Source: Rhodopseudomonas pseudopalustris
GTDB taxonomy: Bacteria; Pseudomonadota; Alphaproteobacteria; Rhizobiales; Xanthobacteraceae
Length of the DNA: 64,000 nucleotides
Direction: 5' to 3'
Assembly (NCBI RefSeq): GCF_900110435.1
Contig: NZ_FODT01000001.1
Span: 310,001 to 374,000, forward strand
Of this stretch, positions 1 to 64,000 are shown piece after piece. The notes beneath the pieces were generated by a model, which worked only from the letters and a program-made list of their open reading frames with translations, was not told the origin of the DNA and ran no database searches. The position numbers and the translations under genes are program-made. The stretch's first letter is position 1; the number at the start of each line of letters is the position of its first letter.

Positions 1-1836
1 GATGCGGCCGTTCTCCATGACGAGAATGCGATCGCAGGACAGCACGGTCGCCAGCCGATGCGCGATCACCAGCGTGGTGCGGTCGCGCATCAGGCCCTGC
101 AGCGCGGTCTGCACCAGCGTTTCGCTTTCGGCGTCGAGCGACGAGGTGGCCTCGTCGAGCAGCAGCAGCGGCGCGTCGCGCAGGATGGCGCGGGCGATCG
201 CGATGCGCTGGCGCTGGCCGCCGGACAGCGTGACGCCGCGCTCGCCGAGCGGCGCCTCGAAGCCGCCGGGCAGCCGGTCGATGAATTCGGTGGCATGGGC
301 CTGCTGCGCGGCGCGCTCGACATCGGCGTCGCTCGCGTCGTCGCGGCCGAAACGGATATTGTCGCGGGCGGTGGCCGCGAACACCACGGAATCCTGCGGC
401 ACCAGCGCGATGCGCTCGCGCACCGCCTGCGGATCGGCCGAGGCGATCGGCACGCCATCCAGCAAGATGGTGCCGGCGGCGGGATCGTAGAACCGCAGCA
501 GCAGATGGAACAGCGTGCTCTTGCCGGCGCCCGAGGGGCCGACGATCGCGACCTTCTCGCCGGCCTTGATCGACAACGACAGGCCGTTCACCGCCAGATA
601 GTCCGGCCGCGTCGGATAGGCGAAGGAGACATTGTCGAAGGTGACGTCGCCGCGCACCGGCACCGGCAATGCGCGCGGCTTGGCGGGCGCCGCGATCGCC
701 GGCTTGACGCGCAGGATCTCGAACAACCGCTCGGCGGCGCCGGAGGCGGCCGAGACCTCGCCCCAGACTTCGCTGAGCTGGCCGAGGCTGGAGGCCGCGA
801 ACGCCGCGTACAAAATAAACTGACCGAGCCGGCCCGGCGTGATCGTGCCGGAGGCGACGTCGTGCGAGCCGACCCACAGGATCGCCACCACGCTCGCGAA
901 CACGATGAAGATGATGATCGCGGTGAGAATCGCGCGCGCCTGGGTCGAACTCCGCGCCGCCTCGTAGGACTGTTCGACCTCGGCGCCGAACCGCGCATTG
1001 GCGAGCCGCTCGTTGGTGTAGGCCTGCACCGTGCGCATCGCGCCGACCAGCTCGGAAGCGAAGGCGGAGGCGTTCGCCAGCGTGTCCTGCGCGTTGCGCG
1101 ACAGCCGCCGCACCCAACGACCGAACGCGACCAGCGGGATCACGATCAGCGGAATCGCCGCCAGCACGATGCCGCTCAATCGCGGGCTCGAGATCACCAT
1201 CATGGTGATCGCGCCCGCGAACAGCAGCATGTTGCGCAGCGCGATCGAGACCGAGGCGCCGACCGCGGACTTGATCTGCGTGGTGTCGGCGGTCAGCCGC
1301 GAGATCAACTCGCCGCTGCGCGCGGAGTCGAAGAACGACGGCGACAGCGCGGTGAGATGCTTGAAGACATCGCGGCGCAGATCGGCGACGATCCGCTCGC
1401 CGATCGTCATCACCAAGTAGTAACGCGCGGCGCTCGCGACCGCGAGCACGCCGACCACCGCGAGCATCACGCTGAAATAGCTGTTGATCAGCTCGATGCC
1501 TTCGCCGCTGAAGCCGAAATCGATCAGCCGCCGCACTGCGAGCGGCACCATCAGCGTCGTCATCGCGGCGACGATCAGCGCGATCAGCGCCATCAGGGCG
1601 CGGCCGCGGTAATGGTCGACATAGGGCGCCAGCGCCAGCAGCGGCCGCAGCCGGCTGCGCTTGGCGACCGCCTCGACTTCCTCGACCTGGCTGACATCGG
1701 CGTCGGCGCGGAGCGTGCCGGTGCGCGGCCCGACATTCTCGGTGGCCGCGATCGCGTCCAGCGACAATCCGATCGCCGAGGCCTTTGGTTCCAAGGCCTT
1801 GGATCCGGAGGTCTGTCGTTTGCTTGCTGTCGTCAT
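1..1836 (-). CDS. ABC exporter, fused permease/ATPase, C-terminus cut by window edge
   Basis: An MsbA-type half-transporter: an N-terminal membrane region of about six helices followed by an ATPase. 612 codons are visible and no stop is reached, so only a short C-terminal piece is missing. In the reverse translation I read Walker A (GPSGAGKST, near plus-strand 515-545), the signature TLSGGQRQR near 210-240, and the H-loop IAHRLATV near 55-80. The ATG at 1834-1836 opens the frame. Such proteins work as homodimers that flip lipids or drugs, or secrete peptides; the substrate cannot be told. It diverges from rpmE across a 240-base gap that holds a spaced direct repeat. Confidence 0.9.
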   Translation of the reverse strand, partial: MTTASKRQTSGSKALEPKASAIGLSLDAIAATENVGPRTGTLRADADVSQVEEVEAVAKRSRLRPLLALAPYVDHYRGRALMALIALIVAAMTTLMVPLAVRRLIDFGFSGEGIELINSYFSVMLAVVGVLAVASAARYYLVMTIGERIVADLRRDVFKHLTALSPSFFDSARSGELISRLTADTTQIKSAVGASVSIALRNMLLFAGAITMMVISSPRLSGIVLAAIPLIVIPLVAFGRWVRRLSRNAQDTLANASAFASELVGAMRTVQAYTNERLANARFGAEVEQSYEAARSSTQARAILTAIIIFIVFASVVAILWVGSHDVASGTITPGRLGQFILYAAFAASSLGQLSEVWGEVSAASGAAERLFEILRVKPAIAAPAKPRALPVPVRGDVTFDNVSFAYPTRPDYLAVNGLSLSIKAGEKVAIVGPSGAGKSTLFHLLLRFYDPAAGTILLDGVPIASADPQAVRERIALVPQDSVVFAATARDNIRFGRDDASDADVERAAQQAHATEFIDRLPGGFEAPLGERGVTLSGGQRQRIAIARAILRDAPLLLLDEATSSLDAESETLVQTALQGLMRDRTTLVIAHRLATVLSCDRILVMENGRI

Positions 1837-1892
1837 CGGAACTGCCAAGTCGGTGCTTCTACGTCGAAACTTCGAGGGCGGAACTGCCAAGT
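1837..1892. promoter_or_regulatory. Spaced 14-base direct repeat in the ABC exporter/rpmE divergent gap
   Basis: CGGAACTGCCAAGT occurs at 1837-1850 and again, identical, at 1879-1892. The two copies start 42 bases apart, close to four helical turns, and the first touches the exporter's start codon. A tandem protein-binding site or a leader element for the exporter is possible. No known operator was recognised. Confidence 0.3.
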
Positions 1893-1989
1893 TTTTAGAG
1901 GCCTTCCAGCCGACCCCACATAGGCCTCAACCGCCGTGGCTGGCAAATCCGGGACATTGCGGTATCCGAAGCACCCCGGCCGCGCGACC

Positions 1990-2018
1990 TTGTCTTAATG
2001 GCGTCGCTGCGATATAGA
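1990..2018 (+). promoter_or_regulatory. Sigma-70-like promoter of rpmE
   Basis: A -35 box TTGTCT (1990-1995), a 17-base spacer and a -10 box TATAGA (2013-2018) predict a start near 2025. That leaves a leader of about 54 bases before the rpmE ATG. Confidence 0.5.
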
Positions 2019-2078
2019 GCGCGCAAATTCGCCCGACATCATCGCGATCGAGGCGCCTGCGCGCGCAAGGGATATCCC

Positions 2079-2306
2079 ATGAAGACCGAAATTCATCCGA
2101 ATTATCATAGCATTACGGTCGTCATGACCGACGGCACCGAATATCAGACGCGATCGACCTGGGGCAAGGAAGGCGACAAGCTGAACCTCGACATCGACCC
2201 CCGCTCGCATCCGGCGTGGACCGGCGGCACCCAGCAGGTGCTGGACCGCGGCGGCCGCGTCTCGCGTTTCCAGAAGAAGTTCTCGGGCTTCCTCAAGAAA
2301 GATTGA
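2079..2306 (+). CDS. rpmE: 50S ribosomal protein bL31
   Basis: Component of the large ribosomal subunit, bridging it to the small one. The 75-residue protein starts [12 protein letters not shown] and contains the family features NYHSI, TRSTWG, HPAWTG and a Lys/Phe-rich tail. There is no cysteine at all, so this is the zinc-independent (C-minus) form. The frame stays open upstream to 1998, but the family start and an AAGG ribosome site at 2067-2070 support 2079. A promoter lies at 1990-2018 and a terminator at 2433-2462. Confidence 0.96.
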
Positions 2307-2432
2307 TCGCCCGGCCGGTTTTTGGAGCGGGATGACGCATCCTCGGATCATCATCCCGCTCTTGATCCTGTCGGCATGATCTGTTCCGAACACCGGCCTT
2401 TCCGAACACCGGGCCGATGGCGCCGGAATCGA

Positions 2433-2462
2433 AACGCCCCGCGACTGCGCGGGGCGTTTTTC
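2433..2462 (+). terminator. Rho-independent terminator after rpmE
   Basis: A perfect 10-base-pair stem (2433-2442 with 2449-2458) of AACGCCCCGC is followed by TTT. It lies between the convergent rpmE and rcdA genes. Confidence 0.75.
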
Positions 2463-2493
2463 GTTGGCGAGCCGTTCGGACGGCCGTCCCGGA

Positions 2494-3009
2494 TTAGCGT
2501 TCGAACGCTGCCTTCAGCATATTGAGCTGCGGCACCAGCGGGTTGCCGATCGGCGCGCGTTCCGAGGGCGGCGGCATGTGCATCGAGGCGTCGAGCCGCC
2601 GGATCCGCGCCTGCAGGCTCATCGAACGGGCGATCAGCGCCTGCAACTGGTCCGGCAGCTGCTCCAGCATGTCCGGCCCACTGGGATCGGCCGCCGACAG
2701 CTTGACCTTGGATTTCTCGCGATTGGCCTGGACCAGCGTCATCTCGCCTTCCTTCACCGCCCGATGCAGCAGAAGCCAGGAGGCGAGCTGCATCAGCCGC
2801 GTGGTCAGGCGCATGCTTTCGGTGGCGTAGGTCAGGCTGACCGAGCGGTCGAGCGTCTTCGCCTCGGCGCGGCCGTCGCCGTCGAGATACGCGGCGGTCT
2901 CCTCGACCAGATCCATCCCCTCGCGAAACAGCGCTGTGAAGGCTGCCGAATTCGTCAGCCGTTCGCTCAGCACGACGAGCGGGGCTTCACTCTGCGATAA
3001 TTCCGACAT
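2494..3009 (-). CDS. rcdA: DUF1465 family protein, RcdA (regulator of CtrA degradation)
   Basis: A 171-residue, mostly helical soluble protein of the DUF1465 family, to which Caulobacter RcdA belongs. RcdA is an adaptor that works with CpdR, PopA and c-di-GMP to deliver CtrA and other substrates to ClpXP during the cell cycle. A helix-rich core (about residues 10-120) is followed by a flexible, proline-containing C-terminal part (MHMPPPSERAPIG), as expected of the family. The gene is convergent with rpmE. Its pathway partner cpdR lies at 15.3-15.6 kb. Family assignment is from sequence; the cell-cycle role is by homology. Confidence 0.85.
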   Translation of the reverse strand: MSELSQSEAPLVVLSERLTNSAAFTALFREGMDLVEETAAYLDGDGRAEAKTLDRSVSLTYATESMRLTTRLMQLASWLLLHRAVKEGEMTLVQANREKSKVKLSAADPSGPDMLEQLPDQLQALIARSMSLQARIRRLDASMHMPPPSERAPIGNPLVPQLNMLKAAFER

Positions 3010-3185
3010 GATTGACGCCTCACGCTAACGGTTACGCCGCCGGCTTTCGCTCCGACTTATGATGAATAAATCATTGCGCGTGCGACGCCGGGAGTCCAGC
3101 GCGCGCGTTGACAAAGGTTAACGCGGTTTCGGCGCGAAGGATCGCCGTCGGCGGGGACAAAGCCGGGACGGGGTAAACAAAGCAC

Positions 3186-3216
3186 AAACAAAAAAAGAGC
3201 CGCCGTTTCCGGCGGC
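3186..3216 (-). terminator. Rho-independent terminator, minus strand
   Basis: GCCGCCG (3199-3205) pairs with CGGCGGC (3210-3216) around a 4-base loop. On the minus strand it is followed by TCTTTTTTTGTTTG, a strong termination signal. It ends the DUF1192 transcript or the candidate small RNA. Confidence 0.75.
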
Positions 3217-3270
3217 TTTAAAGTTGATAACAGGGAGGCGTCAAAACAGAGTGGACAGGAGCCACTCGGT
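3186..3270 (-). ncRNA. Candidate small RNA or 3' UTR-derived RNA with anti-Shine-Dalgarno motifs
   Basis: In a gap of about 450 bases without a credible gene, the minus strand shows in order: a hairpin GAGTGG/CCACTC (3262-3267 with 3249-3254) whose loop reads CTCCTGT, an unpaired CCTCCC (3238-3233), and a GC hairpin followed by a long T-tract (3216-3186). This resembles alpha-proteobacterial sRNAs that carry CCUCC anti-SD segments. No clear promoter was found, so it could be processed from the 3' end of the DUF1192 transcript, which ends 250 bases upstream. The 5' end is a guess. Confidence 0.35.
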
Positions 3271-3308
3271 CCAAAGATGGACAAACAAAGTAATACCCCG
3301 GAAAGCTT

Positions 3309-3330
3309 AATCGCTCGTAAATGAGCGATT
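3309..3330. repeat. Inverted repeat AATCGCTC-N6-GAGCGATT
   Basis: Perfect 8-base arms at 3309-3316 and 3323-3330 with a 6-base centre. It could be a protein-binding site or an RNA hairpin upstream of the candidate small RNA. No regulator was recognised. Confidence 0.35.
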
Positions 3331-3465
3331 TCGTTGACAAACAGTTTGCCATAGGCCAGCCCCCGCCGCTGTGCCACGATGGGACATCGCGCGATCAGAC
3401 CGCGACGGCTGTTAGTTGTCGCCGAAGCGGCCCGCGCGATCCGGGGTACCGATCCGAACCGATGA

Positions 3466-3657
3466 TCAGGCTTTGAAGAAACGGTCGGCGGCTTCGCGCG
3501 TGGCGCGTTTCATCGTCATCGCGGTCTGCATCCGGAGGATCTCCTCCTCGAGCAGCGCGACCCGCTCGGCGAGCTCCTCGACCGAGAGCAGCGACAGATC
3601 CTGCCCGATCTCGTGGCTGATTTTCTTCCTCGGCTTGTCGTCGTCCTCGATCGCCAT
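3466..3657 (-). CDS. DUF1192 family small protein
   Basis: A 63-residue acidic then helical protein starting MAIEDDDKPRKK, with a leucine/glutamate-rich coiled-coil-like segment (LSVEELAERVALLEEEI). It matches the short DUF1192 proteins common in Rhizobiales, whose function is unknown. An upstream in-frame start at 3720 would add 21 residues unlike the family, so 3657 is preferred. It diverges from the quinone oxidoreductase gene at 3756. Confidence 0.75.
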   Translation of the reverse strand: MAIEDDDKPRKKISHEIGQDLSLLSVEELAERVALLEEEILRMQTAMTMKRATREAADRFFKA

Positions 3658-3755
3658 CGCGTCCCTCGCACCGTTCGTGATCCGGTCCGGTTGCCAGCCG
3701 AGCCCCGGCTGTCTAATCACATCGCACCCGCCACCCCACCAGCCAAGGACAAATC

Positions 3756-4754
3756 ATGGAACCGATCCCTTCGCAAATGACCGTGGTCGGGATCAGCAAG
3801 CCCGGCGGGCCGGAGGTGCTGCTGCCCGAGACGCGCGCGGTACCGAAGCCGGCGCCGGGCGAAATCCTGGTCAAGGTCGCGGCGGCCGGCGTCAACCGTC
3901 CCGATGTGGCACAACGCTCCGGCAGCTATCCGCCGCCGCCCGGCGCGAGCGACCTTCCCGGCCTGGAGATCGCCGGCGAAGTGGTGGCGCTCGGTGAGGG
4001 CGCGACCAAGCACAAGCTCGGCGACAAGGTGATGTCGCTGGTCGCCGGCGGCGGCTACGCGCAATATTGCATCGCGCAGGACGCCCAGGCGATGACCGTA
4101 CCGCCCGGCTATTCGATGATCGAAGCCGGCGCGACGGCGGAAACGCTGATGACGGTGTGGCACAACGTGTTCGAGCGCGGCCGGCTCGCGCCCGGCGAAA
4201 CCCTGCTGGTGCACGGCGGCTCGTCCGGCATCGGCACCATGGCGATCCAGCTCGCGGTGGCGCTCGGCTCCAAGGTGATTACCACCGTCGGATCGCAGGA
4301 AAAAGCGGACGCCTGCCTCAAGCTCGGCGCTACGCGCGCGATCAACTACAAGACCGATGATTTCGTCGCGGCGGTGAAGGAAGCCACCGGCGGCAAGGGC
4401 GTCGAGGTGATCCTCGACATGGTCGGCGGCGATTACATCGAGCGCAACTACGAGGCCGCCGCAATGGACGGCCGGATCGTCCAGATCGCATTCCTCGGCG
4501 GCGCCAAGGCCACGGTGAATTTCACCAAGCTGATGATCAAGCGACTGCATCACACCGGCTCGACGCTGCGGCCGCGCAGCAACGCCGACAAGGCCGCGAT
4601 GGTCGCCGCGATCGAGGCGAAGGTGATGCCGCTACTCCACGAGGGCCGGATCAAGCCGCTGATCGACGGCACTTTCGCGTTGCATCAGGCCGCCGACGCG
4701 CACCGGCGGATGGAAACCAGTCAACATATTGGCAAAATTGTGTTGACGGTCTGA
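3756..4754 (+). CDS. NAD(P)H quinone oxidoreductase, PIG3/QOR type
   Basis: A 332-residue zinc-free member of the medium-chain dehydrogenase/reductase superfamily, predicted to reduce quinones with NADPH in the cytosol. Visible features are the N-terminal GroES-like fold with GVNRPDVAQR, the nucleotide-binding motif HGGSSGIGTMAIQLA (about residues 149-163) and LDMVGGDYIERN. The catalytic zinc cysteines of alcohol dehydrogenases are absent. The length and the TIGR02824-like pattern fit the PIG3 subgroup. AAGGA lies just upstream of the ATG. A second Met (MTVVGIS) eight codons in is a weaker alternative start. Confidence 0.9.
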   Translation: MEPIPSQMTVVGISKPGGPEVLLPETRAVPKPAPGEILVKVAAAGVNRPDVAQRSGSYPPPPGASDLPGLEIAGEVVALGEGATKHKLGDKVMSLVAGGGYAQYCIAQDAQAMTVPPGYSMIEAGATAETLMTVWHNVFERGRLAPGETLLVHGGSSGIGTMAIQLAVALGSKVITTVGSQEKADACLKLGATRAINYKTDDFVAAVKEATGGKGVEVILDMVGGDYIERNYEAAAMDGRIVQIAFLGGAKATVNFTKLMIKRLHHTGSTLRPRSNADKAAMVAAIEAKVMPLLHEGRIKPLIDGTFALHQAADAHRRMETSQHIGKIVLTV

Positions 4755-4887
4755 TCTCGTCCCCGATTTGTTCGGCTCCGCCCACTGGTTGTTACGTCTA
4801 TGTTTTGGCCGGCTTTCATGTCATTTATCCGTCGTCGGACGCGCGCGGTGGCCGCGCTTCGAGATGGTGTGAACGCGGAGAACTAAG

Positions 4888-7764
4888 TTGCGTCTGATCA
4901 GATGCCTTGCGCTTCTGGCGTTGGGCTTGATGCTGATTGCGGTTGCCCCGCAGGCGCACGCGCTCGACGCTGTCAGCGTCCGCAGCGACGCGCCCGCGAT
5001 CGATCTCACCGGCGTACTCGAGCATCAGCGCAGCGATACCGACCGCATCCAGGTCTCGACCGCGCCCGGCAATGACGGCATCGTCCGCCGCATCGAGGTG
5101 CGCGCCCGCGAGGGCGGCCAGCATTGGGTAGTGTTCGCGCTCGCCAACAACACCGACGATCAGCTCGACCGCCTAATCGTCGTGCCGCATTATCGCATGG
5201 TGGCGTCCGGCCTGTTCTGGCCCGACCTCGGCCTGTCGCGCATCGCGACCATCACGCCGTCGACCGGCGACCGCCCGGAGCGGCAGGACTCGACGACCGC
5301 GGATATCTTCCGCGTCACGCTCGATCCCGGCTCGGTGATCACCTTCGTCGCCGAATTGCGCACTGACAAGCTGCCGCAGCTCTATCTGTGGGAGCCGGAA
5401 GCCTACAAGGACAAGGTCAATTCGTTCACGCTGTACCAGGGCATCGTGATCGGGATTTCCGGCCTACTGGCGCTGGTGCTGACGATCCTGTTCGTGGTCA
5501 AGGGCAGCATCATGTTCCCCGCCGCCGCGGCGCTGGCCTGGGCGGTGCTGGTCTATATCGGCATCGACTTCGGCTTCTGGAGCAAGGTGTTCGACATGTC
5601 GGCCGGCGCCGAGCGCATCTGGCGCGCGTCGGGCGAAGCCATTCTGGCGGCCACGCTGCTGGTGTTCCTGTTCGCCTATCTCAATCTCAGCCGCTGGCAC
5701 GTGCGCTACTCGCACATCACGCTCGGCTGGCTCGCCTTCCTGGGTTCGCTGGTGGCGCTGGCGCTGTTCGATCCGGCGGTGGCGTCCGGCATCGCGCGGA
5801 TGTCGCTGGTACTGATCGCCTTCGCCGGCTTCACGCTGATTGTGTACCTGTCGACCCACGGTTTCGACCGCGCCGTGCTGCTGATCCCGACCTGGTTCCT
5901 GCTGGTGATCTGGGTGATCGCCTCGGGCATGACCGTGGCAGGCTCGGTGACCAACGATATCGTCGGCCCGGCGCTACTCGGCGGCCTGGTGCTGATCGTG
6001 ATGCTGATCGGCTTCACGGTGATGCAGCACGCCTTCGCCGGCAGCGGCGCGACCGGCGGCGTGGTCTCCGACGTCGAGCGACGGGCGCTGGCGCTGATTG
6101 GCTCCGGCGACCTGATCTGGGACTGGGACGTCTCCGCCGACAAGGTCTTCACCAGCCCGGAGACCGAAGCACTGCTCGGCCTGAAGCGCGGCGCGCTGGA
6201 AGGCTCGGCCGCGACCTGGCTCGAAGTGCTGCACCCGCTCGATCAGGACCGTTTCCGCGCCGCGCTCGACTCGGTGCTCGACCAGCGCCGCGGCCGGCTG
6301 ACCCAGCATTTCCGGCTGCGCACCCCCGACGGGCATTTCATGTGGTTCGCCCTGAAGGCGCGGCCGGTGGTCGGCGCCGACGGCGAAGTGACCCGCGTGG
6401 TCGGCACGCTGACGGATGTCACCGAGGCCAAGAACGCCGAAGAGCGGATGCTGCACGACGCGGTGCATGACAATCTTACCGGCCTGCCGAACCGCAAGCT
6501 GTTCATGGACCGGCTCGGCGCCGTGGCGAATTTCGCCAAGACGATGCCGAACCTGCGGCCGACGCTGATGGTGATCGATCTCGATCGCTTCAAGCAGGTC
6601 AACGATTCCGTCGGCATCGCCGTCGGCGATTCGATCCTGCTGACGCTGGCGCGCCGCCTCACCCGCATCCTCAAGCCGCAGGACACGCTGGCGCGGATCG
6701 CCGGCGACCAGTTCGGCCTGATCCTGTTGTCGGAGCAGGACCCGGCCAAGATCACCGCCTTCGCCGAGACCATCCGCAAGACCATCAAGGCGCCGATCGC
6801 CTTCAACGACCGCGAGATTTTCCTCACTGCCTCGATCGGTCTCGCTTTGTCCGACCCGCAGACCCAGCTCTCCGACGAGATCATCAAGGACGCCGAGCTG
6901 GCAATGTATCACTCCAAGCGGATCGGCGGCGACCGCATCGACGTCTACAAGCCCGCGATGCGGGCGCGGAAGTCCGACCGCCTGACGCTGGAATCCGAAC
7001 TGCGCCGCGCCATCGAGCGCCAGGAAATCACCATCCTGTATCAGCCGATCGTCCGGCTCGAGGACCGTTCGGTCGCGGGCTTCGAAGCGCTGGCGCGGTG
7101 GGACCATCCCAAACTCGGACGGATGGCGCCGGGCGAGTTCATCTCGATCGCCGAGGAGATCGGCCTGATCGTCGAACTCGGCATGTTCGTGATGGACCAG
7201 ACCGCCAAGCAGCTCGCGATCTGGCAGCGCGCGATGCGCTCGCGCGAGCCGATCTTCGCCAGCGTCAACATCTCGTCGCGACAATTGCTGCGCCACGACC
7301 TGATCCACGACGTCCGCACCGTGCTGTCGCGCTCCTCGATCGCGCGCGGCACGTTGAAACTCGAACTCACCGAATCGCTGGTGATGGAGAATCCGGAGCA
7401 CGCCGCGCAAATGCTGACGCGGATCCGCGAACTCGGCACCGGCCTGTCGCTCGACGATTTCGGCACCGGCCATTCGTCGCTGGCCTATCTGCAACGCTTC
7501 CCGTTCGACACCATCAAGATCGACCAGTCGTTCGTCCGCACCACCAGCCGCGGCACAAGGCCGGTGATCCTGAAGTCGATCATCGCGCTGGCGCACGATC
7601 TCGGCATGGACGTGGTCGCGGAGGGCGCCGAGACCGATTCGGACGCGGTGGAGCTGTATCAGCTCGGCTGCGAATACGCCCAGGGCTTCGCCTTCGGCGA
7701 GCCGATGGACGCCGACGCAGCGATGCGGCTGCTGACCGAAGAACGCCTCGAAGCCGCGAGCTGA
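4888..7764 (+). CDS. Membrane sensor PAS-GGDEF-EAL protein, probable c-di-GMP phosphodiesterase
   Basis: 958 residues: signal peptide (about 1-26), periplasmic domain (27-180), about seven membrane helices (183-385), PAS (400-525), GGDEF (530-690), EAL (700-950). The GGDEF signature reads AGDQF near residue 604, so cyclase activity is unlikely. It may still bind GTP or c-di-GMP. The EAL domain keeps EALARW, NISSRQ, ELTES, DDFGTG, KIDQSF and AEGAET, so it should hydrolyse c-di-GMP. The start is TTG at 4888, with GGAG seven bases upstream. It stands alone, so the signal it senses is unknown. Confidence 0.9.
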   Translation: MRLIRCLALLALGLMLIAVAPQAHALDAVSVRSDAPAIDLTGVLEHQRSDTDRIQVSTAPGNDGIVRRIEVRAREGGQHWVVFALANNTDDQLDRLIVVPHYRMVASGLFWPDLGLSRIATITPSTGDRPERQDSTTADIFRVTLDPGSVITFVAELRTDKLPQLYLWEPEAYKDKVNSFTLYQGIVIGISGLLALVLTILFVVKGSIMFPAAAALAWAVLVYIGIDFGFWSKVFDMSAGAERIWRASGEAILAATLLVFLFAYLNLSRWHVRYSHITLGWLAFLGSLVALALFDPAVASGIARMSLVLIAFAGFTLIVYLSTHGFDRAVLLIPTWFLLVIWVIASGMTVAGSVTNDIVGPALLGGLVLIVMLIGFTVMQHAFAGSGATGGVVSDVERRALALIGSGDLIWDWDVSADKVFTSPETEALLGLKRGALEGSAATWLEVLHPLDQDRFRAALDSVLDQRRGRLTQHFRLRTPDGHFMWFALKARPVVGADGEVTRVVGTLTDVTEAKNAEERMLHDAVHDNLTGLPNRKLFMDRLGAVANFAKTMPNLRPTLMVIDLDRFKQVNDSVGIAVGDSILLTLARRLTRILKPQDTLARIAGDQFGLILLSEQDPAKITAFAETIRKTIKAPIAFNDREIFLTASIGLALSDPQTQLSDEIIKDAELAMYHSKRIGGDRIDVYKPAMRARKSDRLTLESELRRAIERQEITILYQPIVRLEDRSVAGFEALARWDHPKLGRMAPGEFISIAEEIGLIVELGMFVMDQTAKQLAIWQRAMRSREPIFASVNISSRQLLRHDLIHDVRTVLSRSSIARGTLKLELTESLVMENPEHAAQMLTRIRELGTGLSLDDFGTGHSSLAYLQRFPFDTIKIDQSFVRTTSRGTRPVILKSIIALAHDLGMDVVAEGAETDSDAVELYQLGCEYAQGFAFGEPMDADAAMRLLTEERLEAAS

Positions 7765-7809
7765 TTTCGGCGATCGGCTTAAGGCACCGCGCATTCATGC
7801 GTCACGGCT

Positions 7810-7908
7810 GTCATCCTCCGCGACAGCGGAGGATCCAGTACGGCGGAGAGGTCGCGATCAACACGAAGGCTCTGCAATACTGGATCGCCCGCTTTCGCGG
7901 GCGATGAC
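7810..7908. repeat. Paired palindromic intergenic repeat (GTCAT...ATGAC type)
   Basis: Two hairpins in mirror arrangement: GTCATCCTCCGC-gaca-GCGGAGGATCCAGTAC at the left, and TACTGGATCGCCCGC-ttt-GCGGGCGATGAC at the right. The outer ends GTCATC and GATGAC are complementary, so the whole element can also fold as one cruciform. Similar elements recur near 11.5, 29.5, 43.5 and 44.9 kb. Confidence 0.75.
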
Positions 7909-7939
7909 GGGAATGTGTAAGCGCGAGCGGCGAAGCTGA

Positions 7940-8632
7940 CTACGCGTGGCCGGCTTCGGTGGAAAGCATCCCCGGCTCGATACCGAGCTTGTGCAGCGCG
8001 CGATCGTATTTCTCTTCGACGTCGTCGCCGAACACCAGGTCCGCGTCGGCGTCGCAATGCAGCCAGCCATTGTCCTGAATTTCGGTCTCGAGCTGGCCCG
8101 GCGCCCAGCCGGCATAGCCGAGCGCCAGGATGGCGTGCTTCGGGCCGGCGCCGCTGGCAATCGCTTTGAGAATATCCACGGTCGCGGTCAGAGAAATGCC
8201 GTCATCGATCGGCAGGGTCGCATCCTTGATGAAGAAATCGCTGGAATGAAGCACGAAGCCCCGGCCGGTCTCGACCGGCCCCCCACGCAACACCTTCATG
8301 GATTCGGCGTGATCCGGCAGCATGATCTGCTCGGGCTTTTCGACGATGTCGAGCTGAACCAGCAGTTCCGGAAAATCGATGCTGCCCGCGGGACGATTGA
8401 CGATGATGCCCATGGCGCCTTCCGATGAATGCGCGCAGATATAGATCACCGAGCGCGCAAACCGCTCGTCCTCCATCACCGGCATCGCAATCAGCAACTG
8501 GCCGTCGAGATAGCTCCCCTGCTCGCCCGACCAAGATTCGCCGGCCTTCCGCTTGGCGCCGGACCTCAGCTTGGCTTCGCCGGACTTGGGCTTGGCTTCG
8601 CCGGACTTGGGCCTTTTGGACTCAATCGCCAT
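7940..8632 (-). CDS. YqgE/AlgH family protein (DUF179)
   Basis: A 230-residue protein whose last 185 residues match YqgE/Alg[47 protein letters not shown] and [13 protein letters not shown]. The biochemical role is unknown. The first 40 residues are a lysine-rich low-complexity tail with the unit PKSGEAK repeated, which the family core lacks. In-frame starts exist up to 8686; 8632 (MAIESK) is chosen because GAGG lies eight bases upstream. It diverges from the gene at 8766. Confidence 0.88.
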
Positions 8633-8765
8633 CAGGGGATCCTCGCGTTGCACCGTCATCCTGATATCGGGTGCCATTGCTGTCAATCAACCACCGCCGC
8701 AGGGTGGCCACGGAATCACGGCCAATTCAGTGGTTCTTCGTGGTCTTAGTGCGTAAATACGTCAC

Positions 8766-9599
8766 ATGATCGCAATCGTTCCGCTCCGTCCGGCCTTGCT
8801 CGCTGCTTTGGTGGTCGCCTCGACCGCTATCGGCGTTCGCGCCGACGACACCTCGCCATGGGTGAGTGAGAGTCATTCCGCAGTGCGGCTGCTCGCAGGA
8901 TCACGCAGCGGCGCGATGCTGCTAGGTGGTATCGCCTTCCAATTGCAGCCAGGGTGGAAGACCTATTGGCGTACGCCGGGCGATTCCGGCGTGCCGCCGC
9001 GGTTCGACTTCTCGAAGTCCGACAATGTCGAGGCGGTGACGATCCTGTGGCCGGCGCCGACAGCGTTTCCGGATGGCGCGGGCGGCACGTCGCTCGGCTA
9101 CCAGTCGCAGGTCATCTTGCCGTTGCGCATTGTGGCGAAGAATGCCGACAAGCCGGTGACATTGCGTGCGGCGATCAGCTACGCGGTCTGCGAGAAGCTG
9201 TGCGTGCCGGTCGAGGCCAATCCCGAGCTTGCCTTCAACAACGTCGCCAGCACGCAGGACAGCGCGCTCGCAGCGGCGCTCGACACCGTCCCGGTGCCGG
9301 CCAGTGTCGGCGATACAGCTGCTTTCACGATCCGCGATGTCATCTTGAGGGGCGATACCGAAGTGTGGGTCGACGTCGTCGCGCCGCCCGCGAGCAAGGT
9401 GAGCCTGTTCGTCGAAGGACCGACGCCGGACTGGGCGCTGCCGATTCCAAAACCGGTCGCGAACGGGCCGGCGGACGTGCAACGTTTCTCGTTCCGGCTC
9501 GAGGGACTGCCATCCGGCGCGCACGCCGAAGGCGCGGCGTTGAAGTTCACGCTGGTCGGCCCCGATAAATCCTACGAGTTCAACGTCACGCTGAACTAG
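8766..9599 (+). CDS. Secreted DsbD N-terminal (DsbD-alpha-like) domain protein
   Basis: 277 residues with a signal peptide (about 1-26) and a single periplasmic domain of the DsbD/ScsB N-terminal type. Motifs seen include GWKTYWRTPGDSGVPP and SYAVCEKLCVPV, the latter carrying the CxxxC pair of this domain. In full DsbD this domain passes electrons from the membrane domain to periplasmic partners. Here no membrane or thioredoxin domain is attached or encoded nearby, so it must take electrons from another protein or have another role. Confidence 0.8.
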   Translation: MIAIVPLRPALLAALVVASTAIGVRADDTSPWVSESHSAVRLLAGSRSGAMLLGGIAFQLQPGWKTYWRTPGDSGVPPRFDFSKSDNVEAVTILWPAPTAFPDGAGGTSLGYQSQVILPLRIVAKNADKPVTLRAAISYAVCEKLCVPVEANPELAFNNVASTQDSALAAALDTVPVPASVGDTAAFTIRDVILRGDTEVWVDVVAPPASKVSLFVEGPTPDWALPIPKPVANGPADVQRFSFRLEGLPSGAHAEGAALKFTLVGPDKSYEFNVTLN

Positions 9600-9625
9600 G
9601 GGTTTGTCGGTTCTGATTGTTGTCT

Positions 9626-9675
9626 GACGCGCTGTCTTCACGCGTACCGGCACCCGCTTGGCGCGAAAACGCCTG
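9626..9675. repeat. Diverged copy of the GAGCGTTTTCG-type repeat
   Basis: TCTGACGCGCTGTCTTCACG, CCGGCACCCGCTTGGCGCG and AAAACGC line up with the repeat at 56594-56684. It ends a few bases before the LysR stop codon at 9681. Confidence 0.5.
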
Positions 9676-9680
9676 TTCGT

Positions 9681-10595
9681 TCAGCGCTCGGCGCGGCGCT
9701 TCTGGGCCAGCCGTTCGGCGAGAAACGCCGCCAGCACCTCGACGCGCGCCGGCCGCGGCCCGCCGGGCGGCATCACCAGATGCACCGAGGTCTCGCGCTG
9801 GTGCCAGCCTTCAAGGATCACCTCGACATCGCCGGCCGCAATCGCCTCGCCGACGATGAACTCCGGCAGATCGGCGATGCCCAGCCCCGCCACCACCGCC
9901 GGCAGCACCGCCTCGCCGTTGTTGACGCGCAGCGGGCCTGATGGCCGCACCGCGGCCTGCTCGCCCCGCGCATTGGTGTAGGACCAGACATTCGGCGTCG
10001 TGCGATAGGCGTAGCCGAAGCAGCGATGCTCGGCGAGATGCATCGGATGGGTCGGGCGGCCGTAGCGCGCGAGATAGGCTTTCGCGGCGACGGTGTAGCG
10101 CGGCATCGCGCACAGCCGCCGCGCGACCAGCGACGAATCCGGCAGCGACGCGATCCGCACGCCGGCGTCGAAGCCCTCGCCGATCAGATCGACCATCGCA
10201 TCCGACAGATGCAGGTCGATCGAGACCTCCGGATAGGCGGCGAGGAAGTCCGGCAGCAGCGGCGCGATCACTCTCACGCCGAAGGTCATCGGCACCGCCA
10301 GCCGCACCAGGCCGCGCGGCGCGGCCGACTGTGCCAACGCCTCGCTTTCCGCCGCTTCCCCGTCGGCGAGCAATTGCGTGGCGCGTTCGGCGAGCCGGTG
10401 GCCGGCGTCGGTCAGCGCCAGCCGCCGCGAGGTGCGGTTGAACAGCCGGGCGCCGAGCCGCGCCTCGAGCCGGGTCACCGCCTTCGACACCGTCGGTTTT
10501 GACAGCGTCAGCTCGGCCGCGGCGGCCGAAAACGAGCGCAGCTCCACCACTTTGGCAAAGATCGCCAGCGCTTCGAAATCCGGCAGCTTGGTCAT
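9681..10595 (-). CDS. LysR family transcriptional regulator
   Basis: 304 residues. The N-terminal winged helix-turn-helix reads FAKVVELRSFSAAAAELTLSKPTVSKAV and RLFNRTSRRLALTDAG, and a substrate-binding domain follows (about residues 90-295). It diverges from the pirin gene, and LysR regulators usually control the divergent neighbour, so pirin is the likely target. The operator candidate at 10628-10660 lies between them. The start at 10595 (MTKLPDFEAL) fits the family; an earlier in-frame ATG lies at 10628. Confidence 0.92.
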   Translation of the reverse strand: MTKLPDFEALAIFAKVVELRSFSAAAAELTLSKPTVSKAVTRLEARLGARLFNRTSRRLALTDAGHRLAERATQLLADGEAAESEALAQSAAPRGLVRLAVPMTFGVRVIAPLLPDFLAAYPEVSIDLHLSDAMVDLIGEGFDAGVRIASLPDSSLVARRLCAMPRYTVAAKAYLARYGRPTHPMHLAEHRCFGYAYRTTPNVWSYTNARGEQAAVRPSGPLRVNNGEAVLPAVVAGLGIADLPEFIVGEAIAAGDVEVILEGWHQRETSVHLVMPPGGPRPARVEVLAAFLAERLAQKRRAER

Positions 10596-10627
10596 CGGCG
10601 CCTCGGATGGGGTCATTATTGGAAACA

Positions 10628-10660
10628 ATGATTTTCAATCATTTCTATTTCTGAAAATCA
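10628..10660. promoter_or_regulatory. Candidate LysR operator between regulator and pirin genes
   Basis: Two overlapping dyads: ATGATT-TTC-AATCAT (10628-10642, perfect) and TGATTTTC (10629-10636) with GAAAATCA (10653-10660, perfect 8-base arms). The AT-rich block in a GC-rich genome, placed between divergent genes, is typical of LysR-type control regions. Confidence 0.5.
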
Positions 10661-10731
10661 AGCGAGCCATTATCCAAATACCCAACACCCCACCGGGCGC
10701 CCGACGCGGCGCCAAACCAGGGAGAATTCCG

Positions 10732-11430
10732 ATGATCGAACTTCGTCCCTTCAACAAGCTCGGCGGCGCCGACCACGGCTGGCTCAAGGCGCGGCACCAT
10801 TTCTCGTTCGCGAGCTATTACGACCCCGCCAATATGGGCCATGGGTCCTTGCGGGTCTGGAACGACGACGAGATCGCGCCCAACACCGGCTTCCCGCCGC
10901 ATCCGCATCGCGACATGGAAATCATCACCTATGTCCGCGACGGCGCCATCACCCACGAGGACTCGCTCGGCAACAAGGGCCGCACCGAGGCCGGCGACGT
11001 GCAGGTGATGAGCGCGGGCAGCGGCGTGCGGCATTCGGAGTACAATCTGGAGCCCGAGACCACCCGGATCTTCCAGATCTGGATCGAGCCGACACAAGCC
11101 GGGGGCCAGCCGACCTGGGGCTCCAAGCCGTTCCCGAAGGCCGACCGCTCCGGCAAGCTCGTGACCATCGCGTCGGGCTTCAAGGCCGACAATGACGCGC
11201 TGCCGATCCGCGCCGATGCGCGGGTGCTCGCCACCACGCTGAAGGCCGGCGAGAGCGCCGAATACGCCATCGACAAGGCGCGGCATCTCTATCTGGTGCC
11301 GGCGGCGGGCAGCGTCGAGGTCAACGGCGTGCGGGTCAACGCCCGCGACGGCGCCGCGATCCGCGACGAGGCCAAGCTGACGATCACCGCGCTCGAGGAT
11401 ACCGAGCTGGTGCTGGTCGACGCCGCGTAA
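10732..11430 (+). CDS. Pirin family protein
   Basis: A 232-residue bicupin of the pirin/YhaK group. Conserved cupin features include GFPPHPHRDMEIITYVRDG, HEDSLG and the pirin-typical GVRHSEYN. Members bind a metal, and some act as quercetin dioxygenases or redox-responsive proteins. The open frame reaches far upstream, but the ATG at 10732 has AGGGAG seven bases before it and matches family N-termini (IELRPFNKLGGADHGW). Probably controlled by the divergent LysR regulator. Confidence 0.9.
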   Translation: MIELRPFNKLGGADHGWLKARHHFSFASYYDPANMGHGSLRVWNDDEIAPNTGFPPHPHRDMEIITYVRDGAITHEDSLGNKGRTEAGDVQVMSAGSGVRHSEYNLEPETTRIFQIWIEPTQAGGQPTWGSKPFPKADRSGKLVTIASGFKADNDALPIRADARVLATTLKAGESAEYAIDKARHLYLVPAAGSVEVNGVRVNARDGAAIRDEAKLTITALEDTELVLVDAA

Positions 11431-11456
11431 ACGTCGACCTCTCGACCCACAACCAC

Positions 11457-11543
11457 GTCATGCGCGGGCTCGCCCCGCGCATCCATCTTCTTCTCAAGAG
11501 TCCTGCCGAAGAGGATGGATGGCCGGGTCAGCCCGGCCATGAC
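11457..11543. repeat. Paired palindromic intergenic repeat (GTCAT...ATGAC type)
   Basis: Left hairpin GTCATGCGCGGG-ctcg-CCCCGCGCATCCATC; right hairpin GATGGATGGCCGGG-tca-GCCCGGCCATGAC. It has the same architecture as the copy at 7810-7908 and sits between pirin and wrbA. Confidence 0.75.
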
Positions 11544-11598
11544 GGCTGACTAACTACGTAATCACTCCCCACCCCTCCCCCACCAAACGGAGACTCCC

Positions 11599-12198
11599 AT
11601 GGCGAAGGTCCTGGTCCTGTATTATTCCGCTTACGGCCACATCGAGGCGATGGCCAACGCCGTCGCGGAAGGCGCGCGCGAGGCCGGCGCGACGGTCGAC
11701 ATCAAGCGCGTGCCCGAACTGGTGCCGCCGGATGTCGCCAAGGCGTCGCACTACAAGCTCGACCAGGCCGCGCCGGTCGCGACCATCGGCGATCTCGCCA
11801 ATTACGACGCGATCGTCGTCGGCACCGGCACGCGGTTCGGGCGGATGGCGTCGCAGATGGCGAATTTCCTCGATCAGGCCGGCGGGTTGTGGGCGAAGGG
11901 CGCGCTGCACGGCAAGGTCGGCGGCGCCTTTACCTCGACCGCGACCCAGCATGGCGGCCAGGAGACCACGCTGTTCTCGATCATCACCAACCTGCTGCAT
12001 TTCGGCATGGTGGTGGTCGGCCTCAACTACGGCTTCGCCGGCCAGATGAAACTCGACGAGGTGACCGGCGGCGCCCCCTATGGCGCAACCACGATCACCG
12101 GCGGCGACGGCTCGCGGCAGCCCAGCGCCAACGAACTTGCCGGCGCGCGCTATCAGGGCAAGACCATCGCCGAAACCGCGATCAAGCTGCACGGCTGA
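11599..12198 (+). CDS. wrbA: NAD(P)H:quinone oxidoreductase, WrbA flavoprotein
   Basis: A 199-residue flavodoxin-fold enzyme that reduces quinones by two electrons using FMN. The FMN phosphate loop is altered to [12 protein letters not shown] (about residues 8-19). [34 protein letters not shown] and YGATTI are WrbA hallmarks. A quinone reductase beside pirin fits a shared role in oxidative or quinone stress; that link is inference. GGAG lies before the ATG. Confidence 0.95.
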
Positions 12199-12549
12199 TC
12201 GCGCCTCGCAACACCCCGCCGCGACCCGCGCCGTCGCGGCGGCGGTGACATCGTCACCGACCCGGGCGCCTGTTCGGGCGATCAAGCTGGCGCAAGCGGC
12301 AATCCGTCCCCGAGGTGAGATAGATGCAGATGCATTGATCTTGCATGGCTGATCCGCTGTTGCCGGCGCTTTTCCTCATCGCCTGCAATGCCCAGATGCA
12401 AATTGCGCCCGGAGAACCGTTCATGCTCGAAATGTATGTGATGCTTCAACTCGTCCGCAGCCCGTTGCAAGCGATGGCGAGGCTGCTGATGTGCAAGAGC
12501 CTCAGCGTCGCCACCTCCGGCAGACTGCGGTGCTGCAGTTGCACCGGCG
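12199..12549. other. Gap with a strong GC hairpin, no gene recognised
   Basis: A 10-base-pair stem (12216-12225 with 12233-12242) follows wrbA and may help end its transcript, but no T-tract follows. The rest holds short open frames with no family resemblance. I see no RNA gene here. Confidence 0.35.
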
Positions 12550-14072
12550 TCACGACACCTGAGCTGGACTGAACTTCCAGGTGAGCGCGAGCACGCCGAG
12601 CGTGAATGCAGCGGCGATCACCGCGAGCAGCGGGACGGTCAGGGCCAGCGCAGCGGTCGCCGCCCATCCGATCGAAGAGAACGCCTCTGCGAAAGTCGCG
12701 ACCCGCGACGAGGTCTGACGGCGGCGGAATTGACTGCGCCGCGCCTGCACCCGGAACCAGAGCTGGATCGCGGTGGCCGACGCCGCCGCGATCGCACAGC
12801 CCGCCGCGGTGAGCAGCGCCTGCAGCGGCGACAGCCACGCCAGCGGCAACAACAGCGGCGTCACCACGATCGCGATCACCATCAGCACCACTTCGATCCG
12901 CGTCCGCATCACCGCCGATTCCGGCAGCGGCGCCGTCGCGACCAGGTCGGGCGCGTCCTCTCCGGAGATCGTAAGCCACGCCAGACCACCGGCCAGTTGT
13001 CCGGCCGCCATCACGATCACCGGTGTGATCAACACGATCGCGGTCGAGCGATCGGAGAAGTTGCGCCACAACAGCAGCGCCGGCGGAACCAGATAGAGAA
13101 GCTGCATCAGCGACTGCGACACCAGCCAGGGGTCGCGGCGGAGCAGGATGAACTCCTTGATCCGCAACGCCTGCTGCCGCGAGCCGCGACGGAATTGTCC
13201 GCCTCTGCGGTCACGCACGGCCTTCGCGCCGACGCTGGCGGCGTTGACGACGAGATTGCCGAGCCCCGGCGCGACCAGCAGCATCACCAACCCGAGCAAA
13301 GTGAGGCTTGCGCCGAGCAATGCCGCGAGCGCGACGCCATCGCCGAGGATCGCCCGCGCCGGCCACCACAGCACGCTCGTCATCGCAGGCGCCCAGGACG
13401 CAGCCGTTTCCGACGTCAGCACGGCGAACCGCGACAGCGTGCCGGTCGAGATGATCGCCGCGATCTGCAGGCCGATCACGAAGCCGGCGCCGATCACCAC
13501 CGACAGGATCTGCGCCACCACCCGCGTGCGCCGCGGCCCGATCAGATGGAACAGCGCGACCGTCACCGCGATCGCGATCGCCGACGCCGAGATGCCGACC
13601 GCGGCGACGACGCCGAAGGCCGTCAGCCAATGGGCGCCACCGACCAGCGCCAGCACGTTGATCACCGGGGCCGCGAACAACAGCGCCATCGCGGTGACCG
13701 TGAGCGCGATCGCCGCCATCCGCACCGAGAACACCCGTTCGAGCGGCGCCGGCGACGACATGATCAGATCGAGATCGGCGCGCGCGTAGAACACCCGCGT
13801 CACCGACTCGATCGCCTGCGACAGCATCAGCAGCCAGCTCAGCGCGACCGTCGCGGCGATCACGATCAGGCTGGCCTGATCGGCGTCCTGCGTCAGGCCC
13901 GCATAGCTGCCGACCATGGCCCAGGCCGGCAGATGCAGCAGCGCCACGAACACGATCAACGCCAGCACGATGTTGCGGGCGCGGCCGGGGCGGCCGGCCG
14001 TCATCATCGCAACAAAGTCGCGCCAGGCGAGCCGGATGTCGTGACGCGCGAAATCTGCGAGCGTGCCGGTGC

Positions 14073-14076
<4 letters not shown>
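12550..14076 (-). CDS. ABC-2 type transporter permease
   Basis: 508 residues with about a dozen hydrophobic segments and a central charged loop (about 285-310, RRGGQFRRGSRQQALRIKEF). It overlaps the ATPase gene by four bases (ATGA), so the two are translationally coupled and form one exporter. The size, a double set of about six helices in one chain, fits large ABC-2 permeases. The substrate is unknown. Confidence 0.82.
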
Positions 14077-14822
<746 letters not shown>

Positions 14823-15117
14823 GCGGGCACCCCGGACACGGCGACGGCGGCAGCATGCGGCCGAGAGGTTTCGGCGCGGTGAATCGCGGTCGCTGCACCA
14901 GCAAGACGGGAATCTCCTCCGCAAAGGATAACGGCCTCCGCGAAGAAGGCCGTTTCGAAGCTATCCGGCCGAGATCGTTCCGGGCAGACCGCCGGGTCGT
15001 GTCGAGGGGTTTTGCGAGACGAATCGGTCGCCTGGCAGAACCAACGACAGAAGCGAAACCGCCCTAATCGTGGGCCGAATGGGTCGCTTGGGGGAAAAGC
15101 CGCAATGGCGGGAGCGA

Positions 15118-15192
15118 TGGTGGGCGCGACAGGGATCGAACCTGTGACCCCCTCGATGTCAACGAGGTGCTCTCCCGCTGAGCTACGCGCCC
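15118..15192 (-). tRNA. tRNA-Val (anticodon GAC)
   Basis: On the minus strand: acceptor stem GGGCGCG/CGCGCCC, D-arm GCTCAGCGGGAGAGC, anticodon arm CCTCG-TTGACAT-CGAGG with anticodon GAC, T-arm CACAGG-TTCGATC-CCTGTC, discriminator A and an encoded CCA at 15120-15118. A promoter lies just upstream. Confidence 0.97.
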
Positions 15193-15217
15193 TGAAGTCG
15201 TCGTTACGGGTTGCGTC

Positions 15218-15246
15218 CCTATATCGGCTCCGGGCCGGACAGGCAA
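15218..15246 (-). promoter_or_regulatory. Promoter of tRNA-Val
   Basis: Minus strand -35 TTGCCT (15246-15241), 17-base spacer, -10 TATAGG (15223-15218). Predicted start near 15211, about 19 bases before the mature tRNA. Confidence 0.55.
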
Positions 15247-15277
15247 GGACACCGAAGCAGGATTTAGGGGCAGTATT

Positions 15278-15637
15278 TTACGCCGCCAACATCTTATTCA
15301 CTTCGCTGACCAGTTCACGCAGATGCACAGGCTTGGAGAGGACCTTGGCATTTTTCGGCGCTTCCGAATCGGAATTCAGCGCAACTGCAGCAAAACCGGT
15401 GATGAACATGATCTTGATGTCGGGGTCCAACTCGGAGGCGCGGCGCGCCAGCTCAATGCCGTCCATCTCCGGCATCACGATGTCGGTCAGCAGCATCTCG
15501 AACGGCTCCTCGCGGAGCCGCTGATAGGCCGACATGCCATTGTCGAACGAGGAAACCTGGAATCCGGCGTTTTCCAGCGCCTTCACCAGGAAACGGCGCA
15601 TGTCGTTATCGTCTTCGGCGAGGAGGATCTTGTGCAT
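15278..15637 (-). CDS. cpdR: CpdR-type single-domain response regulator
   Basis: 119 residues consisting only of a receiver domain: acidic pocket E8-D9-D10, phospho-acceptor D52 (TDIVMPEMDG), Thr80 region and Lys102 (SKP). Length and sequence match alpha-proteobacterial CpdR, which in its unphosphorylated state primes ClpX to degrade cell-cycle substrates and is switched off by phosphate from CckA-ChpT. Lying next to an N-formylglutamate amidohydrolase gene is usual for cpdR. RcdA, which acts in the same adaptor pathway, is encoded at 2494-3009. Confidence 0.9.
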   Translation of the reverse strand: MHKILLAEDDNDMRRFLVKALENAGFQVSSFDNGMSAYQRLREEPFEMLLTDIVMPEMDGIELARRASELDPDIKIMFITGFAAVALNSDSEAPKNAKVLSKPVHLRELVSEVNKMLAA

Positions 15638-15929
15638 GGCGGCTGGGCTTCAATCCGGACGGAGAACTGTGATTCACTTAGACCGGCTGCTGGTAAATTT
15701 CGGGTGAAAGTCCCGCCCCCGGGCATTCGCAGTCGACCTCGATCCAGCGCCGTAACATAGCCTGAATTAACAATTTGCGGCACTTTCCGTTGCCCCGACC
15801 GTTAGGCACCAACTTGGAATTATTTTGCTTGGCACGGCGTAACCGATTGCCGACAATGTTACCCGCCACATCATCCGGCGGTTGCGGGCGAACCCTGAGG
15901 TCAGCGGATTTGACGAACGGCGGACGACG

Positions 15930-16817
15930 ATGACCGAGTTCGAGGGTGAGTTTTCGCCCCCGTTCGAGATTGCCGAGCCTGCCGTCTGGCGCGCGCCGAT
16001 CATTTTCAATTCGCCGCACTCCGGTTCGGTGTATCCGCACGCCTTTCTCAACGCATCCCGGATCGACCTCGAGGCGCTGCAGCGCTCCGAGGATTCGTTC
16101 ATGGACGAGTTGATCTTGCACCTTCTCCACCAGGGCTTTCCGGTCGCCAGGGTGCACTTCCCGAGGTCATATATCGACGTCAATCGGGAGCCCTATGAAC
16201 TCGATCCGCGGATGTTCCACGGCCGGTTGCCGAGCTTCGCCAACACCCGCTCGATGCGGGTTGCCGGCGGATTGGGAACGATTCCCCGCGTGGTCGGCGA
16301 CGGCCAGGAGATTTACCGCGAACGGATCCCGATCGACGAGGCGCTCGGCCGGATCGAGACGCTGTACAAGCCCTATCACCGCGCGCTGCGCCAGCTGGTC
16401 AACCGGGCGCACCAGACCTACGGCGCCGTGATCCTGGTCGATTGCCACTCGATGCCCTCTGTGGGCATCGCCCGTGACGAGCCGCGACGGCCCGATATCG
16501 TGATCGGCGATCGCTATGGGACGAGCTGCGCCGCGCTGATCTCGGGCGTGGTCGAGGAAACGATGGCGGCACGCGGCTATTCGGTCGGCCGCAACAAGCC
16601 CTATGCGGGCGGCTTCATCACCGAGCATTACGGCAATCCGGCGAGCGGCCTGCATACCGTGCAGGTCGAGCTCAACCGCGCGATCTATATGGACGAACGG
16701 CTGCGGCAGCGGAGCGATCGGTTCGGCGTTGTCGCGGAAGATTTCAGCGTTCTGGCCGAAGCCCTCGCGGCGATCCCGCTGGCCGATCTCGGCCCGTTCC
16801 AGGCTGCCGCCGAATAA
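15930..16817 (+). CDS. N-formylglutamate amidohydrolase family protein
   Basis: 295 residues of the HutG-like (FGase) family, zinc hydrolases that release formate from N-formyl-glutamate or related formyl amides. Motifs include FNSPHSGSVYP (about 26-36), SYIDVNREPYELDP, VDCHSMPS and GGFITEHYG. No hut histidine-degradation genes are nearby, so the true substrate is uncertain. The ATG at 15930 gives the family N-terminus; the open frame continues to 15882. Divergent from cpdR, with hisN downstream on the same strand. Confidence 0.88.
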   Translation: MTEFEGEFSPPFEIAEPAVWRAPIIFNSPHSGSVYPHAFLNASRIDLEALQRSEDSFMDELILHLLHQGFPVARVHFPRSYIDVNREPYELDPRMFHGRLPSFANTRSMRVAGGLGTIPRVVGDGQEIYRERIPIDEALGRIETLYKPYHRALRQLVNRAHQTYGAVILVDCHSMPSVGIARDEPRRPDIVIGDRYGTSCAALISGVVEETMAARGYSVGRNKPYAGGFITEHYGNPASGLHTVQVELNRAIYMDERLRQRSDRFGVVAEDFSVLAEALAAIPLADLGPFQAAAE

Positions 16818-16898
16818 ACCGGATCACCCGCCGACCTGGAACAAAAAACAGACGTCGACGGCAACCAAGCCTGACAAGAAAACAAACCGGGCTGAAAA

Positions 16899-16931
16899 GA
16901 AAAAAGGGCCGCTTGCGATGGCAAGCGGCCC
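16899..16931 (-). terminator. Rho-independent terminator of the candidate small RNA
   Basis: A perfect 11-base-pair stem, GGGCCGCTTGC (16906-16916) with GCAAGCGGCCC (16921-16931), has a 4-base loop and is followed on the minus strand by TTTTTTCTTTT. On the plus strand no T-tract follows, so it acts for minus-strand transcripts. Confidence 0.8.
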
Positions 16932-16986
16932 AAGTCTAGGGAGGAAACGCCCAAGGAGGGCAGCGATAGCGCAAGCGCTACCGCAC
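16899..16986 (-). ncRNA. Candidate small RNA with two CCUCC anti-Shine-Dalgarno segments
   Basis: A complete minus-strand transcription unit of about 88 bases with no coding content: a promoter at 17021-16993, a 5' hairpin (GCGGTAGCGC with GCGCTATCGC), a small hairpin GCCC-TCCTT-GGGC exposing UCCUU, an unpaired CCTCCC, then an 11-base-pair terminator with T-tract. No minus-strand gene lies upstream, since both flanking genes are on the plus strand, so it is not a 3' UTR. The layout recalls cuckoo/alpha-r14 type sRNAs of alpha-proteobacteria; that comparison is from memory and not tested. Confidence 0.5.
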
Positions 16987-16992
16987 CGCAGC

Positions 16993-17021
16993 AATATGCG
17001 GCCGCGACGCACAAAGCGCAA
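16993..17021 (-). promoter_or_regulatory. Promoter of the candidate small RNA
   Basis: Minus strand -35 TTGCGC (17021-17016), 17-base spacer, -10 CATATT (16998-16993). It predicts a start near 16986, just before the first hairpin. Confidence 0.45.
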
Positions 17022-17265
17022 GTGTTTTTGAGCATTTTCCCATGCAAAAAACGCAGATCAGGCACCGGATCCGCACCGCGGGCGCATGATTTATTTGTGC
17101 CAAATCAATGAGATGAAAACCGCCCAGGGGTGCGACGTGCGACAAAACCGCCACGGTTCCCGACTCGCCAGAGTGTCGCAGGCAACCAAAAAGCGAACCA
17201 CTCGCATCGAGTATGTGAAAAATGTGAATGGCGGCTCGGTTGATGATTCAGCCTCTGGACCCGGG

Positions 17266-17308
17266 CTGAAACCCCATAAATAAGTGAGGCGGACCGGCGG
17301 GGTTTCAG
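17266..17308 (+). promoter_or_regulatory. Leader hairpin upstream of hisN
   Basis: CTGAAACCCC (17266-17275) pairs perfectly with GGGGTTTCAG (17299-17308) across a 23-base loop, ending 50 bases before the hisN start. It could be an mRNA leader structure. No T-tract and no known riboswitch pattern were seen. The rest of the 17.0-17.36 kb gap shows no gene. Confidence 0.3.
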
Positions 17309-17358
17309 GCAAGCCTAGAACCTCGTGCAGTGTAACCCTGGACTGACAAGGATCGCCC

Positions 17359-18141
17359 GTGACGGTCATCGATTTCGCCGCCTTTATCGGACGCCTCGCA
17401 ACGTCGTCCGGCGACACCATCCTGCCGTTCTTCCGCACCTCTCTCACGATCGACAACAAGAAGGCCGGCCGCGACTTCGATCCGGTGACCGAGGCCGATC
17501 GCGCCGGCGAGGCGGTGATGCGCCGGCTGATCAAAGGGAGTTTCCCCCAGCACGGCATCGTCGGCGAGGAGTTCGGCAACGAGCGCGAGGACGCCGACTA
17601 TGTTTGGGTGCTGGACCCGATCGACGGCACCAAATCCTTCATCGCCGGGTTTCCGGTCTGGGGCACGCTGATCGCGCTGCTGCACAAGGGTTCGCCGGTC
17701 TACGGCATGATGCATCAGCCCTACATCGGCGAGCGCTTCTCCGGCGACAATGGCGCTGCGTCCTATAAGGGACCCTCCGGCGAGCGCAAGCTGACGGTGC
17801 GGCGCTGCGCCTCGCTGAGGGAGGCGACGCTGTTCACCACCTCGCCGCTGCTGATGAACGACACCGACCGCGCCACTTTCGAGCGGGTGCAGGCCGAGGC
17901 GCGGCTGACCCGGTTCGGCGGCGACTGCTACGCCTATTGTATGCTGGCGGCCGGCCAGCTCGACCTCGTGATCGAGACCGAGCTGAAGCCCTACGACGTC
18001 GCGGCGCTGATCCCGATCATCACCGGCGCCGGCGGCATCATCACCACCTGGGACGGCCAGCCTGCGCAGAACGGCGGCCGCATCGTCGCCGCGGGCGACA
18101 AGCGGGTCCACGAAGCCGCGATGAAGATCCTCAACGGCTGA
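17359..18141 (+). CDS. hisN: Histidinol-phosphatase, inositol monophosphatase family
   Basis: 260 residues. The metal-dependent phosphatase motifs are EADRAGE, GEEFGNE, DPIDGTKSF (about 91-99) and, near the C-terminus, KPYDVAALIPI. The family also includes inositol monophosphatases; histidinol phosphate is favoured because alpha-proteobacterial HisN has this length and often lies near cpdR and an N-formylglutamate amidohydrolase gene. Histidinol phosphatase performs the penultimate step of histidine biosynthesis. The start is GTG with AAGGA six bases upstream. Confidence 0.85.
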   Translation: MTVIDFAAFIGRLATSSGDTILPFFRTSLTIDNKKAGRDFDPVTEADRAGEAVMRRLIKGSFPQHGIVGEEFGNEREDADYVWVLDPIDGTKSFIAGFPVWGTLIALLHKGSPVYGMMHQPYIGERFSGDNGAASYKGPSGERKLTVRRCASLREATLFTTSPLLMNDTDRATFERVQAEARLTRFGGDCYAYCMLAAGQLDLVIETELKPYDVAALIPIITGAGGIITTWDGQPAQNGGRIVAAGDKRVHEAAMKILNG

Positions 18142-18159
18142 GCGAGCGGGTCTCGTCCC

Positions 18160-18765
18160 TCAACGCCGCGCCGCGAGGCCTTCGATCAGGGCCCGCAGCC
18201 CGGCCAGCCAATCTCCCCGGTCGGCGCCTTGCTCGACCGCCAGCGCGGCGCGGTCGTAGGCTGCCCCAATCAGCTGCGCCGTCGCCTCAATCGGTACCGG
18301 CTTGATCAGGCCGGCCTCGATCGCGGCCTGCAATCCCTCGCGCAACGTTCGAACGCCGTGACGCACGTCGATGGCGTCGACATCCGCTCGGCCGAGCACC
18401 GCCGGCGCTTCGATCAGCAACAGCCGGGTGCGGCCCTGCACGGCCATCGCCGTCAGATAGGCTTCGCCTCCGGCGATCAACGCCGTGACAGGCGAGCCAT
18501 CCATCGGCGCCGCCTCGATCTCGGCCGCCACCGCGGCGGATTCGGCCTCGACCACCGCCCGGAACAGCGCCTGCTTGTCGGCGAAGTGATGGTAGAGCGC
18601 GCCACGCGTGACGCCGGCGGCTTCGACCAGATCCGGCGTGCTCGTCCCCGCATATCCACGCGCGACGAAAGCCTGTCGAGCGGCGGCAATCAGACCCGAA
18701 CGGGTGGTGCTGGAGCGTTCCGGATTGGTGCGTCGTCTGGTCGCTAGCATACATACAGCCTGCAT
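18160..18765 (-). CDS. TetR family transcriptional regulator
   Basis: 201 residues with an N-terminal TetR helix-turn-helix (AARQAFVARGYAGTSTPDLVEAAGVTRGALYHHFADKQALF, about residues 26-68, YHHF being diagnostic) and a ligand domain with a TetR_C-like sequence. It diverges from the VOC gene and likely represses the VOC-TauE unit and itself. A dyad overlaps its own start codon. ATG at 18750 (MLATRR) is an alternative start that would leave this dyad outside the coding region. Confidence 0.9.
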   Translation of the reverse strand: MQAVCMLATRRRTNPERSSTTRSGLIAAARQAFVARGYAGTSTPDLVEAAGVTRGALYHHFADKQALFRAVVEAESAAVAAEIEAAPMDGSPVTALIAGGEAYLTAMAVQGRTRLLLIEAPAVLGRADVDAIDVRHGVRTLREGLQAAIEAGLIKPVPIEATAQLIGAAYDRAALAVEQGADRGDWLAGLRALIEGLAARR

Positions 18766-18767
18766 GT
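18751..18767. promoter_or_regulatory. Candidate TetR operator
   Basis: ACATACA-GCC-TGCATGT is a near-perfect dyad (one mismatch). A second AT-rich dyad ATGT-N7-ACAT follows at about 18764-18778, before the VOC gene. The position between divergent genes fits autorepression. Confidence 0.45.
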
Positions 18768-18815
18768 TATTAAAACATACACAGCGTATCTTCGTTGGAG
18801 CAAGGAGGAAAGGCG

Positions 18816-19247
18816 ATGCAGGCGACCAGCTACTACCCGGTCATCATGACCAACGACGTCAGCGGAACCGCGGAGTTCTACAGCGCGCATTTCGGCTTCC
18901 AGCCGCTGTTCGAATCCGACTGGTACGTGCACCTGCAGTCGACTGAGGACCCCGGCATCAATCTCGCGGTGCTGGACGGGGCGCATCACACCGTGCCCGA
19001 GGCCGGCCGCGGCCGGGTCTCGGGCCTGATCCTGAACTTCGAGGTCGAGGATCCGGACGCCGAATATGCCCGGCTGCAGGCGGCGGGATTGCCGATCCTG
19101 CTGGCGCTGCGCGACGAGGATTTCGGCCAGCGCCATTTCATCACCACCGACCCGAACGGCGTGCTGATCGATATCATCAAGCCGATTCCGCCGAGCGCGG
19201 ACTACGCGGCGCAATATGCCGAAGGCGCTGCTGCAACGCAGGCATAA
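18816..19247 (+). CDS. VOC (glyoxalase/bleomycin resistance) family protein
   Basis: 143 residues with two beta-alpha-beta-beta-beta modules of the vicinal oxygen chelate superfamily: [21 protein letters not shown] in the first, [17 protein letters not shown] in the second. The family includes glyoxalases, dioxygenases and resistance proteins, so the reaction cannot be named. The ATG at 18816 has a strong AAGGAGG at 18802-18808. Probably under the divergent TetR regulator and co-transcribed with the TauE gene 14 bases downstream. Confidence 0.85.
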
Positions 19248-19261
19248 CCGCGGCAGATGTT

Positions 19262-20047
19262 GTGCAGGATGGCGCGATCGGCCAGTTTGCGCCGGTGTCC
19301 GATCCGCTTCTCCTGCTCATCACCGCCGTTTTCGCATTCGCCGGCTTCATCAAGGGAGTCATCGGCCTCGGCCTGCCGACCGTATCGATCGGCCTGCTCG
19401 CATTGGTGATGCCGCCGGCCGAGGCCGTCGCGATCGTGATCGTGCCGGCGATCGTCACCAACATCTGGCAGACCTTCGCCGGCCCGTATCTGCGCGACAT
19501 TATTCGCCGGCTGTGGCCGCTGATGCTCGGCACCGTGATCGGGATCCGCCTGGGCTCCGGCCTGATGACCGGCCCCTATGCGCGCGATGCCACGCTGGTG
19601 CTGGGCGTGCTGCTGGTGATCTACGGCATCCTCGGCCTGAGCCGCAGCCGCTTCCATGTTGCGCGCGCGCACGAGAAATGGGTCGGCGGACCGGTCGGCC
19701 TCGTCACCGGCGTGGTCTCGGCCGCGACCGGCGTGCAGGTGATCCCGTCGATGCCGTTCATGCAGGCGATCGGCATGGAGAAGGACGAGCTGGTGCAGGC
19801 GCTCGGCGTGTTCTTCACCATCGCCACGCTGGCGCTGGCGTTCAATCTCGCCGATGCAGGTTTGCTGTCGGTCGCGACCGCTTTGCCCGGCGGGATCGCG
19901 ATGGTGGCGGCATTTGCCGGCATGTTCGCCGGCCAGATGGTGCGCACCCGGATGCACCCGGACGTGTTCCGGCGCTGGTTCCTGATCTCGATCGTCGGGC
20001 TCGGCTGCTATTTGTTCGCCGACACGCTGGTGAAGATGATCGGCTGA
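19262..20047 (+). CDS. TauE/SafE family membrane transporter
   Basis: 261 residues with about eight membrane helices and the family motif GFIKGVIGLGLPTVSIGLL near the N-terminus, repeated in weaker form in the second half (GPVGLVTGVVSAATG). Family members export sulfite, sulfoacetate or other small anions. The start is GTG at 19262, 14 bases after the VOC gene, so they likely form an operon. Confidence 0.85.
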   Translation: MQDGAIGQFAPVSDPLLLLITAVFAFAGFIKGVIGLGLPTVSIGLLALVMPPAEAVAIVIVPAIVTNIWQTFAGPYLRDIIRRLWPLMLGTVIGIRLGSGLMTGPYARDATLVLGVLLVIYGILGLSRSRFHVARAHEKWVGGPVGLVTGVVSAATGVQVIPSMPFMQAIGMEKDELVQALGVFFTIATLALAFNLADAGLLSVATALPGGIAMVAAFAGMFAGQMVRTRMHPDVFRRWFLISIVGLGCYLFADTLVKMIG

Positions 20048-20053
20048 TCGCGA

Positions 20054-20689
20054 TCAGCGCGACTCCATCAGCGCGACGCGCAGGCCGAGCGCGATGAACA
20101 GTGCGCCGAGGCCACGATTGATCCATTGCAGCACCGTGCCGGAGCGGCGCAGCCGATCCGCGGCGCGCGCTGCGAACGCAGCCAGCGCCAGACAATACAG
20201 CGTGCCGTTGAGCACGAAGATCAAACCGAGCACGAGGAACGCCGGCGCCTTGTGCGGCGCCTCCGCATCGACGAATTGCGGCAGGAAGGCGAGGAAGAAC
20301 AGCGCCACCTTGGGATTCAGCACATTGGTGAGCATGCCCTGTCGGAACACCTGCGACAGGCAGAGCGCCGGCGCGTCACCCGACGCGGCCGCGAAGCCGG
20401 CCGAGCGCGACAGCAACAGGCCGACGCCGAGCCAGATCAGATACGCCGCACCGATCAGCTTGACCGCGGTGAAGGCCAGCGTCGAGGCCATCAGCAGCGC
20501 CGACAGCCCGACCGCCGCCGCCGCAACATGCACCAGGCAGCCGGCGCCGATGCCGAGCGCCGCCGCCGCACCGCCGCGCCAGCCGAACTGAAGGCCGCGG
20601 CCGACAATGAATGCCGTGTCCGGGCCCGGCGTGACGTTGAGCAGCAAGCCGGAGACGACGAACAGCCAGAAGTCGTGAATGCCGAGCAT
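20054..20689 (-). CDS. LysE/RhtB family amino-acid exporter
   Basis: 211 residues with about six membrane helices. The family pattern is clear: NVTPGPDTAFIVGRGLQFGWRGGAAAALGIGAG near the N-terminus, then KLIGAAYLIWLGVGLL and the FRQGMLTNVLNPKVALFFLAFLPQFV stretch. These carriers expel amino acids or homoserine lactone-like compounds. Convergent with the TauE gene, six bases apart. Confidence 0.9.
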   Translation of the reverse strand: MLGIHDFWLFVVSGLLLNVTPGPDTAFIVGRGLQFGWRGGAAAALGIGAGCLVHVAAAAVGLSALLMASTLAFTAVKLIGAAYLIWLGVGLLLSRSAGFAAASGDAPALCLSQVFRQGMLTNVLNPKVALFFLAFLPQFVDAEAPHKAPAFLVLGLIFVLNGTLYCLALAAFAARAADRLRRSGTVLQWINRGLGALFIALGLRVALMESR

Positions 20690-20885
20690 CGCATTGCGCC
20701 TGTCGCGAAGGGAATGTCAGGGCATCTCGGCCCGGAATCGCCGCGCCGGTCAAGCGCTCCCGCCGCCAATAACTCTTTACGCCGCAGCGGCCCTGACGAC
20801 AAAAAGACGTCTTGTTAAGCTGTTGGAAACCATCACCGGGCCTCCTGAGCCGGGGACTGGTCGCAACAGCGGGATCGATCAAGAC

Positions 20886-22295
20886 ATGACGGGACGCAAC
20901 CGGATGACATCCGCCGTTCTGCTGGCATGGCTCGGCAGCGTGGCGCTGACGGGCGCGGCTGCGCAGGCGCAATCCTCCGGCGGCGGCAACCCGCTGAACT
21001 TTCTCGACAGCATCTTCGGCAACACCCCGCCGGCCGGAAACCGCGCCGCGCCCGCGACCGGACCTGCTTCTGGCCCGGCGCCCGCCGGCAGCGCCGCCGC
21101 GCCGCCCTGGAGCGGCGAGGACGGCGGGTCGGGCCATCCGCTGATGACCGCGCAGGCGATCCGCGAAGCCGCCGGCAATTTTGACGCCTGCGTCGCCGCG
21201 ATGTGGCCGGACGCCCAGCGCCGCAACATCTCGCGCGACAGCTTCGAGCGCTACACCGCCGGGCTGTCGCCCGACCTGCGGCTGATGGATCTGATGGATT
21301 CGCAGCCGGAATTCACCAAGGCGATCTGGGACTATCTCGACATCCTGGTGAACGACAACCGGATGGCCCGCGGCCGCGAAATCCTCACGCAATACAAGCC
21401 GCAATTCGACGCGACGGAGCGCGCCACCGGCGTCGACCGCTATATCATCGCGTCGATCTGGGGCATCGAATCCAACTACTCGACCCAGATGGGCGATCGC
21501 TACGTCGTGAACTCGACGGCGACGCTCGCCTGCGTCGGCCGCCGGCAGGCTTACTTCAAGGACGAGTTCCTCACCGCGCTGGAAATTCTGCATCGCGGCG
21601 ATCTGCGCCCCGAGCAGTTGCGCGGCTCATGGGCCGGCGCATTCGGGCCGACGCAATTCATGCCGACCGCGTTCAAGCGCTTCGCCGTCGACGCCGACGG
21701 CGACGGCCGCCGCAACGTCGTCGACAATCCCGCCGATCTGATCGCCTCCACCGCCAACAACCTCAAGAAAGACGGCTGGCAGCCGGGCGCGACCTGGGGC
21801 TACGAGGTGGTGATGCCGAAGGGCTTCAACTACATGATGGCCGACCGCAAGCAGATGCTGACGCTGGCGCAATGGCACGAGATGGGCGTCAGGCGCCCGA
21901 ACGGACAGCCGTTTCCGCGCTCCGCCGAGAAGGCCTATCTGCTGGCGCCAGCGGGCTCGGAAGGCCCCGGCTTCCTGATGCTGACGAATTTCCGCGTGAT
22001 CATGAAGTACAACCCGGCCGAAGCCTATGCGCTGGCGATCGGCCATTTCGCCGACCGGCTGCGCGGCGGCCCGCCCTTCGTGCAACCCTGGCCGCGCCAC
22101 GAGCGGGTGTTGTCCCGGAGCGAACGGCTCGAGCTGCAACAACTTCTCGCCCAACGCGGCTTCTACCGCGGCACCCCCGACGGCCAATTCGGCAGCATGA
22201 CGCGCGAAGCGCTGCGCAACTTCCAGGCCTCGATCGGCGCGCCGGCGGACGGGTTCGCGACAGGGGATATGCTGGAGAAACTGAGGGGACGATAA
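20886..22295 (+). CDS. MltB-type lytic murein transglycosylase with peptidoglycan-binding domain
   Basis: 469 residues: signal peptide ending about AAQAQ, a Pro/Ala/Gly-rich linker, an SLT_2 (MltB) catalytic domain with catalytic Glu in SIWGIESNYSTQMG and the FGPTQFMPTAF motif, and a C-terminal PG_binding_1 domain (LQQLLAQRGFYRGTPDGQFG). It cleaves glycan strands between MurNAc and GlcNAc in the periplasm. The open frame extends to 20679, but a signal peptide only forms from the ATG at 20886 or 20904. Followed by another secreted protein at 22586. Confidence 0.92.
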   Translation: MTGRNRMTSAVLLAWLGSVALTGAAAQAQSSGGGNPLNFLDSIFGNTPPAGNRAAPATGPASGPAPAGSAAAPPWSGEDGGSGHPLMTAQAIREAAGNFDACVAAMWPDAQRRNISRDSFERYTAGLSPDLRLMDLMDSQPEFTKAIWDYLDILVNDNRMARGREILTQYKPQFDATERATGVDRYIIASIWGIESNYSTQMGDRYVVNSTATLACVGRRQAYFKDEFLTALEILHRGDLRPEQLRGSWAGAFGPTQFMPTAFKRFAVDADGDGRRNVVDNPADLIASTANNLKKDGWQPGATWGYEVVMPKGFNYMMADRKQMLTLAQWHEMGVRRPNGQPFPRSAEKAYLLAPAGSEGPGFLMLTNFRVIMKYNPAEAYALAIGHFADRLRGGPPFVQPWPRHERVLSRSERLELQQLLAQRGFYRGTPDGQFGSMTREALRNFQASIGAPADGFATGDMLEKLRGR

Positions 22296-22585
22296 AGACC
22301 GCGGTCGCGCTCGCAGCGCGCCAAGGCCCGAGCCGCGATTGCCGATGACCGGCTTCCGCGACGGCCTTGCCGCCGCCATCGACGCCCGTCTTTCGGCTGC
22401 AAAGCCCGTGACTTACGCCGGAAACGGCGGCGCGCGGGTGCCCTGACGATGCTTGCCGGAATTCAGCCGCGGCACTTGACGGCGGCGGCCGGACATTCGC
22501 CTATGGGACGGGAAAGCTGCCCGTTTGCGGCCCGAATCCGCTAGTATAGGCAGACCTCCCTTTCCGTTGTGAGCACGCGAAGCGT

Positions 22586-24226
22586 ATGTCCGACAAGCCG
22601 AAATCCCTGCTGGGCATTCTGACCAGGCGCGGACCGCTGCTGGCGATCGCCGCGCTGCTGCTGGTCGGCATCGCGGGACCGGCTTCGGCGCAGTTCTTCG
22701 GCTTCGGCGGCCCGCCGCAGCAAGCGCCACGCCCGCCGCGCGGCGTCGGAGGTTACAACGGCGGCGGCGGACTCTTCGGCAACGACGTGTTCGCGCCGTT
22801 CCAGCACCAGGCGCCGCGCCGCGCGCCGGTGCGCGAGGACTATTCCCGCGCGCCCGCGGCCGAGAAGCGCGACGCCGTCTCCGAGCGCAACGTCGTGGTG
22901 CTCGGAGACGCGATGGCCGACTGGCTCGCTTACGGCCTCGAGCAGGCCTATGCCGAGCAGCCCGACATGGGCGTGATCCGCAAGCACAAGACCGTCTCCG
23001 GCCTGCTGCGCTACCAGCCCAAGGGCGAGCCGTCCGACTGGGTCGCCGCCGCCAAGGAGATCCTCGCCGGCGAAAACCCGGATGCGATAGTGGTGATGCT
23101 CGGCCTTAACGACCGCACGCCGATCAGCGAGCCGGTGGCCGAAAAGGACAAGAAGAAGGACGGCAAGGCGAAGCCCGAGGACGCCGACAGCGCCGCCAAG
23201 CCCGACGCCAGCAAGCCCGACGCCAATAAGCCCGACGACAAGACCGCGGATAGCGACGCAGCCGACGATGACGACGACGACGATGACGGCACGCCGCAGA
23301 TCATGACGCGGGAGAAATCGAAGCGCGCCGGCGCCAGCCAGTTCCGCGATGATCGTTGGGTCGAGCTCTACAACAAGAAGCTCGAGGACATGATCAACGT
23401 TCTGAAGTCGAAAGGCGTGCCGGTGCTGTGGGTCGGCCTGCCCGCGGTGCGCGGCACCAAGTCGACCTCGGACGCGCAGTTCCTCAACGCGCTGTATCGC
23501 GACGCCGCCGGCAAGGCCGGCATTAGTTACGTCGACGTCTGGGACGGCTTCGTCGACGAGGCCGGACGCTATCTGCTGCAGGGCCCGGACTTCGAGGGCC
23601 AGACCCGCCGGCTGCGCTCCTATGACGGCGTGTATTTCACCAAGGCCGGCGCGCGGAAGCTGGCGCATTATGTCGAGCGCGAGATCGCCCGCCTGCTCGC
23701 CGCCCGCGCTGCGCCGGTCGCTCTGCCGACCGAACCTGGCACGCCGGATGCGAGCGCCAAGCCGGGCGGCCCCGCACCGCGACCTATCGCCGGCCCGATC
23801 ATGCCGCTGGTGGCGTCTTCGGTCTCGACCGATCGTCTGCTCGGCGGCCCCGGCATCGCGCCCGCGCCGGTCGATGCGCTGGTCGCGCGCACGCTGGTGA
23901 AGGGCGAGCCGCTCGCCGCGCCGGCCGGCCGCGCCGACGATTACGCTTGGCCGCGCCGCGAGATCGTAGTGGAGCGCGCGCAGGAACCGCCGCCGACGAA
24001 GGAGCCGCCGAAGAGCGCGGTGCCGATGGCGAGCACCAATCCGGGCGGCGCCGCGCCCAACGCGGCCGGACAGCAGCCGCAACAGCAGAAGCGCGTCGCC
24101 CGCGCCGCGCCGCCGCCTGCCGCCTCCGGCTTCTTCGGCTTCGCGCCCGCGCCGCAGCAACCGCAGATGCGCCGCCCGCCACCTCCGCCGCCGACCGCGT
24201 CGGGCTTCTTCTCGATCTTCCGCTGA
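22586..24226 (+). CDS. Periplasmic SGNH-fold protein (DUF459), catalytic residues apparently missing
   Basis: 546 residues: signal peptide (1-35), Gly/Pro-rich linker, SGNH-type core (about 100-375), and a Pro/Ala-rich tail ending with SGFFGFAP and SGFFSIFR. Block I reads LGDAMAD (residues 106-112) where a GDS serine is expected, block III GLNDR is kept, and the last block is DGVYFTKAG where DGIH is usual. It may therefore be a non-catalytic binder. A Lys/Asp-rich insert with a run of eight Asp spans about 185-240. It follows a transglycosylase gene, so a cell-wall role is possible. Confidence 0.75.
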   Translation: MSDKPKSLLGILTRRGPLLAIAALLLVGIAGPASAQFFGFGGPPQQAPRPPRGVGGYNGGGGLFGNDVFAPFQHQAPRRAPVREDYSRAPAAEKRDAVSERNVVVLGDAMADWLAYGLEQAYAEQPDMGVIRKHKTVSGLLRYQPKGEPSDWVAAAKEILAGENPDAIVVMLGLNDRTPISEPVAEKDKKKDGKAKPEDADSAAKPDASKPDANKPDDKTADSDAADDDDDDDDGTPQIMTREKSKRAGASQFRDDRWVELYNKKLEDMINVLKSKGVPVLWVGLPAVRGTKSTSDAQFLNALYRDAAGKAGISYVDVWDGFVDEAGRYLLQGPDFEGQTRRLRSYDGVYFTKAGARKLAHYVEREIARLLAARAAPVALPTEPGTPDASAKPGGPAPRPIAGPIMPLVASSVSTDRLLGGPGIAPAPVDALVARTLVKGEPLAAPAGRADDYAWPRREIVVERAQEPPPTKEPPKSAVPMASTNPGGAAPNAAGQQPQQQKRVARAAPPPAASGFFGFAPAPQQPQMRRPPPPPPTASGFFSIFR

Positions 24227-24285
24227 GCCGCCCCTCCGGCTGGCTCGCCGCGCGCTGAGGCAACAGCGCGCGGCGCGTCGGCCGG

Positions 24286-25020
24286 CTACAGGATCAGGCC
24301 GCCATCGACCACCAGCGTCTGGCCGAGCACATAGGACGACAGCGGCGAGGCGAGGAACAGCGCCGCGCCGGCCATGTCCTGCGGCGTGCCGAGCCGCTTC
24401 ATCGGAATGCCTTCGATCGCGCCCGCGAGCCGTTTCGGATCAGCGGTGGTGACCCTGGTCATCTTGGTGTCGACCAGCCCCGGCGCGATGCCATTGACGC
24501 GAATGCCGTCCTCGGCCCAGGCCTGCGCCAGCGTTCGCGTCAGTCCCATCGCGCCGGTCTTCGAGGCATTGTAGGCCGGGTTGCCTTTGGTCGCGTGGAA
24601 GGCCGCGGTCGACGACACGATGATCAGCGCGCCGCCGGACGCTTTCAACAGCGGATGGAATTTGCCGGCGCAGGCCATCAAGCTCATCAGATTGACTTCC
24701 ACGACGTGGCGGAAGCCGTCCATTGCGAACTCGCCACGGCGATAGATCACCGCGCCCTGCGCCAGCACCAGGACGTCGAGCCGATCGATCGGCGGCGCGA
24801 ACGCCTCGATCGCCTGCGGCTGGCTGACGTCGAGCTGCGCGTAACTGAGCCCGTCGAAATCGCTGCCGTCGTCGGCCGAGTAGTCGCCCGGTCCCGCGCG
24901 TGTGCCGGTGACGCATACTTTGGCGCCGCGGGTGCGAAACGCCTGCGCGATGCCGTTGCCGATGCCGCTGGAGCCGCCGACGATCAGCATCTGCTGGCCG
25001 CTGAAATCGAGTTCGTTCAC
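24286..25020 (-). CDS. Short-chain dehydrogenase/reductase
   Basis: 244 residues: GGSSGIGNGIAQAF cofactor loop near the N-terminus, LVLAQGAV in place of the usual NAG motif, catalytic Ser in IIVSSTAAF, YNASK as YxxxK, and the DGG C-terminal motif. An NAD(P)-dependent oxidoreductase of unknown substrate. GTG at 25020 is chosen, with GGGAG upstream; an upstream start at 25092 gives Arg-rich residues unlike the family. Divergent from a second SDR at 25167. Confidence 0.85.
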   Translation of the reverse strand: MNELDFSGQQMLIVGGSSGIGNGIAQAFRTRGAKVCVTGTRAGPGDYSADDGSDFDGLSYAQLDVSQPQAIEAFAPPIDRLDVLVLAQGAVIYRRGEFAMDGFRHVVEVNLMSLMACAGKFHPLLKASGGALIIVSSTAAFHATKGNPAYNASKTGAMGLTRTLAQAWAEDGIRVNGIAPGLVDTKMTRVTTADPKRLAGAIEGIPMKRLGTPQDMAGAALFLASPLSSYVLGQTLVVDGGLIL

Positions 25021-25166
25021 GAAGGTTTCTCCCTTGTTGTTAGGCCGCGGCTCGTAACGGCGCGCGTTTGACCTGTGTCCCAATCGATGCAAGCCTTGTC
25101 AATCGGCTGCGGACCGCGACGCGGTCCGCGCAATTTCCGCAACAAGAAACAATTCGGAGGAAACCG

Positions 25167-25946
25167 ATGTCGTCCTACAAACCCCTCAGCCGTTCCGTCA
25201 AAGGCCTGCGCGTCCTCGTCACCGGCGCCGCGAGCGGCATGGGTCGCGCCACCGCGCATGTGTTCGCCGACGAAGGCGCGCGCGTCGCGGTCACCGACGT
25301 GACGCTTGCAGGCGCGCAGCCGGTGGCCGATGCGATCGCCGCGCGCGGCCTCGAGGCGAAAGCGTTCGCGCTCGATGTCGGCGACGCCGCCGCGATCAAG
25401 ACCGGCGTCGACGCGATCGCGCAGGATTTCGGCGGGCTCGACATCGTCATCAACAATGCCGGGATCTCGGTGAATCTCGCGATCGACGACCCCGGCTACG
25501 ACGCCGCATGGGACCGCGCTCTCGCCGTGATGCTGAGCGCGCATCCGCGCGTGATCCGCGCCGCGCTGCCGTACTTACGCAAGTCGAACTCGCCGCGCAT
25601 CGTCAACATCGCCTCGACCGAGGCGCTCGGCGCCACCGCCGGCCACAGCGCATATTCCGCGGCGAAAGCCGGCGTAACGGGGCTGACGCGCTCGCTCGCG
25701 GTCGAACTCGGCCCCGAGGGCATCACGGTCAATTGTATCTGCCCCGGCCCGATCACCACCGCGATGACCGACCGCATCAGCGACGACCACAAACAGAAAT
25801 ACGCCCGCCGCCGCACCGCGCTGCATCGCTACGGCGCCCCCGAAGAGGTCGCGCACATGACGCTGAGCCTGTGCCTTCCCGCCGCGTCGTTCCTCACCGG
25901 CGTGGTGATTCCGGTCGACGGCGGATTGATGGCGCGCAACGCATGA
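25167..25946 (+). CDS. Short-chain dehydrogenase/reductase
   Basis: 259 residues with all classical SDR motifs: GAASGMGRATA, NNAGIS, catalytic Ser in NIASTEA, YSAAK, and PGPITTAM for the nicotinamide side. Reduces or oxidises an unknown hydroxy/keto compound. CGGAGG sits right before the ATG at 25167. It is divergent from the SDR at 24286 with a gap of about 150 bases, suggesting shared regulation. Confidence 0.9.
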   Translation: MSSYKPLSRSVKGLRVLVTGAASGMGRATAHVFADEGARVAVTDVTLAGAQPVADAIAARGLEAKAFALDVGDAAAIKTGVDAIAQDFGGLDIVINNAGISVNLAIDDPGYDAAWDRALAVMLSAHPRVIRAALPYLRKSNSPRIVNIASTEALGATAGHSAYSAAKAGVTGLTRSLAVELGPEGITVNCICPGPITTAMTDRISDDHKQKYARRRTALHRYGAPEEVAHMTLSLCLPAASFLTGVVIPVDGGLMARNA

Positions 25947-26017
25947 GGCTGTCTGAGCGGACGATCGAAATCATTGCGGACGTGCGTCGCGCGGCGCCGG
26001 GCTGACGTTCGCAATCG

Positions 26018-26728
26018 TCACACGCCCAGATGCCGCTCCAGCAGTTCCGGCTGCGCGGCGAGCTGCGACGGCGCGCCGTCGAACACCACGACGCCCTTGG
26101 CGAGCATCACCATGCGATCGGCGATCGCCGACAGGCTGCGGAAATCCTTGTCGACGACGATGGTGGCGACGCCTTCGCCGCGGATGATTCCGAGCGTGCG
26201 CCAGATTTCCTGCGCGACCAGCGGCGCCAGGCCTTCGGTGGCTTCGTCGATCAGCAGCAGATCCGGATTGGTCATCAGCGCGCGGCCGATCGTCAGCATC
26301 TGCTGTTCGCCGCCGGAAAGCTGATGCCCGCCATGGCCGCGGCGCTCGGCGAGCCGCGGAAACAGCTCATAAATACGCGGCAGCGTCCAGGTGGCGCGGC
26401 CATCGCGGCCGGGCCGCGCCGCCATGGTGAGATTCTCGACCACCGACAGCGCGCCGAACACGCCGCGACCTTCCGGCACCAGGGCCACACCGCGCCGCGC
26501 GATCGCGTCCGGCGTGATGCCTGCGATATCGGCGTCATGCAGCAGGCGCCGGCCGCGGCACGCCGGCACCAGCCCCATCAGGGCGCGGAGCAACGTGGTC
26601 TTGCCCATCCCGTTACGGCCGATCAGCGCGACCTGCTCGCCGCGCGCGACCGACAGATCGATGCCGTGCAGGATCTGGCTCACGCCGTAGAACGCCTCGA
26701 GCCGCTCGGCCTGCAGCAGCGCAGTCAT
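26018..26728 (-). CDS. livF: Branched-chain amino-acid-type ABC transporter ATPase LivF
   Basis: 236 residues with Walker A GRNGMGKTT, LSGGEQQML signature and LLIDEATEG Walker B; GRNGMGKTT is typical of LivF rather than LivG. It powers uptake with LivG through the LivHM channel. It overlaps livG by four bases (ATGA). Last gene of the minus-strand operon livK-H-M-G-F. The true substrate could be an amino acid or an aromatic or dicarboxylic acid, as in many relatives. Confidence 0.93.
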   Translation of the reverse strand: MTALLQAERLEAFYGVSQILHGIDLSVARGEQVALIGRNGMGKTTLLRALMGLVPACRGRRLLHDADIAGITPDAIARRGVALVPEGRGVFGALSVVENLTMAARPGRDGRATWTLPRIYELFPRLAERRGHGGHQLSGGEQQMLTIGRALMTNPDLLLIDEATEGLAPLVAQEIWRTLGIIRGEGVATIVVDKDFRSLSAIADRMVMLAKGVVVFDGAPSQLAAQPELLERHLGV

Positions 26729-27483
26729 GCCGCGTCTCCGTGATTGCCGAGATAGGCCGCGCGCACCGCCGGATGCCGGCGGACATCCTCCGGCAGACCG
26801 GACGCGATCACCTGGCCGTCCTGCATCACCGTGAGCTTGTCGGCGAGTTCGAACACCGCATCCATGTCGTGCTCGACGATCAGCACCGCATGATGCGCTC
26901 GCAACGACGCGATCAGCGCGATGATGCCGCGCGCCTCGGCCTGGCCCATGCCGGCGAGCGGCTCGTCGAGCAGGATGATCGAGGGCCCCGTCGCCAGCAC
27001 CATCGCGATTTCGAGCTGACGCTGTTCGCCATGGCTGAGCACATTGGCGACGATCGCCTCGCGCCCGGCGAGTCCGGCCTTGCCGATCGCCTCGATCGTG
27101 CGACTCTGCACCTCGGGATCGGCCGATGCGCCGCCGAACATCCTGAGCGGCGCGCGTGACCGCGCCTGCGCGGCGAGCCGGACGTTTTCATGCACGGTGA
27201 AGCGCGGGAAGATCGTGGTCTTCTGGAACGCGCGGCCGATGCCGGCACGGGCGCGCTTGTCCGGCGCAAGCCCGGTGATCTCGGCGTCGCCGAGCCGGAT
27301 CTCGCCGGCGCTGGCGGCGAGTTCGCCCGACAGCAGATTGATCAGCGTCGACTTGCCGGCGCCGTTGGGACCGATCACCGCATGAATTTCGCCGCGCTTG
27401 ATCTCGATCGACAGGTCGGCGACGGCGCGGACGCCGCCGAAGTTCTTGCCGAGACGCTCGGCGCGCAAGGCGAGCTCAGGCAT
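26725..27483 (-). CDS. livG: Branched-chain amino-acid-type ABC transporter ATPase LivG
   Basis: 252 residues with Walker A GPNGAGKST, AFQKTTIFPRFTVHENV, LSHGEQRQLEIA signature and LLDEPLAGM, all LivG-like. Partner of LivF. The ATG at 27483 overlaps the livM stop by eight bases; the frame continues to 27558 with Arg-rich residues that do not belong. Confidence 0.93.
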   Translation of the reverse strand: MPELALRAERLGKNFGGVRAVADLSIEIKRGEIHAVIGPNGAGKSTLINLLSGELAASAGEIRLGDAEITGLAPDKRARAGIGRAFQKTTIFPRFTVHENVRLAAQARSRAPLRMFGGASADPEVQSRTIEAIGKAGLAGREAIVANVLSHGEQRQLEIAMVLATGPSIILLDEPLAGMGQAEARGIIALIASLRAHHAVLIVEHDMDAVFELADKLTVMQDGQVIASGLPEDVRRHPAVRAAYLGNHGDAA

Positions 27484-28516
27484 GACCGGTCTCCGGCGCG
27501 GGTGTCGGAGCCGGCGTCGCCCGCTTGCCGCGCGCGGGTTTCGGTTCGGCGTCGCCAAACAGCATCGGCCAGAGCTGCCGGACGCCGTTCGGCAACAGCA
27601 GCACGATGGCGATGACGATCAGCCCCTCGGCCAGCTTCCATTGCTCCAGCGTCGCTTTCAGCACCTCCTCGAGCCCGAGCAGCGCCAGCGCGCCGATCAG
27701 GGGGCCGGTGACGGTGCTGAGACCGCCGATCAGCACCATCACCAGCACCGTCGCCGATTGGTGCCAGCCGAGCATCTGCGGCGCGACGAAGCCGAATTGC
27801 ACCGCGGCGAGATAGCCGGCGACGCCGGCGAGCGCGCCGGACAGCACGAAGGCGATCAGGCGGATGCGGAAGATCGGAAAGCCGAGCGCGCGGGCGCGGC
27901 GCTCATTGTCGCGCGCCGCGGCGAGCGCGTGGCCGAACGGCGAGCGCACCACGGTCACCAGCAGCGCGATCGCCGCGACCGTGACAGCGAGCACCACGAA
28001 GTAGAACGTCAGCGGCTTGTCGAGATCGAGCAGGCGGACGCCCGCGATGGTCAGCTCCGGCTTGACGTTGATGAACGCGCCATCGGAGCCGCCGGCGAAA
28101 TCGGCATCGTGGAATAGATAAAACAGCATTTCGCCGAAGGCGAGCGTCACCATGATGAAGTAGACGCCGCGGGTGCGCAGCGCCAGCGCGCCGATCACCA
28201 GCGCGGCGAAGCTCGCGGCCAGCACCGCTGCCGGCAGCGTCAGCAGCAGCGAGGCGGCGTCGTATTTTGGCGACATCAGCGCCAGCACGTAACCGGACAG
28301 CCCGAAGAATGCGGCGTGACACAGCGACACCAGCCCGCCCTGCCCGACCACCAGATTCAACGCCATCGCCAGCACGCCGAGGATCAGCACCTTGCTGGCG
28401 AACTGCACGTAGTACACCGGCACGACGAACGGCAGCGCGATCGCAGCCGCGAGGCAGAGCACGGGCAGCAGCCACGCCGGCAGTCGGGAGATTTTCTTTT
28501 GGGGCAGCGCAGCCAT
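27476..28516 (-). CDS. livM: Branched-chain amino-acid-type ABC permease LivM, with extended tail
   Basis: 346 residues with about nine membrane helices and the family signatures LNLVVGQGGLVSLCHAAFFG, GVYFIMVTLAFGEM and AARDNERRARALG. The start ATG shares a base with the livH stop (TGATG). The last 25 residues (PKPARGKRATPAPTPAPETG) are a Lys/Pro-rich cytoplasmic tail beyond the usual end. Confidence 0.93.
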   Translation of the reverse strand: MAALPQKKISRLPAWLLPVLCLAAAIALPFVVPVYYVQFASKVLILGVLAMALNLVVGQGGLVSLCHAAFFGLSGYVLALMSPKYDAASLLLTLPAAVLAASFAALVIGALALRTRGVYFIMVTLAFGEMLFYLFHDADFAGGSDGAFINVKPELTIAGVRLLDLDKPLTFYFVVLAVTVAAIALLVTVVRSPFGHALAAARDNERRARALGFPIFRIRLIAFVLSGALAGVAGYLAAVQFGFVAPQMLGWHQSATVLVMVLIGGLSTVTGPLIGALALLGLEEVLKATLEQWKLAEGLIVIAIVLLLPNGVRQLWPMLFGDAEPKPARGKRATPAPTPAPETGHA

Positions 28517-29388
28517 CAGACGTCCCGCCGGCCGAGGATGCCGTTCGGCCGCCACAGCAGCACCGCCGCCATCAGCAGATAGATCAGCATCCCGGAGACG
28601 CTCGGGAAGAACACCTTTCCGAAGGTGTCGGTGAGGCCGATCAGCAGCGCGCCGATCGCGGCGCCCGCCACCGAGCCGATGCCGCCCAGCACGACGACGA
28701 CGAAGGACAGGATCAACATGCCGTCGCCCATGCCCGGATACACCGTCGAGATCGGCGCGGTGACGATGCCGCCGAGCGCGGCGAGCGCGATGCCGGTGGC
28801 GAACACGAGGCGATTGACCTTGTCGTAATCGATCCCGAGCACCCGCGTCATTTCGCGGTTCTCGGCGCCGGCGCGCACGATCATGCCGATCTTGGTGCGG
28901 GTGATGACGATGAAGATCAGCGCCGCGACGGCGAGACAGAACACGCAGATCGCCAGCCGGTACACCGGATAGGACAGATTGGAGGTCAACTGGATCGAGC
29001 CCGACAGCCAGTCCGGCGGCGCCACCGAATGCACGTCCTTGCCGAACAGCAATTGACGCACCTCGTCGATCACCAGGATCAGCCCGAACGACAGCAGCAC
29101 CTGCGCCAGATGATCGCGGCCGTACAGCCAGCGGATGAACACGCTCTCCAGCGCCAGCCCGAGCACGAAGGCGATCGCGACGCCGCCGACCAGCGCGATC
29201 AGAAAATTGCCGGTGTAGGCGGCGATCCAATAAGCGAGGTATGCGCCCAGCATGTAGAACGCGCCGTGCGCGAGGTTGATCACGCCGAGGATGCCGAACA
29301 CCAGCGTCAGCCCGCTGGCGACCAGAAACAGCACCATCCCGTATTGCACGGCATTCAAGAACTGGACGCCGAAAGTGATCAGATCCAT
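28516..29388 (-). CDS. livH: Branched-chain amino-acid-type ABC permease LivH
   Basis: 290 residues with about eight membrane helices, GLTLVFGILGVINLAHGAFYMLGAY near the N-terminus and the EAA-like AGAENREMTRVLGID loop. Second half of the channel with LivM. It is separated from the binding-protein gene by 196 bases that contain a palindromic repeat, which may lower its expression relative to the binding protein. Confidence 0.94.
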   Translation of the reverse strand: MDLITFGVQFLNAVQYGMVLFLVASGLTLVFGILGVINLAHGAFYMLGAYLAYWIAAYTGNFLIALVGGVAIAFVLGLALESVFIRWLYGRDHLAQVLLSFGLILVIDEVRQLLFGKDVHSVAPPDWLSGSIQLTSNLSYPVYRLAICVFCLAVAALIFIVITRTKIGMIVRAGAENREMTRVLGIDYDKVNRLVFATGIALAALGGIVTAPISTVYPGMGDGMLILSFVVVVLGGIGSVAGAAIGALLIGLTDTFGKVFFPSVSGMLIYLLMAAVLLWRPNGILGRRDV

Positions 29389-29427
29389 GGATTACGACCT
29401 AACTGCACGATCGCTCCCCTCGCGTCC

Positions 29428-29531
29428 GTCATTCCGGGGCGCGAGCGAAAGCTCGCGAACCCGGAATCCATAACCACCGCCAGGGGATATGGAGTCCGGG
29501 TCTGCGCCCAAGGGGCGCATCCCGGAATGAC
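29428..29531. repeat. Paired palindromic repeat between livK and livH
   Basis: Begins GTCATTCCGGGGCGCGAG and ends GCATCCCGGAATGAC, with inner hairpins CGCGAGC-gaaa-GCTCGCG and TGCGCCC-aa-GGGGCGCA. It belongs to the same family as the copies at 44845-44946 and 43589-43626. Confidence 0.75.
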
Positions 29532-29584
29532 GTTGCTTGTTTGGTGCCGGATGGCTCACTGGCTCACCGCGCCGCAGCGGCACG

Positions 29585-30793
29585 CTACGTCATCCGACAG
29601 CCGCGCGCCGGGTCATCGACCTCGGCCTGGGCGACCGACACCATCTCGTTGCGGCCGTTCCGGACCTCGCGGAGATAGATGTTCTGGATCGGGTTGTGCG
29701 CCTTGTTGAACGACAGCGGCCCGCGCGGGCTGTCGATCCTGGCCGCCGCCATCGCCTTGATCATCGCGTCGCGCGCCGCGGCGTCGCCCTTCACCGAAGT
29801 CAGGCCGATATCGAGCAGCGCCGCGGCGTCGTAGCCCTGCACCGCGTAGATGTCGCCGTCTTTGCTGGTCTTGGCCTTGAACGCCTTGAGGAAGGCGACG
29901 TTTGCGGGATTGTCCAGATTGTCCGCGTAATGCAGCGTGGTCTTGATGCCGTTGGCCGCCTCGCCCTGCGCCTCGATGGTGCCGTCAGTGAGGAAGCCCG
30001 CGCCGTAGAGCGGGATCGACTTGTTGAGACCGGCGGCCGCGTAGTCCTTGACGAACTTCACCGCGCCACCGCCGGCGAAGAAGCTGAACACAGCGTCCGG
30101 CTTGAGCTGCGCGATCCGGGTGATCAGCGCCTGGAACTCGACCTGCGGAAACGGCAGAGTGAGATCCTCGACGATCTTGCCGCCGTTCTTGGTGAAGTTC
30201 TCGGCGAAGGCGCCGACCATTTCGGCGCCGGCGGTGTATTTCCAGGTGATGGTGACGACGTTCTTGATGCCGGCATCGGCCATCACCTTGCCCATCGGGA
30301 AGGTCGTCTGCCAGTTCGAGAACGAGGTGCGGAAGATGTTCGGCGCGCAGGCCGGTCCGGTCGCATCATTGGCGCCGGCATTGGGAATGATCAGCAGCGT
30401 TCCGCTGTCGCGCGCGACCTTGACCATCGCCATCGCCACGCCGGAATGCACCGTGCCGATCACCACGTCGACTTTCTCGCGGCCGACCAGCCGGTTCATG
30501 TTGTCGGTCGCGGCCTCGGGCTTTGACTCGTCGTCGACCTGCACGAAGGTGACCTCGCGGCCGCCGAGCTTGCCGCCGAGCTGCTCGATGCGCAGCCGGA
30601 AGCCGTCATCGATGAACTGACCGAGCTTCGCAAACGTGCCGGTGTAGGGCAGCATCAACCCGACCTTGAGCGGCGCGGCCTGCGCGATCGCAGGAGTCGC
30701 GAAGCGCGGCGCCACCGCAAAAGTAGCGGCGCCCGCAGCGCCGGTCAGCAGCGCGCGGCGGGATATCGGCGGCAATCGTCGAAGCTCGGACAT
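29585..30793 (-). CDS. livK: Branched-chain amino-acid-type ABC substrate-binding protein
   Basis: 402 residues of the type-I periplasmic binding fold (Peripla_BP_6): KVGLMLPYTGTFAKLGQ, DDESKPEAATDNMNRLV, VDVVIGTVHSGVAMA. The N-terminus PPISRRALLTGAAGAATF with a hydrophobic run and AIAQ looks like a Tat signal. The start at 30793 places this signal correctly, although the frame is open to 31042. First gene of the livKHMGF operon and the determinant of its specificity, which cannot be read from sequence. Confidence 0.92.
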   Translation of the reverse strand: MSELRRLPPISRRALLTGAAGAATFAVAPRFATPAIAQAAPLKVGLMLPYTGTFAKLGQFIDDGFRLRIEQLGGKLGGREVTFVQVDDESKPEAATDNMNRLVGREKVDVVIGTVHSGVAMAMVKVARDSGTLLIIPNAGANDATGPACAPNIFRTSFSNWQTTFPMGKVMADAGIKNVVTITWKYTAGAEMVGAFAENFTKNGGKIVEDLTLPFPQVEFQALITRIAQLKPDAVFSFFAGGGAVKFVKDYAAAGLNKSIPLYGAGFLTDGTIEAQGEAANGIKTTLHYADNLDNPANVAFLKAFKAKTSKDGDIYAVQGYDAAALLDIGLTSVKGDAAARDAMIKAMAAARIDSPRGPLSFNKAHNPIQNIYLREVRNGRNEMVSVAQAEVDDPARGCRMT

Positions 30794-31170
30794 GGCGGTT
30801 CTTCCCCTGGCGTTTTCGTTGGTTCTTTTTATCGTGTCGGGTGTTTCTTGTCCGGACACGTCATCGACGCCTCCGGCCGGGCTGCTTGGTCCCTCACCTT
30901 GGCGGCAGCATAATTCAGGAGCCGACGGAGTCAACGAACTATAATGCAGGTTAGTAGCGGCGGCGGCGGCGAGCCCGCCGCTAGACCGGCCTTTCCCGCA
31001 AGCGGAAGATGCTGCGCCGCGCCGTTTGGCACGCCGCGCCAACGATCAAAGGCGCATGTCGCTAGTCGCGCGTTATCGGCGCCCGGCCGGCGCGAGGAGG
31101 CCTCTGCGACGATGCGACGCTAGCGCCGGATCACTCATCCTCGAATTGTCATCTGCTCCAGCTTGTTGTT

Positions 31171-31216
31171 GAGCATGATCTTTTCCGGAAACCGGTCCCT
31201 GTTCGGGATCATGCTC
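31171..31216. repeat. Inverted repeat GAGCATGATC...GATCATGCTC
   Basis: Perfect 10-base arms (31171-31180 and 31207-31216) enclose TTTTCCGGAAACCGGT. It touches the TAG stop codon of the PilZ gene and may double as a transcription stop or mRNA-stabilising hairpin. A repeat of this kind is common in the family. Confidence 0.65.
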
Positions 31217-31467
31217 TAACTTTCGAACGCCACGCCGATCCTGTTCCGCTTGATCCAGACCAACCGACAATTGAGCACCTTGCCGAGGGTGGTCACCAGC
31301 CGAAACCGTTCGGGGATGTAGGCTGCATTCGCGACGTCGATCGCCGCACCTTCAGCGGAGATGTTGCGCACCAGGCAACTCAGGCTGGTGCCGTTGAAGG
31401 ATACATGGGCCGGTTCCTCGACGTCGCTTCGCGGATGTCTTCGCTTCTCGTCCACCGAATCTTCCAT
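31216..31467 (-). CDS. Single-domain PilZ protein
   Basis: 83 residues, a lone PilZ domain. The c-di-GMP motifs are present: RRHPR near residue 9 (RxxxR) and NISAEG (D/NxSxxG) near 35. Such proteins bind c-di-GMP and act on partners. It lies 112 bases downstream of the UgpB-type gene on the same strand. The stop TAG coincides with the edge of an intergenic palindrome. Confidence 0.82.
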   Translation of the reverse strand: MEDSVDEKRRHPRSDVEEPAHVSFNGTSLSCLVRNISAEGAAIDVANAAYIPERFRLVTTLGKVLNCRLVWIKRNRIGVAFES

Positions 31468-31579
31468 CTGTTTGACGCCAGCTACGGCGGTCGCCGATCG
31501 CGGTTTCAGCGAAGGAGCAACACACAGGACAGAGAAATCCGGCGCAACCCGCCCAGCGCACGCGTTGGCCGGATCGCGC

Positions 31580-32893
31580 TCATGGCTGCGTCCGTTCGAA
31601 CTGGCGCAGCAACTTGTTGCCGCGCTCGACCGCGGAATTCATCGCGGCCTGCGCGGGTTTCTTGCCCCTGAATGCCTGTTCGAGCTCGTCGTCGATGACG
31701 TCGCGGATAAGAACGAAGGAACCGAGCCGGAGCCCGCGGGAGTTTTCGGTGGGCGGCTTCGAGGTGATCTGCTCGATCGAGATCGCGGTGCCCGGATTGC
31801 GGTCGTAAAAGCCCTGCGCACGGGTCAGCTGATAGGCGGCCCGTGTCACCGGCAGATAGCCCGTGTTCTGGTGCCAGGCGGCCTGCACTTCGGGCCGCGA
31901 CAGATAGGTGAAGAACTTGGCGACGCCGTGATAGTCCGTCGCCGGCCGGCCGCGCAGCACCCACAGCGTCGCCCCGCCGATGATCGTATTCTGCGGCGCC
32001 CCGGCAACCTCCGGCCAATACGGCAGCCTGCCGTAGCCGACCTCGAAATTGGAATTGGCGATGATATCGGCACGGGTGGCGGACGAGCCGATGAAGATGC
32101 CGCAGTCGCCCTGCTGAAAGCGCGGCTCTGCGGCGGTGGCGCGGCCGGCATAGTCGAAGACCTTGGTTTTCTGCCATTCCGCGAGCGTGGCGACGTGCCT
32201 GATCACCAGCGGATTGTTGAACACCAGCACCGCGTCCAGCCCGCCGAGGCCGTTGGCCCGGGTCGCGAGCGGAAGATTGTGATAGGCGGAGAAATTCTCG
32301 ACATTGACCCAGGAGGGCCAGGAGGTGGTGAATCCGCAGGGCGCGCCCGCGTCGATCAGCCGCTTCGCCGCGGCGCCGACGTCCGGCCAAGTGCCCGGCG
32401 GCGTCTCCGGATCGAGCCCCGCCTTTTTGAACAGAGTCTTGTTGTAGTACAGAATCGGCGTCGAGGCGTTGAACGGAAACGACAGCATATTGCCGGCAAG
32501 GTCGACATAGTAGCCGGCGACCGCGGGCAGATAGTCGGACGGCGAGAACGCCTCCTTCTCGTCGCGCATCAGCTCGTAGACCGGATAGACCGCGCCCTTG
32601 GCGGCCATCATTGTTGCGGTGGCGATCTCGTTGACCTGAACGATCGCCGGCTGAGTCGACGAGCGGAACGCGAAGATCGACGCAGTGACCGTCTCGGTGT
32701 AGTTGCCTTTGTAGGTCGGCACCACACGGTAGTCGGATTGCGACGCATTGAAATCGGCTGCGAGCTTTTCGAGACGGCGGCCGAGTTCTCCGGACATCGC
32801 GTGCCACCACGCGATCTCCGTCGCGGCCCGCGCGGGCGCTGCGCCGGCGACGACTAGCAACACAAGGGCGAATATCAGCGGGATCCTGGCCAT
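31580..32893 (-). CDS. UgpB-type extracellular solute-binding protein
   Basis: 437 residues with a signal peptide (about 1-23, ending ARA) and a type-II binding fold: IAWWHAMSGELGRRLEKLAADFNASQ, NVENFSAYHNLPLATRANG and GGATLWVLRGRP resemble UgpB, the sn-glycerol-3-phosphate/glycerophosphodiester receptor. No ugpA, ugpE or ugpC homologue is adjacent, so it is an orphan here. It may share a transcript with the PilZ gene downstream. Confidence 0.85.
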   Translation of the reverse strand: MARIPLIFALVLLVVAGAAPARAATEIAWWHAMSGELGRRLEKLAADFNASQSDYRVVPTYKGNYTETVTASIFAFRSSTQPAIVQVNEIATATMMAAKGAVYPVYELMRDEKEAFSPSDYLPAVAGYYVDLAGNMLSFPFNASTPILYYNKTLFKKAGLDPETPPGTWPDVGAAAKRLIDAGAPCGFTTSWPSWVNVENFSAYHNLPLATRANGLGGLDAVLVFNNPLVIRHVATLAEWQKTKVFDYAGRATAAEPRFQQGDCGIFIGSSATRADIIANSNFEVGYGRLPYWPEVAGAPQNTIIGGATLWVLRGRPATDYHGVAKFFTYLSRPEVQAAWHQNTGYLPVTRAAYQLTRAQGFYDRNPGTAISIEQITSKPPTENSRGLRLGSFVLIRDVIDDELEQAFRGKKPAQAAMNSAVERGNKLLRQFERTQP

Positions 32894-33083
32894 CGCCCCC
32901 GCCGCCGATCACTCCCGATAGCCATTTCCTGTGCCAGTCTGCTAGATTGGCAGGACTTCTCCGGTCCCGGTCACGGGGTACAACCTTATGGGAACGAACT
33001 TGCTGCTGTCCAGTCGAGCCGCGATGCCCGGCGCAGCCGCCGCCGTGATCGGACCGGCGCTCAGCGTCGTCTCCCCGGTCGTT

Positions 33084-33131
33084 CTCTTGCTGCGCAACGC
33101 AGCGATCCTCTTGCTGCGCAACACAGCGATC
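33084..33131. promoter_or_regulatory. Tandem palindromic 24-base repeats upstream of the kinase operon
   Basis: Two head-to-tail units (33084-33107, 33108-33131) differ at one base. Each holds a dyad: GCTGCG-CAA-CGCAGC in the first and the same with one mismatch in the second. The spacing is 24 bases and the block ends 31 bases before the kinase ATG. A tandem regulator-binding site is plausible. Confidence 0.45.
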
Positions 33132-33162
33132 ACGATCCGCGAAGCCGAATGAGTTGGCCCCG

Positions 33163-35235
33163 ATGAACCCGCGCGAGGACGACAGCAGCGACGCGCAGGC
33201 GAGCCTGGCGAGCCGTTCCGGCATCGTCGGGCTGGTCCGCGCAGTCCCGATCCGCTGGCGCATCCTGTCGATCGCAGCGCTGAATTCGCTGGTTGTGCTG
33301 ATCCTCGCCAGCATGATCTGGAGCGGCGCGCGGGTGCTGAGTTCGGCCTGGGACGACGTCCGCCAGGTCCGCGAATCCGACAAGATCCTGGCGGTGCTGG
33401 AGAGCGAGACCAGCCGGCTGCAGAACCTGATTCACCGCTACATCAATCAGCCGAGCCCCGACCTGTTCGCGGAAATTCTGCTGCTGCGCGAAGCGGTGCT
33501 GGGCACGCTCACAACCCGCGCCTCGACCGATCCGATCCTGTCGGGCTCGGTCGCCGAACTCGAGCGGGTGACGGAGCGTTTTCTCAACGGTTTCGGCGAC
33601 CTGCGCGCACTGCAAAGCAAGATCAGGGACACTTACGAGAACCAGGTGCAGGGGCCGGCGCGCGACATCGCAGGGCTCTACTCCATAATCGAGGGCGCAA
33701 CCGGGCGGCGCGACGCGCAAATCTGGCCGCCGCTCGGCCGGTCGCGCGAAGCGTTCACCGCGATGCTGGTGGCGGCGAACTCTTATTATCTGTCGCTGTC
33801 GAAGGAAGCCGCCGAGGACGCCAGGCGCAATACCGAGACGATCGAGCGCACCGTTCCGGTGATGATCGATTTCGCCGACAACGATCTGCAGAGAATGGCG
33901 CTGCAGCGGCTGAAGCAGCGTACCGCTGCGCTGCGCGATGGCCTGCAGGATCTGTCGGAACAGCTCGCCAGCCGCAGCGACCTGCTGCGCAATGCGATCG
34001 ACGCCAGCCAGGCCTCGACCATCGGGGCGATCGACGCCCTCTCGGTGAAGATGCGTCAGCGCGAGCAGAAGGCGCAGGAGACGTTCGACCGGACGCTCGC
34101 CAGCATCTCGCGCAAGGTACTTTGGATCGCGGTGATCTTCATCGGCGTGATCATGGTCGCCGGCACCGTGATCGCGCTCAGTATCCGGTTGCCGCTGCAG
34201 CAGATCCTGGCGGCGATGCACGCCATCACCTCGGGCGACTACGGCCGTCGCGTCGCCGGCACCGACGCCCGCGACGAGGTCGGCGCAATGGCCCGCGCGG
34301 TGGAGGTGTTCCGCGAAAATGCGATCGACAAGCGGAAGGCCGAGGATGATTTGCGGGCCTCCAAGGAGAAGGCCGAGAGCGCGCTGCTTGAACTCAATGC
34401 CGCGCAGCAGAATCTGATCGACGCGGAGCGGCTGGCCGCGCTCGGCGGGCTGGTCGCGGGTGTTGCGCACGAGGTCAACAACCCGATCGGCATCAGCCTG
34501 ACGGTGGCGTCGAGCTTCGCCCGCAAGGCGACGATGTTCGAGGCCGAGCTGAAAGGCGACAGTCCGCTACGACGGTCGCAGCTCGACGAGTTCGTCCGCT
34601 CGTCCCGCGACGCGGCCCAGCAGCTCGTCGCCAATCTGCAGCGCGCTGCGGAGCTGATCCAGTCGTTCAAGCAGGTCGCGGTCGACCGGTCCCATGCCGA
34701 GCGCCGACGATTCAATCTGCACGAGGCGACCGACCAGATCGTGGCCAGCCTCAAACCGGTGCTGAAACGGGCACCGATCGAACTCGCCATCGACGTGCCC
34801 GAGGGGCTGGTGATCGACGGCTATCCAGGCTCCTATGGCCAGATCCTGACCAACCTGTTCCTCAACGCCGCCAACCACGCCTTTCCGGGCGGCCGCGCCG
34901 GCACGATCACGATAACCGCGCGGCAGCGCGCCGATGACATCGAGATCGTCTTCGCCGACAACGGCGCCGGCATGACCCCGGACGTGCAGCGCCAGGCGTT
35001 CGACCCGTTCTTCACCACCCGCCGCAACGAGGGCGGCACCGGGCTCGGGCTGCACATTGTTTACAATCTGGTCACCCAGCAGCTCGGCGGCCGGATGATG
35101 CTGGAATCAAGGCTGGGACAAGGCACAACTTTTCGCATTATCATGCCCCGCGCCGCCACCGGCGGCTCGACCGGCGCCGACACGCGCATCGACGGAAATC
35201 TGCAATGGCCGACCAGGACGATATCCTCCAGCTGA
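33163..35235 (+). CDS. Membrane sensor histidine kinase with HAMP domain
   Basis: 690 residues: one membrane helix near residues 35-55, a long helical periplasmic sensor (about 60-325), a second helix (about 325-348), HAMP (350-400), coiled coil, then a kinase core with the phospho-His in GVAHEVNNPIG (about residue 434), N-box NLFLNAANHAF, and DNGAGM and GGTGLGL G-boxes. It overlaps the next kinase gene by 31 bases, indicating an operon. ATG at 33163 is preferred over the TTG at 33154. The signal is unknown. Confidence 0.9.
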   Translation: MNPREDDSSDAQASLASRSGIVGLVRAVPIRWRILSIAALNSLVVLILASMIWSGARVLSSAWDDVRQVRESDKILAVLESETSRLQNLIHRYINQPSPDLFAEILLLREAVLGTLTTRASTDPILSGSVAELERVTERFLNGFGDLRALQSKIRDTYENQVQGPARDIAGLYSIIEGATGRRDAQIWPPLGRSREAFTAMLVAANSYYLSLSKEAAEDARRNTETIERTVPVMIDFADNDLQRMALQRLKQRTAALRDGLQDLSEQLASRSDLLRNAIDASQASTIGAIDALSVKMRQREQKAQETFDRTLASISRKVLWIAVIFIGVIMVAGTVIALSIRLPLQQILAAMHAITSGDYGRRVAGTDARDEVGAMARAVEVFRENAIDKRKAEDDLRASKEKAESALLELNAAQQNLIDAERLAALGGLVAGVAHEVNNPIGISLTVASSFARKATMFEAELKGDSPLRRSQLDEFVRSSRDAAQQLVANLQRAAELIQSFKQVAVDRSHAERRRFNLHEATDQIVASLKPVLKRAPIELAIDVPEGLVIDGYPGSYGQILTNLFLNAANHAFPGGRAGTITITARQRADDIEIVFADNGAGMTPDVQRQAFDPFFTTRRNEGGTGLGLHIVYNLVTQQLGGRMMLESRLGQGTTFRIIMPRAATGGSTGADTRIDGNLQWPTRTISSS

Positions 35236-36944
35236 TCGAAGATAGCGAGCCGGGGCCCGAGCCGTCGAACGCGAAGCGATGGAAGATCGCCGTGATCGAC
35301 GACGATCCAGCCGTTCACGAGGGGACACGGTTCGCGCTCAGCGACTACAGCCTCAACGGCCAGACCCTGGAAATCCTCTCGGCCTATTCGGGCGCCGAGG
35401 GCCGCGAATTGATGCGGGCCAACCCCGACATCGCCGCGGTGCTGCTCGACGTCATCATGGAGACCGACGCCGCAGGACTCGATCTGGTCGAGTACATCCG
35501 CAACGAGATCCACAACGAGACGGTCCGTATCATCCTGCGCACCGGCCAGCCCGGCCAGGCGCCGGAACGCCGGGTGATCGTCGACTACGACATCAACGAC
35601 TACAAGGCCAAGACCGAACTCACCGCCGACAAGCTGTTCACCTCGCTGACCGCCGCGCTGCGCAGTTACCAGCAGCTCGAGCGGATGGTGCAGACACGAC
35701 GCGGGCTCGAGATCATCATCGACGCCGCCTCGACGCTGTACGATTTCAAATCGATGCAGCGGCTGGCCGAAGGCGTGCTGACGCAGATCGCCTCGCTGCT
35801 CAACGTCGATTGCGCCGGCATTCTCGTGCTGCGCGACAGTGGCGACGACTTTTCGGTGCTGGCCGGTTCGGGCTGCTACAGCCGCTTCATCGGCGTGACC
35901 GGGATCAATCCGCTCGATGCCGATCTGCAATCGATGGTCGAGGAGGCGTTCCGCCGCTGCAAGCATGAGTTCGCCGATCAGCGCACCGTGCTCTATGTCC
36001 GCACCGGCAGCGGCCGCGAAGTGGTGGTTCTGCTGCAGGCGGCGCGCGAATTGTCCGACACCGACCGCTCGCTGGTCGAGATCTTCGGCAGCCGGCTGTC
36101 GATCGCGTTCGACAACGTGATCCTGTATCAGCAGCTTCACGAGGCCAACACCCAGCTCGAAGACCGGGTCGCGCAGCGTACCCGGGCGCTGACCCAGGCC
36201 AATCGCAGGCTGTCGACGCAATGGATGCGGCTGCAGCGCGCCAACGCCTTCAAGAACGAGATCCTCGGCACCGTCGCGCACGACCTGAAGAATCCGCTCG
36301 GCGTCATCCTCGGCCGCACCGAAATGCTGACCGAATTGATCAGCGCCGCCTCCTCGAAGGAGAACGTCATCGCCCAGGTCGATCACATTCGCGAGGCGAC
36401 GCGGCGGCTGACCTCGATGGTCGACCATCTGATCTCGGACGCGATGGCCGACGCCTTCGACATCTCGATCCGGCGTGAGGCGGTCGACCTCGCCGCGCTG
36501 GTCGCCGAGGTCGCCGAGGCCAATCGTCCGATGGCGCAGAACAAGCAGCAGATGATCTCGGTGTCGATCCCCGCGGCCCGGATCACGATGTGCGACTCCG
36601 ACCGGGTGCGAGAGGCGATCGACAATCTGGTCAGCAACGCCATCAAATACAGCCCGATCGGCGGCAGGATCGCGCTGCAGGTCGACGGCGACGACGACAA
36701 CACCATCATCCGCGTCACCGACGAGGGCGCCGGGCTGTCGCCGGAAGATCTCAGCCGGTTGTTCGGACGCTTCCAGCGCCTGTCCGCCAAGCCGACCGCC
36801 GGCGAAAGCTCGACCGGCCTCGGCCTGTCGATCGTCAAGAAGATCATCGACATGCATGGCGGCCTTGTCAGCGCCCGGAGCGAGGGCCCCGGCCAGGGCT
36901 CGACCTTCATCATTTCCCTGCCCGCAACACCCGCCGCATCATGA
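35205..36944 (+). CDS. Cytosolic hybrid histidine kinase with N-terminal receiver and DUF3369
   Basis: 579 residues: a receiver domain (about 28-150) with IDDDP acidic pair, acceptor Asp in VLLDVIM and Lys in YKAKTEL; a DUF3369/GAF-like region (150-315); a coiled coil; then HisKA with VAHDLKNPLG (about residue 358) and HATPase with N-box DNLVSNAIKYSP and TGLGLSI. No membrane helix. It probably relays phosphate between the upstream membrane kinase and the downstream regulator, with which it overlaps by four bases. Confidence 0.92.
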   Translation: MADQDDILQLIEDSEPGPEPSNAKRWKIAVIDDDPAVHEGTRFALSDYSLNGQTLEILSAYSGAEGRELMRANPDIAAVLLDVIMETDAAGLDLVEYIRNEIHNETVRIILRTGQPGQAPERRVIVDYDINDYKAKTELTADKLFTSLTAALRSYQQLERMVQTRRGLEIIIDAASTLYDFKSMQRLAEGVLTQIASLLNVDCAGILVLRDSGDDFSVLAGSGCYSRFIGVTGINPLDADLQSMVEEAFRRCKHEFADQRTVLYVRTGSGREVVVLLQAARELSDTDRSLVEIFGSRLSIAFDNVILYQQLHEANTQLEDRVAQRTRALTQANRRLSTQWMRLQRANAFKNEILGTVAHDLKNPLGVILGRTEMLTELISAASSKENVIAQVDHIREATRRLTSMVDHLISDAMADAFDISIRREAVDLAALVAEVAEANRPMAQNKQQMISVSIPAARITMCDSDRVREAIDNLVSNAIKYSPIGGRIALQVDGDDDNTIIRVTDEGAGLSPEDLSRLFGRFQRLSAKPTAGESSTGLGLSIVKKIIDMHGGLVSARSEGPGQGSTFIISLPATPAAS

Positions 36945-37684
36945 GCCAGAACCCACATATCATCGTTGTCGACGACGAGGCGCCGGCCCGCGAGATGGTC
37001 GGCGATTATTTGCGGATGCACGGCTTCGCCGTGACCCTGTGCGACGGCGGCAAGAGCCTGCGCGCAGAGATCGAGAGCAAGGTCCCCGACCTCGTGGTGC
37101 TCGACCTCAACATGCCCGAAGAAGACGGCCTGTCGATCATCCGCGACCTCAAGGCCAAAACCAACGTGCCGGTGATCATGCTGACCGCGACCGCGAGCCC
37201 GATCGACCGCGTCGTCGGTCTCGAACTCGGCGCGGACGACTACGTCGCCAAACCCTGCGAGCTGCGCGAGTTGATGGCGCGAATCCGGTCGGTGCTGCGC
37301 CGCTCGGCGCCGAGGCCGACCGCCGCTCCCGCGCCGGCCGCCACGTCGACAAAGCCCCCCAACGAACAGCTGGTGCGGTTCGGCACCAAATGGCTCGATC
37401 TCGAAGCCCAGGCGCTGCGCGACGACGACGGCAACGAGCACCCGCTGACGGCGTCGGAATTCGGCCTGCTGAAAGTGTTCGCGGCCAATCCCAAGCGGGT
37501 GCTGTCGCGCGAGCGGCTGCTGGAGCTCGCCAACGCCCGCGACGCCGAGGCGTTCGATCGCGCCGTGGACCTGCGGATCATGCGGATTCGGCGCAAGATC
37601 GAGCCCGATCCGACCAAACCGGCGGTGATCCGGACCATTCGCGGCGGCGGCTATTTGTTCTCTCCGGCCTCAGACCGACCCTGA
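36941..37684 (+). CDS. OmpR/PhoB-type response regulator
   Basis: 247 residues: receiver domain with D11-D12, acceptor D55 (VLDLNMPEEDG), K104 (AKPCE), and a C-terminal winged helix (LTASEFGLLKVFAANPKRVLSR ... IRTIRGGGYLF). A Pro/Ala linker (PRPTAAPAPAATSTKPP) joins them. The ATG overlaps the kinase stop (ATGA). It is the probable output of the two upstream kinases, and the tandem dyads at 33084-33131 are candidate targets for autoregulation. Confidence 0.95.
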   Translation: MSQNPHIIVVDDEAPAREMVGDYLRMHGFAVTLCDGGKSLRAEIESKVPDLVVLDLNMPEEDGLSIIRDLKAKTNVPVIMLTATASPIDRVVGLELGADDYVAKPCELRELMARIRSVLRRSAPRPTAAPAPAATSTKPPNEQLVRFGTKWLDLEAQALRDDDGNEHPLTASEFGLLKVFAANPKRVLSRERLLELANARDAEAFDRAVDLRIMRIRRKIEPDPTKPAVIRTIRGGGYLFSPASDRP

Positions 37685-37984
37685 TCGCTGTCGCGGGCCG
37701 TCCCGGGACAAGTCATCCTGCTCTCGGACTCGTCATCCGTCGAGGCCGCCGCTGCGCCGCGGCAGCTCGGCATGACGGTCGCGTTGTGGCGGCGAATGGC
37801 AGCATCCCAGTTTTGAAATCACAACTGTTTTTGTCCGAATGTTTCGTCGGCGGCGCCGCGACGAAACAATTCTTGCCTTCACGAAACCATTTTCGAGCGA
37901 TCGCGCAGACGTCTTGAAATGCTGGCTGACTAGTAAAGCTCCCAAGACGTCGCGGGGGAGCGCGGCGGATAATGGGAGCCAGTC
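37685..37984. other. Gap with a GTCAT half-repeat and an inverted repeat before the ECF gene
   Basis: 37732-37776 is a half copy of the GTCAT...ATGAC repeat (CGCCGC/GCGGC core). At 37841-37867 a perfect 8-base dyad GTTTCGTC-N11-GACGAAAC lies 118 bases before the ECF sigma gene, and a further ACGAAACC follows near 37880. It may be a regulator site for that gene. Confidence 0.4.
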
Positions 37985-38596
37985 ATGCAGAACGTCATTG
38001 CCCTTAACGACGCGGGCCGCCAGGGCATCCTCGCCGCACGGGCCACAACAGATGAAATGCTGTTGGCCAGCATTGCCGCCGGAGACCGGACCGCGATGCA
38101 CACGCTGTATTCGCGGCACAACGTTCGGGTCTATCGCTTCATCCTGCGGATGCTGCGGGACGCCGCGACGGCGGAAGATCTGGTCAGCCAGGTGTTCCTC
38201 GACGTCTGGCGCACGGCGCGTCAGTTCGAGGGCCGCGCCCAGGTCTCGACATGGCTGCTGTCGATCGCGCGCTTCAAGGCGCTGACCGCGCTGCGCCAGC
38301 GCCAGCACGAGAACATCGACCAGGACGACGTGCTCGAAATTCCCGACGGCGCGGATTCGCCCGAAGCGGCGCTCGAGCGCAGCCGGACCAGCGACATCCT
38401 GCGCGCCTGCATCGCCAAGCTGTCACCGGCGCATCGCGAGATCATCAACCTGGTCTACTACCATGAGAAGTCGGTAGAGGAAGTCGGCCGCATCGTCGGG
38501 ATTCCGCAGAGCACGGTGAAGACCCGGATGTTCTACGCACGCAAGCAGCTCGCGGCGCTGCTGAAGAGCCACGGCGTCGAAACCATGGCCGCCTGA
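37985..38596 (+). CDS. ECF-family RNA polymerase sigma factor
   Basis: 203 residues with sigma region 2 (LYSRHNVRVYRFILRMLRDAATAEDLVSQVFLDVWR, about 42-77, where DLVSQVF is the core-binding motif) and region 4.2 (LSPAHREIINLVYYHEKSVEEVGRIVGIPQSTVKTRMFYARKQL, about 146-189). It directs polymerase to a specialised regulon. No anti-sigma factor gene is adjacent, so its control is not clear. It lies 300 bases after the OmpR-type regulator. Confidence 0.92.
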   Translation: MQNVIALNDAGRQGILAARATTDEMLLASIAAGDRTAMHTLYSRHNVRVYRFILRMLRDAATAEDLVSQVFLDVWRTARQFEGRAQVSTWLLSIARFKALTALRQRQHENIDQDDVLEIPDGADSPEAALERSRTSDILRACIAKLSPAHREIINLVYYHEKSVEEVGRIVGIPQSTVKTRMFYARKQLAALLKSHGVETMAA

Positions 38597-38762
38597 CGCG
38601 GGATGCACGGCGCCGAGCCGCGCCGGCGTTTCCGCGAGCCCGCGAAAGCGGCTTGTTTAGAGAGGATCTTTTGTGACGGAATTCCCGCTCGCGGGCCGCA
38701 ATGGTATCTTCGGCCCTCCGCAGCGGCGACCGGTAACGAAACAATTGAAACAATCCACGACA

Positions 38763-38894
38763 TTGGCCGGAAAGATATCGCTGCTAGATTGATCTTATCG
38801 GCGCCGGACAACGACCGACGCGAATTTTCTCCAAGCCTTCGCACCATCGCAGGCCTCCAGCGACCCGGACGGTATGCCCCACCGTCCGGGTTTT
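38763..38894 (+). ncRNA. Weak candidate small RNA after the ECF sigma gene
   Basis: Possible promoter TTGGCC (38763-38768), 16-base spacer, TAGATT (38785-38790); predicted transcript about 38797-38894 ending at a strong terminator and carrying TCTCC and CCTCC segments. It could equally be the 3' end of the ECF mRNA. The remainder of the 38.6-39.09 kb gap has no recognisable gene. Confidence 0.2.
38863..38894 (+). terminator. Rho-independent terminator
   Basis: ACCCGGACGGT (38863-38873) pairs perfectly with ACCGTCCGGGT (38881-38891), followed by TTTGCTGTTTT. It closes either the ECF transcript or a small RNA and isolates the cyd operon downstream. Confidence 0.8.
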
Positions 38895-39093
38895 GCTGTT
38901 TTGCGCGCGGCGATAAAGATCGGCCCCCTGCGCAGGCCATCAGGCTCACCAGAACACCGCCACTGGGACAAAATGGCCAAGCGCTTCGCGGTCTTGTCAT
39001 CGACTAACAGCTAGGCATCATCCTGTCGCGGCGATAGGATCAATTCGGATAGCCTTGCGTTGTCCGTTCATCACGGTCGCGGGGGTCAATCAC

Positions 39094-40500
39094 ATGTTCG
39101 AATCGCTGGATCCGGTTGTTCTGGCGCGCGTGCAATTCGCCTTCACGGTTTCGTTTCACATCATCTTCCCCGCGTTCTCGATCGGGCTGGCCAGCTACCT
39201 CGCGGTGCTGGAGGCGCTGTGGCTGTGGACCGGACGCGAGGTCTTCATCAACCTGTTCAATTACTGGCTGAAGATCTTCGCCATCGCCTTCGGCATGGGC
39301 GTCGTGTCCGGCATCGTAATGTCGTACCAATTCGGCACCAACTGGGCGGTATTCTCCGACAAGACCGGACCGGTGCTCGGGCCGCTGATGGCCTATGAGG
39401 TGCTCACCGCATTCTTCCTCGAGGCGGGCTTTCTCGGCGTGATGCTGTTCGGCCTGAAGCGGGTCGGGCCCCGGTTGCATTTCGTCGCGACGCTGATGGT
39501 GGCGATCGGAACGCTGATGTCGGCGTTCTGGATCCTGTCGGCCAATTCCTGGATGCAGACACCGGCCGGCCACGCCGTGAATGCGGAAGGGCAGTTCATT
39601 CCAGTCGACTGGTGGGCGCTGATCTTCAACCCGTCGTTTCCCTATCGCCTCGTCCATATGGTGCTTGCGGCCTACCTCACCACATCGCTGGTGATCGGCG
39701 CGGTCGGCGCCTATCATTTGCTGAAAAACCCGCAGCAGTCGGGCGCACGGATGATGTTCTCAATGGCGATGTGGTTGCTGACGATCGTCGCACCGATCCA
39801 GATTTTCGCCGGCGACGTCCATGGCCTGAACACGCTGGAGCACCAGCCGGCCAAGGTGATGGCGATGGAAGGGCACTTTCAGAGCCATCCCGACGGCGCG
39901 CCATTCATTCTGTTCGGCCTGCCGGACCAGGACGCCGCGGTGGTGCGCTATGCGCTGGAAATCCCGAAATTGTCGTCGCTGATCCTGAAGCACTCGCTCG
40001 ACGCGCCGCTCGCCGGCCTCGACAGCGTGCCCCGCGAAAACTGGCCGCCGGTGCCGATCACCTTCTGGTCGTTCCGGATCATGGTCGGGCTCGGCCTGCT
40101 GATGGCGGCGCTGGGGCTCCTCAGCCTGTGGACGCGCTGGCGCGGGCGGCTCTACGATTCGCGGCCGACGCACTTGTTCGCGCTGATGATGGGCCCCGCG
40201 GGCTTCATCGCGGTGCTGGCCGGCTGGGTCACCACCGAAACCGGGCGACAGCCCTTCACCGTGTTCGGATTGCTGCGCACCACCGACTCGGTCTCGCCGC
40301 TCGCCGCGCCCGCGGTGGCGTCGTCGCTGATCGCCTTCATCATCGTGTATTTCGCCGTGTTCATCGCAGGCGTGGTCTATATCCTGCGACTGATGGCGCA
40401 TCCGCCGCATCACGGCGAGCAAGGTCCGCCCGGCGAAACGCCCGCGCGCGCCGCCGGCATCACGCCGGCCCCGGCGATCGCCACCCGCAGGTTCAGCTGA
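39094..40500 (+). CDS. cydA: Cytochrome bd-type ubiquinol oxidase subunit I, CIO class
   Basis: 468 residues with nine or so helices. Catalyses quinol oxidation and O2 reduction to water in the inner membrane. Seen: the N-terminal haem b595 His in FHIIFPAFSIGL, two proton-path Glu in MAYEVLTAFFLEAG, the short Q-loop region, and GRQPF, where classical bd has GRQPW. The short Q-loop and the DUF2474 partner favour the cyanide-insensitive (CioA) branch. The ATG at 39094 gives the family N-terminus. First of a tight three-gene unit. Confidence 0.93.
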   Translation: MFESLDPVVLARVQFAFTVSFHIIFPAFSIGLASYLAVLEALWLWTGREVFINLFNYWLKIFAIAFGMGVVSGIVMSYQFGTNWAVFSDKTGPVLGPLMAYEVLTAFFLEAGFLGVMLFGLKRVGPRLHFVATLMVAIGTLMSAFWILSANSWMQTPAGHAVNAEGQFIPVDWWALIFNPSFPYRLVHMVLAAYLTTSLVIGAVGAYHLLKNPQQSGARMMFSMAMWLLTIVAPIQIFAGDVHGLNTLEHQPAKVMAMEGHFQSHPDGAPFILFGLPDQDAAVVRYALEIPKLSSLILKHSLDAPLAGLDSVPRENWPPVPITFWSFRIMVGLGLLMAALGLLSLWTRWRGRLYDSRPTHLFALMMGPAGFIAVLAGWVTTETGRQPFTVFGLLRTTDSVSPLAAPAVASSLIAFIIVYFAVFIAGVVYILRLMAHPPHHGEQGPPGETPARAAGITPAPAIATRRFS

Positions 40501-40502
40501 TC

Positions 40503-41507
40503 ATGGAATACGATCTCGCAACGATCTGGGCCTTCATCATCGCATTCGCGGTGTTCGTCTATGTGGTGATGGACGGCTTCGACCTCGGCCTCGGCATCCT
40601 GTTTCCGCTGTTTCCGGCGAAGCGCGACCGTGACGTCATCATGAACAGCGTCGCCCCGGTGTGGGACGGCAACGAAACCTGGCTGGTGCTCGGCGGCGGC
40701 GGATTGTTCGCGGCGTTCCCGCTCGCCTATGCGGTGCTGATGCCGGCGCTTTACACGCCGATCATCGCGATGCTGCTCGGGCTGGTGTTTCGCGGCGTCG
40801 CCTTCGAATTCCGCTGGCGGACGCTGCGCGAGCGCAACCGCTGGGACATCGCCTTTTTCGGCGGCTCGTTGATCGCCACCCTGGCGCAGGGCGTCGCGCT
40901 CGGCGCGCTGCTGCAGGGCGTGCAGGTCGAGGGCCGTGCCTATGCGGGCGGCTGGTGGGACTGGCTGACCCCGTTCAGCGTGCTCACCGGCGTCGCGCTG
41001 GTGGTCGGCTACGCGCTGCTCGGCGCCACCTGGCTGGTGATGAAGACCACCGGCGAACTGCGCGACGAGGCCTATCGCCTGAGCCGCTGGCTGCTGATCG
41101 CGATGCTGATCGCGATCGTGGCCGTCAGCGCGGCGACGCCGTTCCTCAGCTACGACTATTCGCAGCGCTGGTTCGCCTGGCCGCACGTGCTCGCCACCGC
41201 GCCGGTGCCGATCGCCGTCGCCGGCGTCACCTTCCTGCTGCTGCGGGCGCTAACGCAGCGGCGGGACTATCAGCCGTTCCTGCTGACGCTGTGCCTGTTC
41301 GCATTGTCCTATGCGGGCCTCGGGATCAGCATGTGGCCCTATGTCGTGCCGCGCAGCATCAGCATCTGGCAAGCCGCCGCCCCCGAGAGCAGTCAGCTGT
41401 TCATGCTGGTCGGCGTCGCGATCCTGGTGCCGATCATCCTGATTTACACCGCGTGGGCCTATTGGGTGTTTCGCGGCAAGGTCGACCCCGAGAGCGGCTA
41501 CCATTGA
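40503..41507 (+). CDS. cydB: Cytochrome bd-type ubiquinol oxidase subunit II, CIO class
   Basis: 334 residues with eight to nine helices. The N-terminus WAFIIAFAVFVYVVMDGFDLGLGILFP is diagnostic for CydB/CioB, followed by NSVAPVWDGNETWLV. It stabilises the haem site of subunit I. It begins two bases after cydA and overlaps the next small gene by one base (TGATG), so all three are translated together. Confidence 0.95.
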   Translation: MEYDLATIWAFIIAFAVFVYVVMDGFDLGLGILFPLFPAKRDRDVIMNSVAPVWDGNETWLVLGGGGLFAAFPLAYAVLMPALYTPIIAMLLGLVFRGVAFEFRWRTLRERNRWDIAFFGGSLIATLAQGVALGALLQGVQVEGRAYAGGWWDWLTPFSVLTGVALVVGYALLGATWLVMKTTGELRDEAYRLSRWLLIAMLIAIVAVSAATPFLSYDYSQRWFAWPHVLATAPVPIAVAGVTFLLLRALTQRRDYQPFLLTLCLFALSYAGLGISMWPYVVPRSISIWQAAAPESSQLFMLVGVAILVPIILIYTAWAYWVFRGKVDPESGYH

Positions 41508-41635
41508 TGCCCAATTCTGAACCTTCCAGCCCGCTGTCGCGGCGGTTGTTGTGGTTCGTGGCGCTCTGGCTGGTCGGCGTCGGCGCGGTCACGCTGCTGT
41601 CGCTGGTGCTGCGGTTGTGGATCGCGCCGGGCTGA
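41507..41635 (+). CDS. DUF2474 small membrane protein, bd oxidase accessory subunit
   Basis: A 42-residue protein starting MPNSEPSSPLSRRLLW, then one membrane helix (FVALWLVGVGAVTLLSLVLRLW). It matches the DUF2474 family, found directly after cioAB genes and thought to play the part CydX has for classical bd oxidase. Its ATG overlaps the cydB stop (TGATG). It is easily missed because of its length. Confidence 0.85.
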   Translation: MPNSEPSSPLSRRLLWFVALWLVGVGAVTLLSLVLRLWIAPG

Positions 41636-41677
41636 CATGGTACACAGCCCGACGCAGTATGGCTCGGGAGGCTATCG

Positions 41678-42271
41678 ATGTTCGGGATTCCAGGTCTGTT
41701 CGGTCGGCTCGCCTTCGCCGCGGCATTGCTGGTCGCCGCCGTACCGAGCCATGCCCAGCAGCACGACCCCGGCGACGAGCCCGGGCTGATCGCCAATGAC
41801 GACTACGAACTGCCGCCGGAATTGCGCAAACAGATGGTGTTCTTCCGCAGCAACGAGCCGCCGGGCACGATCGTGGTGCAGACCTCCGAGCGCTACCTCT
41901 ACCTTGTCCAGGGCAATAATCGAGCACTGCGTTACGGTATCGGAGTTGGCCGCGAAGGCTTCCAATGGCAGGGCCTGTTGAAGATCGCCAGGAAGGCGGA
42001 ATGGCCGGATTGGGTGCCGCCGCCGGAGATGATCCAGCGCCAGCCTTATTTGCCGCGCTTCATGGCCGGCGGACCGGGCAATCCGCTCGGCGCGCGCGCG
42101 ATGTATCTCGGCTCCACAGTGTATCGCATCCACGGCACCAACCGCCCGGATACGATCGGCACCGCGATCTCGTCGGGCTGTTTCCGGCTGGTCAACGCCG
42201 ATGTCGCCGACCTCTACGACCGCGTGCCGGTCGGCACCAAGGTGGTGGTGCGGCAGCGCCCCGAGCTGTGA
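41678..42271 (+). CDS. L,D-transpeptidase, YkuD domain
   Basis: 197 residues with a signal peptide (about 1-26, PSHAQ) and a YkuD catalytic domain: IHGTNRPDTIGTAISSGCFRL, in which His, the SSGC cysteine and Arg form the active site. It makes 3-3 cross-links in peptidoglycan or attaches proteins to it, in the periplasm. The cysteine motif is SSGCFR rather than the commoner SHGCIR. Unrelated in function to the oxidase genes just upstream. Confidence 0.9.
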   Translation: MFGIPGLFGRLAFAAALLVAAVPSHAQQHDPGDEPGLIANDDYELPPELRKQMVFFRSNEPPGTIVVQTSERYLYLVQGNNRALRYGIGVGREGFQWQGLLKIARKAEWPDWVPPPEMIQRQPYLPRFMAGGPGNPLGARAMYLGSTVYRIHGTNRPDTIGTAISSGCFRLVNADVADLYDRVPVGTKVVVRQRPEL

Positions 42272-42342
42272 GCGCAGCCCGCCGATCTGTTTCTTTCCCG
42301 ATCTGCTTCTTCATTGTCATCTGAATCAGAAAGACGTTCTCG

Positions 42343-43368
42343 ATGTCATTTCGAAAGGGCCTGCTGATCGGCCTCGGCTTTGCCGCCGTGATTGCCGCCG
42401 CCGCCGTGACCTATGAGCGCTACGACACCAAGACGCTGAAGCGCACGATCCGGCGCGACGCCGTGCTGTGCGGCGTCAACAAGGGCCTGCCCGGCTTCTC
42501 GACGCCGGACGACAAGGGCAATTGGAGCGGCTTCGACGTCGACTTCTGTCGCGCTGTGGCGGCTGCAATCTTCAACGATCCGAACAAGGTCAAGTTCGTG
42601 CCGCTCGACGCCAACGAGCGCTTCAAGGAATTGCAGAGCCGCAAGGTCGACATCCTGTCGCGCAACTCGACCTGGAGCATGTCGCGCGAGACCGGTTACG
42701 AACTCTATTTCCCGGCGGTCGCCTATTACGACGGTCAAGGCTTCATGGCGCCGGCGTCGCGCAAGGTCGAGACCGCGCTCGAACTCGACGGCAGCAAGGT
42801 CTGCGTCCAGGAAGGCACCACCACGCTGCTCAACCTCGCCGACTTCTTCCGCACCAACAACATGAAGTATCAGGAGGTCAAGTTCGGCAAGCTCGACGAG
42901 GTGGTGAGCGCCTACAAGAACGGCCAGTGCGACACCTTCACCGCCGACGCCTCCCAGCTCTATGCGCTGCGGCAGACGCTCGGCAAACCGGGCGATCACG
43001 TCATCCTGCCGGACCTGATCTCCAAGGAGCCGCTCGCGCCGGTGGTCCGCCAGCGCGACGACGACTGGATGATGATCGTGAAATGGACGCTGTACGCGAT
43101 GATCAACGCGGAAGAGCTCGGCATCACCTCGATCAACATCGACGAGGCGCTGAAGTCCAAGAAACCCGACGTGATGCGGCTGGTCGGCACCGAGGGCGCC
43201 TATGGCGAAGAACTCGGTCTGCCCAAAGACTGGGCGGCGCGGATCATCCGCCACGTCGGCAATTACGGCGAGATCTACGACCGCAATGTCGGCAAGCTCG
43301 GCATCCCGCGCGGCCTGAACCAGCTCTGGAACGCCGGCGGCATTCAATACGCGCCGCCGATCAGGTAA
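42343..43368 (+). CDS. General amino-acid ABC transporter binding protein (AapJ/BztA-like), orphan
   Basis: 341 residues: an N-terminal membrane-like signal (about 5-25), then a type-II periplasmic fold with LCGVNKGLPGFSTPDDKGNWSGFDVDFCRAVAAA, NERFKELQSRKVDILSRNSTW and CQ/QCDTFTADASQLYALR, all typical of AapJ/BztA. No aapQMP-like permease or ATPase follows; a repeat and a convergent acyl-CoA dehydrogenase come next. It must use a transporter encoded elsewhere, or be a decoy or sensor. Confidence 0.88.
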   Translation: MSFRKGLLIGLGFAAVIAAAAVTYERYDTKTLKRTIRRDAVLCGVNKGLPGFSTPDDKGNWSGFDVDFCRAVAAAIFNDPNKVKFVPLDANERFKELQSRKVDILSRNSTWSMSRETGYELYFPAVAYYDGQGFMAPASRKVETALELDGSKVCVQEGTTTLLNLADFFRTNNMKYQEVKFGKLDEVVSAYKNGQCDTFTADASQLYALRQTLGKPGDHVILPDLISKEPLAPVVRQRDDDWMMIVKWTLYAMINAEELGITSINIDEALKSKKPDVMRLVGTEGAYGEELGLPKDWAARIIRHVGNYGEIYDRNVGKLGIPRGLNQLWNAGGIQYAPPIR

Positions 43369-43444
43369 GCGCGTCACGCGCTCCAACTGTACTGATTCAT
43401 TTTGCGGCGTCGCTTCTGTATTGACGCGCCGCCCCCACTCCGCC

Positions 43445-43542
43445 GTCATCGCCCGCGAAAGCGGGCGACCCAGTATTCCAGAGCGCAGGCGATCAGCAAC
43501 CAAGTCTCTGGGATACGGGATTCCCGCTTTCGCGGGGATGAC
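43445..43542. repeat. Paired palindromic intergenic repeat
   Basis: GTCATCGCCCGC-gaaa-GCGGGCGACCCAGTATTCCAGAG at the left and CTCTGGGATACGGGATTCCCGC-ttt-CGCGGGGATGAC at the right (spans shown in part). It has the same architecture as the copy at 7810-7908. Confidence 0.75.
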
Positions 43543-43588
43543 GACCCATGCTGTGGACACGCCAGCGGCAACTAACAAAGTCTTTGTC

Positions 43589-43626
43589 GTCATTCCGGGG
43601 CGCGCGGAGCGCGAACCCAGAATGAC
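43589..43626. repeat. Half copy of the GTCATTCCGG repeat
   Basis: GTCATTCCGGGGCGCGC-gga-GCGCGAACCCAGAATGAC folds as one hairpin, matching the left half of the copy at 29428. It lies just after the stop of the acyl-CoA dehydrogenase gene. Confidence 0.7.
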
Positions 43627-43659
43627 GGCCGAGGCAAGCGGCGCCGTGGCCCCCGCCCC

Positions 43660-44799
43660 TCAATACTTCTTCCACTCCGCCAGCATTTCGGCGTGGTAGT
43701 TGGCGTCGCCGAACAGCTCCTGGCAGACGCGGGCGCGCTTCATGAACAGGCCGACATCGAACTGGTCGGTCATGCCCATGCCGCCGTGCATCTGCACGCC
43801 CTCCTGCACCGCGAGCGTCGTCACCGTGCCGGCCTTGGCCTTGGCGACCGCGACCGCGACGCCGGCATGGTCCGGATCGGAGTCGAGCGCCTGCAGCGCC
43901 TTCAGCACTGCAGCGCGCGTGATCTCGATCTCGGTGTAGAGGTGCGCGGCGCGATGCTGCAGCGCCTGGAATTCGCCGATCAGCTTTCCGAACTGTTTGC
44001 GCTCTTTCAGATAGGTGACGGTGCGGCCGAACGCTGCCTCGGCGACGCCGAGCATTTCCGCCGCGACCGCGGCGCGGCCGAAGTTCAGCACGCCCTCGAG
44101 CAGGGCCCCGCCGTGATCGACCTCGCCGAGCACGCTGTCGGCATCGACCTCGACATTGTCGAAACCGATCCGTGCGGAATTGTGCGCGTCGACCATCATA
44201 GTGCGTTCGATCGAGACGCCCTTGGCCTTCGGATCGACCAGGAACAGCGTCAGGCCGGAGGCATCGCCGGGTTTGCCGGCGCTGCGCGCAGCGACAATCA
44301 CCAGATCGGCGACATGGCCGTCGATCACCATCGCCTTGTTGCCGTTGAGTTTGAAACCATTGCCGGCGCGCGCCGCGACCAGTGCGGTCTTCAGCGGCCG
44401 GTGCTTGGCGCCTTCATCGACCGCGAGCGTCGCGATCAGAGAGCCGTCGGCGATCTTCGGCAGATAGGCTTTCTTCTGCGCGGCCGAGCCGCCGCGGTTG
44501 AGCGCCGAGGCTGCGAGCACGCTGGTCGCGAGAAACGGCGACGGCGTCAAATTACGGCCGATTTCCTCCATCACCACGCCGGCCTCGACGCAGCCGAGCC
44601 CGGAGCCGCCGAATTCTTCCGGCGCCAGCAGGCCGGCGAAACCCATCTCGGCGAAGCTCTTCCACACATCGCGGGAAAACCCGGTGGCGTCGCGCTCGTC
44701 GCGCAGTTTGCGCAGATGCGCGATCGGCGCCTTGTCGGCGATCAGCCCGCGCGCCGAGTCGCGCAGCATGTTTTGTTCTTCGGTGAGGACGAGAGCCAT
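43660..44799 (-). CDS. Acyl-CoA dehydrogenase, smaller partner
   Basis: 379 residues of the flavin-dependent acyl-CoA dehydrogenase superfamily: EEFGGSGLGCVEAGVVMEEIGR, LNGNKAMVIDGHVADLVIVAAR and the C-terminal QMHGGMGMTDQFDVGLFMKRAR. Oxidises an acyl-CoA to the enoyl-CoA, passing electrons to ETF. It lies on the same strand as a second dehydrogenase (44962-46158); such adjacent pairs often form heteromers (as PimC/PimD or steroid enzymes do). Substrate not determinable. Confidence 0.88.
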   Translation of the reverse strand: MALVLTEEQNMLRDSARGLIADKAPIAHLRKLRDERDATGFSRDVWKSFAEMGFAGLLAPEEFGGSGLGCVEAGVVMEEIGRNLTPSPFLATSVLAASALNRGGSAAQKKAYLPKIADGSLIATLAVDEGAKHRPLKTALVAARAGNGFKLNGNKAMVIDGHVADLVIVAARSAGKPGDASGLTLFLVDPKAKGVSIERTMMVDAHNSARIGFDNVEVDADSVLGEVDHGGALLEGVLNFGRAAVAAEMLGVAEAAFGRTVTYLKERKQFGKLIGEFQALQHRAAHLYTEIEITRAAVLKALQALDSDPDHAGVAVAVAKAKAGTVTTLAVQEGVQMHGGMGMTDQFDVGLFMKRARVCQELFGDANYHAEMLAEWKKY

Positions 44800-44844
44800 G
44801 GGATGGGTTTCCGAATGAGATGAAGAGCGATGAACTTTGCGTTC

Positions 44845-44946
44845 GTCATTCCGGGATGCGCCCCTCGGGGCGCAGACCCGGAATCCATACTCACGGCGGT
44901 GGTGATGGATTCCGGTTTCGCGAGCTACGCTCGCGCCCGGAATGAC
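44845..44946. repeat. Paired palindromic repeat between the two dehydrogenase genes
   Basis: Starts GTCATTCCGGGATGCGCCCC and ends CGCGCCCGGAATGAC. Inner hairpins are TGCGCCCC-tc-GGGGCGCA and CGCGAGC-ta-CGCTCGCG. Near-identical in parts to the livK-livH copy but inverted. Confidence 0.75.
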
Positions 44947-44961
44947 GTGGAGAGGGTGTAC

Positions 44962-46158
44962 TTACGCCCCCGGCAGATCCAGGATGCGCTTGGCGACGAT
45001 GCCGAGCATGACTTCGCTGGTGCCACCTTCGATCGAATTGGCCTTGGTACGAAGCCAGGCACGGGCGCGGGCGCCTTCGTGGCTGCGCTCGCTCTCCCAC
45101 TCCAGCGCGTCGATGCCGCCGGCAGACATCAGGATTTCGTGGCGGCGCTTGTTCAACTCGGTGCCGTAATACTTCATCGCCGAGGAGAACGCCGGATGTA
45201 ACTGCCCGGCTTTCGCCAGATCGACCGCGCGCTCCGCGGCGCAGGCGAGCGCCGCTTCATCGACATCGAACGACGCGATCTGGCCGCGCAGGATCGGATC
45301 GTCGAGCCGGCCCTGGTCATCGATGCCGAGCGAACCCGCCGCGACCTGGCCGAGCGGCCGGCCGCCGTCGCGCCCGCCCATGCCGGAGATCATCGCCCGC
45401 TCGTGCTGCAGCAGATATTTGGCGACGTCCCAGCCGCGGTTGACGGTGCCGACGACGTGCGACTTCGGCACCCGGACGTTGTCGAAGAAGGTCTCGCAGA
45501 ACGGCGACTTGCCGGAGATCAGCAGGATCGGCTTGGTCGATACGCCGGGCGACGTCATGTCGAACAGGATGAAGCTGATGCCGTCGTGCTTCTTCGCCGT
45601 GGCGTCGGTCCGCACCAGGCAGAAGATCCAGTCCGCGTAGTTGGCGTAGGAGGTCCAGATCTTCGAGCCGTTGATGATGAAGTCGTCGCCGTCGCTGGTC
45701 GCGCGGGTCTGCAGCGAGGCGAGATCGGAGCCGGCGTTCGGCTCGGAATAGCCCTGGCACCAGCGGATTTCGCCGCGCGCAATTTTCGGCAGATACTCGG
45801 CCTTCTGCTGCTCGTTGCCGTATTTCAACAGCGCCGGCCCGAGCATCCAGATCCCGAAGGACGACAGCGGCGAGCGCGCGCCGATTGCGGCCATCTCCTC
45901 GCGCAGCACCTTCGCCTGCGCCGGATCGAGTCCGCCGCCGCCATATTGCGTCGGCCAATCCGGCACGGTCCAGCCCTTGTCGCGCATCCGCTCGAACCAG
46001 ACCTTCTGGGCTTCGGAGGCGAATTTGGCATTGCGGCCGCCCCAGAAATTGTCCTCGTCGCCCTGCATCGGCTTGCGCATCTCGGCCGGGCAATTGGCCT
46101 CGAGCCAGGCGCGGGTGCCGCTGCGGAATTGATCGAGATCGGTCTCGAGATCGGTCAT
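44962..46158 (-). CDS. Acyl-CoA dehydrogenase, larger partner
   Basis: 398 residues: N-terminal LEANCPAEMRKP and WTVPDWPTQYGGGGLDPAQ, flavin-loop WCQGYSEPNAGSDLASLQT, NGSKIWTSYA and the C-terminal IEGGTSEVMLGIVAKRIL. First gene of the minus-strand pair. MTDLETDLDQF at 46158 is the start; the frame remains open to 46479 with residues unlike the family. Divergent from the CMD-family gene at 46329, hinting at a shared catabolic function. Confidence 0.9.
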   Translation of the reverse strand: MTDLETDLDQFRSGTRAWLEANCPAEMRKPMQGDEDNFWGGRNAKFASEAQKVWFERMRDKGWTVPDWPTQYGGGGLDPAQAKVLREEMAAIGARSPLSSFGIWMLGPALLKYGNEQQKAEYLPKIARGEIRWCQGYSEPNAGSDLASLQTRATSDGDDFIINGSKIWTSYANYADWIFCLVRTDATAKKHDGISFILFDMTSPGVSTKPILLISGKSPFCETFFDNVRVPKSHVVGTVNRGWDVAKYLLQHERAMISGMGGRDGGRPLGQVAAGSLGIDDQGRLDDPILRGQIASFDVDEAALACAAERAVDLAKAGQLHPAFSSAMKYYGTELNKRRHEILMSAGGIDALEWESERSHEGARARAWLRTKANSIEGGTSEVMLGIVAKRILDLPGA

Positions 46159-46328
46159 GGGCTTCCATCCGTCATGCGGGATTCGGGCCCGCGTTGAATT
46201 TGTTGGCCGGGACCTTAGCCGCCGGGTGACGAATTTCAATATCCGTGTTGTCGTGGGTCGATCTTGCGCGGATCTGCTAAAGCGTCTTCGATCGTCGGCG
46301 CGACGCAATCCGCGACAAAGCAGAGGAA

Positions 46329-46880
46329 ATGAGGATGCGCCTGAAACTGCTTTCGCCCGACCAGATGAGCGACGACCAGCGGGCGACCTATGACGAGTCG
46401 ATCGCCTCGAAGCGCGGCAGTCCGCCGCCGCCGATGATGGCCTGGCTCGCGAGCCCGGAGATGGCGCGGCACGCCACAAGGCTCGGCGCCTTCCTGCGCT
46501 ACGACACCATGCTGACGCCGGCGCTGTCGGAACTGGCTATCCTGGTCACCGCGCGACACTGGACCGCGCATTTCGAATGGTACGCACACAAGAAGATGGC
46601 GCTCGACGGCGGGCTCGATCCTGCGATCATCGAGGACATCAAGAACCGGCGAACGCCGAGCTTTGAGGACCCGAAAGCGCGCGTGATCTACGACGTCGCC
46701 AAATCGCTGCACGAGGCGAAGGGGCTGTCGCAGCCGCTCTACGACGAGGCGACGCGGCTGCTCGGCGAACGCGGCCTGGTCGAAGTGATCGGCCTGTGCG
46801 GCTACTACACGATGGTGTCGATGACGCTGAATGCCTATGAATTTCCGCTGCCGGGCGGCGAGGTGTCGGAGTTGGTGTAG
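46329..46880 (+). CDS. Carboxymuconolactone decarboxylase (CMD/AhpD) family protein
   Basis: 183 residues. The CMD core is visible in LGAFLRYDTMLTPALSELAILVTARHWTAHFEWYAHKKMALDGGLD, with the ExxxH-like EWYAH. The CxxC pair of AhpD peroxidases is absent, so a peroxidase role is unlikely. It may be a decarboxylase or a structural relative in a CoA-linked pathway with the divergent acyl-CoA dehydrogenases. ATG at 46335 is an alternative start, better spaced from GAGG. Confidence 0.82.
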   Translation: MRMRLKLLSPDQMSDDQRATYDESIASKRGSPPPPMMAWLASPEMARHATRLGAFLRYDTMLTPALSELAILVTARHWTAHFEWYAHKKMALDGGLDPAIIEDIKNRRTPSFEDPKARVIYDVAKSLHEAKGLSQPLYDEATRLLGERGLVEVIGLCGYYTMVSMTLNAYEFPLPGGEVSELV

Positions 46881-46937
46881 GACGCGACGAACGAACTCCT
46901 GCGGCCAGGACTCGTCAAACTCCTCACATTCGTCATT

Positions 46938-47041
46938 AGAGCGTTTTCGAGCGAAGTGGAAACCGGTTCGCGTGAAGAAAACGCGTCAGAACAGAAAGTC
47001 AGAGCTCCGGTTCTGATTCTGTCAGAACCGGAAAAGCTCTA
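46938..47041. repeat. GAGCGTTTTCG-type palindromic repeat
   Basis: AGAGCGTTTTCGAGCGAAGT, GAAACCGGTTCGCGTGAAGA and AAACGCGTCAGAACA, then a hairpin CCGGTTCTGA-ttctg-TCAGAACCGG, ending AAAGCTCTAG. Its last bases contain the TAG stop of the MFS gene at 47039. An inverted relative lies at 56594-56684. Confidence 0.7.
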
Positions 47042-48256
47042 GCTCCGCCCCCGCACCATCACCAGCATGGCGGCGATCAGTTGTAGCGCGATGCAGCCGA
47101 GGAACGGCGCCGTGTAGCTGCCGGAAGCGTCGCGGAGGAGGCCGACCACCCCCGGGCCGAACGCGTAGGTCACCTGATTGATCGCGGTGTTGAGGCTGAC
47201 CAGCACGCCGAACGAGCCGGGAGCGAATTCGCGCTGCACGATCAGCGCCGGCAGCGTGATCAGATTGCCGACCGAGAAGCCGAACAGCGCGCAAGCGACC
47301 AGCAGCAGCGTGGCGTCGCGCGACAGGATCACGATCGCCAGCGCCGCCGCCTGGCTCGCAAACGAGATCGCCGAGACCAGCCGCTGGTCGAGGCGATCGA
47401 TCACGGTCGACAGCGACACGCGGCCGACCACCGCCATCGTCGTCAGCAAGGACACCGCGACCGCGGCGCGCTCGCGGCCGACCAGCGGATCGAGATAGGC
47501 GATCAGGTGCACGATGAACCCGACCTGCGCGAACAGCACCAGCGCGAAGGCGATCGTGACGGTGAGGAAGGCGGTGTCGCGGAACGCATGCCGGCGGATC
47601 GCGCCCGACGACAACGCCTGCACCGCACCCGGCCCGGCAGCGTGAGCAGCGGCGCGCTGCGGCGGACGCCCGACGAAGATCGCCACGATCGGCATCAGCA
47701 CGACGACGGACACGACCGCCGCCGCGAGCGTGGCGCCGGCGAAACCGAGATGTTCGATCGCCGCCACCAACAGCGGCACGCCGGCAATGCCCCCGAAACT
47801 CGCGCCGTTCAACGCCAGGCTGATCGCCATGCCACGGCGCTGGTCGAACCACAGGCCGAGCGTGCTGGTGACCGCGCCGAGACTGGTGCCGGCCCAGCCG
47901 ATCGCGAGCAGCACGTAGACGGCATAAAGCTGCCACAGCGCATCGATCCGGCCGAGCAGCGCGGTGCCGAGCGCCATCGCGGCGATGCCGCCGAGCAGAC
48001 ACGCGCGCGCGCCGATCACCCGGATCGCGTCGCCCACAAAGGCGACCAGCAGCGCGCCGCCGAGATAGAAGAAAGTCGTCGCGGTGGCGATCAGCGACGA
48101 CGGCCAGCCATGCAGGCGCGTGAGCTCGGCGAGATAGACGCTCTGGCCATAGAACCCGAAAGCCCAGCCGAAGGTTGCGACCGCAAAGCACACCGCAACG
48201 ATGCGCCAGCCGCTATAGCGGATCGAGGTCTCGTCATCCGGCGGGATGGCTGCCAT
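47039..48256 (-). CDS. MFS transporter
   Basis: 405 residues with 12 predicted membrane helices. The first half holds GWAFGFYGQSVYLAELTRLHGW and the loop LWFDQRRGMAISLALNGASFGG, as in the OFA/monocarboxylate branch of the major facilitator superfamily. Substrate unknown. Encoded on the same strand as a second MFS gene upstream. Its stop codon TAG lies within a repeat edge. Confidence 0.88.
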   Translation of the reverse strand: MAAIPPDDETSIRYSGWRIVAVCFAVATFGWAFGFYGQSVYLAELTRLHGWPSSLIATATTFFYLGGALLVAFVGDAIRVIGARACLLGGIAAMALGTALLGRIDALWQLYAVYVLLAIGWAGTSLGAVTSTLGLWFDQRRGMAISLALNGASFGGIAGVPLLVAAIEHLGFAGATLAAAVVSVVVLMPIVAIFVGRPPQRAAAHAAGPGAVQALSSGAIRRHAFRDTAFLTVTIAFALVLFAQVGFIVHLIAYLDPLVGRERAAVAVSLLTTMAVVGRVSLSTVIDRLDQRLVSAISFASQAAALAIVILSRDATLLLVACALFGFSVGNLITLPALIVQREFAPGSFGVLVSLNTAINQVTYAFGPGVVGLLRDASGSYTAPFLGCIALQLIAAMLVMVRGRS

Positions 48257-48361
48257 CAGCGGCGATCGGCCTTGGTCGTGCGCGACGGCATTACACTCTC
48301 CCTCGCCGGCGTTGACGGCCGGTCTCGTTCTGTCGCCGCGGTCAGGTGCCGCGATCTGGCA

Positions 48362-49582
48362 TCACCGACGCGGCGCCGCCACCCGTTTTCTGGACCAGCC
48401 GGTGATCGCGAGCACCACGAGGCCCAGCAGCACCGGCGGGAACACCGTCATGTTGACGGTCGCCCAGCCGTAGTTCGCCAGCAACTGGCCGGACAAGAAC
48501 GACCCCAGCGCCATCATCCCGAACACCACGAAATCGTTGAACGCCTGCACCTTGTTCTTCTCGTTCGGCATGTGCGTCTCCAGCACCAGCGCCGAGGCGC
48601 CGACGAACGCAAAATTCCAGCCGACCCCGATCACGAACAGCGTTGCCCAGAAGTGCGGCGCGGTGATCCCGGTCAGGCCGATCGCAGCGCCCAGCGCCTC
48701 GAGCACGAGCCCGAACGCGACCACCCGCGGCGCACCGAACCGCACGATCAGCGAGCCGGTGAAGAAGCTCGGCGCGTACATCGCGACGATGTGCCATTGC
48801 AGGCCGAAATTGGAATCGCTGAGCGGGAGTCCGCACATCTGCATCGCCAGCGGCGCCGAGGTCATCACCAGATTCATCATCGGATAGGCGATCGCGCCGC
48901 ACATCGCCGCGGCGATGAAGCGCGGCTGCCGCACGATTTCGAGCAGCGGCCGGCCGCCGGCGAAGTCGGCCGGCTGCGGCTTCGGCGCATCGACGCTCCA
49001 CAGCACCGCCATCGCGATCAACGCGACCGCGGCCTGCACCAGATAGCTGAAGGCGAACAAATAAGGCGGCCAGACGTCCATGGTCCACTGCACCAGCTGC
49101 GGACCGAGCACGCCGGCGAACACGCCGCCGGCCATCACCCAGGACACCGCCTTCGGGCGATACGCGACGCTCGCGCCATCGGCGGCTGCGAAGCGATAGG
49201 ATTGCGACACCGCGCCGTAAAGCCCGCCGAGGAACGTGGCGACGCAGAACAGCTCGAACGAGCCGTACAGGATCGCCAGCGCGCCGAGCAGGCCGGTGAA
49301 CGCGCCGCAGCCGGCGCCGATCATGAAGGAGGCGCGGCGGCCGTAGCGGCGCGCGATCGCGCCGGTCGGCAGCGTGCCGGCAGCGAGGCCGACCACATAC
49401 ATCGAGATCGGCACGGTCGCGAGCGACAGATCCGGCGCGAGCTGCGCGCCGATGATCGAGCCGGTGGCGAAGATCACCGCGGCATTGGCGCCGGTCAGCG
49501 CCTGCGCCGCCGCGAGTCGCACCACGTTCGACCGCGCGCGCGCATCGTCCGCTGAACCGTCGATCGCGGTCGCATCAACCAT
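48362..49582 (-). CDS. MFS transporter
   Basis: 406 residues with 12 predicted helices; features LPTGAIARRYGRRASFMIGAGCGAF (the A-motif loop after helix 2) and WNFAFVGASALVLETH. A proton-driven exporter or importer of unknown substrate. About 105 bases upstream of the other MFS gene; the two proteins are clearly different in sequence, so this is not a recent duplication. Confidence 0.88.
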   Translation of the reverse strand: MVDATAIDGSADDARARSNVVRLAAAQALTGANAAVIFATGSIIGAQLAPDLSLATVPISMYVVGLAAGTLPTGAIARRYGRRASFMIGAGCGAFTGLLGALAILYGSFELFCVATFLGGLYGAVSQSYRFAAADGASVAYRPKAVSWVMAGGVFAGVLGPQLVQWTMDVWPPYLFAFSYLVQAAVALIAMAVLWSVDAPKPQPADFAGGRPLLEIVRQPRFIAAAMCGAIAYPMMNLVMTSAPLAMQMCGLPLSDSNFGLQWHIVAMYAPSFFTGSLIVRFGAPRVVAFGLVLEALGAAIGLTGITAPHFWATLFVIGVGWNFAFVGASALVLETHMPNEKNKVQAFNDFVVFGMMALGSFLSGQLLANYGWATVNMTVFPPVLLGLVVLAITGWSRKRVAAPRR

Positions 49583-49699
49583 TGGCCGTTCCGCCCCTCG
49601 CCCGGTTCATATGCGGCCGGGCCGCCTGATCGGGCCGCATCATAAGCCGCACCAGCCTGCGATCAACCATCGCCGGCGAAGCCAAGCTATGCGGGGCCC

Positions 49700-50383
49700 T
49701 CAGCTTTCGCCGCCGCGGGAGAAGCACAGGATCAGATTGTTGGCCGGCATCTCGACGGTCTCGCGCAGAACCAGCCCGAGCCCCGTCGCGAGTTGCTCCA
49801 ATTCAGAGACATCGCGCACGCCCCACTCCGCATTGGCGGACCGCAGGCTGGTGTCGAACACCGCATTGCTGTCCGCGGTGTGGCGGCCGTCGCGCTTGAA
49901 CGGCCCGTAGAGAATCAACCGCCCGTCCGGCCGCAGATAGCGCGCGCTGCCGGCGAACAGTCCCTCCGCGACCGGCCACGGCGCGATGTGCACGACATTG
50001 GCGCAAAACACCGCGGCCAGCGGACCGGGCCCGCGACCGTCGGTCATCTCGGCGCACCACACGGGATCAGACAGATCGATCCGCAGCGGGGGCCGCACAT
50101 TGCCGAGCCCCGCATAAGCACGCCAGGCGGCAATGCTGAGCAGATGCTGCGGATGAAGGTCGCCCGGCCACCAGACGATCTCGGGGTGCTGGCGGGCGAA
50201 CGCGATCACGTGCTGGCCGGTGCCGCTACCAGCCTCCAGCACGTCCCCCGTCGTTCCGCGCAACAGCCGGCCGAGCACGTCGCGAATCGCCTGCTGATTG
50301 CGGTGAAACGCGGCGGCGTCGAGCCGGCCATCAGGCTCCAACGGCCGGCCATCCTTGCCGAACTCGACCACATATTCCGTCAT
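49700..50383 (-). CDS. DUF938 family SAM-dependent methyltransferase-like protein
   Basis: 227 residues with a Rossmann-fold methyltransferase motif I VLEAGSGTGQHVIAFA (about 43-58), WWPGDLHPQHLLSI and YGPFKRDGRHTADSNAVFD, the DUF938 signature. Substrate unknown. ATG at 50383 gives MTEYVVEFGKDGR, the family start; the frame reaches 50488. Divergent from the cobalamin riboswitch-controlled receptor gene. Confidence 0.85.
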   Translation of the reverse strand: MTEYVVEFGKDGRPLEPDGRLDAAAFHRNQQAIRDVLGRLLRGTTGDVLEAGSGTGQHVIAFARQHPEIVWWPGDLHPQHLLSIAAWRAYAGLGNVRPPLRIDLSDPVWCAEMTDGRGPGPLAAVFCANVVHIAPWPVAEGLFAGSARYLRPDGRLILYGPFKRDGRHTADSNAVFDTSLRSANAEWGVRDVSELEQLATGLGLVLRETVEMPANNLILCFSRGGES

Positions 50384-50529
50384 CCGCACCGCGCCTTTTT
50401 GAGCTGGCTCAAGCGTGTTGTTACTCTCAAGCCACATCGCGACGCAATCCAGCGCCGTGGCGCTGCGACCGCACCTGTTCGCCGCCAAGTGCGAATTGAC
50501 TTTGCCTGATCCGATCCATCTAGATGATT

Positions 50530-50725
50530 GTGACGGTTCCCCTTCCGGGGATCAAAAGGGAATGCGGTGCGGACCTCTTCGGAGGACCAATGCCGCAGCT
50601 GTTCCCGCAACTGTAAGCGGTTCGACTTTCGTCGGAATGCCACTGGGAAACTCGGTCCTGGGAAGGCGACGAAAGCTAACACCCGCGAGCCAGGAGACCT
50701 GCCGTCATTCGTGGTCACACGCGAA
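50530..50725 (+). promoter_or_regulatory. Cobalamin (AdoCbl) riboswitch
   Basis: Conserved blocks appear in the right order: GGTTCCCC, TCAAAAGGGAATGCGGTGCG (about 50551-50571), GCCGCAGCTGTTCCCGCAAC and TGTAAGCGG, GCCACTGGGA, and the B12 box AGCCAGGAGACCTGCC (50688-50703). It lies about 100 bases before the TonB receptor gene. A CCTCG (50785-50789) downstream is complementary to the CGAGG ribosome site at 50819-50823, so translation control is conceivable. Confidence 0.92.
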
Positions 50726-50830
50726 GATGCCGGTCGGGAATTGCAGGCATTGGGCTCATCGGCTGCGCAAGCATGACGGTGAAACCTCGTTCGCTGTGAC
50801 GTGCCACTGACGTCCGACCGAGGCCGAATC

Positions 50831-52945
50831 ATGCCGTCCCCTTCCGATGCCGCTCAACGGCATCCGTCCGCGCTGTCGCGCGCATTGCTGTCGTCCACCA
50901 TTCTAGCGTCGAGCCTGCTCGCGACTGCTGCGCCCGCTTTGGCTCAAAACAATGCGCTGCCGACCATCAACGTCACCGCCAGCCGTCTGTATCAGGGCAT
51001 CGTCGGCGCCTCGACCACGGTGATCACCGCCGACGACATCGCACATTCGCCGGCGCAAACCGTTCAGGACGTGATCGCGCAGACGTCCGGCGTGCAGAGC
51101 ACGTCACTGTATGGCGGCGTCAACGGCACCGGCTCGTCGATCGATCTGCGCGGCTTCGGCGCCACCGCGACCTCGAACACGCTGTTCCTGGTCAACGGTC
51201 GCCGCCTCAACGACCTCGATTTGCAGGGCGTCGACCTGTCGAGCATTCCGCTGCAATCGATCGAGCGCATCGAGATCACGCGCGGCGGCAGCGGCGCGGT
51301 GCTGTATGGCGACAATGCGGTCGGCGGCGTCATCAACATCGTCACCAAGACCGGCGCCGGCGGCCCACCCGCGACGTTCCGCGTCGAAGGCGGCTTCGGC
51401 TCGTTCAACCAGCGGCTGGCCGCCGTGTCGGCGGCGTATAATTCCGGCCCGTGGTCGACCTCGGCGTTCGCCAACGGCGTGCGTTCCGACGGCTATCGCG
51501 CCAACAATGCGCTGGAGCAGAACAACGCGCTCGGTGAGCTGCGCTATTCCACGCCGGATCTCAGCGCGTTCCTCAACATCTCGGGCGACAACCAGCACCT
51601 CGGCCTGCCGGGTTCCCGGATCGTCGACCCTTCGATCGGCGTCAACCAACTCCAGACCGACCGCCGCGGCACCAATACGCCGTTCAACTATGCCGACAAG
51701 CAGGGCGTCAATGTCACCGCCGGCTTCACCAAATCGCTGTGGGACGGCGCCGAACTGATCGTCGACGGCGGCGTCCGCGATAAGCGCCAGCAGGCGGGAT
51801 ATTTCGGCGACGTGCCGCTGTCGAGCTTCAACGCCAGTTCATTCGACGCGCATCTGCAGACCTGGTCGATCACGCCGCGGCTGAGCATCAAGAATTCGAT
51901 GTTCGGACTGCCGTCGAAAATCCTGACCGGCCTCGACTATTATGACGCGACCTACGATTCCGACCGCGGCCAGTATCGCAGCACGCCGCCAGTCCACGTC
52001 TATAATCTGTCGCAGAAGACGATGGCCGGTTACTGGCAGCAGACCGTCGGCCTCCTGCCGACCACGGACTTTTCGTATGGCGGCCGGCTGCAGGGCGTCA
52101 AAATCGAGGCGACCGATCGTCTCAACCCGGCGGCGCCGGGCTATTTCGGCGACGCCCAGGCGTTGCCGCTCAGCAGCACCGAGACCCAGCACGCGCTGCA
52201 TGTCGGGCTCGAGCATCGCTTTAACGACGTGTTCAGTGTGTTCGCACGCGCCGCACGCGCATTCCGCACGCCGAATGTCGACGAGCGCGTGGCGTCGGGA
52301 CCGTCCTACGACCCGTTCTTCAATGCGATTCCGGGCACCTTCAACCTGAAGACCCAGACCTCGGTCGACTTCGAGGGCGGCTTCCGCGTCAAGTCGGGCC
52401 CGTTCGAGATGCAGACCAGCGCCTACAATATGAACCTGACCAACGAGATCCGCTACGATCCGGTGAATTTCTACAACACCAATCTCGACCCGACCCGGCG
52501 CTATGGCGGCGAGACCAGCGCCTCGCTCCGCATCAGCGACACGCTGCTGCTGCGCGGCGGCGGCGCCTATACCCGCGCGACGTTCCGCGAAGGACCGTTC
52601 GAGGGCAACGACGTTCCGCTGGTGTCGCGCTATACGGCGAACGCCGGCGTGACCTGGAACGTCTGGCAGAAATACGTCGTGTTCGACGCGACCGCCCGCG
52701 CCTGGAGCAATCGCTTTATGGACAGCGACAACAGCAACAGGCAGACGAAGATCCCGGCCAACGCCACCGTCGACATCAAGCTGAGCGGCGAACTCGACCA
52801 TTTCTTCTGGTCGCTCAGCGTGATCAACCTGTTCAACGCGCAGTATTACGACTACGCGGTGGCGAGCAGCTTCACGCCCGGCCGCTACGGCGCCTATCCG
52901 CTTCCTGGCCGGACATATCTCGTCAAGGCCGGTGTGACGTTCTGA
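50831..52945 (+). CDS. btuB: TonB-dependent outer-membrane receptor, probable cobalamin transporter
   Basis: 704 residues: signal peptide (about 1-39), TonB box region LPTINVTASR, plug domain (TVQDVIAQTSGVQ, IDLRGFG, RIEITRGGSGAVLYGDNAVGGVINIVTK) and a 22-strand barrel ending with a C-terminal Phe. The cobalamin riboswitch upstream makes vitamin B12 or a cobinamide the likely cargo. No btuFCD genes are adjacent. The ATG at 50831 supplies the signal peptide. Confidence 0.88.
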   Translation: MPSPSDAAQRHPSALSRALLSSTILASSLLATAAPALAQNNALPTINVTASRLYQGIVGASTTVITADDIAHSPAQTVQDVIAQTSGVQSTSLYGGVNGTGSSIDLRGFGATATSNTLFLVNGRRLNDLDLQGVDLSSIPLQSIERIEITRGGSGAVLYGDNAVGGVINIVTKTGAGGPPATFRVEGGFGSFNQRLAAVSAAYNSGPWSTSAFANGVRSDGYRANNALEQNNALGELRYSTPDLSAFLNISGDNQHLGLPGSRIVDPSIGVNQLQTDRRGTNTPFNYADKQGVNVTAGFTKSLWDGAELIVDGGVRDKRQQAGYFGDVPLSSFNASSFDAHLQTWSITPRLSIKNSMFGLPSKILTGLDYYDATYDSDRGQYRSTPPVHVYNLSQKTMAGYWQQTVGLLPTTDFSYGGRLQGVKIEATDRLNPAAPGYFGDAQALPLSSTETQHALHVGLEHRFNDVFSVFARAARAFRTPNVDERVASGPSYDPFFNAIPGTFNLKTQTSVDFEGGFRVKSGPFEMQTSAYNMNLTNEIRYDPVNFYNTNLDPTRRYGGETSASLRISDTLLLRGGGAYTRATFREGPFEGNDVPLVSRYTANAGVTWNVWQKYVVFDATARAWSNRFMDSDNSNRQTKIPANATVDIKLSGELDHFFWSLSVINLFNAQYYDYAVASSFTPGRYGAYPLPGRTYLVKAGVTF

Positions 52946-52978
52946 CGGACCTCACGCTTCATCACATCGTGCATGACA

Positions 52979-53012
52979 GGCCCCGGCAGCAAAGGCTGTT
53001 CCGGGGCCATTT
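52979..53012 (+). terminator. Terminator after the TonB receptor gene
   Basis: GGCCCCGG (52979-52986) pairs with CCGGGGCC (53001-53008), with an inner CAGC-aaag-GCTG stem, and is followed by ATTTTC. It lies 34 bases after the stop codon. Confidence 0.7.
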
Positions 53013-53062
53013 TCATGCTACACCCCGCTCCTCCCCACAGGACCCAATCGACGACTGGAATA

Positions 53063-53365
53063 ATGAAGAACGACGATCATCACCGCACCGCCGCGCACAC
53101 CGGCAATGCCGCAGGCGCGCAAGAAACCGACAGCGTAAGGGCTGAGCGCGAAGCTGCGTCCAAAGCGGCGCTCGACAATATGGCGCGGCTTCGGGCGATG
53201 AGGCTTGCCCGCGAAGCCGCCGAACCGCAGCGCGCGACGCCGACCAGGGCCAAGCGCGCCAAAACTGCCGGCGGAAAGACGACGACGACCCGAAAGGTCG
53301 ACGACAAGCCGCGTCCGCTGTCGGAATGGCTGGCCGAGCAGCAAAACGGCGGCCGCCGCACCTGA
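53063..53365 (+). CDS. Hypothetical small basic protein
   Basis: 100 residues from the ATG at 53063 (MKNDDHHRTAAH). A helical charged middle (RAEREAASKAALDNMARLRAMRLAREAAE) is followed by a Lys/Thr/Ala-rich stretch and the tail RPLSEWLAEQQNGGRR. No family recognised. The composition suggests a nucleic-acid-binding or disordered protein. No ribosome site stands out; the unit lies after the btuB terminator. Confidence 0.5.
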   Translation: MKNDDHHRTAAHTGNAAGAQETDSVRAEREAASKAALDNMARLRAMRLAREAAEPQRATPTRAKRAKTAGGKTTTTRKVDDKPRPLSEWLAEQQNGGRRT

Positions 53366-53483
53366 CGCCTGCTGAGCCGGGCGCGTCGCGCCAGGCTGCT
53401 CTGTCCAAAACGCTGCCATGAACCGTCTCATCCTGGGCTAAACTGCATCTTTCCAGATCGGCAGTCGTGCCGAGGCGAGATCA

Positions 53484-53705
53484 ATGCTGGAGCCGGAGCG
53501 CGCCACGGCGCTTTCCGGGCCTGCTCTGATGGGATGTGATGCGATGGCCGGCTGGCTCAGCATAATGAAGAAGGACCGCAGCAAGGACGAGGACCACGGC
53601 AAAACCAAGCCGCCGCCCATGCTGCTGCCGGTCGACGACCTTTACGACAGCGGCGACATCGCCGCGCCGGAACGCGATCGCGACGACGAGCAGCGCGACC
53701 TTTGA
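53484..53705 (+). CDS. Hypothetical small acidic protein
   Basis: 73 residues from a start at 53484. The part from the Met at about 53562 (MKKDRSKDEDHG) is strongly charged with a PPPMLLPVDDLYDSGDIAAPERD segment. No family recognised and the true start is unclear. It could be a real small gene between btuB and the MFS gene or chance open frame in GC-rich DNA. Confidence 0.3.
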   Translation: MLEPERATALSGPALMGCDAMAGWLSIMKKDRSKDEDHGKTKPPPMLLPVDDLYDSGDIAAPERDRDDEQRDL

Positions 53706-53888
53706 TCGCAAGGCGACGCGTTCCCGCACGTCGGCGGACGAATGACTCCCTTCGCGGATCGGCGGCGCCGCACTTGAACGGCCGCCGCGTCTGCAGACCC
53801 CACCCCGGATAGACGTCGCAGCCGGCGCACCCTACTCTGCGGTGAGCCCTGACGGGCGGTTTGCTTCGAACCGGGTGTTTGCCTCACG

Positions 53889-55100
53889 ATGGTCGACGTT
53901 CTCGCCGCACCTCCGCGCGCCAAGCCGGACGCCGCGTTGCGCACGCTCGGCGCGATTTCGGTCGCGCATTGGGTCAGCCATTTCCACATGCTGGTGCTGG
54001 CGCTGCTGTTTCCGTTCCTGAAGGAAAAGCTCGGCACAGGCTTCGTCGAACTCGGCTTCGCGCTTACCGTCTTCGCCGTGGTATCCGGCCTGACCCAGGC
54101 GCCGCTCGGCTATGTCGTCGACCGGATCGGCGCGCGCAGCATCCTGATCGCCGGGCTCTGCCTCGGCGGCTTCGCGCTGATCATGCTCGGCCTGAACCCG
54201 ACCTATCCCTGGCTGCTGGCGAGCGCGGCGCTGCTCGGCCTCGCCAACAGCGTCTACCATCCCGCCGACTATGCGATCCTGTCGGCGCATATGGACGAGC
54301 GGCGGATGGGGCGCGCGTTTTCGATTCACACCTTCTCCGGCTTTCTCGGCGGCGCCATGGCGCCGGCGATCGTCGCCGTGCTGGTGACGACCGTCGGCGG
54401 CGCCGGTGCGCTGATCGCAGCCGGCGCGACCGGTCCGCTCGCCGCGGCTGTGCTGATCATCGCACGCACGCCGGACGCCGTGGCGCGACCGCCGAGCGGC
54501 GAAGACGCCGCGCCGCAGCCCGGCGTGCTGACGCCCGCGATCCTGTTGCTGATGCTGTTCTTCCTGCTGCTCGGCCTGTCGACCGCCGGCATCAGCAATT
54601 TCGGCGTCGTGGCGCTGATGAGCGGCTATGGCAGCAGCTACTCCGCCGCCAACCTCGCGCTCACGGCGTTTCTCGGCGCGAGCGCCTTCGGCGTGCTGGC
54701 CGGCGGCGTGCTCGCCGACCGCACCAAACGTCACGGCGAGGTTGCGGCCATGTGCTTCGCGATCAACTCCGGCGTGGTGCTGGTGATCGCGCTGGCGTCG
54801 ATGCCGCCGCTGCTGCTGGTGATCATGATGGCGCTCGCCGGCTTCCTCGGCGGCGTGATCGCGCCATCGCGCGACATGCTGGTGCGCGACGCCGCGCCGC
54901 CCGGCGGCGCAGGGCGCGCTTTCGGAATCGTCTCCACCGGATTCAACATCGGCGGCATCGTCAGCCCGCTGTTGTTCGGCTGGATCATGGACAACAATCT
55001 GCCGCACTGGGTATTCGGCGTCTCGGCACTGTTCATGGCGCTGACGGTCGTGCTCGCGCTGATGACGGATCGCCCGCGCGTATCAAATCCCGCAGCATGA
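53889..55100 (+). CDS. MFS transporter
   Basis: 403 residues with 12 predicted helices: HWVSHFHMLVLALLFPFLKEKLG in helix 1, GYVVDRIGARSILIAG as the A-motif loop, and GLANSVYHPADYAILSA in helix 4, a pattern seen in Fsr-like and related branches. Substrate unknown. Followed on the same strand by the LivK-like gene 180 bases on, so a functional link is possible but not shown. Confidence 0.87.
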   Translation: MVDVLAAPPRAKPDAALRTLGAISVAHWVSHFHMLVLALLFPFLKEKLGTGFVELGFALTVFAVVSGLTQAPLGYVVDRIGARSILIAGLCLGGFALIMLGLNPTYPWLLASAALLGLANSVYHPADYAILSAHMDERRMGRAFSIHTFSGFLGGAMAPAIVAVLVTTVGGAGALIAAGATGPLAAAVLIIARTPDAVARPPSGEDAAPQPGVLTPAILLLMLFFLLLGLSTAGISNFGVVALMSGYGSSYSAANLALTAFLGASAFGVLAGGVLADRTKRHGEVAAMCFAINSGVVLVIALASMPPLLLVIMMALAGFLGGVIAPSRDMLVRDAAPPGGAGRAFGIVSTGFNIGGIVSPLLFGWIMDNNLPHWVFGVSALFMALTVVLALMTDRPRVSNPAA

Positions 55101-55279
55101 AATGATCCGCGCTCATCTGTTGCAGGTGCGTTGAAACATCGCTGCGCAATTCAATTGAATGATCGTCTCTCTCGTGACAGCGTCTGCGAGATCGCCTGAG
55201 CTACCCGGTCAGGGCTCCGGCGATTCGACCTGCCAGCCCGCACCGCAGAGTGCGGCTTTCAACGATAGAGAGGAATACC

Positions 55280-56500
55280 ATGTCCATCCGCATCACACTG
55301 CTTGCCGCAGGCGCTGTTGCGCTCGCCGCGGCCCAACCCGCCTTCGCTCAGAAGCAATACGGCCCCGGCGTCACCGACACCGAGATCAAGATCGGTCAGA
55401 CGATGCCCTATAGCGGCCCGGCTTCGGCGTATGGCGTGCAGGGCCACATCGAGGACGCCTACTTCGCGATGGTCAACGCCAAAGGCGGCGTCAACGGCCG
55501 CAAGATCAAGCTGATCAGCCTCGACGACGCCTACTCGCCGCCCAAGACAGTGGAGCAGACGCGCCGTCTGGTCGAGCAGGACGAGGTGCTGGCGATCGTC
55601 GGCACAATCGGCACGCCGACGAATTCCGCGATCCAGAAATATCTCAACGGCAAGAAAGTGCCGCACATCTTCCTCTCCACCGGGGCTGCGAAGTGGGACG
55701 ATCCGAAGAACTTCCCATGGACCACGCAGCTCTATCCACCCTACCAGATGGAGGGCATGATCTTCGCGAAGTATCTGCTGAAGAACAAGCCCGACGCCAA
55801 GCTCGGCGTGTTCTCGCAGAACGATGACGCCGGCAAGGACTACGTCAAGGGCCTGAAGGACGGCCTCGGCGACAAGGCCAAGACGATGATCGTCAAGGAG
55901 GTCACCTACGAGGTCACCGATCCGACCGTCGACTCGCAGATCGTCGCGCTGAAGGCCTCGGGCGCCGATACGCTGTTCACGATGGCGACTCCGAAATTCG
56001 GCGCGCAGGCGATCCGCAAGGTCCACGAACTCGGCTGGAAGCCGCTGAACTTCGTCGTCAGCGTCTCCAGCTCGATCAAGGGCGCGTTGCAGCCCGCCGG
56101 CATCGAGGCTTCGACCGGCCTGCTGACCGCGCTGGCGGCGAAGACGCCGACCGACCCGCGCTTCGAGAACGACGCCGACGTCAAGGAGCTGAAGGATTTC
56201 CTCGCAAAGTGGTATCCGAAAGGCGACATCGCCGACGGCAGCACCGTGACCGGCTACATCTCCGCTTTCATGACGGTGAAGGTGCTGGAAGCCTGCGGAG
56301 ACAATCTCACCCGCGAAAATCTGCTGAAGCAGGCGACCAACATCCCGCCGACCGCTGCGCCGCTGTTGCTGCCCGGCATCAAGATCTCGACGCGGCCGGA
56401 CCGCTACGCGCCATACACCCAGATGCAGATCGCCCGCTTCGACGGAAGAAGCTGGGTGCCGGAAGGCGAGGTGTTCAACACCGACACTGCGGCGAAGTAG
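55280..56500 (+). CDS. LivK-like ABC substrate-binding protein, orphan
   Basis: 406 residues: signal peptide (about 1-24, PAFAQ), then a type-I periplasmic fold with IKIGQTMPYSGPASAYGVQGH, DDAYSPPKTVEQTRRLVEQDEVLAIVGTIGTPTN and GVFSQNDDAGKDYVKGL. Relatives bind branched-chain amino acids, or aromatic acids in this bacterial group. No livHMGF genes are beside it; the complete operon at 26-30.8 kb has its own receptor. ATG at 55280 has GAGAGGA upstream. Confidence 0.9.
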   Translation: MSIRITLLAAGAVALAAAQPAFAQKQYGPGVTDTEIKIGQTMPYSGPASAYGVQGHIEDAYFAMVNAKGGVNGRKIKLISLDDAYSPPKTVEQTRRLVEQDEVLAIVGTIGTPTNSAIQKYLNGKKVPHIFLSTGAAKWDDPKNFPWTTQLYPPYQMEGMIFAKYLLKNKPDAKLGVFSQNDDAGKDYVKGLKDGLGDKAKTMIVKEVTYEVTDPTVDSQIVALKASGADTLFTMATPKFGAQAIRKVHELGWKPLNFVVSVSSSIKGALQPAGIEASTGLLTALAAKTPTDPRFENDADVKELKDFLAKWYPKGDIADGSTVTGYISAFMTVKVLEACGDNLTRENLLKQATNIPPTAAPLLLPGIKISTRPDRYAPYTQMQIARFDGRSWVPEGEVFNTDTAAK

Positions 56501-56546
56501 GGCGCGTTAGCAACCCACCGCCGCTTCGATCATCAGCACTTGCGTG

Positions 56547-56569
56547 ATGGCCGGGCTCGTCCCGGCCAT
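56547..56569. repeat. Palindrome after the LivK-like gene
   Basis: ATGGCCGGG-ctcgt-CCCGGCCAT, perfect 9-base arms, resembles the right hairpin of the repeat at 11457-11543. It lies 47 bases after the stop codon and may also act as a transcript end. Confidence 0.55.
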
Positions 56570-56593
56570 CATTGTTTGATGAGCTGGCGCTTC

Positions 56594-56684
56594 GCGTTCT
56601 GATTCAATCAGAACCGAAACTCTAACTTTTTGTTCTGACGCGTTTTCTTCACGCGAACCGGTACCCACTTCGCTCGAAAACGCG
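56594..56684. repeat. GAGCGTTTTCG-type palindromic repeat, inverted copy
   Basis: GTTCTGATTCAATCAGAAC hairpin, then TTTGTTCTGACGCGTTTTC, TTCACGCGAACCGGTACCC and ACTTCGCTCGAAAACGCG. It is the reverse complement of the element at 46938-47041 with point changes. Confidence 0.7.
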
Positions 56685-56807
56685 ATAACTCGTGACCTCC
56701 TCACGCGGGCGTCATCCCGAGGTGCGAGCAAAGCGAGCCTGACGCTGAGCAGGTCGATGACAGGCCATTGGCGCGAGACGTCATTGCCCGGGCAAGACGG
56801 AGGAAAC

Positions 56808-58112
56808 TCAAGCCGGCTTGCGCAGTCCGATCGCGGCATCCTCGACACCGAGCAGCCGTGCCCGTTCGGTGTTCGGCCACAGCAGCAGCAGGCCGAGCAG
56901 ACCCGACACGACCATCACCGCACCGTTGATCACGTAGCCTGCGAGATAGCCTTCGTTCGGCGACGCGGCATTCTGCACCACGCTGCCCATCACCAGCGGC
57001 GCGACGATGCCGGCGAGCGTGTACAGCGCGCCGTAGATCGCAATCGCCGCGCCGCGCTGCGACACCGGCGCGAATTCGGCGATCATCGGCGGGCACACCA
57101 CGTAGATCGACCCGCACAGCCCCGAGCCGATCACCAGCGCGGCGATCCGCGCGGTCGGGTTGTCGATGAAGGGCATCGTCAGCAGGATCAGGCCGCCGAC
57201 CACCAGCGGAACCGACCCCAGCACGCCGCGCGCATGCCTGGTCGAAGCGCCGCGCCCCATCAGCGACTGCGACAGCCAACCGGCCAACAACACGACGATG
57301 GCGCCGAACACCCACGGCATGATCGAGATCAGCCCGGCCTGATGCTGGCTGAAGCCGAGCCCTTTGATAATGTAGGTGGTGAACCAGGTGAGCCCGAGCG
57401 AGAGCGCCCAATAGGCGCCGAAGGTTGCCGCGACGCAGCCGACGAAGGTCCGCGAGGTGAGCAGGCGCGCATAGGGAATCCGCGTCTCTGCCGCCGCCAT
57501 CGCCGCAGTCGGAACCAGCGGGCCCTCTTTGCCGAGCGCGACCCACGCCGCCACCCACATCAGCCCGACGATACCGAGCGCGCCGAAGGCGTAGTGCCAG
57601 GAGTGATTGACGATGATCCAGTTCAGCGCCGGCACCGCCAGAATCACGCCGAACGCCGAGCCCTGCGACAGGATCGCCGTCGGCAGCGTCCGCTTGTGGT
57701 CGGGAAACCATTTGTAGATCGCGTGCGCGGCCACCGCGAAAGCCGGTCCCTCGCCGGCGCCGAGGATGATGCGGCAGATCAGCAGCGTGGTGAAGCTGAC
57801 GGTGCCGACCATCGGAAACTGCGCCACCGCCCAGATCAGCGCCAGAATCAGCAGCACCCAGCGGGTCTCGACCCGGTTGACGATGAAGCCGACGATGACC
57901 GCCGTGATCGAGAACAAGAAGAAGAACGACGAGCCGAGCAACCCGAACTGCTCCGGACTGAGATTCAGCTCCTTGGTGATCGGCACGCCGGCGAGGCCGA
58001 CAACGATCTTATCGGCGAAATTGACGACCATGAACAGAAACAGGAGGAAGGTGATCCTCCAGGCCCCCTTCGGCGTGGATTGCCCGTCCAACTGATGCCT
58101 CCCGGCGACCAT
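56808..58112 (-). CDS. MFS transporter, anion:cation symporter branch
   Basis: 434 residues with 12 predicted helices. WRITFLLFLFMVVNFADKIVVGLAGVPITKELNLSPEQFG and RIILGAGEGPAFAVAAHAIYKWFPDHKR are typical of the ACS branch (galactonate, tartrate, hydroxyphenylacetate and similar organic anions). ATG at 58112 (MVAGRHQL) is favoured; the frame continues to 58253 with residues unlike the family. Confidence 0.88.
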   Translation of the reverse strand: MVAGRHQLDGQSTPKGAWRITFLLFLFMVVNFADKIVVGLAGVPITKELNLSPEQFGLLGSSFFFLFSITAVIVGFIVNRVETRWVLLILALIWAVAQFPMVGTVSFTTLLICRIILGAGEGPAFAVAAHAIYKWFPDHKRTLPTAILSQGSAFGVILAVPALNWIIVNHSWHYAFGALGIVGLMWVAAWVALGKEGPLVPTAAMAAAETRIPYARLLTSRTFVGCVAATFGAYWALSLGLTWFTTYIIKGLGFSQHQAGLISIMPWVFGAIVVLLAGWLSQSLMGRGASTRHARGVLGSVPLVVGGLILLTMPFIDNPTARIAALVIGSGLCGSIYVVCPPMIAEFAPVSQRGAAIAIYGALYTLAGIVAPLVMGSVVQNAASPNEGYLAGYVINGAVMVVSGLLGLLLLWPNTERARLLGVEDAAIGLRKPA

Positions 58113-58428
58113 CGTCGTTGCCTGTCTATTCTGACGCAGGCCTGTCGTGATGGTGGCGCCGATCGTGCGGGAAAGCAATCGCGCAGTCGACCGGACGCCC
58201 GGCGTCGCGGCATGTCCTGCGCTGCACTGCAAACAATCCGTCCGGCCGGTCATTGAGTCGCGCGCGCGCGGTCACCATATCGGACGGGATGTCGTTCATT
58301 GGAAGCCAAGATGATTGGTCCGACGCCGCGCAGCCCGCGCAATGTGTCCGCGGCACGCAGCAACACGATCCCGCGCGGCCTCTGCGAGTTGACGCTATGA
58401 CGCGCCGCGCCGTCTGGATCATCGCCTG

Positions 58429-59082
58429 ATGCTGACCGTTTCGGGTCTGACAAAATCCTATCGCTCGGGACAGGACAGCGTCGCCGTACTCCGCGGCGTC
58501 GACCTCGCGCTCGCCGCCGGCGAAAGCGTCGCGCTGACCGGCGAATCCGGCAGCGGCAAGAGCACGCTGCTGCATCTGATCGCCGGCCTCGATCAGCCCG
58601 ACCAGGGCGAGATCAACTATGGCGACGTGACGATTTCGCGCCTCACCGACGCCGAGCGCGCCGCGTTCCGGCGCGAACGTCTCGGCCTGGTGTTCCAGCA
58701 GTTCAACCTGATCCCGAGCCTCACCGTCGCCGACAATCTCGCCTTCCAGTCGCGGCTCGCCGGCCGCCATGATGCCGCTTGGCATAGCGAACTGATCGAG
58801 CGGCTGGGCCTCGGCCGTCTGCTGAAGCGCTATCCGGAGCAACTTTCCGGCGGCCAGCAGCAGCGCGTCGCGATCGGCCGCGCGCTCGCGGTCAAGCCGA
58901 CGCTGCTGCTCGCCGACGAACCGACCGGCAATCTCGACGAGGCCACCGCCGACGACGTGCTGGCGCTGGCCAACGATCTGGTCCGCCGCACCGGCTGCGG
59001 TTTCCTGATGGTGACGCACAGCGAACGCCTCGCCGCGACGCTCGACCGACGTGTCAACCTTCATGCGGGGCTGATCCATTGA
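58429..59082 (+). CDS. LolD/MacB-like ABC transporter ATPase
   Basis: 217 residues: Walker A GESGSGKST, AERAAFRRERLGLVFQQFNLIPSLTV (Q-loop, typical of the LolD/FtsE/MacB class), signature LSGGQQQR, Walker B LLLADEPTGNLD, H-loop VTHS. It powers the FtsX-type protein encoded next, which it overlaps by four bases (TTGA). First gene of a three-gene unit. Confidence 0.93.
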   Translation: MLTVSGLTKSYRSGQDSVAVLRGVDLALAAGESVALTGESGSGKSTLLHLIAGLDQPDQGEINYGDVTISRLTDAERAAFRRERLGLVFQQFNLIPSLTVADNLAFQSRLAGRHDAAWHSELIERLGLGRLLKRYPEQLSGGQQQRVAIGRALAVKPTLLLADEPTGNLDEATADDVLALANDLVRRTGCGFLMVTHSERLAATLDRRVNLHAGLIH

Positions 59083-61544
59083 GGCGCGCGCTGTGGATCC
59101 TCGCGGTTCTGCTCAGCCATTGGCGACGCCATCCGCTCCAACTCGCCACGCTGCTGATCGGCCTGATCTCGGCGACCGCGCTGTGGAGCGGCGTGCAGGC
59201 GCTGAATGCGCAGGCGCGCACGAGTTACGACCGCGCCGCGGCGACGCTCGGCGGCGCCCGCACCGCAACGCTGGTCGCGCCGGATGGCGACAGTTTCTCG
59301 CAGCAGATGTTCGTCGATCTGCGCCGCGCCGGCTGGCCGGTGTCGCCCGTCGTCGAGGGCCGCGTCCGGGTCGGCGACCGCACGCTGCGGCTGCTCGGCA
59401 TCGAGCCGCTGTCGCTGCCGGTCGAGGCCAGCGCCGCGCCCGCGATCGGCACCGCCAATCTGCAGGGCTTCATCCTGCCGCCCGGCCAGACGCTGCTCTC
59501 GCCCGCAACGCTTGCCGAGCTGAAACTGTCCGAGGGCGCGACGCCCGCGATCAGCAACGGCGGCAAGCTGCCGCCGTTAAAGCCGCAAGCCGAACTCGCG
59601 CCGGGCGTGCTGGTCGTCGACATCGGCATCGCGCAACCGCTGCTCGGGCTGAACGGCCAGGTGTCGCGGCTGCTGATCGGCAACAAGGCGGCAGCTACGC
59701 GGACGCCGCTGCAGCAGATCGTCGGCGACAAGCTCAAACAGGTCGAGCCCGACACCGAGACCGACCTCGAACGCCTGACCGACAGCTTCCACCTCAACCT
59801 CACCGCGTTCGGACTGCTCTCTTTTCTCGTCGGGCTGTTCATCGTGAATTCGGCGATCGGGCTCGCCTTCGAACAGCGCCGGCCGATGCTGCGGACGCTG
59901 CGCGCCTGCGGCGCCTCGGCGCGGCTGTTGAACAGCGTGATGGTGATCGAGCTGACATTGATCGCTTTGTTGGCCGGGCTGATCGGCCTCGTCTGCGGCT
60001 ATGTCATCGCCGCCACGCTGCTGCCCGACGTCGCCGCGAGTCTGCGCGGACTTTATGGCGCGCAGATTCCCGGCGAATTGTCCCTCCAGCCGCAATGGTG
60101 GCTGGCCGGGATCGCGATCAGCATCCTCGGCGCGCTGGCGGCGGCCTCCGCGAGCCTGATCAAGGCGGCGCGGATGCCGGTGCTCGCCGCAGCGCAAGCC
60201 TTCGCCTGGCAACAGGCGCAGCAGCGCTGGCTGCTGATTCAGGGCAGCGTCGCGCTCCTCGTGTTCGCCGCGGCAGGCGGCTTTCTGTGGTTCGGCGATT
60301 CGCTGGTGTCGGGCTTTGCGGTGCTCGCCGCGATCCTGCTCGGCGCCGCGCTCGGTCTACCGGCCGTGCTCGGCCTGGTGCTGGCGCTCGGCGAACGCGG
60401 CGCCAAACATCCGCTGATGAAATGGTTCTGGGCCGACAACCGGCTGCAGCTCTCCGGCTTGTCGCTGGCGCTGATGGCGCTGCTGCTGGCGCTCGGCGTC
60501 AATGTCGGCGTCGGCACCATGGTCGAGAGCTTCAGCCGCACCTTCGAGCGCTGGCTCGACGGAAGGCTCGCCGCCGAAGTCTATCTCAACGCGGCAAACG
60601 ATACCCAGGCGACCGAGATCAAGGCCTGGCTGAAGCAGCGGCCGGAAGTGACCGCGCTGCTGCCCGGCACGCGCGCCGAGGTGAAACTCGACGGCTGGCC
60701 TGCCGAGGTCATCGGCTTCGCCGACGATCCCACCTATCGGGACAACTGGCCGTTACTCGAGCAGGCCAAGGATGTCTGGGACGCCGTCGCGCGCGGACAG
60801 GCTGCGCTGATCAGCGAGCAATTGTCGCGGCGGATGAAGCTCGCGCTCGGCGATCGCATCGTCGTGCCGACCAGCAACGGGCCGTGGCCGCTCATGGTCG
60901 CGGCGATCTACGCCGATTACGGCAATCCGCGCGGCCAGATCGGCGTCGCCTACGACGCAATGATCGCGCGCTTCCCCGACGTCGCGCAGACCCGGCTCGG
61001 ATTGCGCGTCGATCCGGCGCGCGCGCCGGCGCTGGTCGAGGACCTCCGCGCGCGCTTCAAGCTCGACAATCGCAGCCTCGCCGATCAGGCGACGCTGAAG
61101 ACCGAGTCCAAGCGGATCTTCAACCGCACCTTCGCGGTGACCGCCGCACTCAACGCCTTCACCCTGGGCATCGCCGGCATCGCGCTGCTGACCAGCCTGC
61201 TCACGCTCGGCAATTCGCGACTGCCGCAGGTCGCACCCTTGTGGGCGATCGGCATCACCCGGCGAAAGCTCGCTTTCATCGAGCTGATGAAGACTCTGTC
61301 GATGGCCGCGCTCACCGCGGCGCTGGCGCTGCCGCTCGGGCTGATGGTGGCGTGGTGTCTGATCGCGGTGGTCAACGTCAAGGCGTTCGGCTGGCGGCTG
61401 CCTTTCGAAGTGTTTCCGTGGGAGCTGTTGAAGCTGCTCGGCGTCGCGCTGCTGGCGTCGCTGATCGCGGCAGCGTTGCCGATCCTGAAACTGGTGCGGA
61501 TGCAGCCGGCGCGGCTGGTGAAGGTGTTCGCCGATGAGCGCTAG
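59079..61544 (+). CDS. FtsX-type ABC transporter permease, large
   Basis: 821 residues with two FtsX repeats: an N-terminal helix, a large periplasmic domain (about 45-250), helices at about 250-400, more helices (420-490), a second periplasmic domain (about 490-685) and three final helices (690-815). Such proteins transmit force across the membrane (MacB/Lol type) rather than import. TTG start at 59079 overlaps the ATPase stop. Next to it lies an AttH-like lipocalin gene, so lipid or lipoprotein handling is the best guess. Confidence 0.88.
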   Translation: MRRALWILAVLLSHWRRHPLQLATLLIGLISATALWSGVQALNAQARTSYDRAAATLGGARTATLVAPDGDSFSQQMFVDLRRAGWPVSPVVEGRVRVGDRTLRLLGIEPLSLPVEASAAPAIGTANLQGFILPPGQTLLSPATLAELKLSEGATPAISNGGKLPPLKPQAELAPGVLVVDIGIAQPLLGLNGQVSRLLIGNKAAATRTPLQQIVGDKLKQVEPDTETDLERLTDSFHLNLTAFGLLSFLVGLFIVNSAIGLAFEQRRPMLRTLRACGASARLLNSVMVIELTLIALLAGLIGLVCGYVIAATLLPDVAASLRGLYGAQIPGELSLQPQWWLAGIAISILGALAAASASLIKAARMPVLAAAQAFAWQQAQQRWLLIQGSVALLVFAAAGGFLWFGDSLVSGFAVLAAILLGAALGLPAVLGLVLALGERGAKHPLMKWFWADNRLQLSGLSLALMALLLALGVNVGVGTMVESFSRTFERWLDGRLAAEVYLNAANDTQATEIKAWLKQRPEVTALLPGTRAEVKLDGWPAEVIGFADDPTYRDNWPLLEQAKDVWDAVARGQAALISEQLSRRMKLALGDRIVVPTSNGPWPLMVAAIYADYGNPRGQIGVAYDAMIARFPDVAQTRLGLRVDPARAPALVEDLRARFKLDNRSLADQATLKTESKRIFNRTFAVTAALNAFTLGIAGIALLTSLLTLGNSRLPQVAPLWAIGITRRKLAFIELMKTLSMAALTAALALPLGLMVAWCLIAVVNVKAFGWRLPFEVFPWELLKLLGVALLASLIAAALPILKLVRMQPARLVKVFADER

Positions 61545-62622
61545 AGGCCTGATCTCACGCCGCGCCTTCGCGGGCGGCTTGCTCGCGCTCGGGGCCAGTG
61601 GGCAACGCGTGCTGGCACAAGGATTCGCAGGGCTCGGCAGCGACGCGGGCGAATTCGCGCCGGTCGTGCCCGGGCGGCGGCTTTCGTTTCCCGAGGACCA
61701 CGGCCCGCATCCGGATTTCCGCATCGAATGGTGGTACCTCACCGCAAATCTGAAAGACGCCGACGGCAAGCCCTACGGCGTGCAGTGGACGCTGTTCCGT
61801 CAGGCGATGACGCCGGGCCCGCAGCGCGAGGGCTGGGCCAGTCAGCAGATCTGGATGGCGCATGCGGCGCTCTCCAGCGCCGAGACCCATCGCTTCGCCG
61901 AGAAGTTTTCGCGCGGCGGGATTGGGCAGGCCGGCGTTACGGCTGCGCCGTTCCGCGCCCTGATCGACGACTGGGCGATGCAGGGCGGCGACGCGATGAA
62001 GGCTGCGACGTTGTCGCCGCTCGACGTTACCGCATCAGGCTCGGACTTCGGCTATCGGCTGCAATTGACCGCCGAGCGGCCGCTGGTGCTGCAAGGCGAC
62101 GCTGGCTATTCGCGCAAATCCGACCGCGGCCAGGCTTCGTATTACTACAGCCAGCCTTATTTTGCCGCGCGCGGGACGGTGACGCTCGACGGCCGGGCGG
62201 TCGAGGTCAGCGGCACAGCCTGGATGGACCGCGAATGGTCGAGCCAGCCGCTCGCTTCCGACCAGACCGGCTGGGACTGGTTCTCGCTGCATCTCGCCTC
62301 CGGCGAGAAGGTGATGCTGTTCCGGCTGCGCCAGAGCGGCGGCCAAGCCTATTTCGCCGGCAACTGGATCGGGCTCGACGGCAAATCCGAGCCGCTCGCG
62401 CCGGATGCGATCGCGCTCGAACCGATCGGCTTCACCGAGACCGCTGGCCGCAGACTGCCGACGCGCTGGCGCATCGGCCTGCCCGGCCACGGCCTGTCGA
62501 TCGAGACCACACCGCTGAACCCCAACAGCTGGATGGGGACCAGCTTTCCATATTGGGAGGGACCGATCTCATTCAGCGGCAGCCAGGCCGGCATCGGATA
62601 TCTTGAGATGACCGGCTATTGA
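61534..62622 (+). CDS. AttH/CrtC-like lipocalin-fold exported protein
   Basis: 362 residues beginning MSARGLISRRAFAGGLLALG, a signal with twin-arginine character, then a tandem lipocalin-like domain related to carotenoid 1,2-hydratase CrtC. Hallmarks are DHGPHPDFRIEWWYLTANL and GTAWMDREWSSQPL. In Agrobacterium, attH lies with ABC genes in the same arrangement. It overlaps the permease gene by 11 bases, so it belongs to the complex or handles its cargo. Carotenoid hydration is unlikely without other crt genes nearby. Confidence 0.85.
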   Translation: MSARGLISRRAFAGGLLALGASGQRVLAQGFAGLGSDAGEFAPVVPGRRLSFPEDHGPHPDFRIEWWYLTANLKDADGKPYGVQWTLFRQAMTPGPQREGWASQQIWMAHAALSSAETHRFAEKFSRGGIGQAGVTAAPFRALIDDWAMQGGDAMKAATLSPLDVTASGSDFGYRLQLTAERPLVLQGDAGYSRKSDRGQASYYYSQPYFAARGTVTLDGRAVEVSGTAWMDREWSSQPLASDQTGWDWFSLHLASGEKVMLFRLRQSGGQAYFAGNWIGLDGKSEPLAPDAIALEPIGFTETAGRRLPTRWRIGLPGHGLSIETTPLNPNSWMGTSFPYWEGPISFSGSQAGIGYLEMTGY

Positions 62623-62689
62623 GTTCAAGCTGCGACGACAACCGGCGTCCTTGCCGGAAAGAACAAAACATAGGATTGGGAGCTCCGGG

Positions 62690-63082
62690 ATGTTTCACTA
62701 CACCACGATCGCGACCCTGCTGGCGTTGATGTTCTACTTCTACACCACTGTGCAGGTCGCTCGCGCGCGTGCGCTCTATGGCGTCAAGGCGCCGGCGATT
62801 TCCGGCCATCCGGATTTCGAGCGCGCCTTCCGGGTGCAGGCCAACACGCTGGAATGGCTGCCGATCTTCCTGCCGTCGCTGTGGCTGTTCGCCTACTATC
62901 TCAGCGACGTCTTCGCCGCAGCGCTGGGCGCGGTGTGGATCATCGGCCGCGTGATGTACATGATCGGCTATGCCAATGCGGCCTCGAAGCGCGGCGCGGG
63001 CTTCGCGGTGCAGATGGTCGCCGCCGCGGCGTTGTGGGGCGGCTCGGTCTACGGCGTCGTGCATCAGATGCTGGGTGCTTGA
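62690..63082 (+). CDS. MAPEG family membrane protein
   Basis: 130 residues with four predicted helices. The MAPEG signature is seen in ARALYGVKAPAISGHPDFERAFRVQANTLEWLPIFLPSLW, where the Glu/Arg cluster binds glutathione in eukaryotic relatives. Bacterial members include glutathione transferases of unknown substrate. ATG at 62690 (MFHYTT) gives the family N-terminus; the open frame goes to 62651. It lies 67 bases after the AttH-like gene. Confidence 0.87.
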   Translation: MFHYTTIATLLALMFYFYTTVQVARARALYGVKAPAISGHPDFERAFRVQANTLEWLPIFLPSLWLFAYYLSDVFAAALGAVWIIGRVMYMIGYANAASKRGAGFAVQMVAAAALWGGSVYGVVHQMLGA

Positions 63083-63114
63083 CCCGAGCGCAGCCGGCTC
63101 CCTCTCCCGCTTGC

Positions 63115-63132
63115 GAGACCTCTGCGAAACTC
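63115..63132. mobile_element. Candidate terminal repeat of the IS5-type element
   Basis: GAGACCTCTGCGAAACTC at 63115 resembles the ends of IS5-family elements and lies about 90 bases outside the transposase stop. A subterminal hairpin AACTCG-N9-CGAGTT overlaps it. The matching right end is beyond the window. Confidence 0.4.
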
Positions 63133-63221
63133 GTTGATTTGGCGAGTTTGCCGCTGGAGGGGTGATGGCGTGATGCGATTTGGCTGCGATCGGCGGTTTC
63201 GGCCGCCGTGGCCGCTGATTG

Positions 63222-64000
63222 TCAGCGGATGGCGGCTGCGGTTCGCAGGTTGTAGGCGATCGAGATCAGATCGAGGTGGAATGCGTTGGCGGTGATGCCT
63301 GCGTAGCGCATGCGGGTGAAGCCGTAGCGGCCTTTCAGTTGGGCGAAGGTGCGTTCGATCGCCTGCCGAACACGGCCGATCAGCTTGTTGCGCACTGCCT
63401 GCCATCGCGGCAGCGCCTTCTGGTGTTTGTTGCGACGATGCTGGATGCGATCCTTGATGCCGCGGGCTTTGAGGGCTTGGCGGCGCGCCCGCTTCTCGTA
63501 GGCCTTGTCGGCATAGACCGCCTTCTCGTCGCCGAGGACGAGATCGTCGGCGACTTCGCTCTCATACGTCTTCGCCCCGGTCAGTTTGCGGGCCCGGATC
63601 AGCCCCGATCCCTGATCGATCGCGATGTGCGCCTTGTAGCCGAAGAACAGCCTTCGTCCGGCGCCGTGCCGTGTCCAGTTGGCCTGCGGGTCGTGTGACG
63701 AACGGCTCTCGACCTCGCGCGGTGTCGATCCCGACGGGGGCGTTCGCCCTGAACTCTGAACCAGGGTGGCGTCGATCAAGGTCCCTGTCTTCAAGACATA
63801 TCCAGCCGCTTCGAGCTGCCGGAGGACCTCCTGAAACAGGGCGTCTCCCAGGCCGGCCTGCTGCAAGGCATTGCGAAACCGGCAAAGCGTCGTCTCGTCG
63901 GGTGTCTGCGCATCCAGCGCGAACCCGCAAAAGCGTCGAAACGAAACCCGGTCGAGCAGGGCCTCTTCGAGGCCGGGGTCGGACAGTCCGTACCACTGCT
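63222..64000 (-). mobile_element. IS5-family transposase, N-terminus cut by window edge
   Basis: At least 259 codons are visible and the frame continues off the right edge. It begins QWYGLSDPGLEEALLDRVSFRRF and TPDETTLCRFRNALQQ, the IS5 N-terminal domain, then LIDATLVQSS (first catalytic Asp), VYADKAYE (second Asp) and IERTFAQLKGRYGFTRMRY (Glu), so all DDE residues are present. It is intact within the window. Confidence 0.9.

Follow-up and report, generated by a model that had tools for sequence, protein, structure and literature searches.

The question raised by this locus is which small RNA is encoded on the minus strand between two plus-strand genes of the window (the whole stretch of 64,000 nucleotides that was analysed), and what controls it. 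From the letters alone, an earlier note had described a self-contained gene with a promoter TTGCGC-17-CATATT, about 88 transcribed bases, an 11-bp terminator with a T-tract, and two segments able to pair with ribosome-binding sites: UCCUU, in the loop of a hairpin, and CCUCCC, in a linker. It had proposed a trans-acting, probably Hfq-linked regulator, had mentioned a similarity to the cuckoo/alpha-r14 RNAs, and had suggested a covariance-model search that included suhB-like models. The features of the locus are given below; papers are cited from excerpts throughout.

15930-16817, plus strand: N-formylglutamate amidohydrolase (FGase) gene, convergent neighbour (PF05013, E 8.3e-72)
16897-16986, minus strand: predicted alpha-r8 (MmgR/SisA-type) small RNA of about 90 nt (RF00519 match; promoter and conserved 5' hairpin used to predict the 5' end)
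16906-16931, minus strand: intrinsic terminator stem-loop of 11 pairs (terminator scan, sequence)
16938-16947, minus strand: unpaired family 10-mer UUUCCUCCCU, presumed seed (fold and RF00519 match; 10-mer as given in the excerpted PMC12559287)
16948-16962, minus strand: weak hairpin with UCCUU (16957-16953) in its loop (fold; RF00519 alignment)
16963-16984, minus strand: 5' hairpin of nine pairs, absent from the Rfam model (fold; covariation in 44 aligned copies)
16982-16990, minus strand: PhaR-type core, box 2 (TGCGGTGCG), at the predicted start (sequence motif, conserved in copies)
16993-16998, minus strand: -10 box CATATT (sequence; similar hexamers in copies, counted below)
17003-17011, minus strand: PhaR-type core, box 1 (TGCGTCGCG), within the -35/-10 spacer (sequence motif, conserved in copies)
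17016-17021, minus strand: -35 box TTGCGC (sequence; TTG conserved in copies, counted below)
17359-18141, plus strand: inositol-monophosphatase-family gene, divergent neighbour (PF00459, E 4.6e-54)

The anatomy described earlier was recovered almost unchanged: a minus-strand small RNA gene with its promoter, UCCUU loop, CCUCCC linker and terminator. The transcript is predicted to start at about 16986 and to end at about 16897, which turns the earlier figure of about 88 bases into about 90 nt. The 11-pair terminator stem, found both in the sequence and by the terminator scan, is followed directly by the T-tract TTTTTTCTTT, which runs to about 16897. In the fold, UCCUU occupies the loop of a hairpin and CCUCCC an unpaired linker, and the folding energy of 16890-17030 (-61.9 kcal/mol) is lower than that of every one of 200 dinucleotide shuffles (-46.79 ± 3.72, z -4.06). 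Because both neighbouring genes lie on the opposite strand, the small RNA is not a UTR of either, as had been claimed.

The two promoter boxes are present as described, with a spacer of 17 bases. A generic sigma-70 promoter scan, the same one that detected the terminator, returned no promoter at the locus; the promoter call is based on conservation. Among the matches listed, 40 dissimilar copies have the same box layout: 39 of them show TTG within 16 nt ahead of box 1, 30 show CTTG there, and 26 have a -10-like hexamer, as defined by an ad hoc pattern, between the boxes. The RpoD promoters of Bradyrhizobium are given as TTG-N16-18-TATA (PMC4842269).

The identity of the RNA was supplied by the suhB-like covariance model. 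In a cmscan search, Rfam family RF00519 (suhB/MmgR, alpha-r8) matches 16891-16968 at 75 bits against a cut-off of 41, over the whole model (positions 1-77 of 77). In a permissive scan with 24 matches at E up to 10, it is the sole match above its cut-off, the runner-up reaching 31.2 bits where 52 would be needed. The locus also carries the traits of the family, namely the unpaired 10-mer, the Rho-independent terminator and the adjoining FGase gene. Judged by its sequence, the RNA is thus the FGase-linked copy of alpha-r8 (called MmgR in Sinorhizobium and SisA in Caulobacter), a further member of a known family and not a new one.

Three other RNA elements were found in the window: a BjrC1505 small RNA at 3190-3328 on the minus strand (RF02356, 132.9 bits), about 13.6 kb from the alpha-r8 gene and likewise with unpaired CU-rich stretches; a tRNA gene at 15121-15192 on the minus strand (RF00005, 68.1 bits), with the anticodon GAC by eye; and a cobalamin riboswitch at 50517-50720 on the plus strand (RF00174, 127.4 bits).

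The RF00519 model begins at 16968 and has two stems only, and the 5' hairpin stands outside it. In 44 aligned copies, which are related to one another and represent those with a convergent FGase among 71 dissimilar copies with a start-site core (among the matches listed), the nine pairs are kept in 88.9% of cells compared with 75.6 ± 1.3 in shuffles, and 65 double changes were counted compared with 24.0 ± 4.8 (none of 500 shuffles as high). Seven of the nine pairs show a double change, a number reached by 7 of 500 shuffles, and pairing falls to 24-61% when the partner is slid by 1-3 columns. Since the alignment was selected for box 2, only the hairpin was judged on it. A review gives MmgR three stem-loops (PMC7143759), so the 5' hairpin probably corresponds to a known element that stands out more clearly here.

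Conservation of the motif and the terminator, on which the earlier reading had been made to depend, is borne out: of 61 genomes searched (including the genome that holds the window), 56 have an alpha-r8 match with E no worse than 0.001, and 51 have one above the cut-off. The family's 21-mer core is shared by contigs of many Bradyrhizobium and one Tardiphaga among the matches listed. The neighbours of the RNA gene are presumably the same gene pair as SMc04042 and SMc04043 of Sinorhizobium meliloti (inositol-monophosphatase family and FGase). The strand order HisN-like/RNA/FGase equals that given in the excerpted text for sm8=suhB of S. meliloti, SMc04042< RNA> SMc04043< (PMC2573895), and most alpha-r8 copies are reported to adjoin an FGase gene (PMC12559287). 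Among the matches listed, a convergent FGase lies beside 95 of the 137 copies with enough flank. All collected copies share the 21-mer that was searched, and later filters required GTTTCCTCCCT; copies with an altered seed are therefore not represented. The same genome contains a second copy above the cut-off (48.2 bits) and a third, weak one (30.3 bits). The second (L002 1501-1581, at C9:260398-260478) is flanked by a gene with a CxxCxxCC domain and one of the choloylglycine-hydrolase family. Elsewhere, among the matches listed, three copies (L054, L092 and L161) occupy a single short contig stretch, which suggests local duplication.

PhaR is the regulator that senses the stored carbon polymer. 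Boxes 1 and 2, which match the core of its published motif in the form used for the scans (YGCRNYGCR), lie 21 bp apart and flank the -10 box. To count such cores, 153 copies less than 85% alike upstream were kept from 199 distinct copies among the matches listed, and the 75 nt ending 18 nt ahead of the GTTTCC of the family core were scanned; this stretch takes in part of the 5' hairpin, so a few of the counted cores lie inside the RNA. At least one core was found in 104 of the 153 copies, compared with 21.2 ± 4.3 in dinucleotide shuffles (maximum 32), and at least two in 44, compared with 2.2 ± 1.4 (maximum 7). In a control stretch of 75 nt taken from farther upstream in the same copies, 14 had at least one core and two had at least two. 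No core was seen in the remaining 49 of the 153 listed copies; the boxes are thus common and not universal. With a shorter flank limit, which kept 154 of 200 copies among the matches listed, 39 of 50 spacings between neighbouring cores were 19-22 bp. At least two cores occur in 52 of the 95 listed copies with a convergent FGase compared with 6 of the 42 others, near relatives being counted. The promoter of the second copy in the genome has no pair of PhaR cores at 19-22 bp spacing, so the sibling copies may be controlled differently.

In S. meliloti, the mmgR promoter is bound by purified PhaR in a shift assay (PMC12542648), and the excerpted reports place the PhaR site at 3046679-3046699 and the RNA start at 3046712 (PMC12542648, PMC7143759). 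That site centres about 23 bases ahead of the RNA start, which is the place of box 1 here. The published site itself, with up to one mismatch, was found in none of 397 genomes of the order.

The genome that holds the window has a phaR gene and four phasin genes, two preceded by paired cores at a distance of 18 bp, one by a single core and one by none. The 18-bp pattern occurs at three distinct places in 5.27 Mb, two of which are these phasin promoters, and the 21-bp pattern at eight places, one of which is the small RNA promoter; the reversed-pattern control gave one in each case. A wider comparison took one genome from each of 24 other families of the order, without correction for ancestry. 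In this set, alpha-r8 is present above the cut-off in 14 of 17 with phaR compared with one of seven without (Fisher p 0.004); common descent, genome reduction, the quality of the assemblies and stricter filters in the genome search may have strengthened this association. All 14 genomes with both have a PhaR core upstream of at least one of the copies examined, the chance of a core being about 14% for a single copy (21.2 of 153 in shuffles). The sole holder of a strong alpha-r8 copy without a phaR hit, also across all 61 genomes (G058; copy L191, 64.2 bits), has no PhaR core upstream of that copy.

The alternative that survives these data best accepts the alpha-r8 identity and holds that the TGC-rich boxes are not PhaR operators, being either sites of another regulator or, for box 2, dictated in part by the beginning of the RNA hairpin. 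It would account for the overlap of box 2 (16990-16982) with the left arm (16984-16976) of the 5' hairpin, for the eight genomic places of a pattern built from a short, GC-rich core, and for the report that Caulobacter copies share no upstream motif (in the excerpted PMC12559287). Box 1, however, is conserved although it lies outside the RNA, the excess of cores stands against shuffles that keep composition, and paired cores recur in phasin promoters; the binding of S. meliloti PhaR to the mmgR promoter and the way in which boxes and alpha-r8 go along with phaR across genomes point in the same direction. This alternative is accordingly considered unlikely, though it keeps some weight, and the boxes are read in what follows as candidate PhaR operators.

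How the RNA would act can be approached through its relatives. According to the Caulobacter report, repression of a reporter by SisA depends on the 10-mer and on a target site ahead of the start codon; in an E. coli assay with Caulobacter Hfq, a point mutation in SisA or in the target abolishes this repression (PMC12559287). Because the family 10-mer pairs upstream of a start codon there, a translational mechanism is well founded by homology. The earlier proposal of a trans-acting, Hfq-linked anti-Shine-Dalgarno regulator likewise gains support, by analogy, from RF00519 membership, from the Caulobacter mechanism and from the hfq gene found in the same genome. In S. meliloti, as a review summarizes it, removal of the MmgR core raises PHB and the PhaP1 and PhaP2 proteins with their mRNAs unchanged, and mmgR is activated by NtrC and repressed by AniA/PhaR (PMC8401924).

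The exact complement of the 10-mer, AGGGAGGAAA, occurs five times in the genome, and two of the occurrences are the small RNA genes themselves. Of the other three sites, two are separated by 369 bp within one repeated stretch, and the third falls in a frame of 146 aa; by eye, in the matches of the whole genome, none of the three has a start codon within the following 15 nt. The four phasin start regions, as a group, pair with the RNA core no better than do 49 ORFs of the window: the fraction of the background at least as strong was 0.67, 0.82, 0.06 and 0.24 with the core, and 0.14, 0.78, 0.18 and 0.27 with a longer seed stretch. Eight phasin starts of one phasin type from other genomes of the genus, scored out of 28 further phasin loci by a script filter, rank at 0.10-0.82. 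These ranks, from a weak test in which start codons were partly guessed by script, lend no support to phasins as direct targets.

The terminator stands shortly beyond the 3' end of FGase, and this position, with the convergent FGase at 95 of 137 listed copies, might instead suggest that the RNA acts mainly in cis or forms the FGase 3' end or its terminator. This is very improbable: the RNA and the FGase frame do not overlap, the RNA has its own conserved promoter, a convergent FGase was not seen for 42 of the 137 copies among the matches listed, and pairing in trans has been reported for Caulobacter (PMC12559287). That the RNA belongs to another anti-Shine-Dalgarno family (alpha-r14/NfeR1 or cuckoo/CcsR), as the earlier note suggested and as unpaired CU-rich motifs might allow, is extremely improbable: RF00519 scores 75 bits, and the 24 matches with E values up to 10 include none under those names, a negative that presupposes such models in Rfam and a scan in which weaker overlapping members of the same clan are hidden.

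The circuit proposed for the FGase-linked alpha-r8 RNA builds on features present in the sequence, namely family membership, gene order, structure, conserved boxes and the co-occurrence with phaR. From these we infer transcription of the RNA, its binding by Hfq, the binding of PhaR to its promoter and the existence of targets. The locus would make an RNA of about 90 nt consisting of the 5' hairpin, the weak hairpin, the unpaired seed and the terminator. Hfq would hold the RNA, and the seed would pair with the ribosome-binding sites of several mRNAs, lowering their translation. PhaR most likely represses transcription of the RNA through the two operator boxes around the -10 box; granules of polyhydroxybutyrate (PHB) would titrate PhaR and release the RNA from repression, and the released RNA may then damp the carbon-storage response. 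The proposal as a whole is considered probable. A wider one, for which the balance is only modestly favourable, is that across Rhizobiales the FGase-linked alpha-r8 gene has long belonged to the PhaR regulon, with a pair of operators about two helical turns apart in the spacer and at the start site. PHB stores would thereby gate an anti-Shine-Dalgarno RNA, the RNA gene would tend to be missing where phaR is missing, and the start-site operator would double as the first arm of the conserved 5' hairpin.

The family assignment of the earlier finding is corrected, and what was a guess becomes a testable circuit. In the literature searched, PhaR-type boxes in pairs were found reported for no alpha-r8 gene from outside S. 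meliloti; a 2016 survey of the family and a 2018 study of AniA and NtrC, cited there, may already cover part of these findings. In the excerpts consulted, the main text of the PhaR paper on B. diazoefficiens (PMC10888616) does not contain the terms sRNA or small RNA, and the Methylorubrum paper (PMC6520949) did not examine sRNAs and merely raises the possibility.

MmgR of S. meliloti shares with the present RNA the RF00519 match, the 10-mer, the terminator, the strand order of the neighbours and a PhaR-type site in the -35/-10 spacer; by its published description, MmgR is 77 nt long with one PhaR site listed, whereas about 90 nt and two boxes are predicted here. SisA-D of Caulobacter crescentus (alpha-R8) belong to the same family and have the same 10-mer, and sisA is FGase-linked; in contrast to the present locus, their authors found no conserved upstream motif and near-constant expression of SisA, with control exerted by the sponge RNA CrfA (PMC12559287, in excerpt). 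The PhaR-controlled phasin promoters described for B. diazoefficiens phaP1 (PMC10888616) and S. meliloti phaP1 and phaP2 (PMC12542648) have two TGC-rich boxes near the core promoter, as here. The boxes reported here differ in standing at a small RNA promoter and in their spacing of 21 bp, compared with 18 bp at two phasin promoters of the same genome. Alpha-r8 RNAs are widespread in Alphaproteobacteria, and in the excerpted literature their control was found described only for Sinorhizobium and Caulobacter, where it apparently differs; the recurrent paired PhaR-type boxes and the co-occurrence with phaR suggest that sensing of the carbon store is the common input to these RNAs in Rhizobiales.
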